A stretch of DNA of 64,000 nucleotides. Source: Halorarum halophilum. GTDB lineage: Archaea > Halobacteriota > Halobacteria > Halobacteriales > Haloferacaceae. A program made the translations under genes and the position numbers. The notes under the pieces are model-generated. The model saw only the letters and a program-made list of their open reading frames with translations, ran no database searches and had not been told where the DNA came from. This document shows, one piece after another, positions 1 to 64,000 of the stretch; positions within the stretch are counted from its first letter, which is position 1, and the number at the start of each line of letters is the position of its first letter. Location of the stretch: positions 1,116,001 to 1,180,000 of the forward strand of contig NZ_CP058529.1 of the NCBI RefSeq assembly GCF_013401515.1, given 5' to 3'.

Positions 1-1
1 G

Positions 2-331
2 TGTCAGTGTGCGAGTGGAACTCCGATCGTGGTCGATGCGATCTCCGAACCGGAAGACGACGCGATAGAGTTCGACGTGTGGAGATATCCCACGTCCGCG
101 TTCGAAATCGGCTCGATGTCGGGGGTCGTCTTCGCTGATTCTCAACGTCAGCACGTCGGGTCCGGGCAGTGTGGACAGCTCCGTGTGACGAAGACGGATC
201 TCGAAAACATGCTCAGCTTCGGGTCGTTCCCCCTATCCGCGGCTGGCCGAATCTACTGGTCTACCGAGTTGACAGCTACCGAACTCTTCGACGCTATGGA
301 CCCGCAGTCGCAGTCCCCGGACCGGCGATAA
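2..331 (+). CDS. Hypothetical protein, 5' end outside window
   Basis: The frame is open from the first bases of the window to a TAA at 329-331, so the gene probably starts upstream; a GTG at 29 is the first internal start. The visible 100 or so residues are acidic and moderately hydrophobic, with no motif I recognise. The first residues (VVDAIS followed by acidic residues) recall the opening of HalOD1 proteins, but the rest does not fit. The 3' end overlaps by 38 bases the convergent small gene at 294-431. Function unknown; coding status moderately supported by codon use. Confidence 0.4.
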   Translation, partial: CQCASGTPIVVDAISEPEDDAIEFDVWRYPTSAFEIGSMSGVVFADSQRQHVGSGQCGQLRVTKTDLENMLSFGSFPLSAAGRIYWSTELTATELFDAMDPQSQSPDRR

Positions 332-431
332 CGCTCCCCGCCTGCGACAGCAGTAGCGTCATCGTGAACAGCGCGCCGACCATCTTCGGGTGCTCCGCCA
401 GGAACTCCGCCATCGCGTTTGTATCGGACAT
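294..431 (-). CDS. Small DUF7503-like membrane protein, 45 aa
   Basis: A 45-residue protein starting MSDTNAMAEFLAEHP, followed by one hydrophobic segment (about residues 17-36) and a short Gly/Ala/Pro tail. The acidic head, the AEHP motif and a single helix ending in a small polar tail match a very short haloarchaeal family that I recall as DUF7503; the name is from memory. On the minus strand a TATA-like GTATAAAAC lies about 25 bases before the ATG, supporting a leaderless start. It is convergent with, and slightly overlaps, the partial gene at the window start. Probably membrane anchored or exported; role unknown. Confidence 0.6.
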   Translation of the reverse strand: MSDTNAMAEFLAEHPKMVGALFTMTLLLSQAGSVIAGPGTATAGP

Positions 432-633
432 ACACGGCCAACATCTGTTCGTTTTATACTGAATCTATTTGAAAAATTCTGATACGCATCGTGTAAAAGG
501 AACACCAGTTTCCGGGATCGATGCGGACAGTAGACGGTGACATCGACCAGACGAGTCCGCGTCGACGGTCCCCTCCGGCTTCTGCGTGCCGGTGGGGCGC
601 ACGTTTTATCAACGGGTGACTGCTACGTCCGGT

Positions 634-1161
634 ATGCCCCAGTGTGAGATGTGCGGCGCGGAGAAATCTTCGCTGACCACGACGAAGGTCGAGGGCGCCG
701 AGTTGGAGCTCTGCGGCGACTGCAAGGACTTCGGGACCGAGGTCCGGACTGAGTCGTCCGGCTCCTCGGGGTCGACGAAGTACTCCACGTCCTCCTCCTC
801 CGGCGACTCCTCGGCCTCGTCGTCGTCCACCTCCTCGTCGTCATCGTCGACGCGCCGGCGGCGCGACATGTTCGACGAGATGGACACGATGGCCACCGAC
901 TACGACGAGCGCATCCGGAACGCGCGCGAGCGCGCCGGCCTGAGCCAGGAGGAGCTGGCGAAGGAGCTCAACGAGAAGCAGGGCGTCATCCGGAAGCTGG
1001 AGCGGGGCGAGATCCTCCCCAGCGACGACGTCCAGAAGAAGCTCGAGCGGGCGCTCGACATCTCGCTCGTCGAGGGCGAGGACCCCGAGGAGTCCGAGTG
1101 GTCCTCCGAGTCCTCCGGGTCGATGACCCTCGGCGACGTGGTCAAGCGCAACGAGGACTAG
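634..1161 (+). CDS. Archaeal multiprotein bridging factor 1 (MBF1)
   Basis: 175-residue transcription-associated protein. An N-terminal zinc ribbon has Cys4, Cys7, Cys27 and Cys30. It is followed by a long serine-rich linker (about residues 40-75), a short Arg cluster and an XRE-type helix-turn-helix at about 87-142 (RERAGLSQEELAKELNEKQ, then RKLERGEI). This order is diagnostic of archaeal MBF1. The ATG at 634 is preferred because a TATA-like TTTTATC lies about 25 bases upstream and the zinc ribbon starts at once; an in-frame GTG at 586 would add 16 non-conserved residues. The serine-rich linker looks haloarchaeal, while the two domains are conserved across archaea. Confidence 0.9.
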   Translation: MPQCEMCGAEKSSLTTTKVEGAELELCGDCKDFGTEVRTESSGSSGSTKYSTSSSSGDSSASSSSTSSSSSSTRRRRDMFDEMDTMATDYDERIRNARERAGLSQEELAKELNEKQGVIRKLERGEILPSDDVQKKLERALDISLVEGEDPEESEWSSESSGSMTLGDVVKRNED

Positions 1162-1215
1162 CCGCGTTCGCGCCGCAACCGCCACGCCTTTCTTCCGAAC
1201 GCACGCGGTTCCTGT

Positions 1216-1860
1216 ATGTTCGTCCTCGTCAACCTGAAGGCGTACCCGTGCGACCCCGTCGCCGTCGCCGAGGCCGCCCGCGACGTCGCCGACGAGTCAG
1301 GCGCGCGGATCGCCGTCGCGCCACAGGCCGCCCACCTCGCCGCCGTCGCCGACACCGGCGTCGAAACGTGGGCCCAGCACGTCTCGCCCGTCGAGCACGG
1401 CAGCCACACCGGCAGCACGCTCGCCGAGGCCGTCGCGGACGCGGGCGCGGTCGGCACGCTCCTCAACCACTCGGAGAACCGCATCAAACTGGCCGACATC
1501 GACGGCTCGCTCGTCGCAGCCGACCGGCCGGGCCTGGAGACGGTCGTCTGCGCGAACAACCCCGACCAAGCCGCCGCGGCGGCGGCGCTCGGCCCCGACG
1601 CCGTGGCCGTCGAACCGCCGGAGCTCATCGGCGGCGATGTCTCGGTCGCCTCGGCCGACCCCGCCATCGTCGAGGACTCGGCGGCCGCGGTCGCCGCCGT
1701 CGACGACGACGTGGACCTGTTCTGTGGCGCCGGCGTCTCCTCGGGCGAGGACGTATCGGCCGCCGCGGATCTCGGCGCCTCGGGCGTGCTGCTCGCCAGC
1801 GGCGTCGCGAAGGCCGACGACCCCCGGGCTGTCCTGCGCGATCTCGTCTCCGGGATCTGA
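1216..1860 (+). CDS. tpiA: Triosephosphate isomerase
   Basis: Interconverts dihydroxyacetone phosphate and glyceraldehyde 3-phosphate in glycolysis and gluconeogenesis. At 214 residues it is the short archaeal form. Catalytic residues are visible: Asn6 and Lys8 in NLKAY, His85 in NHSE and Glu133 in VEPPELIG. The phosphate-binding loops [10 protein letters not shown] and [14 protein letters not shown] are present near the C-terminus. An upstream pyrimidine-rich CCTTTCTT about 28 bases before the ATG may serve as promoter. It follows mbf1 with a 54-base gap and is convergent with the FAH-family gene. Confidence 0.95.
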
Positions 1861-1928
1861 GCGTCGCTCACGGGAGCGCGGGTGTCGGAAAGCGAGGCGA
1901 CGTTCCCCCGAGGGGGGTTCGCCGTCGA

Positions 1929-2666
1929 TTACTCCGCGACCACGTCGTGTTCGAGGACGCCGACGCCCTCGACCTCGACCTCCACGCGATCGCCGTCCTC
2001 GAGTGGCCCGACGCCGTCGGGCGTCCCGGTCGCGATGACGTCGCCCTCCTCGAGGGTGAGGTACGTCGTGATCTCCTCGATCAGCGTCGGCACGTCGAAG
2101 ATGAACTGGTCGCGGCTGCCGTGCTGTTTCTCCTCGCCGTTGACCCGGAGCTTCACGGACGCGTCGTCCGGGACGTGCTCGACGTCGGCGACGACCGGTC
2201 CGAGCGGGGCGCTCGAGTCGAACGACTTGCCGCGCACCCAGTTCTGCTCCTCGTTCTGGTCGTCGCGGTTGGAGACGTCGTTCATGCAGGTGATCCCCTC
2301 GACGACGTCCCAGGCGTCCTCGGCGTCGACGTTCCGGGCCTGCTCGCCGACGACGACGCACAGTTCGGCCTCGTGGTCGATGCGCTCCTTCCCGGCCGGG
2401 AGCGGGACGGTCGAGTTCGGCGGGGCGATCGTATTGGGAGTCTTCAGGAACAGCAGGGGGCGGTCGGGAACGTCGTTGCCCATCTCCTCGGCGTGCTTCG
2501 CGTAGTTCCGACCGACGCAGACGATCTTGCTCGGCTCGCAGGGGGCGAGCAGGTCGACGTCGGGGTCGTCGACGTCGAAGGATCGGCCGGCGGTCTCGAC
2601 GGTACCATCCTCGTACGGGCCGCGTCGGACGCTGCCTGACGGGTCGCTGATGCGGGCGTATCGCAT
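1929..2666 (-). CDS. Fumarylacetoacetate hydrolase (FAH) family protein
   Basis: 245 residues with the FAH catalytic-domain signature: CVGRNYAKHAEEMGN at about residues 50-64, the metal-binding region around IDHEAELCVVVGE, GITCMNDVSNRDDQ and WVRGKSFD, and a C-terminal GDVIATGTPDGVG. Members cleave or hydrate 2-oxo acids with a divalent metal (acylpyruvase, 2-hydroxyhepta-2,4-diene-1,7-dioate isomerase and others). The ATG at 2666 gives the usual family N-terminus; longer in-frame starts run into non-conserved sequence. The enzyme for 2-keto-3-deoxypentonate dehydration (XacE) is also an FAH member, but this gene is about 45 kb from the sugar cluster among core genes, so no substrate is assigned. 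Confidence 0.85.
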   Translation of the reverse strand: MRYARISDPSGSVRRGPYEDGTVETAGRSFDVDDPDVDLLAPCEPSKIVCVGRNYAKHAEEMGNDVPDRPLLFLKTPNTIAPPNSTVPLPAGKERIDHEAELCVVVGEQARNVDAEDAWDVVEGITCMNDVSNRDDQNEEQNWVRGKSFDSSAPLGPVVADVEHVPDDASVKLRVNGEEKQHGSRDQFIFDVPTLIEEITTYLTLEEGDVIATGTPDGVGPLEDGDRVEVEVEGVGVLEHDVVAE

Positions 2667-2815
2667 TGGTAGGTGGTCGGGCGGTCGGGGGTTAGTCGTT
2701 GGGAGTCCGGCGAGGTCGACCTGTACCGGCACTCCGCTGGCCGGCCGGCGCGGCGATACGACCATCTCGACGCGCCGGCCCACACGACTAAGCCCTCGGC
2801 GTGCGACTTCATCCC

Positions 2816-3154
2816 ATGCTCGTCCACCTGCACCAGTACCGCGAGGACGACGCGACCGACTCCGTCCGAAGCGGCGGCGAGGTCTCCCCCGACCGGGACG
2901 AGGAGGCGTACCTCGGGACCGACGCGCCCGGCGAGGAGTGGGAGCGGACCGAGTACGGGGGGCGGACGATCCAGCGTCGCTCGGTGACCCGCGACGGCGT
3001 CACGGCCGTCTCGCTCCCATCCATCGACGACCGCGAGGACTCCGAGCTACCGGGGTTGACGATCCAGCTCCGAATCGACGGGGGGACCGAGTACGTCGAA
3101 TCAGCCGAGGTCGTCGAGGTGACGGACGCGGACCCCGACTCGGCAAACGAGTAG
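2816..3154 (+). CDS. Conserved-looking acidic hypothetical protein, 112 aa
   Basis: A soluble, very acidic protein with strong haloarchaeal codon bias. The first 45 residues are charged (many Asp/Glu/Arg), and the rest alternates short hydrophobic and charged stretches, suggesting a small beta-rich domain. No motif is recognised. The ATG at 2816 is preferred over one at 2801 because it opens directly into MLVHLHQYREDD. It lies between the divergent FAH gene and the metallo-beta-lactamase-fold gene. Function unknown. Confidence 0.6.
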   Translation: MLVHLHQYREDDATDSVRSGGEVSPDRDEEAYLGTDAPGEEWERTEYGGRTIQRRSVTRDGVTAVSLPSIDDREDSELPGLTIQLRIDGGTEYVESAEVVEVTDADPDSANE

Positions 3155-3232
3155 CGACCTCCGGCGACGGGGGATTGGAACCCTCCGGCGGCGACGGATT
3201 TTATGTGTCCATCGCCCGAACGGGCACCCGTT

Positions 3233-3955
3233 ATGGCTGCACTCGAACTCACCTGGTACGGCCACTCCACCTGGCACGTGTCGCTCGGCGACACCGACCT
3301 GCTCGTCGACCCCTTCTTCGACAACCCGAAGACCGACACGGACCCGGAGGAACTCGACCCGGACCACGTCCTCCTGACCCACGGGCACGCCGACCACATC
3401 GCCGACGTCGACCGCTATCGCGGCGCCCACTTCGTCGGCACGCCCGAGTTGACGAGCTACCTCTCGGACGAGTACGGCGTCGACGACACCACGGGCATGA
3501 ACCTCGGCGGCACGGTCGAACTCGGCGACGCGTTCGTGACGATGGTGCGCGCCGACCACTCGAACGGCATGGACACGAGCTACGGTGCCTCGGGAGGGAT
3601 GCCCGCCGGCTACGTGATCTCCGACAGCAAGCCGACCCAGGAGTCCGACGAGGAGGCGACCGCGTTCTACCACGCGGGGGACACCTCGCTGATGTCCGAG
3701 ATGCGCGACGTCATCGGGCCGTTCCTCGAACCCGACGCCGCGGCGGTCCCGGTCGGCGACCACTTCACGATGGGGCCGACTCAAGCGGCCATCGCGGTCG
3801 ACTGGCTCGACGTGGACCACGCGTTCCCGATGCACTACGACACGTTCCCGCCCATCGAGATCGACACGGAGGACTTCGAACGCGAGGTTCGGGCAACCGG
3901 GAGCCACGCCGAGGTCCACGTGCTCGCGGGCGACGAGACGTTCACGCTGGAGTAG
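3233..3955 (+). CDS. Metal-dependent hydrolase, beta-lactamase fold (UPF0173-like)
   Basis: 240 residues with the metallo-beta-lactamase core: WYGHSTW at the N-terminus, the metal site H50-x-H52-x-D54-H55 in LTHGHADH, a later [10 protein letters not shown] and the terminal metal-site region [12 protein letters not shown]. This is the short UPF0173 type found widely in archaea and bacteria; the substrate is unknown. A TATA-like GATTTTATG about 30 bases before the ATG at 3233 supports that start over the in-frame ATG at 3203. Predicted cytoplasmic. Confidence 0.88.
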
Positions 3956-4137
3956 CGACCCCCGAACGACCGGGAGCCGTGTCGGCGTCCCGGACGGCGT
4001 TCACACCCCTCCGAACGGCCGCGCTTCCGCCTCTTCGCGCACGATTTTTGCGGACGCGTTCGTCACGCCGTCGTCCACTCCGCGATACCGCATCGGCAAG
4101 GTTTACGCCCCTCGCGTGCCAACGAACCGGACGCATT

Positions 4138-4536
4138 ATGACCGACATCGAGACCACCACGGTCTGTGAAGAGGGGTACGTTTGCGACAGCCAGATGGGC
4201 GACTTCAACATCACCGTCGACGCCACCGGCGATGAGGGCCCGACGGCCAACCAGGTGCTCGTCGCGGACTACGCGTCCTGCTACCTGCCGGCGTTCCGCG
4301 CCGGGGGCCAGAAGGCTGGCCACGACGACCTCGGCAAGGTCCAGATCGACGCGGAGGCCGACCTCGACGACGACGACGACCTCACCCGCATCAGTTTCGA
4401 CCTCTACGTCGAGGCCGACCTCGACGACGACACGCTCGACGACCTCGTCGCGCGCGGCGAGGACATCTGCCACGTGCACTCGGCGCTCCGCGAGGGGCTC
4501 CACGCCGACATCACGGCCCACGCCGACGCGTTCTGA
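4138..4536 (+). CDS. OsmC family protein
   Basis: 132-residue OsmC/Ohr-type protein. Two conserved cysteines are visible: Cys48 in DYASCYLPAFRAGG and Cys111 in EDICHVHSALREG. In the family they form the thiol-dependent hydroperoxide-reducing site. The C-terminal motif around the second Cys is typical, and a run of Asp (residues 77-81) is a haloarchaeal embellishment. Probable role is detoxification of organic hydroperoxides in the cytoplasm. The ATG at 4138 gives a compact family-length protein; the long frame upstream of it is a shadow. Confidence 0.85.
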   Translation: MTDIETTTVCEEGYVCDSQMGDFNITVDATGDEGPTANQVLVADYASCYLPAFRAGGQKAGHDDLGKVQIDAEADLDDDDDLTRISFDLYVEADLDDDTLDDLVARGEDICHVHSALREGLHADITAHADAF

Positions 4537-4663
4537 GGCGCTCTCCGACCGGAACCTACCGGTCGAGTCGTGGAGTAGCGTCGTTCGACGGGCGGTCGCG
4601 CCGCTCGGCCGTTCTCGATCCTCGAGGAACCACGTCTAGCAGCGCCGGCCGGCGGAGTGGGGC

Positions 4664-4807
4664 CTACTCGGCCCCGCGGTACGCTCGGTACGTCATCGCG
4701 CGACCCTCGATGATAACCACGTCCTGGCCCTCCGGGTTCGGGTCCCGGTCGCCGACGCGGCCTTCGGTCTCGTCGCGGAAGACGTACGGTGAATCGCGTT
4801 CTTCCAT
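4664..4807 (-). CDS. Small hypothetical protein, 47 aa
   Basis: A short acidic protein (starts MEERDSPYVFRDE, ends YRAYRGAE) with good codon bias. A clear minus-strand TTTATA box lies about 25 bases before the ATG, in an AT-rich patch (4825-4845) that is otherwise unusual here. The sequence looks like a small beta-hairpin protein (QDVVIIEGRAMTYRAY). No family is recognised. The promoter and clean start and stop make it a likely real gene. Confidence 0.6.
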   Translation of the reverse strand: MEERDSPYVFRDETEGRVGDRDPNPEGQDVVIIEGRAMTYRAYRGAE

Positions 4808-5011
4808 GTTACAGGGTAACACGCGTTGAGGTATAAACCTTTGTCAGACAATACCAACCGCGATAGTTAGCCGTCGTGACCGAAACCGCGTTGCGCCCCG
4901 CGGCCGGCGGGGCTCCAATCCCGATTCTATCCCGTTCGGCCGGCGGAACCCCCGTATCTCGAAATCGGGAAGGGTAACGCGTATGTGTCGAGCGGTCGGA
5001 ACACCGGTACC

Positions 5012-5764
5012 GTGACCGCGACGCAGTTGACGCTCATTCAGATCGACAACTACGGGCCGTGGACAGTGACGCCGGAGCCCCGCAGGGAGATGGACCTCCA
5101 GACGCTCCAGTCGCGGCTGTTCGCCGACCTCGCGCAATTCGTCGGCTCCCGCGACGGCTACGTGTTCTTCACTCGCTTCGACAACATGGTCGCCGCCACG
5201 AACGGCCTCGACCGGACCGACCACGCGCTCCTCCAGGAGTCCATCGGGAACCGCTACCCCGTGACCATCAGCCTCGGAGTCGGCGTCGACGAGGTGCCCA
5301 TCGAGGCGCTGGAGACCGCCACCGAGCGCGTGCAGGACGCCGGCAGCGCCCAGTCGGCCGACCGGGCCGAGGTGCTCGGCGGCGAGTTCCACGAGGACTC
5401 GGGCGACGGCGACCTCCGCATCGCGCACTTCGACGTGAACGACGCGACGGGGAAGTACACCGACCGCCTCAACGAGTTCGACACGTTCATCGAGATCGAG
5501 CAGGGGTACGCGAGCCTCATGCGCTACATGCGCGAGGCCCACGGCGCGCTCTCCTTCTTCGTCGGCGGCGACAACATCATCGCCATCTGCCCGGACCTAA
5601 GCGTCGAGGAGTACCACGACGCAATCGACCACGTCGCCGAGGAGGCCGGCGTGCAGTTGAAGGTCGGCGTCGGGCGCGGGGCGACCGCTCACGAAGCGGG
5701 GATCGGTGCGAAGCACGCCCTGGAGGACTGTCGGTACGAGGGGACGCTTGTGGAGTTCGCCTAA
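5012..5764 (+). CDS. gch3: GTP cyclohydrolase III
   Basis: 250 residues beginning with GTG and the hallmark TLIQIDNYGPWTVTPEPRRE. The protein has two related halves, each with an FVGGDN or FFTRFDN type metal/nucleotide motif (VFFTRFDNMVAATNG, about residues 50-65; SFFVGGDNIIAICP in the second half). Archaeal GCH III converts GTP to 2-amino-5-formylamino-6-ribofuranosylamino-4(3H)-pyrimidinone 5'-phosphate, an early step toward riboflavin and F420. The upstream GTG at 4985 adds residues that are not family-like. The gene ends just before the AT-rich tract at 5765. Confidence 0.92.
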   Translation: MTATQLTLIQIDNYGPWTVTPEPRREMDLQTLQSRLFADLAQFVGSRDGYVFFTRFDNMVAATNGLDRTDHALLQESIGNRYPVTISLGVGVDEVPIEALETATERVQDAGSAQSADRAEVLGGEFHEDSGDGDLRIAHFDVNDATGKYTDRLNEFDTFIEIEQGYASLMRYMREAHGALSFFVGGDNIIAICPDLSVEEYHDAIDHVAEEAGVQLKVGVGRGATAHEAGIGAKHALEDCRYEGTLVEFA

Positions 5765-5811
5765 TTCTCATCCTACAATTGCAACGGGCAAGATAGCGTG
5801 ATTGAACCAAC

Positions 5812-7371
5812 TCAATATAGTTTTGCAGCAAGAATATAGGCAATCACAAAAAGAATTGCCAAAAGCACGAGAACAACGAGAAGTCCAACAAATTCATTTG
5901 TATCTAAAAATTGAGCACCTGCTTGGGTTGCCGCCCCGAGAATAAGAAGAAAGGCCTCTTGTTGAGACGAAATAATACTAACAACCTCGCTCTCAGCTCG
6001 TTTTTTAGAGTTTCGCCTGACGATTAGCCGATTAAAACCGGATTCAAGTCGTCCGGTGAGTATACCCGTGATTACGTAGATCGCGGCTATTGCGTTGAAA
6101 TTGAACTCACCCAGATATAGAAAGCTCAGAATCCAAGGGAGAATCAAGAGGAATGCAAACGTTCCAAATCGTCGACTAGCTGTATTCAGATATCCCTCTT
6201 CCTTCTTGTCCCAGACACGCCGTTCTGAAATCGTCAAGTTTTCTCTCTTTGGTCTAGCAGTTATCTTCCAACCACACCTAGCGATCCCCTTGGTGTATGT
6301 TCGTACAAGCTTGTATCTATTATACGCCCCAACATATCCGATCAGAAAGAATATCGAAAAAAGTAGAGCAACAGTCCCATCGACTGGCTTCCGCACGGGG
6401 ATGCCGAGAACCCCAAATAGTGTAATACCGCTCGCATTTAACAAATCAATCGAAAGAGAAAATATGAGAATTTCGGAGATGAGGATGATAATTAGCAGAG
6501 TTCCTCTTGACATCGAATCTGCGAATGACCGGGCAAACTTCACTACTCCAGCATCCGAAATGAGAATAGCAATCACAAGACCCCAGAGAAACCCCGCAGC
6601 GTGCGAATAGACGTTCACGAACGTCCCGTCCGACACCACGTTCTCCGGCGCGGGAAACAGCGCCAGCACGACGAACGCGACCACGACCCCGACGAACAGC
6701 ACCGCGCCGACGGTCCACAGTTCCTCCCGCCCGACCGCCACGTCCCTCAGTCGGGTGTTGTACTCGTACAGCGTCGAGACGGCGACGAGGCCGATTCCGA
6801 GGAGGATCAGCCCCGCGACGAGCGGTCGGACGGTGCCAGCGTACCGGAGGTCGATCAACTGGAACAGAAGCAGGAAAATCGACAGGCCGGCGAGGTAGGC
6901 GACTTGGTGGCCGTGCCGCGACCGGACGAACAGGTACAGCGCGACGAGCAGCGTGCCGGCGAAGCCCGCGACCGCGCCGGAGAAGCCCCGCGACACCGCG
7001 CTCACATCGGGGTACTGGAGCGTGAAGATCACCCACTCGGTCGCGTTCACCAGCACGGGGACGAGCAGGGCCGTGGCGATGAACGCGCGCCAGAACCAGC
7101 GGCGGTGGTCCGCGGCGAGGGCGAGGCCGAGGGTGTAGAGCGCGGCGATGAGGAAGCCGACGACGTTGTTGAGGAGGTGGGCGTCCGAGGCGTGGAGGTA
7201 CGCGGCGGTGAGGAACGTGATGGGGTTCGGGGCGGCGTGCCGGAAGACGAACTGCTCCTGGACGCCCGCCGGCACGAGGAAGTGGATCGCGGCGAGGAGG
7301 GCGGCGACCCCGAAGATGCCGGCGAGGCCGCGGGCGACGGGGTCGGTCGATACGTCCTCCACGGCGGTCAT
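5812..7371 (-). CDS. Rhomboid-family membrane protease with long extra C-terminal membrane domain
   Basis: 519 residues. The N-terminal 260 are a rhomboid (S54) intramembrane serine protease: HLLNNV at residues 65-70, nucleophile Ser131 in RGFSGAVAG, and catalytic His257 in YSHAAGFLWG. The remaining 260 or so residues form several further membrane segments joined by a basic, lysine-rich loop (WKITARPKRENLTISERR) with no recognisable family. Base composition changes abruptly near 6600, at the catalytic His codon. DNA for the N-terminal part is typically GC-rich, while that for the tail is AT-rich with many lysine, isoleucine and asparagine codons. This looks like a rhomboid fused to sequence of foreign origin. 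The ATG at 7371 gives a normal rhomboid N-terminus. Confidence 0.8.
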   Translation of the reverse strand: MTAVEDVSTDPVARGLAGIFGVAALLAAIHFLVPAGVQEQFVFRHAAPNPITFLTAAYLHASDAHLLNNVVGFLIAALYTLGLALAADHRRWFWRAFIATALLVPVLVNATEWVIFTLQYPDVSAVSRGFSGAVAGFAGTLLVALYLFVRSRHGHQVAYLAGLSIFLLLFQLIDLRYAGTVRPLVAGLILLGIGLVAVSTLYEYNTRLRDVAVGREELWTVGAVLFVGVVVAFVVLALFPAPENVVSDGTFVNVYSHAAGFLWGLVIAILISDAGVVKFARSFADSMSRGTLLIIILISEILIFSLSIDLLNASGITLFGVLGIPVRKPVDGTVALLFSIFFLIGYVGAYNRYKLVRTYTKGIARCGWKITARPKRENLTISERRVWDKKEEGYLNTASRRFGTFAFLLILPWILSFLYLGEFNFNAIAAIYVITGILTGRLESGFNRLIVRRNSKKRAESEVVSIISSQQEAFLLILGAATQAGAQFLDTNEFVGLLVVLVLLAILFVIAYILAAKLY

Positions 7372-7506
7372 GATACCACGACGACACGCCGGGGGCCTTA
7401 GGTGCTCCGGAGGGCGGGCCGCGATTCGGCGCTCCGCCGTTTCTTGCACCTCGACGGCGACACACACGCCCGCGAGATTGATTAGGCACCGGTCGGTTTC
7501 GCCCGT

Positions 7507-7737
7507 ATGGACCTCGACACCGACGAACTCCTGTCGTCGCTGACGCCCCGCGAGGAGAACCAGGCGATCAAGTCGTTCCAGAACACCGTCGCCGTCGCCT
7601 GCCCGGCCTGCGGGGAGCCGTTCGACGACCTCGTCGTCTGCAAGCAGAACCCGACCAGCCTCGACCTCACGAAGCAGCTCGACCTCTGCGTCGGCGTCGA
7701 CGACGGACAGGCGTTCATCTTCACCCACGGCCAGTAG
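7507..7737 (+). CDS. DUF7385-like small zinc-finger protein
   Basis: 76 residues with one CPACGEPFDDLVVC motif (two or three zinc-ligand cysteines) followed by a polar middle and the ending QAFIFTHGQ. The pattern, an alpha-helical head, a CPAC finger and a final FTH, matches a haloarchaeal family annotated as flagella-cluster protein or DUF7385; the name is from memory. No archaellum genes are nearby, so the flagellar label should not be taken as function. Divergent from the rhomboid gene. Confidence 0.65.
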   Translation: MDLDTDELLSSLTPREENQAIKSFQNTVAVACPACGEPFDDLVVCKQNPTSLDLTKQLDLCVGVDDGQAFIFTHGQ

Positions 7738-7800
7738 CCGTCGCCCGCACCACGAAGCGCCGGGCGGGCTTGGGGACGTACGTGATCGGAACCGATCGCG

Positions 7801-8028
7801 TTACGCGATGTAGTCCAGGACGGATCTGTCCGGGTCCATCGATCGGAGGAACGCGGCCCAGGCGAAGCAGTAGAGGCAGGCGACGAAGAGGAACAGCGCG
7901 GCGAACAGGCCGGAGAGTGCCCACGACGACTGGGCGTACATCTCGTACACGAGGGCGGTGGTCAGCAACAGGAAGACCACGCCGAGGTGGTTCGCGCGAT
8001 CGTCGACGAAATCTCGGACGGGGCGCAT
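7801..8028 (-). CDS. Small two-helix membrane protein, 75 aa
   Basis: A 75-residue protein with two clear transmembrane segments (about residues 15-30 and 37-60) and a short charged tail ending DRSVLDYIA. The N-terminus is basic (MRPVRDFVDDR), which fits an inside location. Codon use is typical. No family is recognised. It is convergent with the zinc-finger gene at 7507-7737. Confidence 0.6.
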   Translation of the reverse strand: MRPVRDFVDDRANHLGVVFLLLTTALVYEMYAQSSWALSGLFAALFLFVACLYCFAWAAFLRSMDPDRSVLDYIA

Positions 8029-8234
8029 CCGTTGGGGCGTGAGCGGGACCTGGTGAAATAGGTAACTGTTCTCCCAGGCCGTCCTGATCCCTCCCGTGGC
8101 TCGTCGCTTCGGTTCGCGTCGGGATTTCTCGGGAAGGATGTCGTTCGTCGCCCTCGACGGTCAGTACCTCTGGTCTACCCGCCGATTCGTAGGAACAGTT
8201 ACATCATTCTGGCCGACACATCGACCTAGGAACG

Positions 8235-8681
8235 ATGTCTCGACGTGCCCTCCCCACTTCCCCTCTCACCCCGACGTGGACGTACGCGCTCGTCGGTGGC
8301 CTCGCCTCGATGCCGCTCACGGTCGGCCAGTACTGGCTGTCCGGCATGGGATCGGACTTCTCGACAGGTATGATCCTCTTCGGGGGCCTCATCGCCGGCT
8401 ATCTCGCCGAGCGGAACTCGACGGGAGCCGTGCACGCGGGAATCGGTGCTGGCGTGGTCGGTGGGGTGCCGGGATACGTCTGGATTCTCCCCGCGCTGGT
8501 GGAGTTCGGAACGTCGTTCGCGACTGCGTGGTCGTCGCCTGTCGCCGGAGCCATCCTGATGGGATTCGCCGGTGTAGTGGTCATCGGTATCGCCGCGCTG
8601 CCGGGGTTCCTCGGCGGCATCGTCGGCGCCTGGCTGGCCAGGAACGTCGAGAGACGGCGAGCGGTTCCCGGGAGTGCCTGA
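8235..8681 (+). CDS. DUF5518 family membrane protein
   Basis: 148 residues, almost entirely hydrophobic, with four predicted transmembrane helices rich in Gly and Ala. The central GGLIAGYLAERNSTGAVHAG is the recognisable core of the haloarchaeal DUF5518 family, in which two helices flank a glycine-rich turn. Function of the family is unknown. The C-terminus is basic (LARNVERRRAV), predicting a cytoplasmic tail. Confidence 0.75.
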   Translation: MSRRALPTSPLTPTWTYALVGGLASMPLTVGQYWLSGMGSDFSTGMILFGGLIAGYLAERNSTGAVHAGIGAGVVGGVPGYVWILPALVEFGTSFATAWSSPVAGAILMGFAGVVVIGIAALPGFLGGIVGAWLARNVERRRAVPGSA

Positions 8682-8844
8682 CGTCCTGGCAGTCGACTGC
8701 TCACGTCGAGCGGTTCGTCACTCACATTCGGGATTCGTCGGCCTTCCGGACTTTCATCATGGGTGAAGCATTCACCGAAGCCAGATACAACCAGGTGAAC
8801 TGGATCGGCAAAAAGTACTTGACAGATTCCTGTCTCTCTCTGCT

Positions 8845-9402
8845 ATGAATCGGCGCCGCTTCTTGGGACACGGAGCTGGCCTCCTCTCACTTACGCTCTC
8901 GGGTTGTCTCGGAGGAGGACGAGCGTCAGGAGGCGAGACACAATCAGCCACACACACGGCGGAGCGGGGGCAACCGGGATACGAAGACCTGTTACTACAC
9001 AGCGGCTCGACTACTAGAGCGATTCACGTCGCCGTCTACCGGACCTCGAAACCGCAAGAGACCCTCGTGAACGCTCGGTACGAGGTCCCGGGCGGCGTCA
9101 TCCTCCAGTTTCCTGACCTCTTCGAACAAGGTGTGGAGTATCGATTCGAGGCGGCACCCCCACACGGGGAACCATCTCGGGCTACGTTGACTGTGGAGGG
9201 GTGTGGTCCAGAGTCAGAGGCTCCAACGGGCGAGCGGCCAATCGTCATTTACGCGGAAGTGTCAGAAACCTCCATCTTGTTCATGGGGTGTGATACCGTC
9301 TTCAGGGAGGAGTACGTGGATGCTGGTGGCCACACCGTCACGACCCCAGACGAACGGAACGAGTCGACCACGATGCCAACCACGTCAACCAGTACTTCGT
9401 AA
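8845..9402 (+). CDS. Secreted lipoprotein of unknown function (Tat lipobox)
   Basis: 185 residues. The N-terminus MNRRRFLGHGAG is followed by a hydrophobic stretch and the lipobox LSGC, with Cys20 as the presumed lipid-modified residue. The twin arginines indicate Tat export, the usual haloarchaeal route. The mature part is a small beta-rich domain (residues about 45-160) ending in a Ser/Thr-rich tail that may be glycosylated. A TATA-like AAAAAGTACTT lies about 28 bases before the ATG. No family is recognised. Confidence 0.65.
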   Translation: MNRRRFLGHGAGLLSLTLSGCLGGGRASGGETQSATHTAERGQPGYEDLLLHSGSTTRAIHVAVYRTSKPQETLVNARYEVPGGVILQFPDLFEQGVEYRFEAAPPHGEPSRATLTVEGCGPESEAPTGERPIVIYAEVSETSILFMGCDTVFREEYVDAGGHTVTTPDERNESTTMPTTSTSTS

Positions 9403-9709
9403 GCCCCAGGAGAGTTCGTGCGCTACCTTCGCAGGTTCTTCCAAGTGCCTAGTTCGAGGTCCACTCGCCGAAATATCGCCGCTGCGATGCCGAAAACATC
9501 CTCTGCATTCCGTGGACGACCCGTAGTAGCGACAGGGTAGGTCAGGAGCGACCGTTCCGAACGCGACTCGCATATCTATCATCCAGTCCTCTCCCATATC
9601 CGAAGGAGTAGCGCGGAAACTGCCGGTACGGTCACCCTCGATTGGTCGTACCCGCTTTCGTGTTACGCCACGGCAACTTCATTTCGAGTAGAGACGTAGG
9701 GACGATCGG
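9403..9709. other. Intergenic region, no gene seen
   Basis: About 300 bases between the lipoprotein gene and the alpha/beta hydrolase gene. Short open frames on both strands have no coding bias or recognisable motif. Composition is slightly less GC-rich than the flanking genes. It presumably carries the hydrolase promoter. Confidence 0.4.
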
Positions 9710-10503
9710 ATGCCAACGGTTCAGATCGGCGATATGGAGACCTGCTACGAACTGCGAGGGGAGGGCCGCCCATCGTCTTCATCCACGGCGCCCTCTCCGA
9801 TCGCACGGCGGCGGACCGGCAACTGGAGGCGTTCAGCGACGCGTACACCGCCGTCGCGTACGATCTCCGGGGCCATGGCAACACGACGAACCCACACGAC
9901 GCGTCGTACTCGATCGACCAGTTGGCCGAGGACCTCCACGCGTTCGTCGACGCCTCGGGGCTCGACCGTCCGATTCTCTGTGGCGTCTCGATGGGCGGGA
10001 TGATCGCCCAGGTCTACGCGAGCCGATACCCCGATCAGCTCAGTGGCCTCGTACTCGCCGATACCTTCACTCCGGCGTTCGTCAGCCTGCGGGACTGCAT
10101 CGAGCGGACCGTGCTGGTCAACGCGCTAATCGGATTCGTCCGCCTCGTGGGATACGTCCGGGCGAAGGCCCTCATGCTGTGGTTCGGACGGAAACTGGAG
10201 GGGGACGACACAACGAGTCTCCGTCCCGAGGCGTTCCCGGATATGGACACTGCCGCCGCCGTCAACGCGTTGAAGGCCGTCACGTCCTTCCACAGGACGC
10301 ACGTCGACCTCGCCTCGATCACGGTCCCGACGCTGATCCTCTACGGCGAACACGAATCGTCGATCATCAGCCGTCACGTCCCGACGCTGGCTGCCGGGAT
10401 CCCAGATGCGACCGTTCGGGAGGTCCCGGACGCCGGACACGCCTCCCCCTGGGATAACCCCGAGTTCTTCAACGGCGCGATCCGGGATTTCCTCGCCGGA
10501 TGA
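9710..10503 (+). pseudogene. Alpha/beta hydrolase, interrupted by a one-base deletion
   Basis: Reading from ATG 9710 gives MPTVQIGDMETCYELRGEG, then the frame is lost at the CGCCCATC run near 9769-9772. One frame over, the protein continues PIVFIHGALSDRTAADRQ to the TGA at 10501-10503. Adding one C restores a 264-residue alpha/beta hydrolase. It has the oxyanion segment FIHGAL, the nucleophile elbow GVSMGGM, the acid region LILYGEHE and the catalytic His in VPDAGHASPWDNP. Substrate unknown (esterase, lactonase or haloperoxidase type). The missing base sits in a C run, so sequencing error is as likely as true inactivation. Confidence 0.75.
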
Positions 10504-10659
10504 CTTCTTCTGTGGAACGAGAAGATGGACCGTCGGTCGACTCGGTTGGGGGCACAAAATCAGGACCGGCCGAGACGTCGACCGCGAACCTCCCGCTGGA
10601 TTCATAGCGAACTGACGGTGACGAGTTCGGGCGTGAGGACGGACTGGCCCCCGTGACGT

Positions 10660-11316
10660 TCAGTCCTTCGGTGGACGAGCGACGATGCCCGTGATCGCGC
10701 CGAGATGCCACTTGCGCTCGACCTCGACCGCTAACTCCGACCGCTTGACGACCTCCGTGGGGTCGTCGAACAGCCTGCATCCGACGTCCCGGTACTCGGA
10801 CTCCGACCGCCACTCCTGGAACCTGGCGTACGGGCCGAAGTGCGACTTCCCGTGTTCCAGGAGTCGAACGTCCCCGTCGGGCCTGCACACCCTGGCCATC
10901 TCGTTCAGGGCCTCGATCGGGTCGGGGAACGTACAGGTCGAGAACGACGAGATCACCGTGTCGAACGAATCGTCCTCGAAGGACAGGTGTTGGGCGTCCA
11001 TCCGCTCCAGGTCCAACTCCCGCCCGAGGTCGGCCGCCTCCTGGCGGGCGAACTCCAGCATGTCGGGGCTGACGTCGATTCCGACGATGTCGGCCGTTTC
11101 CGGGACGTACCGGAAGTTCACGCCGGTGCCGCATGCCACGTCGAGAACCCGTCCGTCCGCTCCGGAGAACTGCGGCCGACGCCAACGTCCGGTAACGAGG
11201 TGGAGGAGCCAGCCGAACCGGGTGAACCCCCTGGCCTCCTCCTCGTCGTACGCATCCCTGATCTCACCGACCGTTTTCCCCGGCCACCGTTCCAGTTCCG
11301 ACAGTTTTTCGGACAT
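10660..11316 (-). CDS. Class I SAM-dependent methyltransferase
   Basis: 218 residues with the methyltransferase type 11 (UbiE-like) fold. Motif I is VLDVACGTGVNFRY, followed by the acidic residue after beta-2 (VGIDVSPDMLEFA), motif II/III around DAQHLSFEDDSFDTVISSF, and VCRPDGDVRLLEHG. The N-terminal YDEEEARGFTRFG helix resembles quinone or phospholipid methyltransferases. The start MSEKLSEL at 11316 is preferred; an ATG eight codons upstream adds residues that are not family-like. Substrate unknown. Confidence 0.85.
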   Translation of the reverse strand: MSEKLSELERWPGKTVGEIRDAYDEEEARGFTRFGWLLHLVTGRWRRPQFSGADGRVLDVACGTGVNFRYVPETADIVGIDVSPDMLEFARQEAADLGRELDLERMDAQHLSFEDDSFDTVISSFSTCTFPDPIEALNEMARVCRPDGDVRLLEHGKSHFGPYARFQEWRSESEYRDVGCRLFDDPTEVVKRSELAVEVERKWHLGAITGIVARPPKD

Positions 11317-11480
11317 ATGGGGCCTGCTGTTCCGTTCCACGGCTATTAATGGAGTAGGCAGTCCGGCGAACAGATTTCGGTCTCAATTCCAGAGATCAGA
11401 TGGCTCACCTGCTTCGTCGAACCTATGAAGTGCGAACCCCTGACGAGTCCAGGCTCCCCGGCTCTCGATAACGCCCCCGA

Positions 11481-11496
11481 TTTAGGCACACCTAAA
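11481..11496. promoter_or_regulatory. Iron-box-like operator, distal copy
   Basis: TTTAGGCACACCTAAA is an inverted repeat (TTTAGG / CCTAAA, four-base centre) of the DtxR/IdeR/SirR type. It lies 40 bases upstream of the iron-type binding-protein gene and pairs with a second copy at 11517-11530. In haloarchaea DtxR-like regulators (SirR, Idr1/Idr2) act on iron-uptake genes. Confidence 0.7.
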
Positions 11497-11516
11497 AGAC
11501 AGGACCCATTTATGTT

Positions 11517-11530
11517 TTAGGTTGGCCTAA
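11517..11530. promoter_or_regulatory. Iron-box operator overlapping the start of transcription
   Basis: TTAGGTTGGCCTAA is almost identical to the classical DtxR/IdeR consensus half-site arrangement (TTAGG / CCTAA). It lies just downstream of the TATA-like TTTATGTTTT (about 11509-11518) and five bases before the ATG at 11536, where a bound repressor would block initiation. With the copy at 11481 it brackets the promoter, so iron-repressed expression of the downstream gene is expected. Confidence 0.75.
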
Positions 11531-11535
11531 TCCAC

Positions 11536-12752
11536 ATGGAGCGGGACGATCGGAGTGAGAGAACGACGACCCGACGGAACTACGCGAAGCTCGGAGGTAC
11601 CGTTCTCGTCGGGAACCTCCTCTCCGGGTGTGCGAGCAGTGACGGGGCGGACTCGACGACGTCCGCGCCGGCGACCTCGGCGTCGACGGCATCCGCCCGT
11701 ACGACCACGCATGGTTCGTACACGGTCTCGATGGCACCGATGGGCGAGGTGGAGTTCGACGTGGTACCGCGGACAATTTTCACGCGCCTGACGCACCTCG
11801 CCGGGATGGCGTTCGCGCTCGGGCGCGGCAACGACGTGAACGCGATGCACGCGCCGGACTACTACAACGACCTCTGGAACCAGTTCACCGCACGCCTCCC
11901 GGGCGTCTCGCTCGACTGGAGCGGGCTGTACTCCTCGTGGGAGCCGAGCGTGGAGAAGCTGTACGAACTCGACAGCGACGTTCACCTCGCCGACCCGTCG
12001 AGCGTGCTCGCGCTCGGCAACTGGAGCACGTCCGACCTCGAGGAGGTCCGTGAGACCATCGGCCCCTGGTTCGGGAACCACTTCAGCAACAGGCACATCT
12101 CGCCGACCGATACCGGTACTACACGCTCTGGGAGCAGTTCGGCAAGGTCGCGCAGGTGTTCCGAGAATCCGAGCGGTACGAGGCCCTGGCGGCGATTCAC
12201 GACGACGTACTCGCAACTATCGAGGCGGATCTGCCGCCCGAGTCCGATCGCCCGACCGTCGTCATGGGCGAGTTCTCCGACCCGGCGACGCCGTACGTGT
12301 ACGACGTGAACACGCCCGGATTCCTCACCGCGCACACACGCCCCCTCCGACCGGTCGACGCGTTCAGGGGGGACGTGTCCTCCGGTACACAGATCGAAAT
12401 GGAGACGCTGCTGGAAGCCGATCCCGACGTCCTCCTCGTCCTCGGGGGGATGCGCCCCGGAACCGATATGGAGGACATCCGGACGTCGCTCGGGGACGAC
12501 CCGGTCGGACAGCAACTCACCGCGGTAGGAAACGACCGTATCTACGCGCAAGGTGCGCGCTTTCAGGGCCCCGTTCTCAACCTCTTCCAGCTTGAGATGA
12601 CCGCCAAGCAGCTCTATCCGGACACCTTCGGCGAATGGCCGACGTACGTCGAGGGAGCGTATCCCGAGATCCCGCCGGCGGAGCAGTTCTTCGACCGTCA
12701 GCGCGTCGCCGCCATCATCTGGGGCGAGTTCGGAGAAAGCAGGTTCACGTAG
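11536..12752 (+). pseudogene. Iron/siderophore-type ABC substrate-binding lipoprotein, frameshifted
   Basis: The first frame (11536 to about 12110) encodes a Tat lipoprotein signal with lipobox LLSGC and the N-terminal lobe of a FepB/BtuF-like binding protein. It then breaks. The -1 frame continues AHLADRYRYYTLWEQFGKV, VVMGEFSDPATPYVY and VLLVLGGMRPG through to GEFGESRFT and TAG at 12752. One missing base between about 12085 and 12113 explains this; restored length is about 405 residues. The two upstream iron boxes support a ferric-complex substrate. No permease or ATPase genes adjoin it, so it may share a transporter encoded elsewhere. Sequencing error cannot be excluded. Confidence 0.75.
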
Positions 12753-12795
12753 CAGTTGGTTCAGCCACCACTGATTGGATGAAGTACCTTGCGTG

Positions 12796-13119
12796 CTACC
12801 GCCGTGTCTCCGACTGGACCGTCTGCGTACCGCTATATTCGGTTCCGGCGTCCGCTGCTGGTGCAGCATTCGTCATCGGGGTGACTTCGATGTATTCGCT
12901 GTGGCTTATCGTGACGAGCGACGTGCTGAACGTGAACGAAGTAGACCCCCACCGATCGGGGGTTTTCCCGTTCTGGAGGGAGAATATGTTGTATAGTGCA
13001 TCGGGGTCGACCGATTCGGTTAGTGGTGGGAGGGACTGAACGGGGGTGTTCTCGGCCGTACTTACGGCCTGGATGACTGCAGTACTTACTGCTTCACCCG
13101 AATTCATCTGATACTTCAT
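12796..13119 (-). CDS. HalOD1 output-domain protein
   Basis: 107 residues. The middle section LPPLTESVDPDALYNIFS is the diagnostic start of the halobacterial output domain HalOD1, followed by the short beta segment STSFTFSTSLVTIS. The domain is usually fused to or associated with signalling proteins, and small stand-alone copies are common in haloarchaea; its biochemical role is unknown. A minus-strand TATA-like CATAAATTAAG about 30 bases upstream supports the ATG at 13119. It is convergent with the iron-binding-protein gene. Confidence 0.75.
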   Translation of the reverse strand: MKYQMNSGEAVSTAVIQAVSTAENTPVQSLPPLTESVDPDALYNIFSLQNGKTPDRWGSTSFTFSTSLVTISHSEYIEVTPMTNAAPAADAGTEYSGTQTVQSETRR

Positions 13120-13570
13120 ACGGATTGCCTATTAGAGTGATACTTAATTTATGTGCCCCGGTTACTGCTTTTGAAATCGGCGACGGACTAAGTGTTATGT
13201 TGAAGGAAATACCACGGTCTCGCATGACGGTTGAGCTCACGTTCCTTTAACCGAAAAATCAGAGCACGAGACTTCCAGTTCGGTGTTCGAACAAACGCTG
13301 TGCATCGCCACTCGACGAAATTGGAACCTCGACGACTGCTTCCGATTGTACCACCACTCACGCTCGATCAGGAAACGTTTCACACGGTCCTTCCACTCGC
13401 GATCGTTTTCGGTACCATTCTGCGACGCCCTATTTATCAGGTCTTCAGGCGGTCGTATTCGAAATGACGCCGGCGAACAATCCACTGAGGCACGGGTAGA
13501 ACTGCAAGAACCGATAACCGGGCGTACTCGCCGCCAACCCGGGTCCTCCCATGGTGCTGATGTTCGGAAT
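13120..13570. other. Intergenic region between HalOD1 and membrane-protein genes
   Basis: About 450 bases. The first 100 (13130-13230) are AT-richer and hold the HalOD1 promoter. The rest contains short frames on both strands with poor codon bias, for example a basic minus-strand stretch at about 13240-13440. That stretch could be a transposase-like remnant, but I cannot identify it. No gene is called. Confidence 0.35.
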
Positions 13571-14617
13571 TCAGTCCGTCCCCTCATACGAGACTTCGAA
13601 CGGGCCCTCCTCCGGATCCTTCTGCGGGAGCATCGGCCCGATAGCGGCTGTTCGCCGGGTGACGGTCGTCGTCCGAAGGATGTACGACGCGAGCAGGGCG
13701 AGCGGGACGAAGACGACGGTAGCGAGGAGTGAGACCACGTACGGGAGGTACGCGGGGCTGATGGTTGCACCGCCGAGGTCCCCGTAGAGCGGGATGATGA
13801 GGATCGCCGCCAGCAGGGCGAGTACGCCGGTATAGATCGTCAGCTGTGAGAACCGCGTGAGTTCTCGCTGAAGATAGACCGTCTTGAAGTGCTCCTGCGC
13901 CGTATTGAAGAGCTGTAAGGCCTCGATCAGTTCGTCGAACGCGTGGTCCGTTTCCCCCGAGAACGAGGACGTGTCGTTCTGCAGGTGTCTCGCCGCGTAG
14001 AGCTGCCAATCGTTGTCGTACTCGATCGCTGCCGAAAGCGCGTCGAACGCGGTGACGCCCTTCTGGTCGAGGGCAGTTTCGATCCGCTCGGTGCTGTCGA
14101 TGACACTGGTAGCGTACTCGACGACCCGCTCACCGGACTCCTCGTCGTGCTCGACGACCGTATCCGCCAGGACGTCCGCACGGTGGCGTACGGCCGCGAC
14201 GAGCAGTTCGAGGAGGCGGGTGGGCTCTGCCGGGGCCGCGGGAACCCCGGTCACGCCCTCCACGTCGCGTCGGAAGTCCATGACGCCGCCGAGTCGGTCA
14301 CGAAACTCGCCAGCGGGGGAGAACTCCTGCGAGAGGATGAGCTGGTTGACCGAGACGACGAGCGTGACGAGCGAGAACGTCCCCGCGATCATCCCGCTGG
14401 CCATCCGCGTGATCGAATTGGCGTTCGCGAACGCGATCACTCCGAGACTGTAGCAAACGAGAAGCAGAACCAGAAACAGCACTGTGGCTATGAACGTGAC
14501 GACGAGTCGATTGCCGTCGACGAGCACCCATTCGAGAACCCGATTCCGAGAACTGACCCGTCTGGCGAAGTTCTCGCCGGACGGCTCTGGAGTTCCATCC
14601 CCTTCCGCAGAATCCAT
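13571..14617 (-). CDS. Haloarchaeal 4-TM membrane protein, paralogue B
   Basis: 348 residues: two N-terminal transmembrane helices (about 30-65 and 75-100), a roughly 140-residue cytoplasmic helical domain, then two C-terminal helices (about 265-290 and 295-325) and a short acidic tail. Landmarks are LILSQEFSPAGEFRDR after helix 2 and AQEHFKTVYLQREL before helix 3, both also found in the next gene upstream (QLVLSQELGPLGDQRDR; AREHFKTLYFQWEL). The two are therefore paralogues. The start MDSAEGDG at 14617 is chosen; upstream in-frame codons extend into non-conserved sequence. Function unknown; association with the adjacent channel-like gene is inferred from position and strand only. Confidence 0.75.
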   Translation of the reverse strand: MDSAEGDGTPEPSGENFARRVSSRNRVLEWVLVDGNRLVVTFIATVLFLVLLLVCYSLGVIAFANANSITRMASGMIAGTFSLVTLVVSVNQLILSQEFSPAGEFRDRLGGVMDFRRDVEGVTGVPAAPAEPTRLLELLVAAVRHRADVLADTVVEHDEESGERVVEYATSVIDSTERIETALDQKGVTAFDALSAAIEYDNDWQLYAARHLQNDTSSFSGETDHAFDELIEALQLFNTAQEHFKTVYLQRELTRFSQLTIYTGVLALLAAILIIPLYGDLGGATISPAYLPYVVSLLATVVFVPLALLASYILRTTTVTRRTAAIGPMLPQKDPEEGPFEVSYEGTD

Positions 14618-14753
14618 ATTCGAACTGGTTTCGACGGCACAAAGAGTGTTGTCCTGGCAGGTCGAGATCCCGACGAACCCGGACGAGTGGACGGAATCGA
14701 TCAACGACGACCCTACCGCAGTTTTCGGGTGTACCCGATGTGCTGAAATCGGC

Positions 14754-15863
14754 TCACTCCCAGTCGATGTCCTCCGAGCGGTCAGTGTCCCGGAGGATGA
14801 ACGGGCCGATCGCGAGCGTTCGCTTCGCGACGGTCGCGATACGGAGGACGTAGGAGGTCAGCAGGAAGAAGGGCACGAGAGCGACCGTCACCCCCGAGGC
14901 GACGATCCAGACCAGGCCGTCGACGCCGAGATACGTACCCGGAAACGAGTGCGGTGAGACGTAGAATTGGACGAGGAAGGTAACGACGAGTGCGGGGAGC
15001 GCTGCATAGAGCATGACCCGGGAGAGGTTGATCAGCTCCCACTGGAAGTAGAGGGTCTTGAAGTGCTCCCGGGCCGGTCCGAAGAACTTCAGGACCTCGA
15101 CGATATCGTCGATCGCCTCCGTGGTATCCTCGTCGAGTTCGTCGGCGCGCTTGGTACGGAGCCGATTCGCCTCGTATATCTTCCAGGAGTAGTTGAAATC
15201 GAGCGCCGAGTAGAGCACGTCGAACTCACCAAAGGTAGCGTCCTCCAGTCCCTCACCGACGGCCGCCGCGTGTTCGATGAGGCTCTCGGCGAGGTCGTTC
15301 ACCTGTTCGCGTGTCGGTTCGTCCTCGCACCCGTCCGCCGCGGTCTGGAGGTTCCTGGCGTAGTCCTGGATTCCGTCGACGACGGCCTCCATGAACGAGG
15401 AGGGGTCCGGGGGTGCCGGTGAAACATCGAGCCACGATTCGACATCGTTGCGGAACTCGATGGCGCCGTTCATCCGGTCGCGCTGGTCCCCCAGTGGGCC
15501 GAGTTCCTGCGAGAGAACTAGCTGCGTGAACGTGACCACGAGCGTCACGCCCGTGATGACGGCGCTGATGAGCGGGGAGAAGACCCACCAGAGAGCCGTC
15601 TGATTCCGGACGACCTTGCGCATGGGAGCCAGATCGAGGAAACTCGCCCCCACGATCACCACGAAGATGGACAGCGAGAACAGGGCCGCCACGAACCACC
15701 GGCTGGCGTTCAACAGCACCCACGTCCTCAACCGGCTTCCCCCGATCCGGCCGCGCATCGTATCGCTCGGAGTATCCCCGTCGCCGTCGCCTGCCGCATC
15801 GTCATCCCCACCGTCGGTGAAGACGAGTCGGTTCTGGGGCGACGTCCCAGCTGTATCGGACAC
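14754..15863 (-). CDS. Haloarchaeal 4-TM membrane protein, paralogue A
   Basis: About 369 residues from GTG at 15863; a GTG at 15926 would add 21. A TATA-like GGTAAAGGA about 28 bases upstream favours 15863. After an acidic Asp/Gly-rich head come two transmembrane helices, a large helical cytoplasmic region with KIYEANRLRTKRADE, then AREHFKTLYFQWEL, two more helices and a C-terminal RTLAIGPFILRD. Paralogue B ends equivalently (RTAAIGPMLPQKD). The conserved flanks of helices 2 and 3 suggest the family acts as an oligomeric membrane scaffold or channel subunit, but this is inference. Confidence 0.75.
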   Translation of the reverse strand: MSDTAGTSPQNRLVFTDGGDDDAAGDGDGDTPSDTMRGRIGGSRLRTWVLLNASRWFVAALFSLSIFVVIVGASFLDLAPMRKVVRNQTALWWVFSPLISAVITGVTLVVTFTQLVLSQELGPLGDQRDRMNGAIEFRNDVESWLDVSPAPPDPSSFMEAVVDGIQDYARNLQTAADGCEDEPTREQVNDLAESLIEHAAAVGEGLEDATFGEFDVLYSALDFNYSWKIYEANRLRTKRADELDEDTTEAIDDIVEVLKFFGPAREHFKTLYFQWELINLSRVMLYAALPALVVTFLVQFYVSPHSFPGTYLGVDGLVWIVASGVTVALVPFFLLTSYVLRIATVAKRTLAIGPFILRDTDRSEDIDWE

Positions 15864-16173
15864 TACGGTACCTGATACACCCCCATCCTTTACCTCTGTT
15901 GGGACTGGAAACACGCCGAAATTCACGCTATATCGACCGAGAATACTGCACTCCCTCTCCGACCGTTAGTGGTACACAGGATCGTGGAAGAGAGCTCCTG
16001 CTCCCACCACTTCCGAATGCCGGCGCCGGGATTGCGGGTTCACGGTCTCCCGATCGAACCGACGCCGAGTACGGTTCGCGAGCAGTCGTGTCGTCGGGGA
16101 GGGCGTTCACCTCCCAGCGGCGTATCGTCGGCCGCCCGAGGAGCGGCACCGTCCCGAGATCCGTGGACTCGTC

Positions 16174-17175
16174 TCACTCATCGCTCTCGGACGGCCAGTA
16201 CCACGCGTCGGCTTCGACTGCTGCGAGCAGTTTCCGCCTGGACTCGTCCATCTCCTGGATCGCCTCGGCGAAGTCCTCGTCGGCGACCGTCGGGATGTCG
16301 GTTTCGCGGAGCCGGTCGAGATCCGGCGCCGGCGGTGCCTGTTCGGCTGGCTCGATGAACGCGTTGTCGAGTGTCTGGAGGTAGTCCTTAGTGCTCGATC
16401 GCGTGGTCTCGACGAGCGCACCGTTCGGACACTTCTCGTCCGGAACCCCGTAGTGGAGGAGCGTCAGCGCTTCGGAGAGGATCGCGACGGCCATCGGTGA
16501 CGCTTCATCCTCCCCTTCGCTGTGGTAGTAATGGAGGATCGGGTAGGATTTGTGTTGTTCCGCGAGCATGTTCAGGTCCGCGGAGAGCGTATCGAGCACG
16601 TCGTCGAAGTCGTTGAAGTTCTCGCCGTTCCATCCCGACCGGAGGAACTCCTCGCTTCGCATTCCCAGCCCGGTGACGCTGTTCGCGAACGCCCGCTTAT
16701 CCGCGACCGCTCCGAGGATCGAGAGGATGTACGAGACGCCCAACGTCGCGAAGAGCATCCCGCTGCCCGTCGTGAACGAGGAGGCCATCTGCCAGACGCC
16801 CCCGTTCGGAGTGAAGTCACCGTTTCCGTCGGTGAACATGGTGTAGGCGACGTAGTACAGCCGTCCAGTCCAGGTAACCGGGCCCCCGTCGCGGGTGTCG
16901 ATGATAGCGTTCTCACCGCCCGCGAAGACGAACGTCCAGCCGATCCAGAGCAGCCCGATCCACATCATGAGCGAGGAGATCAGGATGATTGGGCCAGCGA
17001 GGCTGAGACCTCGAGAGTGCCGACTGCTGACGGTTCGAAGGAGGTTCCAAATCCCGTTGGATAGCCGGGAGGAGAGCGGGCCAGCACCGCCGTCGACCCA
17101 GAGCGTCGTCCAGAGGATATCGACGACTACTGCGACGAGAAGGACGATACCGAGGATGGTGTACAGTATCGTCAC
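16174..17175 (-). CDS. Potassium-channel-like membrane protein
   Basis: 333 residues. Transmembrane segments lie at about 2-27, 59-85 and 130-156. Between the last two is a pore helix ending T115-D-G-N-G-D120, matching the position of the TVGYGD filter of K+ channels but with Asp and Asn substitutions. The C-terminal 170 residues form a soluble helical domain (EEFLRSGWNGENFNDFDD onward). This is the pattern of the two-TM ion-channel family (Ion_trans_2) with an atypical filter. It is the first gene of a same-strand set with the two 4-TM paralogues downstream. Ion selectivity cannot be predicted from the altered filter. Confidence 0.75.
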   Translation of the reverse strand: MTILYTILGIVLLVAVVVDILWTTLWVDGGAGPLSSRLSNGIWNLLRTVSSRHSRGLSLAGPIILISSLMMWIGLLWIGWTFVFAGGENAIIDTRDGGPVTWTGRLYYVAYTMFTDGNGDFTPNGGVWQMASSFTTGSGMLFATLGVSYILSILGAVADKRAFANSVTGLGMRSEEFLRSGWNGENFNDFDDVLDTLSADLNMLAEQHKSYPILHYYHSEGEDEASPMAVAILSEALTLLHYGVPDEKCPNGALVETTRSSTKDYLQTLDNAFIEPAEQAPPAPDLDRLRETDIPTVADEDFAEAIQEMDESRRKLLAAVEADAWYWPSESDE

Positions 17176-17568
17176 CGGTACTCGACGTGAGGATTACCAG
17201 CTAACCCGCCGGCTGGAACGTGGATCTGTGAGCAGTACCGCTGGACGTCACGGACCGAGATCGTCTCGGGATGGTTCTTCGAGTTAGTATGGGACATGAT
17301 CTAGCCTCTCAGTTCGCCTCCTCGCCTGCACGCGTTTCGAACCCGACCGGCGCCTCTCCGAGGGTAATCGCTCGCGACGCTTAAGCCTTGAATGCGCATT
17401 TGCTCGCCTGAATCGTTCAACGGGGGACTCGTGGTTCCGAACGAGGAGGCGTTCTGCCGGTGCTGCCGGACTCGTCACATCGAAACCGATCGATCGGCGA
17501 CCTTGAGCCATGGTGAGTGTCTCTTCGGCTTCAGGCGGATTTAGGGTTCCACGCGGTGGACGGGCAGT
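17176..17568. other. Divergent promoter region, no gene seen
   Basis: About 390 bases between the channel-like gene (minus) and the creatininase-family gene (plus). A GGATTTAGGG element about 30 bases before 17569 could be the TATA box of the latter. Open frames here lack coding bias. Confidence 0.35.
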
Positions 17569-18375
17569 ATGACCGAGAAATCCCCGGCTTCGACATCGAG
17601 AACCGATGATTCGTATCGAGTCGCCGAGATGACGTGGCAGGAGGTCGACGCGGCTGTCGAACGGACGTCGACGCTCCTCGTCCCGGTCGGGAACACGGAG
17701 CAACACGGCCATCACCTTCCACTCGGCGTCGACGTCTACATGCCCGAAGCGGTCGGGGAGCGAGTCGCCGAGCGGAGCCCCGCACTGCTGGCCCCGCCGA
17801 TCTGGTACGGCGTCAGTCCGCACCACATGTTCAAACCCGGGACGTTCACCGTGTCGACGGAGACGTTCCAGCGGTTCGTGACCGATATCTGTGCGTCCGC
17901 CGGCGAGTGGGGGATCGAGAACGTCGTCCTGCTCAACGGCCACTACCTCGCCCAGGACCCCGAACTGGAGGTCGTCGTCCGCGAACTCCGGACGAAACAC
18001 GATATCGAGGCCTTCCACGCACCGCTGGTGGAGCTGTTCGCGGAGGTCGCCGAGGAGATCCGGACCGGCGAGGTGTCCTTTCACGCCTCTGAGTTCGAGA
18101 CCAGCATCATGCTCGAACTCCTGCCCGAACTCGTTCGCATGGACCGCGCAGAGCGCGTGGACCCCCCGGAGGAGTCGCTCCCGCTAACCGACTACGACGC
18201 ACTCGGCGACAACAAGGTCGGCTGGGCGCTCACGGCTGAACGGATGGCCGAACTCACCGACACGGGCAACATCGGTGATCCGACCGTCGCGACCGAAGCG
18301 AAGGGGGAGGCGCTCGTCGACGCCGCCGTCGCGGAACTCCGCTCGCTGGTCGATGCGCTCGAGGCGGACGACTGA
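17569..18375 (+). CDS. Creatininase family protein
   Basis: 268 residues with the creatininase metal-site signature: Glu44, His46 and Asp55 in GNTEQHGHHLPLGVD, then LLNGHYLAQD and VSFHASEFETSIML carrying further ligands. Family members are Zn/Mn amidohydrolases acting on creatinine or on formamide intermediates of riboflavin/F420 synthesis (ArfB type). Haloarchaeal genomes carry several paralogues, and the surroundings here (signal transduction, membrane proteins) do not indicate a substrate. Length is normal for the family. Confidence 0.85.
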   Translation: MTEKSPASTSRTDDSYRVAEMTWQEVDAAVERTSTLLVPVGNTEQHGHHLPLGVDVYMPEAVGERVAERSPALLAPPIWYGVSPHHMFKPGTFTVSTETFQRFVTDICASAGEWGIENVVLLNGHYLAQDPELEVVVRELRTKHDIEAFHAPLVELFAEVAEEIRTGEVSFHASEFETSIMLELLPELVRMDRAERVDPPEESLPLTDYDALGDNKVGWALTAERMAELTDTGNIGDPTVATEAKGEALVDAAVAELRSLVDALEADD

Positions 18376-18683
18376 GAAAGACGGCTGGAATACGACGTGC
18401 GAAGAGTCATCCTAGCCTTCGGTGGACCACCTGGTATGAACGAACGTCCGACCCTCGCCGCGAGCCACCGAGTCCCCGAACATGGATGCTACCATGCTGT
18501 TCACTTCACAGCGTCAGAACCGCCATAGTCGTGAAGTCGGTCTGACAGTGGGCAGCCATTATCTGCGAAGAGATGAAATCGCACGACTGCGCGGGTGTTT
18601 TTCGTTGCGAAAGTGAGACCAACTGTCCGTAGAGTGTGCAACGCTGTTCGGCCTATAATTGAGTCCAGCAACACAGCTAATCC
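18376..18683. other. Intergenic region with response-regulator promoter
   Basis: About 300 bases with no coding signal. A good TATA box, CCTATAATTG, lies at about 18651-18660, roughly 28 bases before the response-regulator ATG. Confidence 0.4.
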
Positions 18684-19136
18684 ATGGGTCGAGCCCCCTC
18701 GGAGGAGATGGTCGATATTCTCCTGGTCGAGGACAATCCAGGTGACGTCAGACTCACCGAAGAGGCGTTCAAGGACGCCTGCGTGAAGAACGAGTTACAC
18801 ACCGCCAGGCGCGGCGGTGAGGCGCTCGACTTCCTCCACCAGCGAGGCGACTTCGAGGACGCCACGCGACCGGACATCGTCCTCCTGGACCTCAACCTGC
18901 CCGGGAGAAACGGGAAGGAGGTCCTCGAGGAGATCAGGACGACCCCGAAGTTGAAACCCATTCCCGTGATCGTCCTCACCAGTTCGACTGCCGACGAGGA
19001 CATCGTCAGGAGTTACGTGGAGAACGCGAACGCGTACCTCACGAAACCGGTCGATGCGGAGGAGTTCATCGATCTCGTCCGGACGATCAGCGAGTTCTGG
19101 ATTCAGATCGTCCACCTGCCGCCTACCGAGGGGTGA
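18684..19136 (+). CDS. Stand-alone response regulator (Rcp1-like REC domain)
   Basis: 150 residues forming a single receiver domain: acidic pair Glu16-Asp17, phospho-acceptor Asp69 in VLLDLNLPG, Thr/Ser in VIVLTSS and the conserved Lys in AYLTKPVD. There is no output domain. This is the Rcp1/CheY-like type (DNPGDVRLTEEAF) typically paired with phytochrome-like or PAS histidine kinases in archaea. Its 3' end faces the large histidine kinase gene 140 bases away, a common arrangement of cognate partners. The ATG at 18684 fits a strong upstream TATA box. Confidence 0.88.
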   Translation: MGRAPSEEMVDILLVEDNPGDVRLTEEAFKDACVKNELHTARRGGEALDFLHQRGDFEDATRPDIVLLDLNLPGRNGKEVLEEIRTTPKLKPIPVIVLTSSTADEDIVRSYVENANAYLTKPVDAEEFIDLVRTISEFWIQIVHLPPTEG

Positions 19137-19276
19137 AACTCGTCCACGTAGCCAAACTGCGTTCGTCGGCATCTGCACCGACTCCAGTGGCCTTCCGTCG
19201 ACTGTTTCGACGTGATTCGAGCGTGCGCTATTACCCGGACGATCTCGCGAGTCGATTGGCCCGTAACCAGCGCTGC

Positions 19277-22200
19277 TTACCGATCGGGGTTCTGTATCGC
19301 AGGAAGCGTAAACGAGAACGTCGCCCCCTCGCCGGGGGTGGATTCGACCCAGATCTCGCCGCCGTGACGCTCGACGATCCGTTCGCAGAGCGCGAGGCCG
19401 ATACCGGCCCCATCGTACTCACCGCTCGTGTGGAGGCGTTGGAACACCTCGAAGATGCGCTCACGGTGTTCCGGTTCGATGCCGATTCCTTCGTCGGAAA
19501 CTGACACCTTCCACTTGGAGCCATCGCGTTCGGCAGACACGTGGACTCGTGGCGGCTCGTCGCCGCTGTAGGTGATCGCGTTCTCGAGCAAGTTCTGGAA
19601 AACTTGGCGAAGTTGGCTGGCGTCACCCGTTACGCAGGGGAGCTCGTCGGCAGTAATCTCGGCGTTGGTCTCCTCGATCTGAATCCGGAGGTCCGCCAAC
19701 ACGTCGTCGAATGCGGCGTCGAGGTCGATGGGTTCGAGCGGGCCGCCTTGCGTCTCGACCCGCGAATACGCGAGCAGCCCCTCAACCATCTCGCGCATAC
19801 GCTCGGCGCCGTCGACGGCGAACTCGATGAACTCCTCGCCGTCCTCGTCGAGATCGTCGGCGTATCGCTGCCTCACGAGCTTGAGATAACTCGAAACCAT
19901 CCGGAGGGGTTCCTGGAGATCGTGGGACGCGGCGTAGGCGAACTGCTCGAGGCGGCTGTTCGAGGCTTCGAGCCTATCGATCACCACCTCTAACCGTTGC
20001 TCGCGCCGTTTGCGCTCGGTGATATCCTGGGCTGCCCCGCGGAGCGAAACGACATCATCGTCGACGGTCTCCGGCACTCCCTGGATGCGAAGCCAGCGCA
20101 CGTCGCCGCTGTCCGTACGAATCCGCGCCTCGACGTCGAAGGGGTCGGCGGAGTCGAGCGCCTCCTCGACAGCCTCCTCGACGATCGGCCTGTCCGCCCG
20201 GTGGTACATGTCGAGCGCATCGTCCAGTGGCGGCTCCTCATCCGCAGACACCTCCAGAAGGTCGAAGATGTGGTCGGTCCAGAACACCTCCATCGTCCGA
20301 GTGTCGATCTCCCATCCACCGACGTCCGCGATACGCTCGGTCTTCTCGAGTAAGTCAAGTGCCCGTTCGAGCTCGCGTTCACGTTCGACCTGTGCGGTGA
20401 TGTCGTGCGTCAGCGCCACGTGTGAGGTCGTCCCGTCGGAGCTGCGCAGGGGGGCCGCGTGCGTCTCCATGTGCCGGCGCGTGCCATCCAGACCGACGAT
20501 ATCGAACTCCAGGGTTCCGCGTTCACCCCGGCAGATCCGCTCGTTGAACTCGCGGAACTCCTCGCGGTGTTCGGGAGCGATCAGGTCATAGACGCAGCTG
20601 CCAATCACGTCGGAGTCCGAGTCCGCCTCCACCATCTCCAGCCCTGCGGGGTTCATCTGAAGCAACGTCCCGTCGGCGGCAACGGTCTTGATGCACTCGG
20701 GCGTGGTCTCGACAATCGCACTCAGGTGTTCCGTACGCTCGCGTAGTTCCTGTTCTCGTTGGTGGCGCTCGAGCTCGTACTTCACCCACTGCCCCATCAG
20801 GCGGAGGAACGTGCGTTCGGCATCCGAGAACTGCTCTTCTCGGGGCCGGTCCGAGAGGAAGAAGAACGTCCGGCCGTCGCCGGCTTCAACTTCGAAGTAG
20901 GTTCCGAGGTACGCCCGGACGCCGAACCGTTCGTAGCAGAGTTTGTCTTCGAATCCTCGGCCGACTGGATCGGTTACCTCTGTGGTCTCTCCTTCGCCAA
21001 GGGTCAACCGACAGTAGGTCTCCGAGAGCGGATACTGTTCGTTCGGCACGAGGTGGTCGTGCTCGCCGCTGATCGTCTCCACCTCGAACCGGTCGGTCTC
21101 GGGGTCAACCCGGGCGACCCCACCGAGGTCCAGGTCGAACTGCTCACAGCCTAGCTCGAGGACCGCATGGAGTTTTTCGGTGAACGGACGGTCTGGATCG
21201 GACGTGATCTCGTACAGGCTCCGCTGGGCCTGTTCCCATTTCCTGCGTTCGCTGATGTCGCGAACCACCGCGACTACGACCGAATTGCCGTCGTATTCCA
21301 TCCGTGACGCGGAGATCTCTGCCGGCATCCGACCTCCGGCTTTGGTGCGACAGGTGAGTTCATCTATCCATCCAGTGCCCTCCGCGAACACCTCTTCGAC
21401 GAATTCCTGGAACCGATCCAGTTCGTCGGGATGAACGTCGGAGGGACCGAGTGTCAGCAATTCGTCGTGCGTGTAGCCGAACATCTCGGTCGCGGCCGGG
21501 TTCGCGTCGACGATCTCGTCCGCCCCAGGGTCGACGATCAGGATGGCGTCGTGACTGCTCTCGAACACCCGTTCGAGGTACTCCTGTCGCTCCTGCAGTT
21601 CCACCTTCACCTCAGTCCGTTTCTGCAGCGTCTCTATCATGCGCTCGACTTTCGTCTCCATTACCTCGGAACCGAAGAACGTCTCAGGCGGTGTGTAATA
21701 GAAGTTCTGCGAGACTGTCCCGTCGGAGATGACGAGTGGGTGGGTCTTGATGACGTCGTGGATGACCGCAGCAGGGAACCGCTCTCGGTTGTACTGGCAC
21801 AGGACGACGTAGTCCTCGTCCTGGTAGAGCGAATTGAGTACGGCCTCGTACTCGACCAGGTCGTCGGTGCTCGTGTCCCCGTCGAGGGCCCAGGTCATCT
21901 CGGCGGCCGCCCTGAGCCCCGTGTGCCCCCCTTCGGCCTTCGCCTCTTCGAGTGACTCCTCCCAGAATTCCAGCATCGTCGTTCGATCGAACTCGCCGGT
22001 TCGACGGTACGTGTCCGTCGGCGTGGAGACAGTGAGCGCACCCGATTCGATGGCGGCATCCACGTCGATGCCGTGGTCCCGCATCGCCTTCAGGACGTCC
22101 TCCCTGGAGTTGTCGTCGGCGACGTACAGACAACGCTCACCGCGTTCGAGGCCCTGACGGATGAACGGGATCGCGGACGCGAACTGCTCTTCGCGGTTCT

Positions 22201-22351
22201 CGTAGACGAGCGCGAAATGGTCGTTCGAGTGTTCGTGGTCGTCGGGAGAGTCGACCGGGCCCCGGAACTCCGGGCCCTGGCGCAGCCCCTCGAGGCCGCT
22301 TTCACGGCTCGGCGCATTCCGATGGTTGCTGCGCTCGACTTTGTAATTCAT
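19277..22351 (-). CDS. MEDS-PAS-GAF-PAS-PAS hybrid sensor histidine kinase
   Basis: 1024 residues. Domain order: an N-terminal MEDS/DcmR-like sensory domain (about 40-235; FALVYENREEQFASAIPFI, GERCLYVADD), a PAS domain (265-375), a GAF domain (390-530), two more PAS domains (545-670 and 685-800), then HisKA with the phospho-acceptor in YAASHDLQEPLRM and a HATPase_c domain with FQNLLENAITYS and SDEGIGIEPE. There is no transmembrane segment, so it senses cytoplasmic or redox/ligand signals. The likely phosphoryl acceptor is the convergent REC protein at 18684-19136. The start at MNYKVERS (22351) is preferred to an ATG six codons upstream. Confidence 0.88.
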   Translation of the reverse strand: MNYKVERSNHRNAPSRESGLEGLRQGPEFRGPVDSPDDHEHSNDHFALVYENREEQFASAIPFIRQGLERGERCLYVADDNSREDVLKAMRDHGIDVDAAIESGALTVSTPTDTYRRTGEFDRTTMLEFWEESLEEAKAEGGHTGLRAAAEMTWALDGDTSTDDLVEYEAVLNSLYQDEDYVVLCQYNRERFPAAVIHDVIKTHPLVISDGTVSQNFYYTPPETFFGSEVMETKVERMIETLQKRTEVKVELQERQEYLERVFESSHDAILIVDPGADEIVDANPAATEMFGYTHDELLTLGPSDVHPDELDRFQEFVEEVFAEGTGWIDELTCRTKAGGRMPAEISASRMEYDGNSVVVAVVRDISERRKWEQAQRSLYEITSDPDRPFTEKLHAVLELGCEQFDLDLGGVARVDPETDRFEVETISGEHDHLVPNEQYPLSETYCRLTLGEGETTEVTDPVGRGFEDKLCYERFGVRAYLGTYFEVEAGDGRTFFFLSDRPREEQFSDAERTFLRLMGQWVKYELERHQREQELRERTEHLSAIVETTPECIKTVAADGTLLQMNPAGLEMVEADSDSDVIGSCVYDLIAPEHREEFREFNERICRGERGTLEFDIVGLDGTRRHMETHAAPLRSSDGTTSHVALTHDITAQVERERELERALDLLEKTERIADVGGWEIDTRTMEVFWTDHIFDLLEVSADEEPPLDDALDMYHRADRPIVEEAVEEALDSADPFDVEARIRTDSGDVRWLRIQGVPETVDDDVVSLRGAAQDITERKRREQRLEVVIDRLEASNSRLEQFAYAASHDLQEPLRMVSSYLKLVRQRYADDLDEDGEEFIEFAVDGAERMREMVEGLLAYSRVETQGGPLEPIDLDAAFDDVLADLRIQIEETNAEITADELPCVTGDASQLRQVFQNLLENAITYSGDEPPRVHVSAERDGSKWKVSVSDEGIGIEPEHRERIFEVFQRLHTSGEYDGAGIGLALCERIVERHGGEIWVESTPGEGATFSFTLPAIQNPDR

Positions 22352-23137
22352 TGACCAGGTGTATCCCACGAAGATTCATAACGTTGGTCATCGCCTGGCC
22401 AAGTGATACGATCATCGTTCCCTCACCGCCCGAGACGAGGATTGTCTGCATGGAGTTGAAAGCGGATACGAGCGGGAACGACAACCACGGGAAAGAAATT
22501 CCCAAACTAGCCCGGATAGGAGACGTACAGCTACCGACACTGGCGTTCATCACCATCTCGACGGGGAATTGCTGAGTACGGAAGCGAGAAAATCGCGCGG
22601 GGAGCAGAATACAGCGACCGACGCCAGGTCACCGATACTACCTGGGCCAACCGCATACGCCGGGACAACGCATGAACGAGTCTCCCTGCCGCCATCGGAA
22701 GTAGACGGCGGCTCTCCGGAGTCCAGTCCCACCATTCGGGTCGATGGAAGGGGTCGTCATAATTACATGTTATATCGCATAAACGCTTAATTGAAATCCG
22801 GCTGGATACTCGACAATGGCTCGTGGAGTGTTGCGTTCCAGATGTGAGCTGACGGGTGCGAGCGAAGGACTCGCAGAGGAGCTAGTCTCTCCACACCACG
22901 AGATAGAAGACAGCCGCAGCCGATCGACACCGATTGCTTTCAAATCTGCCGAGAGACCGAGTTCGAACCCAGCGGCGACGACCGAACGCAACTGCTGTCG
23001 GGACGAGCCCCAGCACCGTAATCCGAGACGCCCACAGCGGGTGAACGTGGACACCAGCGGCGGTTTCGACCAGTAATGGGTGCGCTGGAAAACGGGACCG
23101 TCGAGGAAACGCTGGAAACCGAGTTCGCGAGGGGACG
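22352..23137. other. Long intergenic region with possible small decayed ORF
   Basis: About 790 bases without a convincing gene. An AT-rich patch near 22755-22795 looks like a promoter. On the minus strand at 22882-23070 one frame reads like part of a small two-helix membrane protein (HPLWASRITVLGLVPTAVAF, then SAAAVFYLVVW), but it has no plausible start of its own and may be a relic. Other frames lack coding bias. Confidence 0.35.
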
Positions 23138-23848
23138 GTGAGCGAAGCGAGCAGTATCGTCACTCTCGCCCTTCCCCCCGAGGAGTTCGTCCTCCACCGG
23201 ACGCTCCGGGAGATTCCCGACGCGCGATTCGTGTTCGAACAGCTCGCCCACAGATGCTCCGAGAGGGAACTACCGTTCGTCTGGGTCCGTGGAGCGCGCT
23301 CCGCACCGCTGAAGGCGACGCTTTCGACCGATCCGGACGTCGAGCGCGCAACGCTCCTCAGTGAATCGGCGAGCGAGTCACTCTACTGGATTGACTGGAA
23401 CACGACTGTTCCGGTGGTACTCAGGTCACTGCTGCGGACGTCTGGCTCGCTCCTGAACCTCACCGGGACGAGGGAGGGTTGGTCGTTCCGGATCCTCTAT
23501 CCGTCCCGAAGCCACGTTTCAGCCGCTGTTGACGCGCTGCACGCGGACGCAATTACGTTCGACGTCACATCGATCCGTGCGGTGGACGGAAAGGCCGGGG
23601 CCAAGTACGGGCTTACGGCCAAACAGTGGGAGGCGATGCAACTGGCCGACAGGCTGGGCTACTTCAGCGTCCCACGCGAAACGAATCTCACCGACGTCGC
23701 TGCGGAACTCGGGATCTCCCACCAGGCGTTTTCCGCTCGCCTTCGCCGGGGGTTCGCATCACTTGTCGGACGGGCGCTGGCGCTGGAGCCGTCGTCCTTC
23801 CGTGTCCCAAAGTCCAGAAATCGTGACCTATCGGACGCTTCTCGGTGA
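23138..23848 (+). CDS. Bat-type helix-turn-helix transcriptional regulator (HTH_10)
   Basis: 236 residues from GTG. The C-terminal region GLTAKQWEAMQLADRLGYF followed by NLTDVAAELGISHQAFSARL is the HTH_10 domain of bacterio-opsin-activator (Bat) relatives, an abundant haloarchaeal regulator family. The N-terminal 150 residues resemble the Bat-associated regulatory domain (WIDWNTTVPVVLRSLLRTSG). It has no PAS or GAF sensor domain, so it is the short form. Targets are unknown; a decayed membrane-protein gene lies downstream. Confidence 0.85.
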   Translation: MSEASSIVTLALPPEEFVLHRTLREIPDARFVFEQLAHRCSERELPFVWVRGARSAPLKATLSTDPDVERATLLSESASESLYWIDWNTTVPVVLRSLLRTSGSLLNLTGTREGWSFRILYPSRSHVSAAVDALHADAITFDVTSIRAVDGKAGAKYGLTAKQWEAMQLADRLGYFSVPRETNLTDVAAELGISHQAFSARLRRGFASLVGRALALEPSSFRVPKSRNRDLSDASR

Positions 23849-23964
23849 ACTTACATCGCAAGTTCGTCCACCCGCGCCCTGTCGGCCGACATATACGCTG
23901 TCCCAGTTTTCTGTGTCAGAAACCTATCGATACTTCAAGATGGTAGGGGTGCGGTGGATGTGGT

Positions 23965-24350
23965 GTGTCCCTGAACATCGGTTCCTCCCTGACTGGCGGA
24001 TTCCGTCGGTTCGCAAGCCGGACCGGACTACTGTTGACCCTCGCTTACCTCGCCCTCGGCCTAGTATGGCAGGTAACCTTCTATATCGCATTGGGACGGT
24101 CCGGGGGAACCGTCTCAAACTCGGTGTTCCGGCGGCGGTGCTGGTGGCGAGCCGTACCGGCGTCAGCTGGTTCGCTGCCCCACCCGTCGACGGTGAGTGG
24201 ACCCTGTTCCAGCTGATCACGACCCCCGTCTCAATCGTCGCCTCCACCGTTGGAGCTCCTCGACATCGTGGCAGGTCGCCTTCGCGTGTGCGAGGGCCCC
24301 GCCCGATGAGCCGGAGCTCAACGGACGTCACCTCCGAGAAGATTATCGGG
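23965..24350 (+). pseudogene. Decayed DUF7847-like haloarchaeal membrane protein
   Basis: From GTG 23965 one frame reads MSLNIGSSLTGGFRRFASRT then a hydrophobic helix, the usual start of a haloarchaeal multi-helix family (which I recall as DUF7847). The frame then fails. A second frame reads RGNRLKLGVPAAVLVASR and FQLITTPVSIVAST, like the C-terminal half of the same family, and a third continues SWQVAFACARAPPDE. The middle of the protein is missing. An internal deletion plus two frame changes indicates a relic, unlike the single-base breaks seen elsewhere in the window. Confidence 0.45.
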
Positions 24351-24402
24351 GGTCGAACCGGCTCGATGACCCGTACCCCTCATATTTCCCGCAAGAATTG
24401 AG

Positions 24403-24420
24403 ACGCGGTCTAAGCCGCGT
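24403..24420. terminator. Possible hairpin between tRNA-Trp and upstream relic
   Basis: ACGCGG and CCGCGT (24403-24408 and 24415-24420) form a perfect six-base stem with a six-base loop, followed by TTT on the plus strand. It could end transcription of the relic gene, but archaeal terminators are mainly T-tracts, so this is weak. Confidence 0.3.
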
Positions 24421-24494
24421 TTCCAGATCGCACCATCGAACCGTCTGAGTCGAGAATCTCCGGAGTTCCGCTGTCGCTCAATATATAAACAACA

Positions 24495-24672
24495 TGGGGT
24501 CGGAGGGATTTGAACCCCCGATCGACTGATATCTCCGGTTCGCGCCTCGGTTCTCCAGAGGGTCGTCGTCGCGGCCGATGATCAGTCGGACGCTCGGTAT
24601 ATCAGTCTGGAGTTCGTCACCGGGCGGTCAGCCTCTGGAGTCAGTCGCCATGCCTGGCTTGGCCACGACCCC
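24495..24672 (-). tRNA. tRNA-Trp (CCA) with a 104-nt intron
   Basis: On the minus strand the gene starts GGGGTCGTGGCCAAGCC and ends CCCTCCGACCCC plus discriminator A. The acceptor stem GGGGTCG/CGACCCC pairs fully, and the T-arm GGTTCAAATCC is canonical. The anticodon stem ACTGA pairs with TCAGT only if bases 24531-24634 are removed. This leaves loop CTCCAGA with anticodon CCA (plus-strand TGG at 24636-24638) and the intron after position 37, the standard haloarchaeal tRNA-Trp intron site. Mature length is about 74 nt; CCA is not encoded. A T-rich tract (24481-24494 read on the minus strand) follows and may terminate transcription. Confidence 0.93.
24531..24634 (-). ncRNA. tRNA-Trp intron, probable box C/D guide RNA
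   Basis: The 104-nt intron contains GTGACGA (C-like) and repeated CTGA (D-like) elements. It also has CTCTGGAG (plus-strand complement at 24553-24560), exactly complementary to CTCCAGAG around the anticodon and splice site. In Haloferax the tRNA-Trp intron is an established box C/D RNA guiding 2'-O-methylation of the same tRNA; the layout here fits that role. The box assignment is by eye. Confidence 0.65.
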
Positions 24673-24719
24673 TCGCACCCGATTCTTGCCCCGAATCCCG
24701 TAAAGGGATTTCGATTTCG

Positions 24720-24941
24720 TCAACGGTCGGTCTCGTGCCAGGGACACTCCTGACACTTGAACCCCGTCACGAACTCGGTAACCGAGGGCATGTACCCCAC
24801 CGAGATCACGTCTCCCCCGCACTCGGGACACTGTCGGTCCGCGTCCTCGATATCCTCCGCCTCCATCACCGAGTCGCCCTCGACGATCTCGGCCAACTTC
24901 TTCGGCGTGACCATGCGACCCTCGACGACGCGATTGCTCAT
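24720..24941 (-). CDS. DUF5795 family zinc-binding protein
   Basis: 73 residues: a helical head (MSNRVVEGRMVTPKKLAEIV), then CPECGGD and, after a hydrophobic spacer, CQECPWHETDR, giving a four-Cys zinc ribbon. The sequence matches the haloarchaeal DUF5795 family, found next to DUF5794 as here (gap about 100 bases). Likely cytoplasmic; function unknown. Confidence 0.75.
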   Translation of the reverse strand: MSNRVVEGRMVTPKKLAEIVEGDSVMEAEDIEDADRQCPECGGDVISVGYMPSVTEFVTGFKCQECPWHETDR

Positions 24942-25039
24942 ACGGGTGGAAGACGGGCGCCCGAGGTAAAGCCCGCGGTCGGCCCCCTCCGCGCCGTCGT
25001 CGACCGACCGCGGCGCCGACCGCCGTCCGACGAGCCGAA

Positions 25040-26158
25040 CTACAGCCAGGGCGCCCGGTTCGGCCCCTCGTCGGAGTCGGACCCCGAGTCCGTTCCGTCG
25101 TCGCCGGTTCCCCCGCCGTCGACGGGGTCGATGCTGGCCGTGGAGTCCTCGTCGTCCGTCCCGGTCCCCGCTCCCGCGGACGCGCCGCCCGCCGGATGGG
25201 CGCCGGTCGGGAGACCGTCCGCGCCGCCGTCCGTGGCCGAGGCGGCACCGGTGCCGCCGTCGAGGTCAGTGGCCGAAGCAGCCCCGGTATCTCCGCCGAG
25301 GTCGGCGGTCGAGGCGGGACCCGCATCCCCGCGGAGGTCGGTGTTCGAGGCGGCACCGGTGTGCCCGGCGAGGTCGGTGGTCGCGGCACCCGGCCCGGAC
25401 ACGGGTTCGGACGTCGAACTCGACTCGCCAGACGCGTCCGGATCGTACGAGAACACGGCCGTCACGCAGAGCACGCCCAGCGCGACGGGCTGATCGGTCG
25501 GGAGGAGCCCCAGCACCGACAGCGACAGCATTCCCAGCGCGACCGCCGAGCCGAAGCGGAAGCGGTCGATGTCGACCCTGTCGCGCAGGTGGTCCCCCGC
25601 GAGCGCCACCGCCAGCGCGAAGCCGACGCCGACCCCCGCCGCGGCCCCTGCCCGCGCGAGCAGGCCGGGGTCGAGACTCACCGAAAGCTGTGCGCCGCTC
25701 GGTTCGAAGCTCGCCACCAGGCCGAGCGCGATGATGGCGCCCGGCCGCGGGAGGTACTCGCCGACCTCCGCGCTCGCCGTCTTGGCCGCGACTGCGAGGA
25801 TGACCAGTCCAGCGAAGCGGTGAAACGTCTCGGAGAGCAGGCTCTGGATGGTATGTGCAAGCGCTGCTTCGGCGACGGCGACCGGGACGATCACGGCGCC
25901 GAGCAGGAGGATCGAGAACGCCTTCTGTCGGGGCGTCCCCTCCATCTCCGCGAGCACGACCGCCATCGTCGCCGATCCCCCGAAGATGAGGAGCCCCGTC
26001 TCGACGATCCCGAACGGGACCGTCAGCGCCCCCGCGATGACGAGCGCGGGGAAGATGCCGTCGATCAGCGGGAGGCCCATCACGGTCGCGAGCAGACGCG
26101 TCGCACCGCCGACGCGCTGCTCGAGGCGGAGGGCGATCGGGTGTCGTGACGTGCTCAT
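25040..26158 (-). CDS. DUF5794 family membrane protein with repetitive acidic tail
   Basis: 372 residues. Residues 1-240 form about seven transmembrane helices with conserved-looking loops (ALTVPFGIVETGLLIFGGSA, LAEMEGTPRQKAF), the haloarchaeal DUF5794 family. Residues 245-372 are a disordered Asp/Gly/Ala/Thr-rich tail built from imperfect repeats of about 13 residues (GAASATDLDGG type). The tail is probably cytoplasmic or cell-surface and variable between species. The adjacent DUF5795 zinc-ribbon gene lies downstream on the same strand, so the two may be co-transcribed. Confidence 0.75.
   Translation of the reverse strand: MSTSRHPIALRLEQRVGGATRLLATVMGLPLIDGIFPALVIAGALTVPFGIVETGLLIFGGSATMAVVLAEMEGTPRQKAFSILLLGAVIVPVAVAEAALAHTIQSLLSETFHRFAGLVILAVAAKTASAEVGEYLPRPGAIIALGLVASFEPSGAQLSVSLDPGLLARAGAAAGVGVGFALAVALAGDHLRDRVDIDRFRFGSAVALGMLSLSVLGLLPTDQPVALGVLCVTAVFSYDPDASGESSSTSEPVSGPGAATTDLAGHTGAASNTDLRGDAGPASTADLGGDTGAASATDLDGGTGAASATDGGADGLPTGAHPAGGASAGAGTGTDDEDSTASIDPVDGGGTGDDGTDSGSDSDEGPNRAPWL
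25225..25400. repeat. Imperfect 39-45-base tandem repeats inside the DUF5794 gene
   Basis: Units containing GAGGTCGGTGNTCGAGGCGG-like sequence and GGCACCGGT recur four to five times between about 25225 and 25400, encoding the Gly/Ala/Thr/Asp repeats of the protein tail. Unit length is a multiple of three, so copy-number change would keep the frame. Confidence 0.65.
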
Positions 26159-26771
26159 CTATCGATAGTCGTGCGCCTCACCGGGGGCGCGGTAGTGGCC
26201 TGGAGGCGAGTCCGTGTGCGCGTGCGTACGGAACCCGAATCGAGCGAGCCACCGGAAGCCCGTCGCTCCGCGTTCCCCTGTCGGTTTCGCCTGCCGGAAA
26301 AATGTCGCGAGCGTGGAGACGTCGCTCGCCTGACCGGCAGTGCGTGCACCGAGGTGGGACACGGAGTCCATACCCCACCAAACCCACGATGTGGCAATAA
26401 GCGTTGTGTGGGATTCGGGCGCACGGGGCACGAAGAACGTCGACACCCTATATGTACTCACTTTACGATTCGTTAGATTCTTCCGCCGGTCACCGACGGA
26501 ACGTCGGTACGAACCGTCGGTTCGGGCAACCCTTGCGGGCAGGACGGAACGGAGTACAGAATCAGGGAACGCCGGTCGTGATTGTATCCCGGAATCGTGC
26601 TCCGTCGGACGTGACGGATGAGGTCTACGTGACGGATGGGCTGACGTGATGGAGGAGTCGCGTTCCAGGGATATCGAGGAACGCGACGAACGTCCCGCCT
26701 CCGCCCTGACACGCCGTGACGAAGGGGCACTTCCTCGCAACGCTTTTGAGACCAGCGCGACCACCGACAAC
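26159..26771. other. Intergenic region upstream of guaB
   Basis: About 610 bases with no convincing gene on either strand; frames that remain open are arginine- and serine-rich shadows. A GCTTTTGAG element about 28 bases before 26772 may be the guaB promoter. A TATATGTACT patch near 26450 is another AT-rich spot without an obvious gene. Confidence 0.35.
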
Positions 26772-28268
26772 ATGGCGAACGACGTTTCCGATCGCGGATC
26801 CTTCTCCGAGAAACTGACCGTGCCCGAGGCGCTGACGTTCGACGACGTGCTGCTCCGACCGATGGAGAGTCGCGTCGAACCCGACGAGGCCGACGTGTCC
26901 ACGCACGTCTCGCGGCACGTCGAACTGACAATCCCCGTCCTCTCCGCTGCGATGGACACCGTGACCGAGAGCGGCCTGGCGGCCGCGATGGCCCGCGAGG
27001 GCGGTCTCGGGGTGCTCCACCGGAACATGACTGTCGAGGAGACGGCCGCTGAGGTCGAGCGGGTGAAGCGCGCCGACGAACTCGTTATCCGACGGGAGAA
27101 CGTCGTCACGGCCGCGCCCGACCAGACCGTCAGCGAGGTGGACGCAATGATGGAGGGTGCGGGCGTCTCCGGCGCCCCGGTCGTCGACGACGACGACACC
27201 GTGCTCGGCATCATCTCCGGAACCGACATCCGCCCGTACCTGGAGGTGGGCGAGGCTGACGCCGTCCGGGAGGCGATGACCGACGAGGTCATCACCGCCC
27301 CGGAGGACGTGACCGCCCGCGACGCGCTCGAACTGATGTACGATCACAAGATCGAGCGCGTGCCGGTCGTCGACGACGAGAACCGGCTCGTCGGCCTCGT
27401 CACCATGCAGGGCGTCCTCCAGCGCCGCGAGCACGGCGACGCCGCCCGCGACGAGGACGGCGCGCTCCGTGTCGGCGTCGCCGTGGGCCCCTTCGAGGAG
27501 GAGCGCGCGGTCGCGGCCGACGAGGCCGGCGCCGACGTGCTGTTCATCGACTGCGCGCACGCGCACAACCTCAACGTCCTCGACTCGGCAGAGGCCATCA
27601 AGGAGACCGTCGACGCCGACGTGGTCGTCGGTAACGTCGGCACGCGGGAGGCCGCCGAGGCCGCCGTCGGGTTCGCGGACGGGCTGAAGGTCGGAATCGG
27701 CCCCGGCTCCATCTGCACCACGCGCGTCGTCTCGGGCGCCGGCATGCCCCAGATCACCGCCGTCGCACAGGTCGCCGACGTGGCCGCCGAACACGACGTC
27801 CCGGTCATCGCGGACGGCGGCATCCGCTACTCCGGCGACGCGATCAAGGCGATCGCCGCCGGCGCCGACGCGGTGATGCTCGGCTCGTACTTCGCAGGGA
27901 CCGACGAGGCCCCGGGCCGGGTCATCACGATGAACGGCAAGCGCTACAAGCAGTACCGCGGCATGGGCTCGGTCGGCGCGATGAGCGAGGGCGGCGGCGA
28001 CCGCTACCTCAAGGAGGCCGAAGAGGACGAGGAGTTCGTCCCCGAGGGCGTCGAGGCGGCGACGCCGTACAAGGGGAGCCTCGCCTCGGAGCTCCACCAG
28101 CTCGTCGGCGGGATGCGCTCCGGCATGGGCTACGTCGGCGCGGGGACGCTGGCGGAGTTCAAGGAGCGGTCCGAGTTCGTCCGCGTCTCCCAGGCCGGCC
28201 AGACCGAGGGCCACCCCCACGACGTGACCATCACGGACGAGGCGCCGAACTACAGCCCGAACGAGTAG
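26772..28268 (+). CDS. guaB: IMP dehydrogenase
   Basis: 498 residues; oxidises IMP to XMP with NAD+, committing purine flux to GMP. Order: N-terminal catalytic barrel segment ([24 protein letters not shown]), two CBS domains (about residues 110-230), then the barrel core with catalytic Cys in [13 protein letters not shown], the substrate loop [12 protein letters not shown], the flap [10 protein letters not shown] and the C-terminal [12 protein letters not shown]. The ATG at 26772 gives the standard family N-terminus; the in-frame upstream extension is not family-like. Confidence 0.95.
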
Positions 28269-28506
28269 CTCCCGGAGACGGGAGCGACGTTGCTCGACGG
28301 TGAACGAGCTGTTCTACCCGCGTTCGCACCCGTGATACCCCACGGGACACGGTTAAGTATCACCACGTGCCACCCGCAGACGATGGTTCGACGGCGGTCA
28401 CCGCTCGGGGTACGTGGCTCGGGGGCACACGGACGCCCGACGACCAAGGGGTATATTGATAAGTACTGGTCCGTGAGAGGTGGACGTACACACGGAGCCC
28501 CGTAGT

Positions 28507-29103
28507 ATGAGTGATGACCCCCCCGTCGTACTGGTCGTGGAAGACGAGCCCGATCTGGCGGATCTGTACGCCGCGTGGCTCGGCGACGACTACGACGTCC
28601 GGACCGCCTACGGCGGTCAAGAGGCCCTCGAACAGCTCGACGAGGACGTGAGCATCGTCCTCCTCGACCGGCGGATGCCGGGGCTATCCGGCGACGAGGT
28701 GCTCGTCGCGGTCAGGGACCACGGTATCGAGTGCCGCGTCGCCATGGTGACCGCGGTCGAGCCCGACTTCGACATCGTGGCGATGGGCTTCGACGACTAC
28801 CTCGTGAAGCCGGTGACCCGCGAGGCGCTCACCGAGACCGTCGAGAGCCTGCTCCGACGCAGCGAGTACGACACCGGCGTCCAGGAGTACTTCGCGCTCG
28901 CCTCGAAGAAGGCGGTGCTCGAGTCCGAGAAGGGTCGGGCGGCCCTCGAGGAGTCCGACGAGTACCGCGACCTCGACGCCCGGCTGGAGCACCTCCGGGA
29001 GAACCTAGACGAGAGCCTCGAGGACCTCGACCGACACGACGACTTCGAGCGGGCGTTCCGCGACATCGGGCGGGCCGACGACGGAACAGACTTCGGGTTC
29101 TGA
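28507..29103 (+). CDS. HalX-domain response regulator
   Basis: 198 residues: a receiver domain (acidic residues in VVEDEPDLADLY, phospho-acceptor Asp in VLLDRRMPG, Lys in YLVKPV) followed by a C-terminal helical HalX domain (EYFALASKKAVLESEKG). HalX is a haloarchaeal output domain of unknown mechanism. No histidine kinase gene is adjacent. A TATA-like GGTATATTGATAA lies about 45 bases before the ATG at 28507. The long GC-rich frame in another phase is a shadow. Confidence 0.85.
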   Translation: MSDDPPVVLVVEDEPDLADLYAAWLGDDYDVRTAYGGQEALEQLDEDVSIVLLDRRMPGLSGDEVLVAVRDHGIECRVAMVTAVEPDFDIVAMGFDDYLVKPVTREALTETVESLLRRSEYDTGVQEYFALASKKAVLESEKGRAALEESDEYRDLDARLEHLRENLDESLEDLDRHDDFERAFRDIGRADDGTDFGF

Positions 29104-29157
29104 GGTCGGACAACGAAGAATCGAGAGAAGTAAGGTGACTGCGGCGAGGCGCTGGGG

Positions 29158-30312
29158 TCAGAACCCCTCGTCGAGGAGTTCGCGGGCGATGATGTTCTTC
29201 TGGATCTGCGTGGTACCCTCGTAGATCTGCGTGATCTTCGCGTCGCGGTAGAGCCGCTCGACGTCGTGGTCGTTCACGAAGCCGGCCCCGCCGTGGAGCT
29301 GGACCGCCGTGTCGGCCGACTCGACGGCGGTCCGCGAGGCGAACTCCTTCGCCATCGACGCGAGCTTCGTCAGCCCGTCGGGATCGTTCTCGACGGCCCA
29401 GGCCGACTCGTACGTGAGGTTCCGGGCGGCCCGGACGTTGGTGAACGCCTCCGCGAGCTCGTGTTTGACCGCCTGGAACTCCGAGATGGACCGGCCGAAC
29501 TGCTCGCGCTCCTGGGTGTACTCCAGCGCGCGCTCGGCGGCGCCCTTCGCGATGCCGACGCCCTGGGCGGCCACGGCGGTCCGCGTCTCGTCGAAGAACT
29601 GCATGAGCTGGAGGAAGCCCATCCCGCGGGAGCCGACGAGGTTCTCCTCGGGGACGCGCACGTCGTCGAAGATGAGTTCGGCGGTGTCGCTCGCGCGGAT
29701 GCCCATCTTCCCCGTGATCTTCTCGGCGTCGAAGCCGTCGCGGTCGGACTCGACGATGATCTGGGAGTAGCCCATGTAGCGGTCCTCCTGGTCGGGGTCC
29801 GTCTCGCACATCACGACGAAGTAGTCGCCGACCGACCCGTTCGTGATCCACATCTTGTTGCCGTCGACGACCCACTCGTCGCCGTCCTTCTCGGCGCTGG
29901 TGGTGATGCCCGTCACATCGGAGCCGGCCTGCGGCTCGCTGATGGCGGCGCCCATGACCGCCTCGCCCTCGGTGATGGGCGTCAGGCACTCCTCCTTCTG
30001 CTCGTCGGTGCCGAAGCCCATGATCGCCTCGCCCCCGAACGCGGCGGAGGTGATGCAGAGCCCGATGCCGGGGTCGACGGCGAACAGTTCCTCGGTGATG
30101 ATGGCTGTCTCGAAGGAGTCGTAGCCGACGCCGCCGTACTCGACGGGGATGTGCGGGCCGGTGAGCCCCATCTCGGCTGCCTTCTCCATGACCTCGTAGG
30201 GGTACGACTCCTCCTGGTCGTGCTCGCTCGCGACGGGCGCGATCTCGTTCTCCGCGAACCGCCTGACCTCGTCCCGCAACTGCCGTTGTTCCTCAGAGAG
30301 CGCGAACTCCAT
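29158..30312 (-). CDS. Acyl-CoA dehydrogenase
   Basis: 384 residues with the FAD-dependent acyl-CoA dehydrogenase architecture: N-terminal helical domain, the middle beta domain with ISEPQAGSDVTGI and MWITNGS, and the C-terminal helical domain with REQFGRSISEFQAVKHELAE. The catalytic glutamate lies in YEGTTQIQKN. It introduces the 2,3-double bond in acyl-CoA during fatty or branched-chain acid oxidation. It shares its general layout with the gene at 36875-38020 but diverges substantially from it. Transcribed alone; divergent from the HalX gene's strand. Confidence 0.9.
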   Translation of the reverse strand: MEFALSEEQRQLRDEVRRFAENEIAPVASEHDQEESYPYEVMEKAAEMGLTGPHIPVEYGGVGYDSFETAIITEELFAVDPGIGLCITSAAFGGEAIMGFGTDEQKEECLTPITEGEAVMGAAISEPQAGSDVTGITTSAEKDGDEWVVDGNKMWITNGSVGDYFVVMCETDPDQEDRYMGYSQIIVESDRDGFDAEKITGKMGIRASDTAELIFDDVRVPEENLVGSRGMGFLQLMQFFDETRTAVAAQGVGIAKGAAERALEYTQEREQFGRSISEFQAVKHELAEAFTNVRAARNLTYESAWAVENDPDGLTKLASMAKEFASRTAVESADTAVQLHGGAGFVNDHDVERLYRDAKITQIYEGTTQIQKNIIARELLDEGF

Positions 30313-30428
30313 GCGGTGACCTCACAGGGGGGAGTACCTAAAGCTCCGCAAACCCCGGACATCGGGCGACGCGTTTGTCCCCGTCCATCCCGGCGTACAG
30401 ATAGTGTATCCGTACATCGAGCGACGAC

Positions 30429-30493
30429 CGGCAGGTGTCGACCGGCGAACTGGGGTGTCGACCAGCAAACTGGAACGTCGACCGTCGAACCGA
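30429..30493. repeat. Three short direct repeats in an intergenic gap
   Basis: GTCGACCGGCGAACTGG, GTCGACCAGCAAACTGG and GTCGACCGTCGAACCG occur in a row with a spacing of about 22 bases, in the gap between an acyl-CoA dehydrogenase gene and the aminotransferase gene. They lie just beyond the 3' ends of both minus-strand neighbours' region, so a regulatory role is possible but unproven. Confidence 0.55.
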
Positions 30494-30499
30494 CCGAAC

Positions 30500-31795
30500 T
30501 CAATGCTCCGCGAGGTACGACTCCAGCCGCCGGGTCGCCTCCTTCAGTTCGTCCATGCCGGTCGCGTACGAGAGCCGGAGGTGGCCGGCGCCGCCGTCGC
30601 CGAACGCGCTGCCCGGGACGGCCGCCACGCCGGTCTCCCGGAGGAGGTCCGTCGCGAACGCCTCGTCGTCGCCGTCGGGCGCGACGTCCGCCACGCGGGG
30701 GAAGGCGTAGAACGCCCCGCCCGGTTCGGCCACGTCCAGGCCGAGTTCGCGCAGGCGGGCCGTCAGGTAGCGACGCCGCCGGTCGTACTCGCGCCGCATC
30801 TCCCCGACCTCGTCGTCGCACCGCTGGAGCGCCGCGGCAGCGGCGTGCTGGGCGGTCGTGGGCGCCGACAGCATCGAGTACTGGTGGACCTTCGTCATCG
30901 CCGCCGACGCGGTCGGGGGCGCGAGCGCGTAGCCGAGTCGGAGCCCCGTCATCGCGTACGCCTTCGAGAAGCCGTTGATGACCACCGTCCGCTCGCGCAT
31001 CCCCGGCAGGGTGGCGACGGACGTGTGCTCGTCGCCGTAGGTGAGCGCGGCGTAGATCTCGTCCGAGACGACCAGCAGGTCGTGCTCGCGGCAGAACTCG
31101 GCGACGCCCGAGAGCTCCTCCCGGGACATCGTCGCGCCGGTCGGGTTGTTCGGGTAGCAGAGCACCAGCACGTCGGCCTCGTCGGCCCCGGCTGCCCGGA
31201 GCGCCTCGGGCGTGAGCGACCAGTCGTCCTCGTGGTACGTGGGCACCGGGAGCGGCTCGCCGCCGGCGAAGGTGACACCCGGAGCGTACGAGACGTACGT
31301 CGGCGTCGGGAGCGCCACAACGTCGCCGGGGTCGACGAGCGCGCGGAACGCGAGATCGACCGCCTCGCTGGCGCCCGTCGTGACGAGGATCTCCTCCTCG
31401 GGGTCGTACGAGAGGTCGTACCGCTCGACGTGACGGGCGATGGCTCGCCGGAGTTCGGGCGTCCCGCGGTTCGCGGTGTAGCTGGTCCGTCCGCGCTCGA
31501 GCGAGGCGATGGCCGCCGACCGTGCGGGCCACGGCGCCGTGAAGTCGGGTTCGCCGACGCCGAGCGAGATGACGTCGTCGCGCGACTCGGCGACCTCGAA
31601 GAACGCGCGGATGCCCGAGGGCGCCACGGCGTCGACGCGATCGGCGGGGGTGAACCGGTCGCCTTCCCGGACGTCGTCGAGTTCGGTATCGTCGAGTTCA
31701 GTGTCGTCGGCGCGGACGTCGTCACCGGCGCTCGCGACGTCGTCGGTTCCCCCGTCCGGGAGGTCCCGCCGCCTTTCGTCGTCCCCGTCGCTCAT
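30500..31795 (-). CDS. PLP-dependent class I/II aminotransferase
   Basis: 431 residues. After a roughly 45-residue acidic extension the fold-type I aminotransferase begins (PSGIRAFFEVAESRDD, ISLGVGEPDF). The Schiff-base lysine is in INGFSKAYAMTGLRLGYA, with YPNNPTGATMS and DEIYAALTY also present, and Arg in HLRLSYAT near the C-terminus. Likely an aspartate or aromatic/branched aminotransferase; the exact substrate is not readable. Its ATG overlaps the stop of the Lrp-family gene by four bases, so the two are translated as a unit and probably form a regulator-enzyme pair for amino acid metabolism. Confidence 0.9.
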   Translation of the reverse strand: MSDGDDERRRDLPDGGTDDVASAGDDVRADDTELDDTELDDVREGDRFTPADRVDAVAPSGIRAFFEVAESRDDVISLGVGEPDFTAPWPARSAAIASLERGRTSYTANRGTPELRRAIARHVERYDLSYDPEEEILVTTGASEAVDLAFRALVDPGDVVALPTPTYVSYAPGVTFAGGEPLPVPTYHEDDWSLTPEALRAAGADEADVLVLCYPNNPTGATMSREELSGVAEFCREHDLLVVSDEIYAALTYGDEHTSVATLPGMRERTVVINGFSKAYAMTGLRLGYALAPPTASAAMTKVHQYSMLSAPTTAQHAAAAALQRCDDEVGEMRREYDRRRRYLTARLRELGLDVAEPGGAFYAFPRVADVAPDGDDEAFATDLLRETGVAAVPGSAFGDGGAGHLRLSYATGMDELKEATRRLESYLAEH

Positions 31796-32283
31796 GGCGT
31801 CACGGAGAGCCGGTCGTCCTCGTCGCGGTCGTCGAAGACGACGCCGCGCTCCTTGTACGTCTCCATCACGTAGTGGGTGACCGTTTTGGTCACCGCTGGC
31901 AGCGGCGCCACCTCCTCGGCGACGAACCGGGAGACCGCCTGCATCGTGTTCGCGCTCACGTCGAGCGCGAAGTCGTAGTCGCCCGAGACGAGACGGAGCG
32001 AGTCGACCGTCGGCGACTCGGCGATGCGGCGGGCGATCTCCTCGTAGGCGGTCTCGCGATCGAGTTCGACGTTCACCTCGACGACTGCGGCGACGCGGTC
32101 GGCGTCCGTGCGGTCCCAGTCCACGACGGCCGTGTAGCCGCGGAGCACCCCCGCGGCCTCAAGGTCGTCGAGTCGCGCGTCCACCTCGTCCGCGGAGAGG
32201 CCGGTCTGGCGGGCGATGTCGGCGGTGGATTCCCGTGCGTCGGCGACCAGCACGTCGAGCAGGGCGCGCGTCTCGTCGTCCAT
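31792..32283 (-). CDS. Lrp/AsnC family transcriptional regulator
   Basis: 163 residues: an N-terminal winged helix-turn-helix (ALLDVLVADARESTADIARQTG) and a C-terminal RAM/AsnC ligand-binding domain (VAAVVEVNV, LRLVSGDYDFALDVSANT). Such proteins sense amino acids and bind as oligomers. The four-base stop/start overlap with the downstream aminotransferase indicates a shared operon, so this regulator probably controls it. The ATG at 32283 gives the normal family start. Confidence 0.9.
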   Translation of the reverse strand: MDDETRALLDVLVADARESTADIARQTGLSADEVDARLDDLEAAGVLRGYTAVVDWDRTDADRVAAVVEVNVELDRETAYEEIARRIAESPTVDSLRLVSGDYDFALDVSANTMQAVSRFVAEEVAPLPAVTKTVTHYVMETYKERGVVFDDRDEDDRLSVTP

Positions 32284-32406
32284 GGGTGCGAGTATCGCGC
32301 CCCCGAGAAAGCGGTTTCGCACGGTGCAGGAATCCCCGCCCTCGACCGACACCCCATCGCCACGTGTCAGAACCCATTTATCCCGCGAAAACCGACCCAC
32401 GCCACC

Positions 32407-32832
32407 ATGAACTACCTCCCCTGGGCCGTTCTCGCGCTCCTCTCGTACTCGATGGTCGCGCCGCTGATGCGCGTCGCCACCAGTGGGGCGAACCCGATCC
32501 CCAGCAACGTCGCCGCCCTCGTCGCGAACGCCGTGCTCGTCGTCGTGACGCTCGGCGTCATCGCGGTCAGCGGCGAGGGCGTCCTCCCCTACCTCGACGA
32601 CCCCAAGATGCGGTACGTCCTCGGCGCCGGCGCCTGCCTCGCGGTCGGCATCCTCGCGTACTACCGCGCGCTCTCGATGGGACAGGTGTCCATCGTCGCG
32701 CCGGTGTTCGCGATGTTCTTCGTCACCTCGTCTGTCGTCGGCGTGCTTGCGCTCGAGGAGCCGGTCACCGCCCGGAAGGTCGCCGGCGTCGGGTTCGCCG
32801 TGATCGCGGTCGTGCTCGTCGCCGGCGAGTAG
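32407..32832 (+). CDS. EamA/DMT-type small membrane transporter
   Basis: 141 residues with about five hydrophobic helices; the C-terminal half AYYRALSMGQVSIVAPVFAM and VLALEEPVTARKVAGV is the signature half of EamA-family transporters. At this length it is a single-repeat form that would need to dimerise, as in small multidrug resistance proteins. A TATA-like CCATTTATCC lies about 35 bases upstream of the ATG at 32407. Substrate unknown. Divergent from the Lrp gene. Confidence 0.8.
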   Translation: MNYLPWAVLALLSYSMVAPLMRVATSGANPIPSNVAALVANAVLVVVTLGVIAVSGEGVLPYLDDPKMRYVLGAGACLAVGILAYYRALSMGQVSIVAPVFAMFFVTSSVVGVLALEEPVTARKVAGVGFAVIAVVLVAGE

Positions 32833-32895
32833 GGGGCCACCGAAGCCTACCCGGACGGGGACTGGTTTTTTCGCGTCCGCGCCCGAGCCTCGCGT

Positions 32896-33456
32896 ATGGT
32901 ACTCGCCGAATCCGACTCCGAACTCGCCCGCGGCGACGTGGCACCGGACTTCGACCTGCCGGCCGTCGACGGGGGGGCGTACTCGCTCGACGACTTCGCG
33001 GGGTTCGACGCGCTGCTCCTCGTCTTCACCTGCAATCACTGCCCGTACGCGCAGGCGAAGTTCGACCTGCTGAACGACCTGGCGGCCGAGTACGACGACT
33101 GCGCGGTCGTCGGCGTCAACCCCAACGACGCCGAGGAGTACCCCGAGGACTCGTTCGAGGCGATGGAGGAGTTCGTCGCCGACGGCCGCGTCGCCTACGA
33201 CGCGTACCTCCGCGACGAGTCACAGGAGGTGGCGCGGGTCTACGGCGCCGTCTGCACGCCGGACCCGTTCCTGTTCGGGAACGCCGAGGGTGAGTTCGTG
33301 CTCGCCTACCACGGCCGACTCGACGACGCGCTCAACCCGGACGACAAACCGGAGCGGATCTACGTCCGCGACACCATCGATGCCGTCCTGGCCGGCGAGT
33401 ACGTCCCGCACGACGACCTCCCCAGCCGCGGGTGTTCGATCAAGTGGCGCGGGTGA
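32896..33456 (+). CDS. Thioredoxin-family (AhpC/TSA-like) protein
   Basis: 186 residues with a peroxiredoxin/thioredoxin fold: APDFDLPAVDGGAYSLDDF then FTCNHCPYAQAKFD, where CNHC replaces the usual CxxC redox site, and PDPFLFGNAEGEFVLAYHG. This matches the redoxin-domain group with a CxHC active site found in archaea and actinobacteria. It is probably a cytoplasmic thiol-disulfide or peroxide-handling protein. The TTTTTTCGC element 25-30 bases before the ATG is a likely promoter. Confidence 0.85.
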   Translation: MVLAESDSELARGDVAPDFDLPAVDGGAYSLDDFAGFDALLLVFTCNHCPYAQAKFDLLNDLAAEYDDCAVVGVNPNDAEEYPEDSFEAMEEFVADGRVAYDAYLRDESQEVARVYGAVCTPDPFLFGNAEGEFVLAYHGRLDDALNPDDKPERIYVRDTIDAVLAGEYVPHDDLPSRGCSIKWRG

Positions 33457-33547
33457 GTCGAGAGCCCCGACCCGGCCGTTCGAACGCGGAGACGCGTCCC
33501 TCCGGACGCGAAATGGTAATATATCGTACCGGTAGTACGGGGAGACG

Positions 33548-33718
33548 ATGGAGGAAGAACCGCACACCGGTGGAGTTCCCGAGACCGTCGCCCAGTGTGC
33601 CGACTGCGGCCGCGTGTATCCCGTCCAGAGAACGGAGAATGGGGCGCTCCGCCCGGTCGGGACCGCCGGATCCTGCGAGTGCGGGAACGACGTGTTCGAA
33701 CCGCACTCCGGGAGGTAG
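33548..33718 (+). CDS. Small zinc-finger protein, 56 aa
   Basis: Starts MEEEPHTGG and contains CADCGRVYP and CECGND, a four-cysteine (CxxC/CxC) zinc site. A good TATA box, GGTAATATATCG, is about 30 bases before the ATG, and the codon bias fits. No family name is assigned; such small zinc-finger proteins are numerous in haloarchaea and often affect biofilm or stress traits. Confidence 0.65.
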   Translation: MEEEPHTGGVPETVAQCADCGRVYPVQRTENGALRPVGTAGSCECGNDVFEPHSGR

Positions 33719-33843
33719 CACGTCGGACCTAACCGACGCTCACGGGCTTGTATCTGCCGTCTGCCTGCTATCGTAGTGTTGGGGCCGACGACCGCCCCGA
33801 ACGCATCATACGGACCGACTGAACAGGTACTCCGCGGGGTCGG

Positions 33844-34413
33844 TCAGGAGTCCCCGGCGTCCGCAGCCTCGTTCGCGTCCGGCCGCTCCGCGTCGCCGGT
33901 CGTGTCAGTGGTCTCGATGGGGTCGGCCGCGTCGCCATCCCCAGCGGCCACTGTCGCTCCATCCCTCCCGGTGGTTCCCGTCTGTGCAGCCAGTTCCGAG
34001 AGCGCCTCGCGGGCGTTCTCCACGGCCTTCTCGCGCTTGGCCGGGTATGCCTCGACCTTGGCCCGAAGGGTCATCCCTGGGCCGAGTCGGACCTCGCCGC
34101 CGAACGCCGCCTGCTTGTCCAGCCTGAGGAACAGGGAGTTGTTGTCGTCGACGCGCTCGTCAAGCTCCGCGATCACCCGGTCGATGTCGGGCAGCTCGGA
34201 GAGCACCGAGAGCACGTGTCGCACGTCGTCCGCGTTCTCGACTCGCGCCGAGAGGACGACGATGCGGTCCCCGTGGTGCCCCTCGTTCGCGACGCGGTTC
34301 ACGTCGAACTCGTCGGGAAGGAACGTCCGGAGCGCCTGCTCGACGCGCTTCTCGTCCTCCGTCGCGTAACAGAACGTCCGGAGGTCGACGTAGTGGAAGG
34401 GGACGCTCGCCAT
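33844..34413 (-). CDS. RNA-binding protein (COG1325 type, exosome-associated)
   Basis: 189 residues. The N-terminal 130 (VPFHYVDLRTFCYATEDEKRVEQALRTFL, NEGHHGDRIVVLSARVEN, RLDKQAAFGGEVRL) match the archaeal COG1325 predicted RNA-binding domain, described as a possible exosome subunit. The C-terminal 50 residues are an acidic Thr/Asp/Ala-rich tail typical of haloarchaea. Cytoplasmic; a role in RNA processing is inferred from the family only. Confidence 0.8.
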   Translation of the reverse strand: MASVPFHYVDLRTFCYATEDEKRVEQALRTFLPDEFDVNRVANEGHHGDRIVVLSARVENADDVRHVLSVLSELPDIDRVIAELDERVDDNNSLFLRLDKQAAFGGEVRLGPGMTLRAKVEAYPAKREKAVENAREALSELAAQTGTTGRDGATVAAGDGDAADPIETTDTTGDAERPDANEAADAGDS

Positions 34414-34578
34414 GAACCGATAGTTTGCACGTGGGCGTGAAAAGGGTTGGATTTTCCCGCGCCGGCGCCGACCCGGTATCCCGCCCGACGAGTGAACGTC
34501 GTCCGTGCTCGCGGAGCGGAACCCCCCTGCGTCACGGCGCTGTCGCTTGCCGGTCGGCGGACGCGGGAGAACCGCGAG

Positions 34579-34800
34579 TTACTCCTCGGCGTCGTCGGCT
34601 TCGGAACCCTCTGCGTCCTCGTCGGCCGCCGAGAGTTGTTCGGCGGGGACGCCCTGCTCCTGACCCTCCTCGAATGAGACCGTGTAGGTCGCGTCGCCGA
34701 ACATCGTCTCCATCACCTGCGTGACCGTCCCCGTCTCGCCGTCGAACTCGCTGTGCTGGTCCGTCAGAACCACGCGGTCGTCCTTCTCGAACTCGCTCAT
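34579..34800 (-). CDS. Small acidic KOW/SH3-like protein, 73 aa
   Basis: 73 residues: MSEFEKDDRVVLTDQHSEF followed by GETGTVTQVMETMFGD and YTVSFEEGQEQGVP, a compact beta-barrel pattern like KOW/SH3 domains (DUF1918-like). The acidic tail (DEDAEGSEADDAEE) is a haloarchaeal feature. It could bind nucleic acid or protein; no target is evident. Confidence 0.65.
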   Translation of the reverse strand: MSEFEKDDRVVLTDQHSEFDGETGTVTQVMETMFGDATYTVSFEEGQEQGVPAEQLSAADEDAEGSEADDAEE

Positions 34801-34991
34801 GGAACCCGGTTCGAGGGGGTCGCACAAAAGGACGCTGAAAGCGAGTCGCCGTCGGGGGTGAGCCTGTGGAGACATCGGGGGTTCGGTCCAGAGGGTTCGT
34901 GGGGAGTCGGCGCAACTCCCCACTGGTGCTCGACGCGCGACCGCCGACGCACCCCGAAGGCGTTTTTTCACGTGCCGACGTAGCCGGCGCC

Positions 34992-35614
34992 ATGACGACC
35001 GTACCGCGGACCGACCACCCGATTCCGGCGGGGGACAGCGTGTGAGGGGCTTCGACGAGGTCCGATTCCTCGCCGACGAGGCCCGGCGGGTCGCCGAGCG
35101 GGAGGCCCATCGGCTCGGCCGGGAACACGACGGCTTCCTCACCTTCGAGCGGACCCGTCGCGTCTCGCGGCGCCGCTTCCGGACGCTCGCCGAGCGTGTG
35201 AAGCGCTCCGGCGCGCCGTACGGCGCCCACACCATCGTCCACCGTGCGGACGGCGACCTGCTGCTCGTCCGCCACGAGGGCGTCGACAGGTGGGTGCTCC
35301 CCGGCGGCGGGGTGCGGGACTGGGAGTCGTTCCGCGAGGCGGCCGCGCGCGAACTCTCGGAGGAGGCCGGCGTCGACGTCGACTACGAGGGGCTGGCGAT
35401 CCGCACCCGCGTCGACATCGTCTGCGACGACTACCGCACGTGGGGGACGCTGCCGGTGTTCGCGGCCGAGGCGGTGACCGAGGAGCCGGCGGTGTGCGAC
35501 CCGGACGGAGAGATCTCGGAGGCGCGGTGGTTCTCGACGCTGCCGCCCGACACGCGCGACCGCTCGCACCTGCGGGCGTGGCGCGAGGAACGGGGCTACG
35601 GGAACCCCGACTGA
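34992..35614 (+). CDS. NUDIX hydrolase; annotated start probably lost to a missing base
   Basis: The clean frame runs from GTG 35042 to 35614 (190 aa). It has a full NUDIX box: GGGVRDWESFREAAARELSE then EAG, with metal-binding glutamates. However, the promoter (GCGTTTTTTCACG at about 34963) sits 28 bases before an ATG at 34992 whose frame reads MTTVPRTDHPIPAG and then stops at 35043. Adding one G to the GGGGG run at 35030-35034 joins the two into one protein. The true start is therefore probably 34992, and the break is the fifth -1 event in the window. The enzyme would hydrolyse nucleoside diphosphates linked to X; substrate unknown. Confidence 0.8.
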
Positions 35615-35701
35615 CGCGGTCGCTCACCGTTCTCGCTCGTTCGAAGGAATCGTCAGCAGTAGCATCCCCACGGCTGGAACTACCAGCCCGCATCCGAACC
35701 G

Positions 35702-36778
35702 TCAGTCCGCCGCCGACGGCGTCCGGTGGAACGGCTGGACCGCGATGGCCCGACGGAGTTCGGGCAGCGAGTCGCGGCCGTGCTCGGACATGGCCGCGAC
35801 CACGGCGAACACCTCCTGCCTGCTGACCTTCACGCCGCGGCCGTCGACGGCCCGCTCGGGCTGGGCGGCGAGTTCGCGCAGCGTCCCGACCGCGAGCAGG
35901 AACGGGATTGCCCAGGCGTCGACCGTGTTGCCGTCGACGAGCGGGAGGTGTTCGAGGTACGACTCCGCGTCGTCGAGGAAGGTGTGTGCGAGCGCGGTGG
36001 TCCGCCCGACGACGGCCGCGGTGCCGTCGCGGTGCTCGCTGTCGGTGAGGTCCTCCTGCGGGACGTCCTCCGCGGCGAGCCACTCCTCGGGGAGGTAGAC
36101 GTTGTTCTCCTCCTCGTAGTCGTCGTGGACGTCCTTGGCGATGTTGACCAGCTGGAGGAGGAGGCCGAACTCCTCAGCCGTCTCGTGGAGCCGGCGGGCG
36201 CGCTCCTCGGCGATGTCGCCGCGCGTGAGGAGGTTCGTGATGAGGTTGCCGACGGTGCCGGCGGCGTAGTAGCAGTACTCCTCGAGCTCGCCGCGGGTGC
36301 CGATGCGGAGGCCGCCCTCGTCGGCGTAGCGGTCAACGAACTCGGCCATCCCGCCGACGAGTTCCCGGACGGGCGGGACGATGGCCTCGCGAACGTCTTC
36401 GGGGAGTTCCCCGAACGTGGCGAACACGCGCTCCGTCTCGGCGACGACCTCCCAGTCGGCCGAGCGTTCGTCGGCCTGTGGGAGGTGCTCGTCGACGGCG
36501 TCGCGGAAGTCGGCAGCCGTCGCGTCGGCCGCGGGGTCGAGCGCCTCGTCGTACAGGCGCAGGAGGGCCGACTGCTCGTCCGGGTCGATGCGGTCGGTGT
36601 CCTCGACGGTGTCGGCGATCCGGCAGAGGAGGTAGCCGAGACAGATGTACGAGGACATGGGTTCGTCGAGCACGTCCACGGTGAGCGCGAAGGTTCGCGA
36701 GACGCCCTGCACGGAGTCGTGACACCAGGCGAGGTCGGCGTCGGGGGCAGTCGTGGCCGGGCGGTCTGCGTCGGACAT
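35702..36778 (-). CDS. Squalene/phytoene synthase family protein
   Basis: 358 residues with the trans-prenyltransferase fold: first Asp-rich motif in RIADTVEDTDR, second in NIAKDVHDDYEEENN, and conserved YYAAGTVGNLITNLL. It condenses two farnesyl or geranylgeranyl diphosphates into squalene or phytoene. The sequence supports a squalene/phytoene synthase but does not distinguish them; haloarchaea have several paralogues, and no carotenoid genes adjoin this one. Predicted soluble or membrane associated. Confidence 0.85.
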   Translation of the reverse strand: MSDADRPATTAPDADLAWCHDSVQGVSRTFALTVDVLDEPMSSYICLGYLLCRIADTVEDTDRIDPDEQSALLRLYDEALDPAADATAADFRDAVDEHLPQADERSADWEVVAETERVFATFGELPEDVREAIVPPVRELVGGMAEFVDRYADEGGLRIGTRGELEEYCYYAAGTVGNLITNLLTRGDIAEERARRLHETAEEFGLLLQLVNIAKDVHDDYEEENNVYLPEEWLAAEDVPQEDLTDSEHRDGTAAVVGRTTALAHTFLDDAESYLEHLPLVDGNTVDAWAIPFLLAVGTLRELAAQPERAVDGRGVKVSRQEVFAVVAAMSEHGRDSLPELRRAIAVQPFHRTPSAAD

Positions 36779-36874
36779 TCAGGTATCGGTCATAGGGTAG
36801 GGGGGATAAAAAGTGGTGTGGGCACGCTCCCGCCTCCGGAACACCATTAAGCCCGGCACGCGCCAGCGTTGCGT

Positions 36875-38020
36875 ATGGACTTCGGCCTGAACACCGAGCA
36901 GAAACAGATTCGCGACACGGTCGCGGAGTTCGTCGACGAGGAGGTTGCCCCCCGCGCCGCCGAGATCGACGAGACCGACGAGTTCCCGGCCGACCTCGTG
37001 CAGGAGATGGCCGACCTCGGACTCATGGGGATGCCGTTCCCGACCGAGTACGGCGGCGCCGGCCTCGACTACCACAGCTACGCCATCGGCCTGGAAGAGA
37101 TCTCCCGCGGGTCGGGCGGGCTCGGCACCGTCGTCGCCGCCCACACCTCCCTCGCCGGCAACATGCTGTACGAGTTCGGCGACGAGGCCCAGAAGGACGA
37201 GTACCTCACGCCCCTCTCCGAGGGGACGGACATCGGCGCCTTCGCGCTCTCGGAGGCCGAGGCGGGTTCGGACGTGCCCGCCATGACGACGACCGCGGAG
37301 AAGGACGGCGACGAGTACGTGGTGAACGGCGGGAAGCTCTGGATCTCGAACGGCTCGGTCGCGGACACCGTCACCCTGTTCGCCAAGACGGACCCCGAGG
37401 CGGGCAACAAGGGCATCTCCTCGCTCGTCGTCCGACCCGAGGAGGACGACGGGTTCATCGTCGAGGGGACGGAGCACAAGCTCGGCGACAAGGGCTGTCC
37501 GACGGCCGAACTCCGGTTCGACGACATGCGCATCCCCGAGGACCGTCTGCTCGGCGAGGAGGGCGGGGGGTTCGTCCACGCGCTGAAGACGCTCAACGGC
37601 GGCCGCATCACCATCGCCGCCCGGGGCGTCGGCATCGCGCGCGCCGCCCTCAAGGACGCGCGGGACTACAGCGGGGAACGCGAGCAGTTCGGCGGCCCCA
37701 TCTCGGACTTCCAGGCCATCCAGCACAAACTGGCGGACATGGACACGAAGGTGCAGGCGGCGAAGTTGCTGATGCACAAGGCCGCCGACCTGAAGATGCG
37801 CGACGAGGACTACATCAAGGAGGCCGCGCAGGCGAAACTGTACGCCAGCGAGATATCGCGGGAGGTGGCCAACGAGGCCATCCAGATCCACGGCGGCTAC
37901 GGCTACACGAAGGACTTCGCCGTCGAGCGCTACTACCGCGACGCGAAGCTGAACGAGATCTACGAGGGGACGAGCGAGGTGCTTCGGAACACGATCGCGA
38001 GCCAGGTGCTCGACGAGTAA
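36875..38020 (+). CDS. Acyl-CoA dehydrogenase
   Basis: 381 residues, a typical acyl-CoA dehydrogenase: EYGGAGLDYHSYAIG, LSEAEAGSDVPAMTTTAEK, KLWISNGSVAD, REQFGGPISDFQAIQHKLAD, with the catalytic Glu in YEGTSEVLRNT. It is a second, well-conserved paralogue of the gene at 29158. The ATG at 36875 gives the family start; an upstream ATG adds two residues. An AT-rich GGATAAAAAGTG patch in the divergent gap with the prenyl-synthase gene is the likely promoter region. A relic of a third copy's end follows at 38095. Confidence 0.9.
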   Translation: MDFGLNTEQKQIRDTVAEFVDEEVAPRAAEIDETDEFPADLVQEMADLGLMGMPFPTEYGGAGLDYHSYAIGLEEISRGSGGLGTVVAAHTSLAGNMLYEFGDEAQKDEYLTPLSEGTDIGAFALSEAEAGSDVPAMTTTAEKDGDEYVVNGGKLWISNGSVADTVTLFAKTDPEAGNKGISSLVVRPEEDDGFIVEGTEHKLGDKGCPTAELRFDDMRIPEDRLLGEEGGGFVHALKTLNGGRITIAARGVGIARAALKDARDYSGEREQFGGPISDFQAIQHKLADMDTKVQAAKLLMHKAADLKMRDEDYIKEAAQAKLYASEISREVANEAIQIHGGYGYTKDFAVERYYRDAKLNEIYEGTSEVLRNTIASQVLDE

Positions 38021-38094
38021 GACGCACGAACACCGTCCTGGTGGACATGGAAAGGGCGAGCGAGCGAGCGGCACGAAGTGGCGCGAGCGAGTGA

Positions 38095-38138
38095 GGGCTT
38101 TCCGGAACACGATCGCGAGGCAGGTGCTGGAGGAGTAG
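38095..38138 (+). pseudogene. Duplicated 3' tail of an acyl-CoA dehydrogenase gene
   Basis: GGAACACGATCGCGAGGCAG and its flanks repeat, with a few changes, the last 40 or so bases of the preceding gene (37979-38020). They encode RNTIARQVLEE-stop against RNTIASQVLDE-stop. The 75 bases between the copies contain GAGCGAGCGAGCGGCACGAA-type low-complexity sequence. This is a leftover of a tandem duplication or of recombination with another copy. Confidence 0.7.
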
Positions 38139-38523
38139 CCGGGCCGTCGGGAGGGAATCACTGAAGCGTCGGGCCTGCCGGAATCCCCGACCCAATCGAG
38201 TCAGTGAACGTCGACGGGTTTCGAGCGGTCGCAGTCGGTGCGGATAACGCGAGCCATACCCGAGGCGGAGCGCGCGATGGGCGACGGAACCGGGACGCGT
38301 CGCTGGCCGGTCGATAATGGGAGGGCAGAATTGCGAGTACCCCTACCCGCTGCCCACCTTCGTACTTGGATAGTGGATACCGAGGTGGGATATGTTTTGT
38401 GTTGCGTCGAGTTGCGGATCGTTTAGGTAGAGATGCGGCAGTACGAACCTCACCTCGCACGAAAATTGACGCCTCGAGCATCGAGACCGGTCTTTCGTAC
38501 CGCGGACCGATTCGGCCGTCCCC
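38139..38523. other. Intergenic region, no gene seen
   Basis: About 385 bases between the acyl-CoA dehydrogenase relic and the mechanosensitive-channel gene, both 3' ends facing it. Open frames lack coding bias. No hairpin or T-tract is outstanding. Confidence 0.3.
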
Positions 38524-39450
38524 TCAGTCGTCGGCCGTCGTCGCTTCCGTCGGCACGAGCGTCTTGATGCCGCCCGAGAGCTCGCGCTGCGGGAACGGGA
38601 TGGAGATCCCCGCGTCGTCGAAGCGCTCCTTCACGCGCTTGACGTACTCGGCGCGGGTCTTCACGAAGTCGGCGCGCGAGGGGTTCTCGATCCAGACGCG
38701 CGACTGGAGGCCGACGGACGAGTCGGCCAGTTCCGTCAGGCGGACCGAGGGCGCCGGGGCGGCGAGGATGTCGGGGTGGCGCTCGGCCTCGTCGACGATG
38801 ATCTCGGTCGCCCGTTCGATGTCGTCGTCGTAGCCGATGCCGAAGTCAACCTTCAGGCGGAGCGTCTCCTTCGCGACGGGGTTCTTGATGACGTCGTCGG
38901 TGAGCACCGCGTTCGGGACGGTGAGCAGTTCGTTGTCGAACGTCCGGACGCGGGTGACCCGGAACGAGATGTCCTCGACGATGCCGGACTGGTCCTCCCA
39001 CTCGATCCAGTCGCCGATGCGGAACGGCCGGTCGGTGAAGATGAACACGCCGGCGACGAAGTTCTTGATGACGTCCTGCATGGCGAGGCCGATGGCGAGC
39101 GTCGCGGCCGCCGCGATGGTCGCGAGCGACTGGAGGAAGTTGCCGAAGCCGGCGAGTCCGAACGCGACGGAGATTCCGACGAAGACGACGACGAGGGTCG
39201 TCAACTTCCGCAGCGGTTTGCGCGCGTGGGACTGGAGCCCCTTCCTGTCGAGCATCCGGTCGACGAGCGGGACGACGAACGCCCGGCCGACGAACCAGAA
39301 CGCGAACAGGACGACGAGGAAGGTCACCACCGCGCCGAGCAGGCCGGCGACGTTGGCCGGCAGGAACGTCGCCAGGAAGTCCGCGACCAGCGTGGAGGGC
39401 TCCGTCACCACGCCGGCGTCGGGCGTCACCTGGAGGAACCCCTGCGTCAT
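38524..39450 (-). CDS. Mechanosensitive ion channel (MscS family)
   Basis: 308 residues. Three transmembrane helices (about 38-62, 85-105, 110-135) end in the glycine/alanine pore helix LATIAAAATLAIGLAMQDVIKN, the MscS signature. They are followed by the beta domain (DRPFRIGDWIEWEDQSGIVEDI, LLTVPNAVLTDDVIKNP) and the C-terminal alpha/beta domain. It releases solutes on osmotic downshock. Start overlaps the stop of yhbY by four bases; the operon order is rnp4-yhbY-mscS. Confidence 0.92.
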   Translation of the reverse strand: MTQGFLQVTPDAGVVTEPSTLVADFLATFLPANVAGLLGAVVTFLVVLFAFWFVGRAFVVPLVDRMLDRKGLQSHARKPLRKLTTLVVVFVGISVAFGLAGFGNFLQSLATIAAAATLAIGLAMQDVIKNFVAGVFIFTDRPFRIGDWIEWEDQSGIVEDISFRVTRVRTFDNELLTVPNAVLTDDVIKNPVAKETLRLKVDFGIGYDDDIERATEIIVDEAERHPDILAAPAPSVRLTELADSSVGLQSRVWIENPSRADFVKTRAEYVKRVKERFDDAGISIPFPQRELSGGIKTLVPTEATTADD

Positions 39451-39695
39451 CGCGTGAAGACCCCCGTGTTCCCGCGGGTCTCGACGATGTCCACCCCGGC
39501 GATGTCGGCGAGTTCGACGGCCAGCTCCTCGGTGCTACTCCCGCCGCGGGCGGCCCGGAGGAACTTCACCTTCACCAGATCGCGGTCGTCGAGCTGGTCG
39601 GCGAGTTCGTCGGCGACTGACGCCACCCCCTTCTTCCCGACCCAGACGGTCACGTCGAGATCGTGGGCCTGTTTCCGCAGGTCGTGGTCGGTCAT
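39447..39695 (-). CDS. YhbY/CRM-domain RNA-binding protein
   Basis: 82 residues: DLRKQAHDLDVTVWVGKKGV, DQLDDRDLVKVKFLRAARGG and VDIVETRGNTGVFTR, a complete CRM (YhbY) domain with the GxxG-type RNA-binding loop. The bacterial homologue binds pre-50S ribosomal particles. It sits between rnp4 and mscS with a four-base overlap downstream, so co-translation with the channel gene is expected. Confidence 0.88.
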   Translation of the reverse strand: MTDHDLRKQAHDLDVTVWVGKKGVASVADELADQLDDRDLVKVKFLRAARGGSSTEELAVELADIAGVDIVETRGNTGVFTR

Positions 39696-39779
39696 GGATA
39701 CGAGATACGGACGGGCGGGTTTGAAGCCTTGCTTTACGGATGGGACGTGTGACGAAGTGGACGCGAGGGGTGAACCTCC

Positions 39780-40061
39780 CTAGCGGTACGGGTACCGAGC
39801 CGTCTCGCCGCAGTCGCACCGGACGACGACGTGGCTCCCCTCCTGGAGTCGAACCCTGGCGTTGCGCCCCGGGACGAGGAACGCGTCACAGCGATCGCAG
39901 GTGAACCGCTCGAAGGAGCGCGGGACGCCACAGCGATGCCGCTCGGCGAGGCGGCGCGCGAGTCGGACGTACTCACGGGCGCGGTCCGGTTCGCCGGCTC
40001 TGACCGCCTCGCGCGCGAGGGTCTCGAGCTTCTCGATGCGCTCCTCCGCGATCTCCTGCAT
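39780..40061 (-). CDS. rnp4: Ribonuclease P protein component 4
   Basis: 93 residues. The N-terminal helices (IAEERIEKLETLAREAV, REYVRLARRLAERHRCGVP) and the zinc site (FTCDRCDAFLVPG, RCDCGETARYPYR) match archaeal Rnp4, homologous to eukaryotic Rpp21. It binds the RNase P RNA for tRNA 5' maturation. It heads the rnp4-yhbY-mscS operon; an ATG at 40061 gives the full family N-terminus. Confidence 0.93.
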   Translation of the reverse strand: MQEIAEERIEKLETLAREAVRAGEPDRAREYVRLARRLAERHRCGVPRSFERFTCDRCDAFLVPGRNARVRLQEGSHVVVRCDCGETARYPYR

Positions 40062-40245
40062 TGGGTCGGCTCTCGGATGGGAGTTGGCGGTGGACGGGGG
40101 ATAGCGGTTTCGGAGCGACTTCCACCCCGAGATGGACGTGGACTCCCGGTTACTCTCGGGACAGCCCTCCGGAGGCGGACGCCAGCACGATAGATCGGAA
40201 AGGATTCCAGCAGCCTAAAGAAACGGAGCCGAGAACGACCCCGCA

Positions 40246-41310
40246 GTGAAGGTCCTCGACTACCTCGAACTCGAATCGCGGCTCGCCCGCGCCGGCATCG
40301 GCACGGCCCACGACCAGCAGGTCGAGGCGCTCGACCGCGCCGCCGAGTCCGGCGCCGACGTCGAGGTGATCGAGACCCCCTGGACCGGCGACGACCCCCT
40401 CGACGGCCTCTACAACGGCGCCCGCGGCAGGGGGCTGTTCCGCGAGTACGACCTCGCCCACTGCAACCTCATCGGGCCGGGGAGCGTCGCCGTCGCCCGC
40501 CACGCGAGGCGGAACGGCATCCCGCTCGTGCTCCACTGCCACGTCACGAGCGAGGACTTCCGGGAGAGCTTCCGCGGGTCGAACGCGGTCGCCCCGGCGC
40601 TCCGGCGCTACCTCCGGTGGTTCTACTCGCAGGCCGACCTCGTGCTCACGCCCTCGGAGTACACGAAACGCCAGCTGGAAGCGTACCCGGTCGAGGCGCC
40701 CATTCGGGCGCTCTCCAACGGCGTCGACCTCGACTCAGTCGCCGACCACGAGGTGCATCGAGACGAGTACCGCGATCGGTACGACCTCGACGGGACCGTC
40801 GCCTTCGCGGTCGGAAACGTGTTCGAGCGGAAGGGGCTCACCGACTTCTGCGAGGTCGCGAGGCGCGTCGACCTCGAGTTCGCCTGGTTCGGCACCTACG
40901 ACACCGGCCCGCAGGCGTCGCCGACCGTGACGCGCTGGATGCGGAATCCGCCCGAGAACGTCACCTTCACCGGCTGGGTCGAGGACAAGCCGGGGATGTT
41001 CGGCGCGGGCGACGTGTTCTTCTTCCCGACGAAGGAAGAGAACCAGGGCATCGTCGTGCTCGAGGCGATGGCGTGCGGGAAGGCCGTCGTCCTCCGGGAC
41101 ATCCCGGTCTTCCGCGAGTACTTCGAGGACGGCCACGACTGCCTGCTCTGCTCGAACCGCGACGAGTTCGTCGACGCCATCGAGCGCCTCGACGCGGACC
41201 CCGACCTCCGCGAGCGACTCGGGAGCAACGCCCGCGAGACCGCGGCCGAACACGGCCTCGACCGCGTCGGGCGGGAACTCGTGGAGACCTACCGCGAACT
41301 GCTCGGCTGA
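40246..41310 (+). CDS. GT4-family glycosyltransferase
   Basis: 354 residues from GTG. N-terminal acceptor domain, then the GT-B/GT4 C-terminal domain with ALSNGVDLDSV, GNVFERKGLTDF, TKEENQGIVVLEAMACGKAVV (the E-x7-E motif) and a final helix. It transfers a sugar from an activated donor; the glycolipid or S-layer target is unknown. A TATA-like CCTAAAGAAA about 28 bases before the GTG supports that start. It is followed after 81 bases by a second GT4 gene in the same direction. Confidence 0.88.
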   Translation: MKVLDYLELESRLARAGIGTAHDQQVEALDRAAESGADVEVIETPWTGDDPLDGLYNGARGRGLFREYDLAHCNLIGPGSVAVARHARRNGIPLVLHCHVTSEDFRESFRGSNAVAPALRRYLRWFYSQADLVLTPSEYTKRQLEAYPVEAPIRALSNGVDLDSVADHEVHRDEYRDRYDLDGTVAFAVGNVFERKGLTDFCEVARRVDLEFAWFGTYDTGPQASPTVTRWMRNPPENVTFTGWVEDKPGMFGAGDVFFFPTKEENQGIVVLEAMACGKAVVLRDIPVFREYFEDGHDCLLCSNRDEFVDAIERLDADPDLRERLGSNARETAAEHGLDRVGRELVETYRELLG

Positions 41311-41391
41311 ACCGACCGCCGGACGGGACGGGAGTTCCCGGCGGGACGAAGACGCAAGGCATTACCCACCGCTCCCAGAATCGGGGGAACG

Positions 41392-42489
41392 ATGCAGACG
41401 GTCGCCGCCTTCACCGACACGTACCTGCCCACGGTGAACGGCGTGACCTACACGCTGGAGTCGTGGCGCGACCGGTGGCGCGACCGCGGCGGCCGCATGG
41501 ACGTCGTGTTCCCCGGTGCGCCCGACTACGAACCCGGTGAGGGCGAGTACGCGACCCGGAGCGTCGGCTTCCCGTTCTACGACGGGTTCCGGTTCGGCCT
41601 GCCGGGCGTGCCCGACGAGGTGCGCGACGCCGACCTCGTCCACGCCCACACCCCCTTCGCGCTCGGTCTCTCGGGACTCTACCTCGCGCTCCGGATCGAC
41701 GTGCCGCTCGTGGCCTCCTACCACACGCCGACCTCGGAGTACGCCGACTACATCGCCAACGGTCGCACGGCGACCGCGATAGAGGGCGTCGCCCGCCAAT
41801 ACGAGCGCTGGTACTTGAACCACGCGCGCGTGGTGGTCGTCCCGAGCGAACCGGCGCGCGAGCACCTCCGGGGTATCGGCATCGACGCGCCGGTCTCGGT
41901 CGTCCCGAACGGCGTCGACACGGAGTTCTTCGGCCCGGTCGATGGCGGCGACTTCCGGGAGCGGTACGACCTCCCCGACGGCCCGCTCGTGGGCTACACC
42001 GGCAGGCACGGCTTCGAGAAGGACCTGGACGAGATCCCGGCCGCGTTCGACGCGGCCGACACGGACGCCACGCTCGTGTTCGGCGGCGACGGTCCCGCGC
42101 GGGGGGCGCTCGAACGCATGACCGCGGAGTACGGCATCGACGCCCGCTTCCTCGGCTTCCTCCCTCGCGAGGACCTCCCCGCGTTCTACAGCGCGCTCGA
42201 CGCCTTCCTCTTCCCCTCGCCCGTCGAGACGCAGGGGCTCGTCGCCCTGGAGGCGAACGCGTGCGGCACGCCGGTCGTCGGCGTGAACGACGGCGCGCTC
42301 GCGGACACGGTTGTCGACGGGGTCACCGGCTATCACTTCGCCCGCGGCGACACGACCGACTTCGCCGACGCCATTGAGCGGACGCTGGCCGGGCGCCCAA
42401 CGCTGTCGGAACGCTGTCTGGACAGACGGGAACGGATGAGCGTCGAGCACGCGGTGGACCGGCTCGCCCATGTGTACGACGGGTTGTAG
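41392..42489 (+). CDS. GT4-family glycosyltransferase (diglucosyl-lipid type)
   Basis: 365 residues with the PIG-A/MgdA-like GT4 pattern: FTDTYLPTVNGVTYTLE at the N-terminus, VHAHTPFALGLSGL, VVPNGVDTEFF, GYTGRHGFEKDLDEI and SPVETQGLVALEANACGTPVV. The N-terminal motif is typical of glycolipid diacylglycerol/archaeol glucosyltransferases. It probably works with the upstream GT on a membrane glycolipid or a related glycan. Confidence 0.88.
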   Translation: MQTVAAFTDTYLPTVNGVTYTLESWRDRWRDRGGRMDVVFPGAPDYEPGEGEYATRSVGFPFYDGFRFGLPGVPDEVRDADLVHAHTPFALGLSGLYLALRIDVPLVASYHTPTSEYADYIANGRTATAIEGVARQYERWYLNHARVVVVPSEPAREHLRGIGIDAPVSVVPNGVDTEFFGPVDGGDFRERYDLPDGPLVGYTGRHGFEKDLDEIPAAFDAADTDATLVFGGDGPARGALERMTAEYGIDARFLGFLPREDLPAFYSALDAFLFPSPVETQGLVALEANACGTPVVGVNDGALADTVVDGVTGYHFARGDTTDFADAIERTLAGRPTLSERCLDRRERMSVEHAVDRLAHVYDGL

Positions 42490-42599
42490 CAACGTTCGGG
42501 GGTCGACTCGAGGGATCCCCTCCTCCGGAGACGGTCGGCGAAAAATCAGTCAGCGGTCGCGGAGGGATCGAGGATTCGCGAGCGACCGTTCGTCGGAAC

Positions 42600-43022
42600 T
42601 CAGTCGTCCTCGAGCGCCTGCGCGATGCGCTGGAGCTGTCGGGTCGCGTCGCGGACCTCGTCGCGGAGCTGGCGCACCTCGCGAACGAGTTCCTCGTTGC
42701 CGGCGGACTCCTCCTCGGCGCCGCGGCCGCCCGGGCCGCCCATGCCGGGACCGCCCATCCCGCCACCCATGCCGCCGCCGCCACCCATCATCCCGCCCAT
42801 CATCTGCGCGAACGGATTGCCGCCGCCGCCCATGCCGCCGGGACCGCCGCCGCCCATCAGCTCCTCGGGGTCCGGCGCCTCCCCCTCCTCCCGCTCCTGC
42901 TCGCGCCGCTCGCGGATCTCCTCGACGCGCTCGCGGAACGACTTCTCCTCGTCGCTCCCGCCCTCGTCGTTCTCGACTCCTTCCTCGCCGGACGTGGCAT
43001 CCTCGGGTTCGTCTTCGGCCAT
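42600..43022 (-). CDS. Gly/Met-rich acidic protein with C-terminal coiled coil, 140 aa
   Basis: Starts MAEDEPEDATSGEEGVEND, continues as a charged helix (FRERVEEIRERREQEREE), then a Gly/Met/Pro low-complexity block (residues about 55-100), and ends in a predicted coiled coil (LVREVRQLRDEVRDATRQLQ). No enzyme motif. The block resembles the disordered Met-rich segments of some chaperone tails, but no partner can be named. The order acidic head, low-complexity middle, coiled coil suggests an oligomeric scaffold; coding bias is strong. Confidence 0.65.
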   Translation of the reverse strand: MAEDEPEDATSGEEGVENDEGGSDEEKSFRERVEEIRERREQEREEGEAPDPEELMGGGGPGGMGGGGNPFAQMMGGMMGGGGGMGGGMGGPGMGGPGGRGAEEESAGNEELVREVRQLRDEVRDATRQLQRIAQALEDD

Positions 43023-43242
43023 GGGAGTCGGTTCGGCCCGCCCTCCGAAAAGGGTTGTCTCTCGATAGCACTCCTGCGGGAGAACACCGGTCGCTGCCGA
43101 ACCACGTGTTCGTCCCGCCGCCCCGTCGTCGGGCCCGTTCCCGACCCTCGTCGTCGGCCTCATCACCGACCCTCGTTGCCCGGACACCGTCGGTACGGTC
43201 CTGACAGTATCACCGGCCAATGTTCCCGACCGGACGGGACGG

Positions 43243-43422
43243 TCAGAAGTATGCCTGCATCGCGGCGTGCCCGAGGTACATGCCACAGAGGGTGAATGCC
43301 CCCGCGACGACGGCCGCTTTGACCTGTTCCACAGTTGTCTCCTCTACTGGTAGGTCGAAAGAAATGACGAAATCGGTCCGTGCATCCGGATGGCCGTCCT
43401 CAGCGGGTGTGTGCAGTGACAT
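43243..43422 (-). CDS. Small single-helix membrane protein, 59 aa
   Basis: Starts MSLHTPAEDGHPDARTD and ends in one hydrophobic helix (AAVVAGAFTLCGMYLGHAAMQ). On the minus strand a GAAATATGAA box about 30 bases upstream supports the ATG at 43422 over an in-frame ATG at 43458. The same AT patch lies just upstream of the divergent repeat-protein gene. Function unknown. Confidence 0.55.
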   Translation of the reverse strand: MSLHTPAEDGHPDARTDFVISFDLPVEETTVEQVKAAVVAGAFTLCGMYLGHAAMQAYF

Positions 43423-43476
43423 CCACGGTGGCGACCAACCCGTGCGTTCATATTTCACCGTCCCCGAGGGGGCGGC

Positions 43477-44841
43477 GTGTTCACGGACCGGTCCGACTCA
43501 CTCGCGGACGAGCGCCCCCACCGCGGCTACGGCGTCGCGGTCACCCCCGGCGAACGGGGCCCATGCGCGCTCGTCACGGGGTACGGGCTGGCCAACCGCC
43601 TCCTCACCTGGCGCGACGGCGCCCTGCGCGACGTCGCCTCGCCCGCGGTCGCGGACGAGGGGCGACACGCCATCGGTGTCGTCGCGGCCGACCTCGACGC
43701 GGACGGGTACGAGGAGTTCTACGTCCACAACACCGACGAGTTCGGTGGGCGCACGCGCGACACGGATCTGCTGCTCGACCCCGTCGAGTGCTCGCCTGAC
43801 TGCGACGGGGCCCGGTGGCGTGACCTATACGGCCTCGGCATCAACGCGGACCGGGGGAACTTCCGCGCCGGCCGGTCCGTCGCCGCGCTGGACCGGTACG
43901 GCACCGGCCGGTACGGCGTCTTCGTCGCCTCCTACGGCACTCCCTCCCGGTTCTACGAACTCGGCGACGACGGCGAACTGACGGACATGGCCTCGGCGGT
44001 CGGCCTCGACGTGGACGCCTGTGGGCGCTCGTTGCTCGCCGGCCCGATCGTCTCCGAGAGCATGGACCTGTTCGTCGGGGTCGAGCGCGGCCCGAACCGG
44101 CTGTATCGCAACGAGTCGGGCCATTACGAGGAGATCGCGGCCGACGTCGGCGTCGCGGATCGCGAGACCGACGCGCGGGGGGTAACCATGGCCGACGCCG
44201 CGATCGCCTACGGGTCGTGGGAGGGTCCCAACCGCATATTCGAGCCGCGCGAGGACGGCACCTTCGACGACGTCGCGCCGCCCGAGTTCGCGCAGCCGAC
44301 CCGCGTCCGCACCCTCGCCTGTGCCGACTTCGACAACGACGGCCGCGAGGAGCTGTTCGTCCACGTGATGGGAGCCGGGAACCGACTGTTCCGCCGGACC
44401 CCGGACGGCTGGTCGATGCTCGACCCCGGCCCCGCCGCCGAGCCGAAGGGGCTGGGCACCGGCGCCACGGTCGCCGACTTCGACGGCGACGGGACGCTCG
44501 AACTCCTGCTCGTCCACGGCGAACTCGCCGCCCAGCCGCTGTCGCTGTACGCCGCGGAGAACGACAGGGGTTGGCTCAGGGTCCGACCCACCACCCAGTA
44601 CGGCGCCCCGGCCCGCGGCGCGGCCGTCACCCTGGAGACCGACGAGTGGACCAGGACGAGGGTGGTCTGTGCCGGTTCGGGCTACCTCTGCCAGATGGAA
44701 CCGGTCGCCCACTTCGGGCTCGGCGACGCCGCCCCCGAGCGAGTCAGGATCCGCTGGCCCGACGGGCGCGAGACGACGATCGACCGGCCGGCCGAGCGCG
44801 CCGAACACGAGATCTCGCACCCGATGGCGCCCCGGTTCTGA
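43477..44841 (+). CDS. CRTAC1-like FG-GAP repeat protein with ASPIC/UnbV domain
   Basis: 454 residues. Several VCBS/FG-GAP-like calcium-binding repeats (ADLDADGYEEFYVHN, ACADFDNDGREELFVHVMG, VADFDGDGTLELLLVHG) form a propeller. A C-terminal ASPIC/UnbV-type domain follows (RGAAVTLETDEWTRTRVV, FGLGDAAPERVRIRWPDG). Most homologues are secreted; this one lacks an obvious signal peptide and starts with GTG at 43477. Either the true start lies elsewhere or it is cytoplasmic. Stress or adhesion roles are known for relatives; substrate unknown. Confidence 0.85.
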   Translation: MFTDRSDSLADERPHRGYGVAVTPGERGPCALVTGYGLANRLLTWRDGALRDVASPAVADEGRHAIGVVAADLDADGYEEFYVHNTDEFGGRTRDTDLLLDPVECSPDCDGARWRDLYGLGINADRGNFRAGRSVAALDRYGTGRYGVFVASYGTPSRFYELGDDGELTDMASAVGLDVDACGRSLLAGPIVSESMDLFVGVERGPNRLYRNESGHYEEIAADVGVADRETDARGVTMADAAIAYGSWEGPNRIFEPREDGTFDDVAPPEFAQPTRVRTLACADFDNDGREELFVHVMGAGNRLFRRTPDGWSMLDPGPAAEPKGLGTGATVADFDGDGTLELLLVHGELAAQPLSLYAAENDRGWLRVRPTTQYGAPARGAAVTLETDEWTRTRVVCAGSGYLCQMEPVAHFGLGDAAPERVRIRWPDGRETTIDRPAERAEHEISHPMAPRF

Positions 44842-44989
44842 GTCGGGACGAGCCAGTGGGACTGCCTCCCGCCGATCACGAGCAACGGGTGACCCGGGCC
44901 CGGTTGCGAATCCGGTGACAACTGGGCAGGTCGGAGGAGTCGGGGGAGACGCGGACCGCTTTTCACGGACGCCCACCCAGCCACGGACG

Positions 44990-46078
44990 ATGACCGACCG
45001 ACTCGGGAAGGCCGACCGCGCGCTGTTCGAGACGGCGATCTACCCGAACCTCGGCGCGGACCGGGCGGACGTAGCGCTCGGTCCGGCCCACGGCGTCGAC
45101 TTCGGCGTCCTCGACGTCGGCGGGCGCGCGCTCGTCGTCGCAACCGACCCGCTGTCGGTGCTCCCCGACCTGGGCTTCGAACGCGCCGGGCGCTTCGCGC
45201 TCTCGTTCGCGCTCGCGGACGTCGCCGTCTCCGGGGTTCGCCCCTCCCACATCGCCCCCACGTTCTCCCTGCCGACCGCGATGACCGACGACGAGTTCGC
45301 CGACCTGTGGCGCGCCATGGCGACGGAGTGCGAGGACCTCGGCATCGCGGTCGCGACCGGCCACACCGCCCGCTACCCCGGCGCGTCGTACCCCTGGGTC
45401 GGCGCGACGACCGTCCTCGGGGTCGGAGACCACAACGACCTGATCCGCCCGGACGGGGCGCGGCCGAGCGACCGCCTCCTCGTGACCCGCGGTCCGGCCA
45501 TCGAGACGGCCGGCCTGCTCACGACGCTGTACCCCGGGACGTTCGACGAACTAGACGAGTCGACGCTCCGCGACGCGCAGGCGTGTCTCGACCGGACGAG
45601 CGTCGTTCGGGACGCGCTCGCCGTGGCGGAGGCCGGGCGGAGCGAGGACGGCGAGGGGGTCGCAGACATCGACGCCACCGGGCGCGACGTGAAGGGGGGC
45701 GGCGTCACGGCGATGCACGACGCGACCGAGGGCGGACTTCGCGGCGCGCTGTGCGAACTCGCCGGCGCCGCCGGCGTCCGCATCGACGTCGACTCGACCG
45801 CGGTCCCGGAGGACTCGGCCGCCCTCGCCGCCTGCGAGGCGCTCGGCCTCGATCCGTGGGCCTGCACCACTGCGGGGACGCTCCTCGTGGCGGTCCGGCC
45901 CGGGTCGGTCGACGCGGTCGTCTCGGCGCTCAAGTCGCGCGGGACCGCCGTCGGCGTCGCCGGCCGCGTGCGGGAGGGAGAGGGCGTCGTCGTCGACGGT
46001 GAGCGGGTCGAGCCGCCGGCGGAGGACGAGTCATGGGCGGCGTACGCGGCGCTCTCGGCGGACGAGAATGTTTCCTGA
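44990..46078 (+). CDS. AIR synthase-family (PurM/HypE/SelD-like) protein
   Basis: 362 residues with an N-terminal PurM-like ATP-binding half (VVATDPLSVLPDLGFE, RFALSFALADVAVSGVRP, GHTARYPG) and the C-terminal half (VTAMHDATEGGLRGAL, AALAACEALGLDPWACTT). The DATEGG and GLDP motifs are typical of HypE and of AIR synthase-related proteins. The exact ligand is unclear: hydrogenase genes (HypE role) are not nearby. A TTTTCACGG element about 28 bases before the ATG supports 44990 as the start. Confidence 0.85.
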   Translation: MTDRLGKADRALFETAIYPNLGADRADVALGPAHGVDFGVLDVGGRALVVATDPLSVLPDLGFERAGRFALSFALADVAVSGVRPSHIAPTFSLPTAMTDDEFADLWRAMATECEDLGIAVATGHTARYPGASYPWVGATTVLGVGDHNDLIRPDGARPSDRLLVTRGPAIETAGLLTTLYPGTFDELDESTLRDAQACLDRTSVVRDALAVAEAGRSEDGEGVADIDATGRDVKGGGVTAMHDATEGGLRGALCELAGAAGVRIDVDSTAVPEDSAALAACEALGLDPWACTTAGTLLVAVRPGSVDAVVSALKSRGTAVGVAGRVREGEGVVVDGERVEPPAEDESWAAYAALSADENVS

Positions 46079-46147
46079 ATCGAGTCGATCCGACCCGCTA
46101 CTACGTACGCCGCGTCGGACGTGCGTACGGGTCGGGTGAGCGGATAA

Positions 46148-46273
46148 TTACTTGCCGAACAGGCGGAGGCCGACACCGAGCAGCGCGACGAGGCCGCCGG
46201 CGATGAACGTTCCCGGAATCGGAAGCACGAACAGGCCGATACCCAGCAGGACGACGATCGTTGAGATTCGCAT
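46148..46273 (-). CDS. Small membrane protein, 41 aa
   Basis: The protein is essentially one or two hydrophobic helices (MRISTIVVLLGIGLF, then GTFIAGGLVALLGVGLRLFGK). The composition and the PIPGTF turn look like a conserved tiny membrane protein, and the frame upstream of the internal ATG (46273) is not protein-like. Confidence is limited because it is short. Confidence 0.55.
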   Translation of the reverse strand: MRISTIVVLLGIGLFVLPIPGTFIAGGLVALLGVGLRLFGK

Positions 46274-46777
46274 CGCCGGTACTTCTCCACCTGTTCGGAA
46301 GTGAGTGACGGCCGTCCGCGGGATGACTGACGGTAGCACACCTGCCGCCGGCCCCGAGAGATCTCCATCCGATCCCCTACCCCAGTTTCCCACGTATTAT
46401 ACAAATATGACATAAAACCGGCGAGGAACTCGACGCGGAATCGGAGGAGATCTTCACACCCCCCGGCAGAGATCAGCCCGAACTGCCGGTGAGAGCTCAA
46501 AGAAGAGCATTCTTCGGTATTCGTCCTGGGAACTGGGTGAGTCCAACTCGACCCGGGGGTCGATCGGATCAGCGACCGGTATCGATCGCAGAGATCGGCG
46601 CTTGATGCGTCATCTGCACGCGTATCCCGAAGTCCGATTCAGTTAAGGGGAGAGGCCTCGCCGAGGAATCATAAATATAAGATGTTAGATTGGTTGGGAA
46701 CTAATCCTGCTCCCTGTCATTTTCAGTCACGGGTTCGAACGGTTCGGACGGAAGCGACGTCGGCGGGGAGCCGAGAG
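46274..46777. other. Intergenic region, no gene seen
   Basis: About 500 bases between the tiny membrane-protein gene and the IclR regulator gene. An AT-rich patch at 46670-46690 (ATAAATATAAG) looks promoter-like, but no open frame with coding bias follows it. This gap separates the core region from the sugar-degradation island. Confidence 0.35.
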
Positions 46778-47542
46778 CTAAGAGTACGTGACGTTCAGTT
46801 CGATGACGTTCACCGTCTCTTTCAGGCGCTGGGCGAGTTCGTCCTCGAGGTAGTCGCCTCGAACCCTGTTCGTCGGCCCGGAGACGCTGACGGCGCCGAG
46901 CACGCGGCCGTTGTTGCTGAGGATCGGCGCGGCGACGCAGCGCAGGCCGCGAAGCCGCTCCTCCTCGTCGAACGCCAGGCCGCTGTCGTGGATCTCGCGG
47001 AGCTCCGTGAACAACCGTTCGCGGTCGGTGATGGTGTTCGGCGTGAACTGTTTCAGGCCGTGTTCGTCGATGATCTCCTCGACCCGCTCGTCGGGGAGGT
47101 GTGCGAGGATCGCCTTCCCCAGGCCGGTACTGTGGAGCGGGACGCGCGTGCCGACGTGCGCTTCGACCCGCACCGCGTCCTCCCCGCGCGCCCGGTGCAG
47201 GTAGGAACCCCGCCCGTGTTCCTCGATCATCAGGTTCGCGAGTTCGCCCGTGGACTCCGCGAGCTTGTCGACCTCGGGGTTCGCGATCTCGAATATGTTC
47301 AGCCGCTGGCGCGCGTACGCTCCGTACTCGAGGAAGCGGATTCCCACGCGGTACGTCGAGCCGTCCTTCACGACGAGTTCCTCCTGCAGGAGCGTGCTCA
47401 GGTAGTTGTGGACGGTGCTCTTCGGCATCCCGAAGTGACGCGCGAGTTCCGTGCTCCCGGCGCCGTCCAGCTCCACGAGCGCGTCCAGCACGTCGAAGGC
47501 CGTCTCGATCGATTTCACCGCGTTCTTCGCTTCCTTCGCCAT
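46778..47542 (-). CDS. xacR: IclR-family regulator of the sugar island (XacR-like)
   Basis: 254 residues: an N-terminal winged HTH (FDVLDALVELDGAGSTELARHFGM, KSTVHNYLSTLL) and the C-terminal IclR effector domain (MIEEHGRGSYLHRARGED, RVPLHSTGLGKAILAHL, GLRCVAAPIL). It lies at the edge of the sugar-oxidation cluster, as XacR does in the Haloferax pentose locus, so the name is by synteny and family. It may activate or repress the dehydratase, lactonase, transporter and dehydrogenase genes in response to a pentose-derived acid. Minus-strand TATA-like GAATAAAG lies about 25-30 bases upstream. Confidence 0.75.
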   Translation of the reverse strand: MAKEAKNAVKSIETAFDVLDALVELDGAGSTELARHFGMPKSTVHNYLSTLLQEELVVKDGSTYRVGIRFLEYGAYARQRLNIFEIANPEVDKLAESTGELANLMIEEHGRGSYLHRARGEDAVRVEAHVGTRVPLHSTGLGKAILAHLPDERVEEIIDEHGLKQFTPNTITDRERLFTELREIHDSGLAFDEEERLRGLRCVAAPILSNNGRVLGAVSVSGPTNRVRGDYLEDELAQRLKETVNVIELNVTYS

Positions 47543-48178
47543 ACGACCGCCTTACGTGGATCGCGGATAAGTCTTTATTCAGCTATGTAGAAGGAGTAGC
47601 CAGATAGCGGGAGGCAGTCCGCCGATAGTGAAGGAAAACTTCGAATGGTGACGAGGTCCCGGCAATCCCGAGCGGAATCCGGTAACCAACTTGATACCTT
47701 GGAGGCACTCGGTTCAGGATTGTGGAACGCATCGGCTTACAGCGGTATCTCTGTAATGGCAGGGTGAACCGTCCGCGTACGGTCGACTTTCAGTTCCGCG
47801 ATCGAGGGTGCGGGATCACGTCTCCGTTCACCAATGAGGAACGATCTGCGTGAATGTGCGCTCTTTGCCCCGATTCCAACTTTCTCGACTGTACGGTGGG
47901 ACATCCCCACCAGATGAGGACCGAGAGCGAATGTGAGCTCGGTGAAGTCCACATCAGGGCTCGTGAGGTGCCACGCGAAGGGAACCAGCGATTGGAAGAA
48001 AGCGGGGCGGCCAGTCAGTGATGGGTTGTAAAGACGGCTCGAATCGGGACCGCTGCCTACGGCGTTCCCCGAACAGTCACACCCACTTGTCATCCAGGTT
48101 CGGAAGTCATTCTCCGACGACACGTCGGTTCAGGTCCCGGAACCGTTTTCACCGAGACCCCTGATGTCGAACCGTCGC
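47543..48178. other. Intergenic region between regulator and dehydratase genes
   Basis: About 640 bases. A 128-codon open frame exists on the minus strand at 47737-48123, but its codon bias is weak and the translation has no recognisable features. The last 60 bases carry the dehydratase promoter (GTTTTCACC at about 48145) and an inverted repeat just upstream of it. Confidence 0.4.
48126..48145. promoter_or_regulatory. Inverted repeat upstream of dehydratase promoter
   Basis: CGGTTC and GAACCG form a perfect six-base inverted repeat with an eight-base spacer, ending where the TATA-like GTTTTCACC begins. IclR regulators bind imperfect dyads, so this may be an operator. Similar spacing occurs before the transporter and dehydrogenase genes, but the arm sequences differ. 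Confidence 0.4.
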
Positions 48179-49414
48179 ATGAACTACGAGCAGTTGCGGG
48201 ACCCGAACGCGGAGTACACGATGCGCGACCTCTCGGCGGAGACGATGGGCATCTCCCGGAGTCGCGGCGAGCGGCGCGACGTCGAGATCACGGACGTGCA
48301 GACGGTGATCGTCGACGGCAACTACCCCTGGACGCTCGTCCGCGTCTACACCGACGCCGGCGAGGTGGGGAACGGCGAGGCGTACTGGGGCGGCGCGCTG
48401 CCGGAGATCATCGAGCGGCTGACGCCGTTCGTCGTCGGCGAGAACCCGCTCGACATCGATCGCCTCTACGAGCACATGGTCCAGAAGATGTCCGGCGAGG
48501 GCTCGATCGCGGGGAAGGACATCGCCGCCATCTCGGGGATCGAACTCGCGCTCCACGACGTGGCCGGGAAGATCCTCGACGTCCCGGCCTACCAGCTCCT
48601 CGGCGGCAAGTACCGCGACGAGGTCCGGACGTACTGCGACTGCCACACCGAGGACGAGGCCGACCCGGAGGCCTGTGCGGACGAGGCCGAGCGCGTCGTC
48701 GACGAACTCGGCTACGACGCCCTCAAGTTCGACCTCGACGTGCCGTCGGGTCACGAGAAGGACCGCGCCAACCGCCACCTCCGCGGACCGGAGATCGATC
48801 ACAAGGCGGAGATCGTCCGGCGCGTCACCGAGCGCGTCGGCGACCGCGCCGACGCCGCCTTCGACTGCCACTGGGCGTTCTCGTCCGGCAGCGCCAAGCG
48901 GCTGGCGCGCGAGCTCGAGGAGTACGACGTCTGGTGGCTCGAGGACCCCGTCCCGCCGGAGAACCACGACGTCCAGCGGGAGGTGACGCAGTCGACCGCG
49001 ACGCCCATCGCGGTCGGCGAGAACGTCTACCGAACCCACGGCCAGCGCAAGCTCATCACCGACCAGGCGGTCGACATCGTCGCGCCGGACGTCCCGAAGG
49101 TCGGCGGGATGCGGGAGTCGATGAAGATCGCGACGCTCGCGGACATGTTCTACGTCCCCGTCGCGATGCACAACGTCTCCTCGCCGATCGGAACGATGGC
49201 GTCCGCGCAGGTGGGCGCTGCCATCCCGAACTCGCTGGCCGTCGAGTACCACAGCTACGAACTCGGCTGGTGGGAGGACCTGGTCGAGGAGGACGACCTC
49301 ATCCAGGACGGCTACATGGAGATCCCGGAGGAGCCGGGGCTCGGGCTGACGCTGGACTTCGACGCGGTCGAGGAGCACCTCGTCGAAGGGGTGGAGATGT
49401 TCGACAAGGCGTAG
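48179..49414 (+). CDS. xacD: Enolase-superfamily sugar-acid dehydratase (D-xylonate/gluconate type)
   Basis: 411 residues. LRDPNAEYTMRDLSAETMG at the N-terminus, TVIVDGNYPWTLVRVYTD, LKFDLDVPSG (catalytic Lys region), metal ligands in DCHW, WWLEDPVPPEN and VGENVY, and catalytic His in VAMHNVSSPIG mark a mandelate-racemase-type dehydratase. The sequence resembles, from memory, the Haloferax D-xylonate dehydratase, and the gene order supports that name. It would convert xylonate or arabinonate to 2-keto-3-deoxypentonate; gluconate or galactonate remain alternatives. The start at 48179 aligns with that protein; an ATG five codons earlier is less likely. Confidence 0.75.
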   Translation: MNYEQLRDPNAEYTMRDLSAETMGISRSRGERRDVEITDVQTVIVDGNYPWTLVRVYTDAGEVGNGEAYWGGALPEIIERLTPFVVGENPLDIDRLYEHMVQKMSGEGSIAGKDIAAISGIELALHDVAGKILDVPAYQLLGGKYRDEVRTYCDCHTEDEADPEACADEAERVVDELGYDALKFDLDVPSGHEKDRANRHLRGPEIDHKAEIVRRVTERVGDRADAAFDCHWAFSSGSAKRLARELEEYDVWWLEDPVPPENHDVQREVTQSTATPIAVGENVYRTHGQRKLITDQAVDIVAPDVPKVGGMRESMKIATLADMFYVPVAMHNVSSPIGTMASAQVGAAIPNSLAVEYHSYELGWWEDLVEEDDLIQDGYMEIPEEPGLGLTLDFDAVEEHLVEGVEMFDKA

Positions 49415-49543
49415 CTTCGTCGAGCAGGCAGTCCTCCGATTTTCCATCGACGTTTCTTGGGTCGACAGCCCCCGGCCCCAGCGGTCGGTCGAATCCGAGC
49501 GAAGCAGTCCGGTGAGTGCTCGCTTGTGATCAACGCGGTGTGA

Positions 49544-50395
49544 TCAGAGCGGTACGTCGGAGCGGAACTCCTCGCGGCCGGAAACGCCTACGTCGAGGCG
49601 GAAGAGCGCCCCCGCCCACTCCCCCTGCGCCGGCCTGTCGTCGCCGCCGGCGCTCGTCACGTACAGTTCGTCGAGGTCCGGGCCGCCGAACGCGACGCTC
49701 GTCACCTTCTCCGCCGGAACGTCGTACCGTTCGAGTTCGGCCCCGTCCGGGTCGTAGCGGACGACGCAGCCCCCGTCCCAGCGGGCCGACCAGACGCAGT
49801 CCTCGGCGTCGACGGTCAGCCCGTCGGGCACCCCCGGCGCGTCGGACGACCGGACGAACGGTCGGCGATCCGAGACGGCGCCCGTCCCCCCGTCGTAGGC
49901 GTAGCGGTAGATCGTCCGGGCCTCGGTCTCGGTGAAGTAGAACCGGTCCCGCTCCCGGGTGAATCCCATCCCGTTCGGGATAGCGACGTCGTCCTCGATG
50001 GCGGTCGCGTTCCCGTCCGTGTCCAGACGGTACAGCGTGCCGCCGCGGTCCGACGAGGGCATCGTCCCGCAGAACACGCCGCCGAGGGGGTCGGCGATCA
50101 CGTCGTTGAACCGGGTGTCCGACTCGACGGGGGTCCCGACCGTCTCGAGGTCGCCGTCGCGCCAGCGACCGACCCGCCCGCCGTCCATGAAGAGGAGGAG
50201 CGACCCGTCGCGCTGGACGGTGACGCCGCCGATGACGTCGGCCTCGTGGACGCACTCGCTCGCGTCCGCGGCCGGGTCGTACCGGAGCAGTTCGCCGGCT
50301 GTGATGTCGACCCAGTACAGGCGCTCCTCACCGGGGTGCCAGACGGGGCCCTCCCCGAGTTCGCATTCGTGATTGGTGACGCGTTCGAGCGACAT
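49544..50395 (-). CDS. xacC: SMP-30/gluconolactonase-family lactonase (XacC-like)
   Basis: 283 residues of the six-bladed SMP-30/regucalcin propeller. Key segments are CELGEGPVWHPGEERLYWVD (metal-binding Glu), TRFNDVIADPLGGVFCGTM (metal-binding Asn), IPNGMGFTRERDRFYFTET and PDGLTVDAEDCVWSARWDGG (catalytic Asp). It would hydrolyse the sugar lactone made by the Gfo/Idh enzyme at 57324. The ATG at 50395 starts at the family N-terminus. It lies convergent to the dehydratase and divergent from the transporter operon, with a short inverted repeat (GACCG/CGGTC at 50429-50442) just upstream of its likely TATA box. Confidence 0.8.
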   Translation of the reverse strand: MSLERVTNHECELGEGPVWHPGEERLYWVDITAGELLRYDPAADASECVHEADVIGGVTVQRDGSLLLFMDGGRVGRWRDGDLETVGTPVESDTRFNDVIADPLGGVFCGTMPSSDRGGTLYRLDTDGNATAIEDDVAIPNGMGFTRERDRFYFTETEARTIYRYAYDGGTGAVSDRRPFVRSSDAPGVPDGLTVDAEDCVWSARWDGGCVVRYDPDGAELERYDVPAEKVTSVAFGGPDLDELYVTSAGGDDRPAQGEWAGALFRLDVGVSGREEFRSDVPL

Positions 50396-50561
50396 GGACG
50401 GCCGAACGCGTGCCCCCGACAAATACCTGACCGTGGACGGTCCGGCGTCGTCCCGGTTGGCCGCGACGTCGCAGCCGGGAGTCGACGTGCGACGGGGAGT
50501 TCGTCGGGTAGCGCCGCTCTCCCGGTTCCTGACGAGCCCGTACGAGGACGGGCGACGTCAT

Positions 50562-50579
50562 CCGGTTTGTAAGTACCGG
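50562..50579. promoter_or_regulatory. Inverted repeat upstream of transporter operon promoter
   Basis: CCGGT and ACCGG (five-base arms, eight-base spacer) lie immediately upstream of the TATA-like GGTTTTATC (50581-50589), which precedes the binding-protein ATG at 50617 by about 30 bases. Candidate site for the IclR regulator; the evidence is geometric only. Confidence 0.4.
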
Positions 50580-50616
50580 TGGTTTTATCTGCATCTGGTA
50601 ATACTGACAGGTCGCC

Positions 50617-51973
50617 ATGGTAGATGATGACAATTCGCGTTCCAGTATCGAGCGGCGCAGGTACCTGAGGGGGTTGACCGTGGGGGCCGCGCTCGGACTC
50701 GCCGGCTGTTCCGGGAACACGGGCGGAAACGGTGGAAACGGCGGAAACGGCGGCGGTAATGGCGGCGGGAACGGCGGCGGCAACGGTGGGGGGATGGCGG
50801 GAACACCCTCGAGGTGCTCCACGGCTGGGCCGGGGGCGACGGCGAAGCCGCCGTCACCGCACTCATCGAGGCGTTCGAGGAGGAGCATCCCGACATGGAC
50901 ACGGACTTCCAGGCCGTCGGGGCCAGCGCCAACGTCAACCTGAACGCGACGATCCTGCGCCGGATGGTGAACAACAACCCGATGAGTTCGTTCGCCAACT
51001 GGCCCGGGAACAACCTCGAACGGTATCGCGATCACCTCATGGACCTGGAGTCGGACGTCTGGGAGGCCGAGGGGTACAAGGAGAACATGCAGTCCAGGGC
51101 GATCGAGCTCTGTACGTTCAACGACAAGATGCCGGCGGTGCCGCTCGGCTCCCACCGGATGAACAACCTCTTCTACAACGTCTCGGTCTTCGAGGAGGCC
51201 GGCGTCGACGCCGGGAGCCTCGATAGCGTGGACGCCCTCATGAACGCGCTCTCGGCCATCCAGGAGAACACCGACGTCACGCCCATGGGCCAGGCGATGG
51301 TCGCACCGTGGACGGTGCTCCAGCTCTGGGCCCAGGTCCTGATGAGCCAGGCGAGCGTCGATGCGTACATGGACTTCATCGATGGCAACGGCGACAGGCA
51401 GGCCATCGTCGAGTCGCTCGACGCCGTTCAGGAGATACAGGAGAACTACATCACCGAGGACGCGTCCTCGGTCAGCTTCACCGACGTCGGCGGGAAGATG
51501 ATCAACGGGGAGGTCGCGTGTATGCACCAGGGTAACTGGCTGGCCGGCCAGTTCCGCGTCGACGACTCCTTCAACTACAAGGAGCACTGGGACTGGGTCC
51601 CGTTCCCCGGTACCGAGGGCGTCTACGGCTACCACATCGACGCCATCGTCGCCCCGGCGGACAACCCGAGCACCGAGGAGACCATCGCCTGGCAGAAGTT
51701 CGTCGGGACGAAGAAGGCGCAGATCGAGTTCAACAACCTGAAGGGATCGGTGCCGCTCCGGACCGACATCGACCCCGGCGAACTCGGCGACTTCATCGGG
51801 ATGACGTACGAGGACCTCACCAGTTCCGACCGGTACCCGCCACCATCGCGCACGGGCTCGCGGTCACGCCCGAACAGATGGGCGCGTGCAAGACCGCGAT
51901 GAGCGAGAACATGATGGGTCCGTACGACACGGGCTCGGCGGCCGACGCGCTGCTCGATGCCGTCTCGCAGTAG
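50617..51973 (+). pseudogene. xacG: Sugar ABC transporter substrate-binding lipoprotein (XacG-like), two frame breaks
   Basis: Three frames together encode a roughly 450-residue extracytoplasmic CUT1 binding protein. A Tat lipoprotein signal (RRRYLRGLTVGAALGLAGC) is followed by a Gly/Asn linker. After a break at GCGGGAAC (50798-50802) the mature domain continues TLEVLHGWAGGDGEAAVTAL to about 51838, where a second break near CGCCACCATC switches to IAHGLAVTPEQMGACKTAM and TAG at 51971-51973. One added base at each site restores the frame; the first is clearly a G run. Both permeases and ATPases downstream are intact, so sequencing deletions are likelier than loss. Confidence 0.8.
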
Positions 51974-52023
51974 CTCCCGAACCGGAACGACACCTCACAG
52001 GATTTCGATACACTGACACACAG

Positions 52024-52974
52024 ATGGGTACGCACGAAACGACGGAGACGGCGGAACCGACCGAGGAGACGGTCGACTGGGAGACGAAACTCAGGTACTT
52101 CCTGAACAGCGACTTCGTCCGGTCGTCGCCCTACTGGGGAATCCCCTTCGTCCTGATGGGGATCGCCGTGTACGGGGGGATCGGCTTCAACGTCGCCATC
52201 TCGCTGACGGACGCGGAGGGACTGACCCCGCCCGACTACAGTAACCTCGACCTGGAGATGTACAGCGCGGTCCTCGGGAACGACGCGTTCCTCCAGGCCG
52301 CACAGAACAACCTGGTGCTGCTCGTCGTGTTCACGACGATCTGCCTGATCTTCGGACTGTTCCTCGCCGTCCTCCTCGATCAGGGGATCCGATTCGACGA
52401 CAAGATCCAGACGATCTACCTCCTGCCGATGAGCCTCTCGTTCGTCGTCACGGCCCAGATGTGGCTCTGGATGTTCAACCGGCAGAACGGTATCCTCAAC
52501 ATCATCGTGACCGCGTTCGGGTTCGACTCGATCGACTGGCTCGGGAACCCGTCCATCGCGCTGGGGGCGATCATCTTCGCGCTCATCTGGCAGTTCAGCG
52601 GCTACACCATGGTCGTCTACCTGGCAGGGTTGCGCTCGATTCCGACCGACCAGTTCGAGGCGGCACGCGTCGACGGGGCGAGCACGACGAAGACCTACCT
52701 CCGGGTCATCGTCCCGCAGTTGAAGGAGGCGTCCGTCAGCGCGGCGGTCGTCCTGATGGTGTTCGCGCTCAAGGCGTTCACGTTCCTGTACGCGCTCACC
52801 GGTCGGTACCGCCCGCCGAACGGGACCGACATCCTGGCGACGCTGATGGTCCGGCAGGCGTTCAAGTTCGGCAAGTGGGCGTACGCCGCCGCCATCGCAT
52901 CGTTCCTGATGCTCATGGCGCTCGGCGTCATCGCGCCGTACCTCTACTACCAGTACAGACAGGGGAGCCTCTGA
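52024..52974 (+). CDS. xacH: Sugar ABC transporter permease 1 (XacH-like)
   Basis: 316 residues with six transmembrane helices and the CUT1 permease signature EAARVDGASTTKTYLRVIVP (EAA loop contacting the ATPase). The N-terminal cytoplasmic stretch precedes a first helix near residue 40. It forms the channel with the next gene's product for import of the sugar captured by the upstream binding protein. It starts 50 bases after that gene and ends two bases before the next ATG. Confidence 0.9.
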   Translation: MGTHETTETAEPTEETVDWETKLRYFLNSDFVRSSPYWGIPFVLMGIAVYGGIGFNVAISLTDAEGLTPPDYSNLDLEMYSAVLGNDAFLQAAQNNLVLLVVFTTICLIFGLFLAVLLDQGIRFDDKIQTIYLLPMSLSFVVTAQMWLWMFNRQNGILNIIVTAFGFDSIDWLGNPSIALGAIIFALIWQFSGYTMVVYLAGLRSIPTDQFEAARVDGASTTKTYLRVIVPQLKEASVSAAVVLMVFALKAFTFLYALTGRYRPPNGTDILATLMVRQAFKFGKWAYAAAIASFLMLMALGVIAPYLYYQYRQGSL

Positions 52975-52976
52975 CC

Positions 52977-53909
52977 ATGTCACGATCCACCTCCGACGCG
53001 GGAATCGACGTCGCCGGGCTCGTCGAGGAGTTCGACCTCGCCCGGGTCGGTCACTACGCGCTCATCGTCCTCTTCCTGGGGTTCTTCCTCGTTTCCCTGG
53101 AGACGGGCATCATGACCGCGCTGAAGACGAACGAGGCGGTCGCACGCTCGCTCCCGTTCGCGCCGCCGACCGGGGAGGGGTTCACGCTCGGCAACCTCCG
53201 GTTCGCGTTCGAGCGGCTCTCGGGGTCGTTCTTCAACTCCCTGTTCATGGCGATCCCCGCGACGATCGGCAGCGTCCTGCTCGGCAGCATGGCGGCCTAC
53301 GGGCTGACCCTCGTCGACTGGCGCGCGCAGATGGGGTTCCTCTCGCTGTTCCTCATCGGCATCTTCCTCCCCTACCAGGCGGTGCTGGTCCCCCTCGCCC
53401 GGTTCTGGAACAACATCTTCCCGCTGGCGTCGATGCTGGAGCCGACGTTCGAGGCCCTCCCGTTCCTGCAGGGGTTCCACGCGAACCTGGTCCCGCTGAT
53501 CATCACCCACATCGCGTACGGCATCCCGATCTGTACGATCCTCTTCCGGTCGTACTACCGAAGCCTCCCCGGTTCGCTGGTGGAGGCGGCCAAGACGGAC
53601 GGCGCCAGCATCACGAAGATCTACCGGCGCGTCATCCTCCCAATCTCGAAGCCGATGTTCGGCGTCGTGTTCATCTACCAGTTCACCCAGATCTACAACG
53701 AGTTCCTCTTCGCGTTCACGCTCATCACGGGGGCGGACACCCCGCAGGCGGTCGTCACGCTGATCCTGCCCGCGGTCGGGGCGTCGACGTCCGGGATCGA
53801 CTTCGGGATCCGGATGTCCGCGTCGTTCCTGGCCGCGCTACTGACGCTGATCATTTACGTCGCGTTCGCCGAACAGTTCGCCGAGGGACTGCGCACGGAG
53901 AGCGGATAA
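52977..53909 (+). CDS. xacI: Sugar ABC transporter permease 2 (XacI-like)
   Basis: 310 residues, six helices, with the MalG-type EAA loop EAAKTDGASITKIYRRVILP at about residue 203. It starts two bases after the stop of permease 1, indicating coupled translation, and partners it as the heterodimeric channel. Member of the CUT1 family (oligosaccharides, but also pentoses in haloarchaea). Confidence 0.9.
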   Translation: MSRSTSDAGIDVAGLVEEFDLARVGHYALIVLFLGFFLVSLETGIMTALKTNEAVARSLPFAPPTGEGFTLGNLRFAFERLSGSFFNSLFMAIPATIGSVLLGSMAAYGLTLVDWRAQMGFLSLFLIGIFLPYQAVLVPLARFWNNIFPLASMLEPTFEALPFLQGFHANLVPLIITHIAYGIPICTILFRSYYRSLPGSLVEAAKTDGASITKIYRRVILPISKPMFGVVFIYQFTQIYNEFLFAFTLITGADTPQAVVTLILPAVGASTSGIDFGIRMSASFLAALLTLIIYVAFAEQFAEGLRTESG

Positions 53910-53922
53910 CGGAGGAGTACAC

Positions 53923-55071
53923 ATGGGACGAATCAGAATCCAAGACCTGACGAAGCGGTTCGGAGACACGGTCGCGGTCGATCGGCTCGACCTCGACATC
54001 GCGGACAGCGAGTTCCTCGTGCTCGTCGGCCCCTCGGGCTGCGGGAAGTCGACGACGCTGCGCTGTCTCGCCGGCCTCGAGACGCCCTCGGCTGGCGACA
54101 TCTACATCGACGGTGACCACATGAACTACCGGGTGCCCCAGAAGCGCGACATCGCGATGGTGTTCCAGGACTACGCGCTCTACCCACACATGACCGTCCG
54201 CGGGAACATCAAGTTCGGCGTCGAGGAGGAGGAGGGGTACACGAAGGCCGAACGGATGGAGCGAGTCGAGGAGGTCGCCGACCTGCTCGGCATCACCGAC
54301 CTGCTCGGTCGGAAACCCGCGGAGCTCTCGGGCGGGCAACAGCAGCGCGTCGCGCTCGGACGTGCCATCGTCCGCGAGCCCGCGGTGTTCCTCATGGACG
54401 AGCCGCTCGCGAACCTCGACGCCAAGCTCCGGTCGGAGATGCGCACGGAGCTCCAGCAGCTCCAGAACCAGCTCGACGTGACGACGGTGTACGTCACGCA
54501 CAACCAGACGGAGGCGATGACGATGGGCGATCGCATCGCGGTCATGCGTGAGGGCCAGCTACAGCAGGTGGGCGAACCCCTCGAACTGTACCACGCGCCC
54601 GCGAACCAGTTCGTCGCCGGGTTCATCGGCGAGCCGATGATGAACTTCGTCCACGGCCGGCGCGAGGGCGAGACGTTCGCGAGCGACCACCTCGAGTACC
54701 CGCTGGAGCGCGACATCCTGTCGGACGTGGGCGAGGCGAGGGACATCGTCCTCGGCGTGCGCCCGGAGGACGTCGCCGTGGGCGAGCAGCCTCCCGCCGC
54801 GGAGGCCGACCTCGACGACCACGAGTTCCGCATGGACGTGAGCGTCGTGGAGCCACACGGCAACCAGAACGTCGTCCACCTGTCCCCGCCCGACGCGTCG
54901 GACGATCACGACGTTCTGCAGGCGGTGACCGAAGGGATGTACGTCACCTCCGCCGGCGAGTCCGTCGTCGTCGCCATCGAGCCCGACCACGTGCACGTGT
55001 TCGACGAGGCGACGGGCGAGGCGCTCCACAACCGCCGCCTCGAACCGAACGCGGAGGTCACCCACGTCTGA
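53923..55071 (+). CDS. xacJ: Sugar ABC transporter ATPase 1 (XacJ-like, MalK family)
   Basis: 382 residues: Walker A GPSGCGKSTT, Q-loop VFQDYALYP, signature LSGGQQQRVALGRA, Walker B VFLMDEPLANLD, H-loop region VYVTHNQTEAM, then the MalK-type C-terminal regulatory OB domain (LGVRPEDVAV, VVEPHGNQNVVHL). It energises import. A second, closely related ATPase follows directly, as in the Haloferax xac transporter, which also carries two. Confidence 0.9.
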   Translation: MGRIRIQDLTKRFGDTVAVDRLDLDIADSEFLVLVGPSGCGKSTTLRCLAGLETPSAGDIYIDGDHMNYRVPQKRDIAMVFQDYALYPHMTVRGNIKFGVEEEEGYTKAERMERVEEVADLLGITDLLGRKPAELSGGQQQRVALGRAIVREPAVFLMDEPLANLDAKLRSEMRTELQQLQNQLDVTTVYVTHNQTEAMTMGDRIAVMREGQLQQVGEPLELYHAPANQFVAGFIGEPMMNFVHGRREGETFASDHLEYPLERDILSDVGEARDIVLGVRPEDVAVGEQPPAAEADLDDHEFRMDVSVVEPHGNQNVVHLSPPDASDDHDVLQAVTEGMYVTSAGESVVVAIEPDHVHVFDEATGEALHNRRLEPNAEVTHV

Positions 55072-55083
55072 GGTGTTCACGGA

Positions 55084-56235
55084 ATGTCACAACTGCGACT
55101 CGACGACGTGAGCAAGGTGTTCACCGACGACGACGGAAACGACGTCGTCGCGGTCGACGACGTCTCGGTCGACATCGGGGACGGGGAGTTCCTCGTCCTC
55201 GTCGGCCCCTCGGGCTGTGGAAAGTCCACCACCCTGCGGATGATCGCCGGGCTCGAACGGATCACGGGCGGGGAGATCAGCCTCGGCGGGCGGACCCTGA
55301 ACGAGGTGCCGACCCAGGAGCGGGACATCGCGATGGTGTTCCAGTCGTACGCGCTCTACCCGCACATGACCGTCCGCGGCAACATGTCCTTCGGGCTCGA
55401 GGAGTCCACCGACCTGTCCGACGCCGAGATCCAGGAACTCGTCGAGGAGACCGCCGGGATGATGGGGATCGGCGACCTGCTCGATCGGAAACCCGCTGAG
55501 CTCTCGGGCGGGCAACAGCAGCGCGTCGCCCTCGGCCGCGCCATCGTCAGGGACCCCGAGGTGTTCCTCATGGACGAGCCGCTGTCGAACCTCGACGCGA
55601 AGCTCCGCTCGCAGATGCGAACCGAGCTCCAGCGTCTGCAGGCACGACTCGGTGTCACGACGGTGTACGTGACCCACGACCAGACGGAGGCGATGACGAT
55701 GGGCGACCGCATCGCCGTGATGAACGACGGCGAACTCCAGCAGGCGGGGACGCCACTGGAGCTGTACCACGAGCCCGTCAACCGCTTCGTCGCCGAGTTC
55801 ATCGGCGAGCCGTCGATGAACTTCCTCCACGGGGAGTTCGACGGGTCCGCGTTCCACGCCGGCCCAGTGGCCTACCCGTTCGACGACAGCGTGGCCGGAG
55901 CAGTCGGTGACGCCGACGACGTCGTCCTCGGAATCCGCCCGGAGGACGTGGACTTGCTCGACGCCGGCGAAACGGGGATGAACCCGGAACACGAGTTCGA
56001 GATGCAAGTGACTGTCGTCGAGCCGATGGGCGACGAGAACGTCGTCCACCTCGAGTTCCCCCACGCGGGCGGCGAGGCGGACGACCTGCTCGCGACGACG
56101 GGCGGCATGCGGACCTTCGTGGCGGGAAGTGCCGTGACCGTCCACGTACCGACCGACGCGATTCACGTGTTCGACGGCGAGACCGGTGAGGCGCTCCACA
56201 ACCGCCAGCTCCCGGACGATCGGCCTCCCGCCTGA
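55084..56235 (+). CDS. xacK: Sugar ABC transporter ATPase 2 (XacK-like, MalK family)
   Basis: 383 residues, the same layout as the preceding gene: Walker A GPSGCGKSTT, VFQSYALYP, LSGGQQQRVALGRA, VFLMDEPLSNLD, VYVTHDQTEAM and a C-terminal regulatory domain ending EALHNRQL. The H-loop here is THDQ as in MalK, while the upstream paralogue has THNQ. The two may form a heterodimer or serve alternative permeases. The gap of 12 bases places both in the operon. Confidence 0.9.
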   Translation: MSQLRLDDVSKVFTDDDGNDVVAVDDVSVDIGDGEFLVLVGPSGCGKSTTLRMIAGLERITGGEISLGGRTLNEVPTQERDIAMVFQSYALYPHMTVRGNMSFGLEESTDLSDAEIQELVEETAGMMGIGDLLDRKPAELSGGQQQRVALGRAIVRDPEVFLMDEPLSNLDAKLRSQMRTELQRLQARLGVTTVYVTHDQTEAMTMGDRIAVMNDGELQQAGTPLELYHEPVNRFVAEFIGEPSMNFLHGEFDGSAFHAGPVAYPFDDSVAGAVGDADDVVLGIRPEDVDLLDAGETGMNPEHEFEMQVTVVEPMGDENVVHLEFPHAGGEADDLLATTGGMRTFVAGSAVTVHVPTDAIHVFDGETGEALHNRQLPDDRPPA

Positions 56236-56315
56236 ACCACCGTTACCGCAGACTCGGGTCGTGAGTTGCCGTCGCCCCCGTTCGGATGTGGAGCGTCGCG
56301 CCCGACGCGTCGAGG

Positions 56316-57089
56316 TCAGAACGCGCTGTCGGCGAAGCCGCCGTCGACCGTGAGCACCTCGCCCGTCACGTAGGAGGCGGCGCCGCTGGCGAGGAAGATC
56401 GCCGCGCCGACGATTTCCTCGCGGTCCGCCACGCGGCCGAGCGGCGTTCGCTCGTCGATGCGCGTCCGCTTCTCGGTTCCCACGGCGTACGTGTCCGCGT
56501 TCTGCGGGGTGATGACGAACCCCGGCGCGACGGCGTTGACGCGGATCTCGGGCGCGAGTTCCTTCGCAGACGCACGCGTGAACGCCTCGACGCCGCCCTT
56601 CGCCGCCGAGTAGGCGGGGAGGTTCGCCATCGAGAGGCGCGCGGCCAGCGAGGAGACGTTGACGATGGCCCCGCCGTCGGCCATCGCGGGGACCATCGCC
56701 TGCGTGACGCGTCGGACGCCGTCGAGCGCGACGTCGGTGACGCGGTCCCACTCGTCCTCGTCGACGTCCGCGACCGATTGCCGCGAGATGGCGCCCTGCG
56801 ACGCGACGACGACGTCCACGCCGCCCATCGCGTCCACGGCCGCCTCGCGAACGCCATCGAGCGTCGCTCGGTCCGTGACGTCACACGTCACGCGGGCCGT
56901 GTCCGCGCCGCGCTCCTCGATCGCCGTCGCGGTCTCCTCGACCGCCGCCTCGCTCCTGCTCGTCGCGACGACGTCCGCGCCCTCCGCCGCGAACCCGAGC
57001 GCGATCGCCTGCCCGATCCCGCTCGTCCCGCCGACGACGACGACCCGCCTGCCGTCGACGCCGATCGGCGTGTGTTCGTATTCGACCAT
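56316..57089 (-). CDS. SDR-family oxidoreductase in the sugar cluster
   Basis: 257 residues of a classical short-chain dehydrogenase: GGTSGIGQAIALGFA (NAD(P) binding), an Asp in TCDVTD, the catalytic Ser in VNVSSLAARLS, YSAAKGG (Tyr-x3-Lys) and a final GGFADSAF. The absence of a basic residue in the first loop does not settle cofactor choice. Its position between the transporter and the aldose dehydrogenase suggests a sugar or sugar-acid substrate, which is inference. The ATG at 57089 is preferred. A perfect 12-base palindrome CGGAAGCTTCCG (57128-57139) lies about 40 bases upstream. Confidence 0.8.
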   Translation of the reverse strand: MVEYEHTPIGVDGRRVVVVGGTSGIGQAIALGFAAEGADVVATSRSEAAVEETATAIEERGADTARVTCDVTDRATLDGVREAAVDAMGGVDVVVASQGAISRQSVADVDEDEWDRVTDVALDGVRRVTQAMVPAMADGGAIVNVSSLAARLSMANLPAYSAAKGGVEAFTRASAKELAPEIRVNAVAPGFVITPQNADTYAVGTEKRTRIDERTPLGRVADREEIVGAAIFLASGAASYVTGEVLTVDGGFADSAF

Positions 57090-57276
57090 ACCCGTACTCC
57101 ACGCCGGTTCGACTAGTAGGTTTGGGGCGGAAGCTTCCGAACTGACGGGACCGGGGCGTTCGGCGGACCACGGACTGAGGTCCGACGGCTCCGAACCCGG
57201 CCCGCAACGACGGGATACTTCGGGTCCGAATCGGCGTTCGACGGCGGAAAACTCCGGGCGGGCGGCCACCCGCGTT

Positions 57277-57292
57277 CCCTCGTAACCAAGGG
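57277..57292. promoter_or_regulatory. Inverted repeat upstream of aldose dehydrogenase promoter
   Basis: CCCT and AGGG with an eight-base spacer lie directly before the TATA-like TTTTAGAC (57293), about 30 bases before the ATG at 57324. Four-base arms are short enough to occur by chance. Confidence 0.3.
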
Positions 57293-57323
57293 TTTTAGAC
57301 TCGGCTTTCTGTACTGGGGGACG

Positions 57324-58394
57324 ATGAAAGACTGGCTCGATGGCTACGACGCGCGGGAGTGGCAGACGACATCGGAGGGCACCGTCAGGTACGCCCTCAT
57401 CGGCTTGGGCTGGTGGACCATCGACGTCGCGCTGCCCGCGATCGAGGAGTCCGACCTCGGGGAGGCGACGGTGCTGGTGAGCAGCACGTCCGAGAAGGCC
57501 GAACGGCTCGCTTCGGAACACGACGTCGGCGCCGGCATCAGCTACGACGAGTTCCACGAGGGCGCGGCGAGCGACTCCTACGACGCCGTCTACGTCGGCA
57601 CGCCGAACGCCTACCACCTCGAATACGCCGAGACCGCCGCCGAGCTCGGCAAGGCGATCCTCTGCGAGAAGCCCATGGAGGCGACCGTCGAGCGCGCGGA
57701 GCGGATGGTCGAGACCTGCGAGGACGCCGACGTTCCGCTGATGATCGCCTACCGGATGCACACCGACCCCGCCATCCAGCGGTGCCGGGAGCTCATCGAG
57801 GACGGCTTCATCGGCGAGCCCGTCTCGGTGTACGGCAACAACAGCCAGCCGCTGCTCGAGATGATCCCGGACCCGGACCAATGGCGGCTCGATCCAGACC
57901 TCTCCGGGTACGGCACCTCGGTGATGGACCTCGGGATCTACTCCATCAACACTGCGCGGTACCTGCTCGACCGCGACCCGGTGGCCGTCCAGTCGCGGAT
58001 GTCCTCGACCCACGAGGCGTTCTCGGACGTCCCCGACGAGCGCTCCTCGGCCATCCTGGTGCTGGAGGACGACGTCGGGATGGTCACGACCGACAGCCAG
58101 AACGCCCACGAGGACACCGAACTCAAGATAACCGGGACCGAGGGGCAGATCGACATCCAGCCCGCGTTCCACGGGGAGTGCACGCTCCACCTCTCGCGGA
58201 ACGACGTCTCCGTCACCGTCGAGCACGAGGAGTTCGACGCCCAGGGGGAGATGCGCGAGGAGTTCGACTACTTCGCCGACCGCGTGCTCACCGGCGGCGA
58301 CATCCACGCCGACGGGCGGCACGGGCTGACCGACATGCGCACCATCGAGGCCATCCACGAGGCCGCCGAGAGCGGCGACGTGGTGGAGCTGTAA
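57324..58394 (+). CDS. xacA: Gfo/Idh/MocA aldose 1-dehydrogenase (D-xylose dehydrogenase, XacA-like)
   Basis: 356 residues. N-terminal Rossmann fold with ALIGLGWWTIDVALPAI, the dinucleotide site continuing VLVSSTSEKAERLA, the catalytic EKP motif in ILCEKPMEATVERA, then the C-terminal beta-sheet domain (DPDQWRLDPDLSG, VMDLGIYSINTARYLL). It strongly resembles, as I recall it, the Haloferax NADP-dependent D-xylose dehydrogenase, including the lead GWW and MHTDPA segments. It would oxidise the imported pentose to its lactone, feeding the SMP-30 lactonase. It has its own promoter and an upstream dyad. Confidence 0.85.
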   Translation: MKDWLDGYDAREWQTTSEGTVRYALIGLGWWTIDVALPAIEESDLGEATVLVSSTSEKAERLASEHDVGAGISYDEFHEGAASDSYDAVYVGTPNAYHLEYAETAAELGKAILCEKPMEATVERAERMVETCEDADVPLMIAYRMHTDPAIQRCRELIEDGFIGEPVSVYGNNSQPLLEMIPDPDQWRLDPDLSGYGTSVMDLGIYSINTARYLLDRDPVAVQSRMSSTHEAFSDVPDERSSAILVLEDDVGMVTTDSQNAHEDTELKITGTEGQIDIQPAFHGECTLHLSRNDVSVTVEHEEFDAQGEMREEFDYFADRVLTGGDIHADGRHGLTDMRTIEAIHEAAESGDVVEL

Positions 58395-58968
58395 GGTCGG
58401 CGTCCGCGATGGCGGTCGGCCCCCTATCGACCCGTCTCGATCGGCGGACGATCCGCTCTTTCGTCCTAACCGCCTCACGCATCCATCACTCATATACGAA
58501 TTCTATTATTTTCCCGAACCAACCTGATCCCATATATTTATTCAGGAGTTCGGTACTGTTCCCGAATGCGTTTTCTCTCCCCCGGTCGCCTACCCCGAAT
58601 CCGGCGTTCTATTCCCTATCTCGGCGAAGTTCTGCCGGATTATCCAGCTCCCGACGAACCCACAGTCGCGATCACCACGACGTCATCCCGGTCGGAGTCA
58701 TCGGCCCGACGAATTCGATCCTCGAACGATGACTGCTTAGCGGACAGTTCTCGCCAGTTCGGTTGATCAATCCCGAACAGCGGACCGAACCTGTACGGAC
58801 CCCCAGGGGTTTATTTTCTAGTATATATGTATAATTGGTAGTTTGCCGATCGTGGCGTGGTTCCGTACTTCCATCTCGGCCCGAGCGAAGGGTGGAGTCC
58901 TCACAACTGACTGGGTACGCGATCCAGTGACGAACGAAAAAGGCGGATCGAGTCGTCCGACCTCGTCC
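58395..58968. other. Intergenic region with a possible 66-codon ORF
   Basis: About 570 bases. A TATA-like CATATATTTATTC (58531-58543) precedes a 66-codon plus-strand frame at 58566-58766 (MRFLSPGRLPRIRRS, Ser/Arg-rich). The translation is not haloarchaeal in character, so it is not called. Two more AT-rich patches lie at 58495-58540 and 58815-58845. No other gene is seen. Confidence 0.35.
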
Positions 58969-59328
58969 TCAAGCGCCGGCCATGTTCCGGCAGGACTCCG
59001 CGCACTCGCGGACCACCTCGGCGCAGGCCTGGCAGTGGTCGTGGTCGTGCCGCTCGCACTCCTCCGCGCACTCCTCACAGACACCGGCGCAGACCTCCGC
59101 GAGACCGGTACTGTAGTTGGAGTTGCGGGCCATGAATCGGGCGTGCAGGGAGGCGACGTCGGCGACGTCGCGACAGAGGCGGATGCACTTCTCCATCCCC
59201 TCCCCCTCGTCGATGCACTCGTCGGCGCACCACTCGCACACCTCGGCGGCCTCGAAACAGTTCTCGAGACACTCGCGCTGTTCGTCGCTCAGGTGGTCGA
59301 TCTTGGACGCGGTATCTGCTAGTGACAT
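58969..59328 (-). CDS. Cysteine-rich four-helix copper-binding protein (DUF326)
   Basis: 119 residues with 15 cysteines, most spaced as CxxxC along predicted helices (ECLENCFEAAEVCEWCADEC, VCAGVCEECAEEC, CQACAEVVRECAESC). This is the DUF326 / copper-storage-protein-like four-helix bundle that binds multiple Cu(I) ions within the bundle. There is no signal peptide, so it would act in the cytoplasm. It sits 103 bases downstream of the PQQ-like propeller gene on the same strand. Confidence 0.85.
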   Translation of the reverse strand: MSLADTASKIDHLSDEQRECLENCFEAAEVCEWCADECIDEGEGMEKCIRLCRDVADVASLHARFMARNSNYSTGLAEVCAGVCEECAEECERHDHDHCQACAEVVRECAESCRNMAGA

Positions 59329-59431
59329 CGCGGGCCGTATTTCGGGAGTGACGCGGGTTCTCGTTGTTGTTGCAAATACAAGGACGGCGGTCGGGGCGCG
59401 CCTTCCGGCGGCCCGAACCCGGTGACGACAC

Positions 59432-60919
59432 CTACAGATCCTGGGGTCGGTGGTCGGGCCCGACCTCGGCCTCGCTGGATTCCAGCGCCAGGATCCTGGA
59501 GGCCGAGTCGCGGTCGTCGCCCGTCGTCTTCACGAAGAGGCCGCGGTCCGTGACGACGGGCGTCAGCGCGTAGAGTTCGTCTTCACCGCCGTTCTCCGGC
59601 GGTTCCGCGTAGGCCCAGCGAACGGAGCCGTCGGCGGCGTCGACGGCCGCCACGGTCGGATACTCGCCGATGGGCTCCGTGTCGTAGTACTTCCGCGAGG
59701 CGTCCTCGGTGAGCGGCACGTCAGTTCCCACGTACACCGTCCCCCGTGTCGCGGTGGGCGACCCGAGGAGGTGATGCGCGGAGTTCAACTGCCACCGTTC
59801 GTCGCCGGATTCGGCGTCGAGCGCCCACAGGGAGGACGGTGAGGCGAGGGTATCCGCCGAGCGATCGGCGGTCGTGAAGACGTAGATCGAACCGTCGGCC
59901 AGCACGGGAGCGCTCAGGTGCGGGCGCGGCTCGCCACAGAGTTCGGTGAGCGAACGGTTCCAGAGACGGCTCCCGTCCTCGAGCGACTGCGCGACGACGG
60001 CGTTCTCGTCCCCGGTCCGCGTCGCGTAGTAGATGGCGTCCTCGCCGACGGCGACGGATATCGGTTCGCCCTGTCGCTGATCGGCGTCGACGTCCGGGGG
60101 CAGATCGTGCTTCCAGTGCAGGGAGCCGTCGGCGAGTGAGAGCCCGCCGAGCGACCCGCCGTCGGGGCCTTCGAGCCGGGCGTAGACGGTGTCGTCACGA
60201 ACGGCGAGGAGGTACGACTCCGTCAGGTCGAGTTCGACTGTCCACTCCCGTTCCCCGGTATCGGTGTCGACGGCGGAGACCAGGTTGTTGCGAAGGTCCT
60301 GCGCGACGAGCGTGTCCCCCGCCAGAATCGGGTTCCGCCAGTGGGGCGCGTCGCGGTGGGTCCACTCCACCTCGCCCGTCTCGGCGTCGAACGCGAACAG
60401 GCCGCCGTACGCCCACTCTCCGTCGTTGTTGTGGGCGGTGCTCGCGACGTACACCGTCCCGTCGCCGACCGCGGGCGGGTCTTGGACGTCGCCCAGCCCC
60501 TCCTCCGGCGACCCCCCGGCCCCGTCGCGGCTCGGCGGTTCGTAGGTCCACTCCCGCTCGCCCGTCCCCGCGTCGAAAGCTCGGAGCTCGTTCGCGCCGG
60601 TGACGTCGTCCACCATTCCGGTCAGGAAGACGCGGCCGTCCCCGACGGAGAGTTCCGTCGGCGTCGACGGGTCGTTGTTATCGCCGACGTAGAATCGCTT
60701 CGTCGCGGAGGGACCGACGTCCACCGCTTCGGAGAACCCGGTTCGGGCGGGTCCGCCTCGATACATCGGCCACGTGTACGACTCGTCGCTCTCGCTGTCG
60801 TCGTCCCCCGCATCGTCGCCCGATTGTGCGGCGACAGAGATCCCGGCGCTCGTGAGGAGGGCAGTTCCGACTGTCGTACCGGCGGCCTTGAGGACCGACC
60901 GGCGCGGCGCATCTGTCAT
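59432..60919 (-). CDS. Tat-exported PQQ-like beta-propeller protein
   Basis: 495 residues. N-terminal twin-arginine signal RRSVLKAAGTTVGTALL ends near residue 30, followed by an acidic Asp/Ser stretch. About seven PQQ-enzyme-like blades follow, each ending in G-x-x-x-W (TGEREWTYE, ETGEVEWTH, DTGEREWTV, DGSLHWKHD, DGSRLWNRS, SGDERWQLN, DGSVRWAYA). No PQQ-dehydrogenase catalytic Asp or cytochrome domain is apparent, so it is probably a binding or scaffold propeller rather than an enzyme. The start MTDAPRRS at 60919 places the twin arginines correctly. Confidence 0.8.
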   Translation of the reverse strand: MTDAPRRSVLKAAGTTVGTALLTSAGISVAAQSGDDAGDDDSESDESYTWPMYRGGPARTGFSEAVDVGPSATKRFYVGDNNDPSTPTELSVGDGRVFLTGMVDDVTGANELRAFDAGTGEREWTYEPPSRDGAGGSPEEGLGDVQDPPAVGDGTVYVASTAHNNDGEWAYGGLFAFDAETGEVEWTHRDAPHWRNPILAGDTLVAQDLRNNLVSAVDTDTGEREWTVELDLTESYLLAVRDDTVYARLEGPDGGSLGGLSLADGSLHWKHDLPPDVDADQRQGEPISVAVGEDAIYYATRTGDENAVVAQSLEDGSRLWNRSLTELCGEPRPHLSAPVLADGSIYVFTTADRSADTLASPSSLWALDAESGDERWQLNSAHHLLGSPTATRGTVYVGTDVPLTEDASRKYYDTEPIGEYPTVAAVDAADGSVRWAYAEPPENGGEDELYALTPVVTDRGLFVKTTGDDRDSASRILALESSEAEVGPDHRPQDL

Positions 60920-61234
60920 GACTCCGACCAGTCCGTCGGGGGAGAGGGACATGATTATTGGTCACATAAGCAGGCGTGAAATCACGTAAAATACGCCACC
61001 GGTCGTCCCAGTTGTCGGTCGGGGAGGTGTTCCGTCCGATTTCCTAACGACGCCGACCCTCTCGGCCGGACCTGACCTTCGAGGTATCGAACCGGCCGGT
61101 GGTGGATGTAGCTGTCCGTCGACAGGCTCACCGTCGCGAGCGGTACTCGCTCCTCCTGTACGACGACGGGGATTCGAAACTGTCGGAGGGGATCCCGGTC
61201 TGAGTGGACTCCCCCCGGGTCGCCGAATCCCCGA
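60920..61234. other. Intergenic region, no gene called
   Basis: About 315 bases. AT-rich sequence at 60950-61000 probably holds the promoter of the propeller gene. A short plus-strand frame ending near 61203 (ERYSLLLYDDGDSKLSEGI) looks like a protein fragment but lacks a start. Confidence 0.35.
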
Positions 61235-61618
61235 TCAGTCCGCGTCGGTACGGCGGGCCAGCCCGTCGAGCAGGAACTCGGCCGAGGAGCGCGTCGTGGC
61301 GAGTGGGATGTCGTGGACGTCGCAGATGCGCAACAGCGCCGTGATGTCCGGTTCGTGCGCCTGGGCGGTGAGCGGATCGCGCAGGAAGACGATCCCGTCG
61401 AGTTTGTCCTCGGCGACCTCGGCGCCGATCATCAGGTCCCCGCCGATCGGTCCGGACTGCTTTCGTTCGACGGTCAGTCCGGTCTCCTCCATTATGCGCT
61501 TTCCCGTCGTGCCCGTCCCGACGAGCTCGAAGGTCGAGAGCAGGTCCTCGTAGGAACGCGCGAGGTCGATGATCTCCGCCTTCTCCTCGTCGTGTGCGAT
61601 CAGCGCGACGCGGACCAT
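61235..61618 (-). CDS. mgsA: Methylglyoxal synthase
   Basis: 127 residues matching methylglyoxal synthase along its length: ALIAHDEEKAEII, TGTTGKRI (phosphate site), SGPIGGDLMIGA, FLRDPLTAQAHEPDI (catalytic Asp and His) and LLRICDVHDIPLATT. It converts dihydroxyacetone phosphate to methylglyoxal and phosphate, a bypass around the lower glycolytic steps. The ATG at 61618 gives the normal length; the longer upstream frame is not family-like. Confidence 0.9.
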   Translation of the reverse strand: MVRVALIAHDEEKAEIIDLARSYEDLLSTFELVGTGTTGKRIMEETGLTVERKQSGPIGGDLMIGAEVAEDKLDGIVFLRDPLTAQAHEPDITALLRICDVHDIPLATTRSSAEFLLDGLARRTDAD

Positions 61619-61793
61619 AGTATCCCTTCCCGACGAACCCGGATAGGATTGGGGCCCCGAAGCAGGGGTGGATGGGATCGACGGGAGAGGGTTCGACGCG
61701 TCCCGAACAGGGCGATCGACGAAAGGGCCGAGGGACATGCGGAGCAAGCGGCGGTCGAATCACTCGATCGGAACCCGGGCGGATGCAGCACGT

Positions 61794-62594
61794 TCACGGC
61801 GGTGCCGTGACACCGTCGGACTCCAGCGGGAAATCGTTCATCACTGCGAGCACGGCGTCCTGCCCCCAGTGGGTGATCGTTCGCCACTGGACTGTGGTCC
61901 GCTTCTGCTCGCCGCCGAAACCGACCAGCGTCCGGTCGCGGCAGACGTGTTCCTCCCGGTCTTCGACGATCCGGCTCAGTACCGCGTCGATCTCGCCCCG
62001 CTCGTCGGGGTGGACCAGTTCCCGGACGTCCCTCCCGAGCAAGGCATCCGGCTGATCCGCACCGAACAGGCCGCTGCTCGTCGCGCTCGCCGTGATGATG
62101 GTCCCATCGGGTTCGACCACGATGGCGGCCGGAGCGAACTCCTTCCAGAAGACGAGTTCGCGTTCGACCGCGTCGAGGCGATCCTGCATCCGTGCTCTGG
62201 ACACCAGCGTGCCGATCCGGTTCGCCAGCAGGGCGAACTGGTCGATCCCGCCGCTCTTCTGCTGGTAGTCGCTGACGCCGGCGGAGATCGCGAGGCTGGC
62301 GACCTCCTCGCTCCCCCTCGCCGTCAGGAGGACGAACGGAACGTCCGGAAACTCCGACCTGACGGTTACCAGGAACTCGAGTCCGTCCATTTGGGGCATC
62401 TCGTAGTCGCTCAGAACGCAGTCGATCTCGTTCCCGTCGGCGTACAATCGGGCGAGTCCATCGGCAGCGGTCGTCTCCGAGAGAACGGTAAGTCGGTCGT
62501 GTTCCCGCTCGAGCATCGTCGCGGCGAGTTCGAGGAAGGAGCGGTCGTCATCGACGTGGAGGACGGTGAGCTGGGACGCCGACTTGTCTTCCAT
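61794..62594 (-). CDS. REC-PAS signalling protein
   Basis: 266 residues: an N-terminal receiver domain (VLHVDDDRSFLELAATML, phospho-acceptor Asp in CVLSDYEMPQMDG, VLLTARG, KS in YQQKSGGIDQ) joined by a helical linker (LVSRARMQDRLDAVERE) to a PAS domain (FAPAAIVVEPDGTIITASA, FGADQPDALLGRDVRELVH). There is no kinase or HTH domain, so it is a truncated-type regulator. The start MEDKSASQL at 62594 is preferred. It is followed on the same strand by methylglyoxal synthase. Confidence 0.85.
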   Translation of the reverse strand: MEDKSASQLTVLHVDDDRSFLELAATMLEREHDRLTVLSETTAADGLARLYADGNEIDCVLSDYEMPQMDGLEFLVTVRSEFPDVPFVLLTARGSEEVASLAISAGVSDYQQKSGGIDQFALLANRIGTLVSRARMQDRLDAVERELVFWKEFAPAAIVVEPDGTIITASATSSGLFGADQPDALLGRDVRELVHPDERGEIDAVLSRIVEDREEHVCRDRTLVGFGGEQKRTTVQWRTITHWGQDAVLAVMNDFPLESDGVTAPP

Positions 62595-62918
62595 GGAGTT
62601 CTGTACCGAGATTAGACATGTAGTAGTTTCTATGTATACTTTACATGTTTTCGTGATTGGATGTATGTAAACGCCAGTCCTCGGTACCAACCAGGATCCA
62701 ATCACTACCAGGAAGCGGAGGAGTGAACACAGCGTGGCCAGCCATTCCCGTTTACCGATCATTCCCTCGTTCCATCCAGAGTACAATTCGAGGCAGCGAA
62801 GGGAAACCGAATACGGGAGAATGGGGAACGCGGATAGCCAGAATCCACACCGGTCACTGGGGCACGGCGAACTGAGCCAGGGGGAGCTCCCCCGTAACCC
62901 CCGGAATGAGACCGGTTG
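62595..62918. other. Intergenic region, no gene seen
   Basis: About 320 bases. AT-rich sequence at 62600-62680 (GTATACTTTACATG and repeats of TATGTA) is the likely promoter of the REC-PAS gene. No coding frame is seen beyond it. Confidence 0.35.
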
Positions 62919-63827
62919 CTATCGCTGTTCCCTCGGACTGTCGAATAGGGTCGAGTCCGCCTCGATCGACGCGAAGACCCGCTCGGCCCACTCGCGGGCG
63001 AGGGGCGAGTCCGTATCGACGAACGCCTGCATCAGTCCCGACTCGTCGTCGTATCCACCGATCCCGACGCGTTCGTCGAAGATAGCGAGTCCGTAGGGCA
63101 GCTTCTCGCGGGTCCGAAGGGTAAACTGCCCGCGGCCGATCGCCTCGTTTGCCTGGGCCGGGTACCTGTCCAGTAGTTTTTCGACGATATTGGGTGGGTA
63201 GATGACCTCGCTCTCGGTGGCGTCGAATATCCGTTGGTAGAACTCACCGATGCTCAACGGTGCCATATGTGTCGTACTGAACCCCCTGAACGTCTCCGAC
63301 TCGTCGACGAGTGAGATGAATCGCTCGACCGGTCGGTAGGGATCCTCAGGTCCCGCGACGGTGACGGTCGCGTCGACCATCGGTTCGATGGCGAGCTCCG
63401 CGTGGTGCGGACAGATCACGTCAAGCAGCGGCCCCATCCGATAGACGGCGCTCACGTTCGCCTCGAACCGAAGCACCTCGTCGGTGACCGCCTCGCCGTG
63501 TCCCGTCAACTTGAACCGGCTATCGACTTTCTCGACGAACCCCTGTTCGTCGAGCCACTTCGTCAGGCGGTGGCTCGTCGCCCGCGAGACGTCGAGGCGC
63601 TCCTCGATTTCCCGGCGGTCCAGCGGTTCCTGACGGAGTGCTTCGAGAATCGGGCCGTGGCGCACGATGTCGCCGAGCCGGTCCGCGTCGATGCGGGAAC
63701 CGGCCGCGTCCATGCGCTCACCGAGGTATTTCTGGTTCCGCGCGTTCTGCAGGACGGCCTCGAGGATCGGCGATCCGGGCGGTTTGAACACGTGGTCGTC
63801 CGTTCGGTCGTCTTCGGGGGCGTCCAT
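62919..63827 (-). CDS. FilR1-type helix-turn-helix transcriptional regulator
   Basis: 302 residues: after an acidic N-terminus, a winged HTH (ILEALRQEPLDRREIEERLD, SRATSHRLTKWLDEQGF, VDSRFKLTGHGEAV) followed by a FilR1-like sensory domain (FRGFSTTHMAPLSIGEFYQ, REKLPYGLAIFDERVGIGGYD). This layout matches archaeal FilR1-type/methanogen-regulator-like regulators, which are numerous in haloarchaea. The start MDAPEDDR at 63827 is preferred; upstream in-frame residues are not family-like. Target genes unknown. The remaining 170 bases to the window end appear non-coding. Confidence 0.78.
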   Translation of the reverse strand: MDAPEDDRTDDHVFKPPGSPILEAVLQNARNQKYLGERMDAAGSRIDADRLGDIVRHGPILEALRQEPLDRREIEERLDVSRATSHRLTKWLDEQGFVEKVDSRFKLTGHGEAVTDEVLRFEANVSAVYRMGPLLDVICPHHAELAIEPMVDATVTVAGPEDPYRPVERFISLVDESETFRGFSTTHMAPLSIGEFYQRIFDATESEVIYPPNIVEKLLDRYPAQANEAIGRGQFTLRTREKLPYGLAIFDERVGIGGYDDESGLMQAFVDTDSPLAREWAERVFASIEADSTLFDSPREQR

Positions 63828-64000
63828 GTCAATCACTATCGTGAGATTTGGTGGCGCAGGTAGTAATTCTATCTCGCACGATGTCGAGTTCGGTTCACGC
63901 CCCGAAACGCCCACTCACGCGCTGAAACGGCGTTCAGCTGGTGGAACGTCGTCTCTGCAGGTGAGGCCAATATGGCTGCCACCCACAGTTCGGGTATGGC

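Follow-up and report, generated by a model that had tools for sequence, protein, structure and literature searches.

Rhomboid proteases (PF01694, MEROPS S54) are recognised by the signature set HxxxxHxxxN, GxSG and HxxGxxxG. To our knowledge, very little has been learnt about what archaeal rhomboids cleave and what regulates them. Rho1 and Rho2 of Haloferax volcanii are the haloarchaeal rhomboids that have been studied (PMC11985538, PMC4343526). Haloarchaeal rhomboids with more than six transmembrane (TM) segments are known, e.g. RhoI with nine, and the accessory part that has been described for haloarchaeal rhomboids, a zinc finger of the AN1 type, is N-terminal (PMC4343526). The gene reported here, from Halorarum halophilum, encodes a protein of the haloarchaeal branch which has all three signature motifs in common with these proteases but carries its accessory part at the C-terminus, as a multi-TM module. 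Among the papers found, none describes a rhomboid with a comparable multi-TM module at the C-terminus.

Within the window, i.e. the whole 64,000 bp stretch of DNA that was analysed, the ORF call for the fused gene (5812 bp–7371 bp, minus strand) extended from an ATG at 7371 bp to a TGA at 5814 bp–5812 bp and comprised 519 codons with no internal stop. The 519 amino acid product, a rhomboid joined to a C-terminal multi-TM module, has approximately 12 hydrophobic segments in total. The rhomboid family set consisted of 92 members with their flanking regions, the fused protein included, and alignment with these relatives delimited the rhomboid part to residues 1–271 (6559 bp–7371 bp, minus strand), with the last core helix, which carries HxxGxxxG, as its final element. 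HLLNN (residues 65–69), GFSGA (129–133) and SHAAG (256–260) were found exactly where the preliminary description of this DNA had placed them. The codon of the catalytic nucleophile Ser131, in GFSG, lies at 6979 bp–6981 bp (minus strand) and the residue is invariant (91/91 homologues); that of the catalytic base His257, in HxxGxxxG, lies at 6601 bp–6603 bp (minus strand) and the residue is shared by 90/91, so that the residues of the Ser-His dyad, which the product had been proposed to keep, are both present and conserved in the family. The rhomboid helix 2 signature H60xxxxH65xxxN69 (7165 bp–7194 bp, minus strand) is found in 90/91, 90/91 and 89/91 homologues for its three residues, and in the last core helix, H257-A-A-G260-F-L-W-G264, the two glycines are conserved in 89/91 and 86/91 respectively. 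The fused protein carries H60, H65, N69, F93, P105, G129, F130, S131, G139, N253, H257, G260 and G264, all of them among the positions at which 85% or more of the 91 aligned homologues agree, and it lacks none of the family-conserved rhomboid residues.

The rhomboid part showed up to 50% identity to haloarchaeal rhomboids. Its match to the Pfam Rhomboid profile (PF01694; E 0.0026) scored 18.4 bits, below the gathering threshold of 22.6 bits, which is a detection criterion and not a biological one; the same profile recognised 5 of 11 family members (best E 7e-7), and a relative at locus L032 exceeded the threshold with 25.6 bits. In this family the spacing between the catalytic Ser and His has a median of 124 residues (113–142) and three hydrophobic segments lie between the corresponding helices, against one in GlpG, the parity of topology being preserved. 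One homologue (L041, on G034:C1) has lost its frame before the His and may be a pseudogene. No sequence match to the fused protein was found in the PDB, and a single-sequence AlphaFold2 model of it (mean pLDDT 47, pTM 0.27) was too poor for a fold search. Judged by its alignment, the fused protein is a complete haloarchaeal rhomboid with the catalytic and structural residues, and presumably an active protease.

Analysis of base composition in 150 bp windows revealed the G + C content to fall from approximately 0.70 (6600 bp–7371 bp) to approximately 0.43 (5770 bp–6600 bp), a sharp drop within one uninterrupted reading frame, as had been noticed from the sequence at the outset; a hand count of 25/60 G + C at 5941 bp–6000 bp was reproduced on recounting. 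The G + C at codon positions 1/2/3 was 0.71/0.42/0.95 for residues 1–256 and 0.52/0.40/0.41 for residues 257–519. By maximum likelihood the change point in G + C at the third codon position (GC3) fell after codon 254, with codons 252–260 within 2 lnL units, and the two-segment model was better than uniform composition by 102 lnL units. The GC-rich part therefore comprises codons 1–254 (6610 bp–7371 bp, minus strand; GC3 approximately 0.95), and the switch is within a few codons of His257, near the His codon as proposed. The AT-rich stretch (5765 bp–6609 bp, assigned to no strand; G + C approximately 0.43 by windowed composition and change-point analysis) begins directly after the stop of a GTP cyclohydrolase IIa gene at 5764 bp and ends inside the 3′-end of the rhomboid. 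The rhomboid homology extends to approximately residue 271, about 14 codons into this AT-rich DNA, so that the last stretch of the rhomboid, with G260 and G264, is AT-rich too. On this alignment the composition switch and the domain boundary are different points, about 14 codons apart, and the preliminary placing of the junction at the catalytic His holds for the composition break but not for the rhomboid homology. In the coding direction the AT-rich stretch contains a 262-codon open frame without stops; each of the other five frames contains 4–21 stops and a longest open stretch of 39–173 codons. The single long open frame, together with a reciprocal homologue (below), shows that the tail did not arise as a spurious reading frame. 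That the AT-rich stretch is a cassette, invertible or bounded by repeats, was considered and rejected, as no convincing inverted or direct repeats flank it.

The fused gene lies alone in the approximately 1.7 kb between the GTP cyclohydrolase IIa gene (4985 bp–5764 bp, plus strand) and a gene for a 76 amino acid CxxC-containing protein (7507 bp–7737 bp, plus strand). Comparison with a congener (G002) showed these two flanking genes to lie approximately 100 bp from each other, without an intervening rhomboid, their products being 87–88% identical at the protein level to those of H. halophilum. Insertion in H. halophilum and loss in the congener both fit the two genomes compared. The genes on either side of the fused gene are of housekeeping type, and it had no match in a defence library.

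The tail module (residues 272–519; 5815 bp–6558 bp, minus strand) contains at least four further membrane segments; Met287 (6511 bp–6513 bp, minus strand; from the codon list) is a candidate internal start if the tail is also made separately. Searches of Pfam, NCBIfam, PHROGs, PADLOC and PDB sequences gave no significant match to the tail, and a virus or plasmid origin was rejected because phage records, plasmid records and viral contigs likewise contained none. Scans of genome contigs with the whole fused protein and with a tail profile returned nothing, and a phylum-wide profile search returned a lone match of 41 positions in G705 (E 0.0015). When the tail alone was searched against the 170 genomes of the taxonomic family, one other protein was found, in a member of another genus (G161; E 8.7e-4), and the reverse search with this protein over the 392 genomes of the order retrieved only the fused gene of H. 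halophilum (E 2.6e-4). Pairwise BLASTP of the two gave E 2e-6, and their Smith-Waterman score of 101 was higher than the maximum of 95 from 1000 block-shuffles that preserve the local hydrophobic pattern (z 4.6). The G161 protein is a stand-alone membrane protein of 265 amino acids (L032, 1465 bp–2262 bp; G + C 0.40) that is collinear with the tail and has a similar TM plan, which places both in one module family, albeit with a weak identity of 22%. The tail had been described as encoding membrane segments of no known family, and this is borne out by the family libraries but has to be qualified by this stand-alone relative, the sole convincing match in any of the sets. The gene of the relative is separated by 37 bp from that of a rhomboid which belongs to the same family and is 39% identical to the fused protein, and the pair occupies an AT-rich islet of approximately 2.5 kb. 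Like the tail, the G161 protein is AT-rich in its coding DNA, multi-TM and adjoined to a rhomboid; unlike the tail, it is encoded by a separate gene that is convergent with the rhomboid gene. Because the G161 partner is convergent and not co-directional, the two arrangements can be related only through an inversion or if the joining took place independently.

The haloarchaeal relatives of the fused protein are mostly 260–300 amino acids long and end approximately 15–35 residues past the His, their last rhomboid helix ending 13–14 residues past it. None of the 91 other homologues (0/91) has the same tail or the same full-length protein, in agreement with the unusual architecture that had been proposed. 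Other long C-terminal additions were found in 3/91, at L155 (G182; 485 amino acids), L165 (G236; 534 amino acids) and L179 (G051; 543 amino acids). These rhomboids of the same family resemble the fused protein in having a long addition at the C-terminus, but the additions, for the most part soluble or with fewer TM segments, show no detectable homology to the tail.

A strong step in G + C near the end of the rhomboid (gain >18 lnL) was present at five loci, namely those of H. halophilum, G183, G161, G234 (L120) and G066. The best estimates of its position relative to the His were +12, +15, +11, +29 and -72 nt respectively, and the ranges at all five include the His or come within 6 nt of it (G066 range, -80 to +26). 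The four unfused rhomboids with a step have stop codons at +51 to +66 nt, and in G183, G161 and G234 the best estimate (+11 to +29 nt) precedes the rhomboid's own stop. Recombination at the conserved His motif had been suggested as the origin of the fused gene; a break does lie beside His257, but it is not peculiar to the fusion, as unfused relatives have it too. An AT-rich multi-TM gene adjoins the rhomboid on its 3′ side in G183, G161 and G066; in G183 and G066 this gene is convergent and overlaps the 3′-end of the rhomboid by 15 bp and 26 bp, and in G161 and G028 a convergent AT-rich membrane-protein gene lies within 37 bp and 2 bp of the rhomboid. The two features do not always coincide, since at L120 the 3′ neighbour is a non-membrane gene with a G + C content of 0.50 despite the step, and G028 (L044) has an adjoining AT-rich membrane gene yet no sharp break at the His. 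Homology among the partner genes was detected only between the tail and the G161 gene and within the near-identical G142/G030 pair. Identity between the G161 and G183 rhomboids is 65%, whereas their convergent partners are unrelated, and DNA identity between the two loci was approximately 0.70 until four codons past the His and 0.38 beyond. This fall fits an exchange point, but would also be expected from a weakly constrained C-terminus. When AT-rich genes for products of 120 amino acids or more were compared, those with two or more TM segments made up 15/31 of the genes adjoining rhomboids against 6/59 elsewhere in the same regions (Fisher p 1.2e-4), an enrichment that is indicative only, as the limits were set after seeing the data and some loci are related.

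Immediately upstream of seven rhomboids of the family, divergent in six cases and co-directional in one, lies a gene for a protein of 173–210 amino acids that has two TM segments at the C-terminus and, on weak HTH scores, a winged-helix-like N-terminus (L005, 2160 bp–2690 bp; L107, 6277 bp–6807 bp; L120, 6167 bp–6724 bp; L045, 8301 bp–8933 bp; L133; L135; L143). This protein is a candidate membrane-tethered DNA-binding protein that might be released by the rhomboid. At L107 (5880 bp–6065 bp) and L005 (1763 bp–1963 bp) the winged-helix gene and the rhomboid are separated by a gene for a two-TM protein of 61–66 amino acids, which directly precedes the rhomboid in the same orientation. Additionally, islet rhomboids were found in defence-gene neighbourhoods at L037, L043 and L106: that of G007 is near a CRISPR-Cas locus with Cas1 and a HEC-06-like gene, that of G003 near a type IIG restriction enzyme and an SNF2-type helicase, and that of G183 near a PDC-S39-like gene.

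In the simplest account, to which we give an even prospect, the fused gene encodes an intramembrane serine protease of the rhomboid type and, in cis with it, a membrane partner that is elsewhere encoded separately nearby. AT-rich partner genes would be exchanged at the 3′-end of a rhomboid gene that is conserved up to HxxGxxxG, and one such exchange in the H. halophilum lineage would have eliminated the stop codon of the rhomboid by bringing in a partner that continues its frame on the same strand. Since a fusion is found together with a stand-alone homologue beside a related rhomboid, a Rosetta-stone argument suggests that rhomboid and partner normally act together. Less certainly, the partner may pack against the last rhomboid helix and control substrate access to Ser131-His257, as an adaptor or gate; alternatively, it may be a tethered substrate. 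As the fusion is known from a single genome only, it is possible, if somewhat improbable, that it arose by accident, when an AT-rich islet gene behind a rhomboid became part of a read-through product on loss of the stop, with a tail that is irrelevant to the protease and will decay. The AT-rich DNA is still unadjusted to its host, the position at which the last helix ends in the relatives means that an added tail could be tolerated, and the other extended rhomboids bear unrelated tails; however, the sole convincing homologue of the tail adjoins a rhomboid of the same family, and its whole frame is open where the other frames are interrupted by stops.

That the tail is itself a rhomboid substrate, or a membrane effector held in check by the rhomboid, so that the fusion would cleave itself, seems quite unlikely: neither a cleavage site nor an effector family could be recognised, and the fused gene sits between housekeeping-type genes without a defence-library match, even though very diverse membrane proteins beside a conserved protease, the winged-helix-like neighbours with two TM segments at seven other loci (suited to release by cleavage, on weak HTH scores) and the defence genes around some islet rhomboids would suit it. 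It is very improbable that rhomboid and tail arrived already fused and AT-rich, only the 5′ part being later replaced by GC-rich homologous DNA. AT-rich rhomboids do occur in the family (G + C 0.36–0.50), and here the conserved G260 and G264 fall within the AT-rich part, but no AT-rich fused homologue was found and the unfused loci likewise show a GC-richer body with an AT-rich 3′-end.

The joining in cis of a protease and its otherwise separate partner can be extended, rather doubtfully, to the islet rhomboids as a whole, which might form a modular system with a conserved protease, a 3′ exchange site past the His and diverse AT-rich partners that set the target, usually encoded by separate genes and here fused. 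By analogy, such an organisation could be likened to systems with a conserved core and a variable tip. The fusion, together with a stand-alone homologue beside another rhomboid, provides a concrete and directly testable candidate partner, and the repeated composition breaks at rhomboid 3′-ends suggest a route by which an intramembrane protease may acquire new partners.
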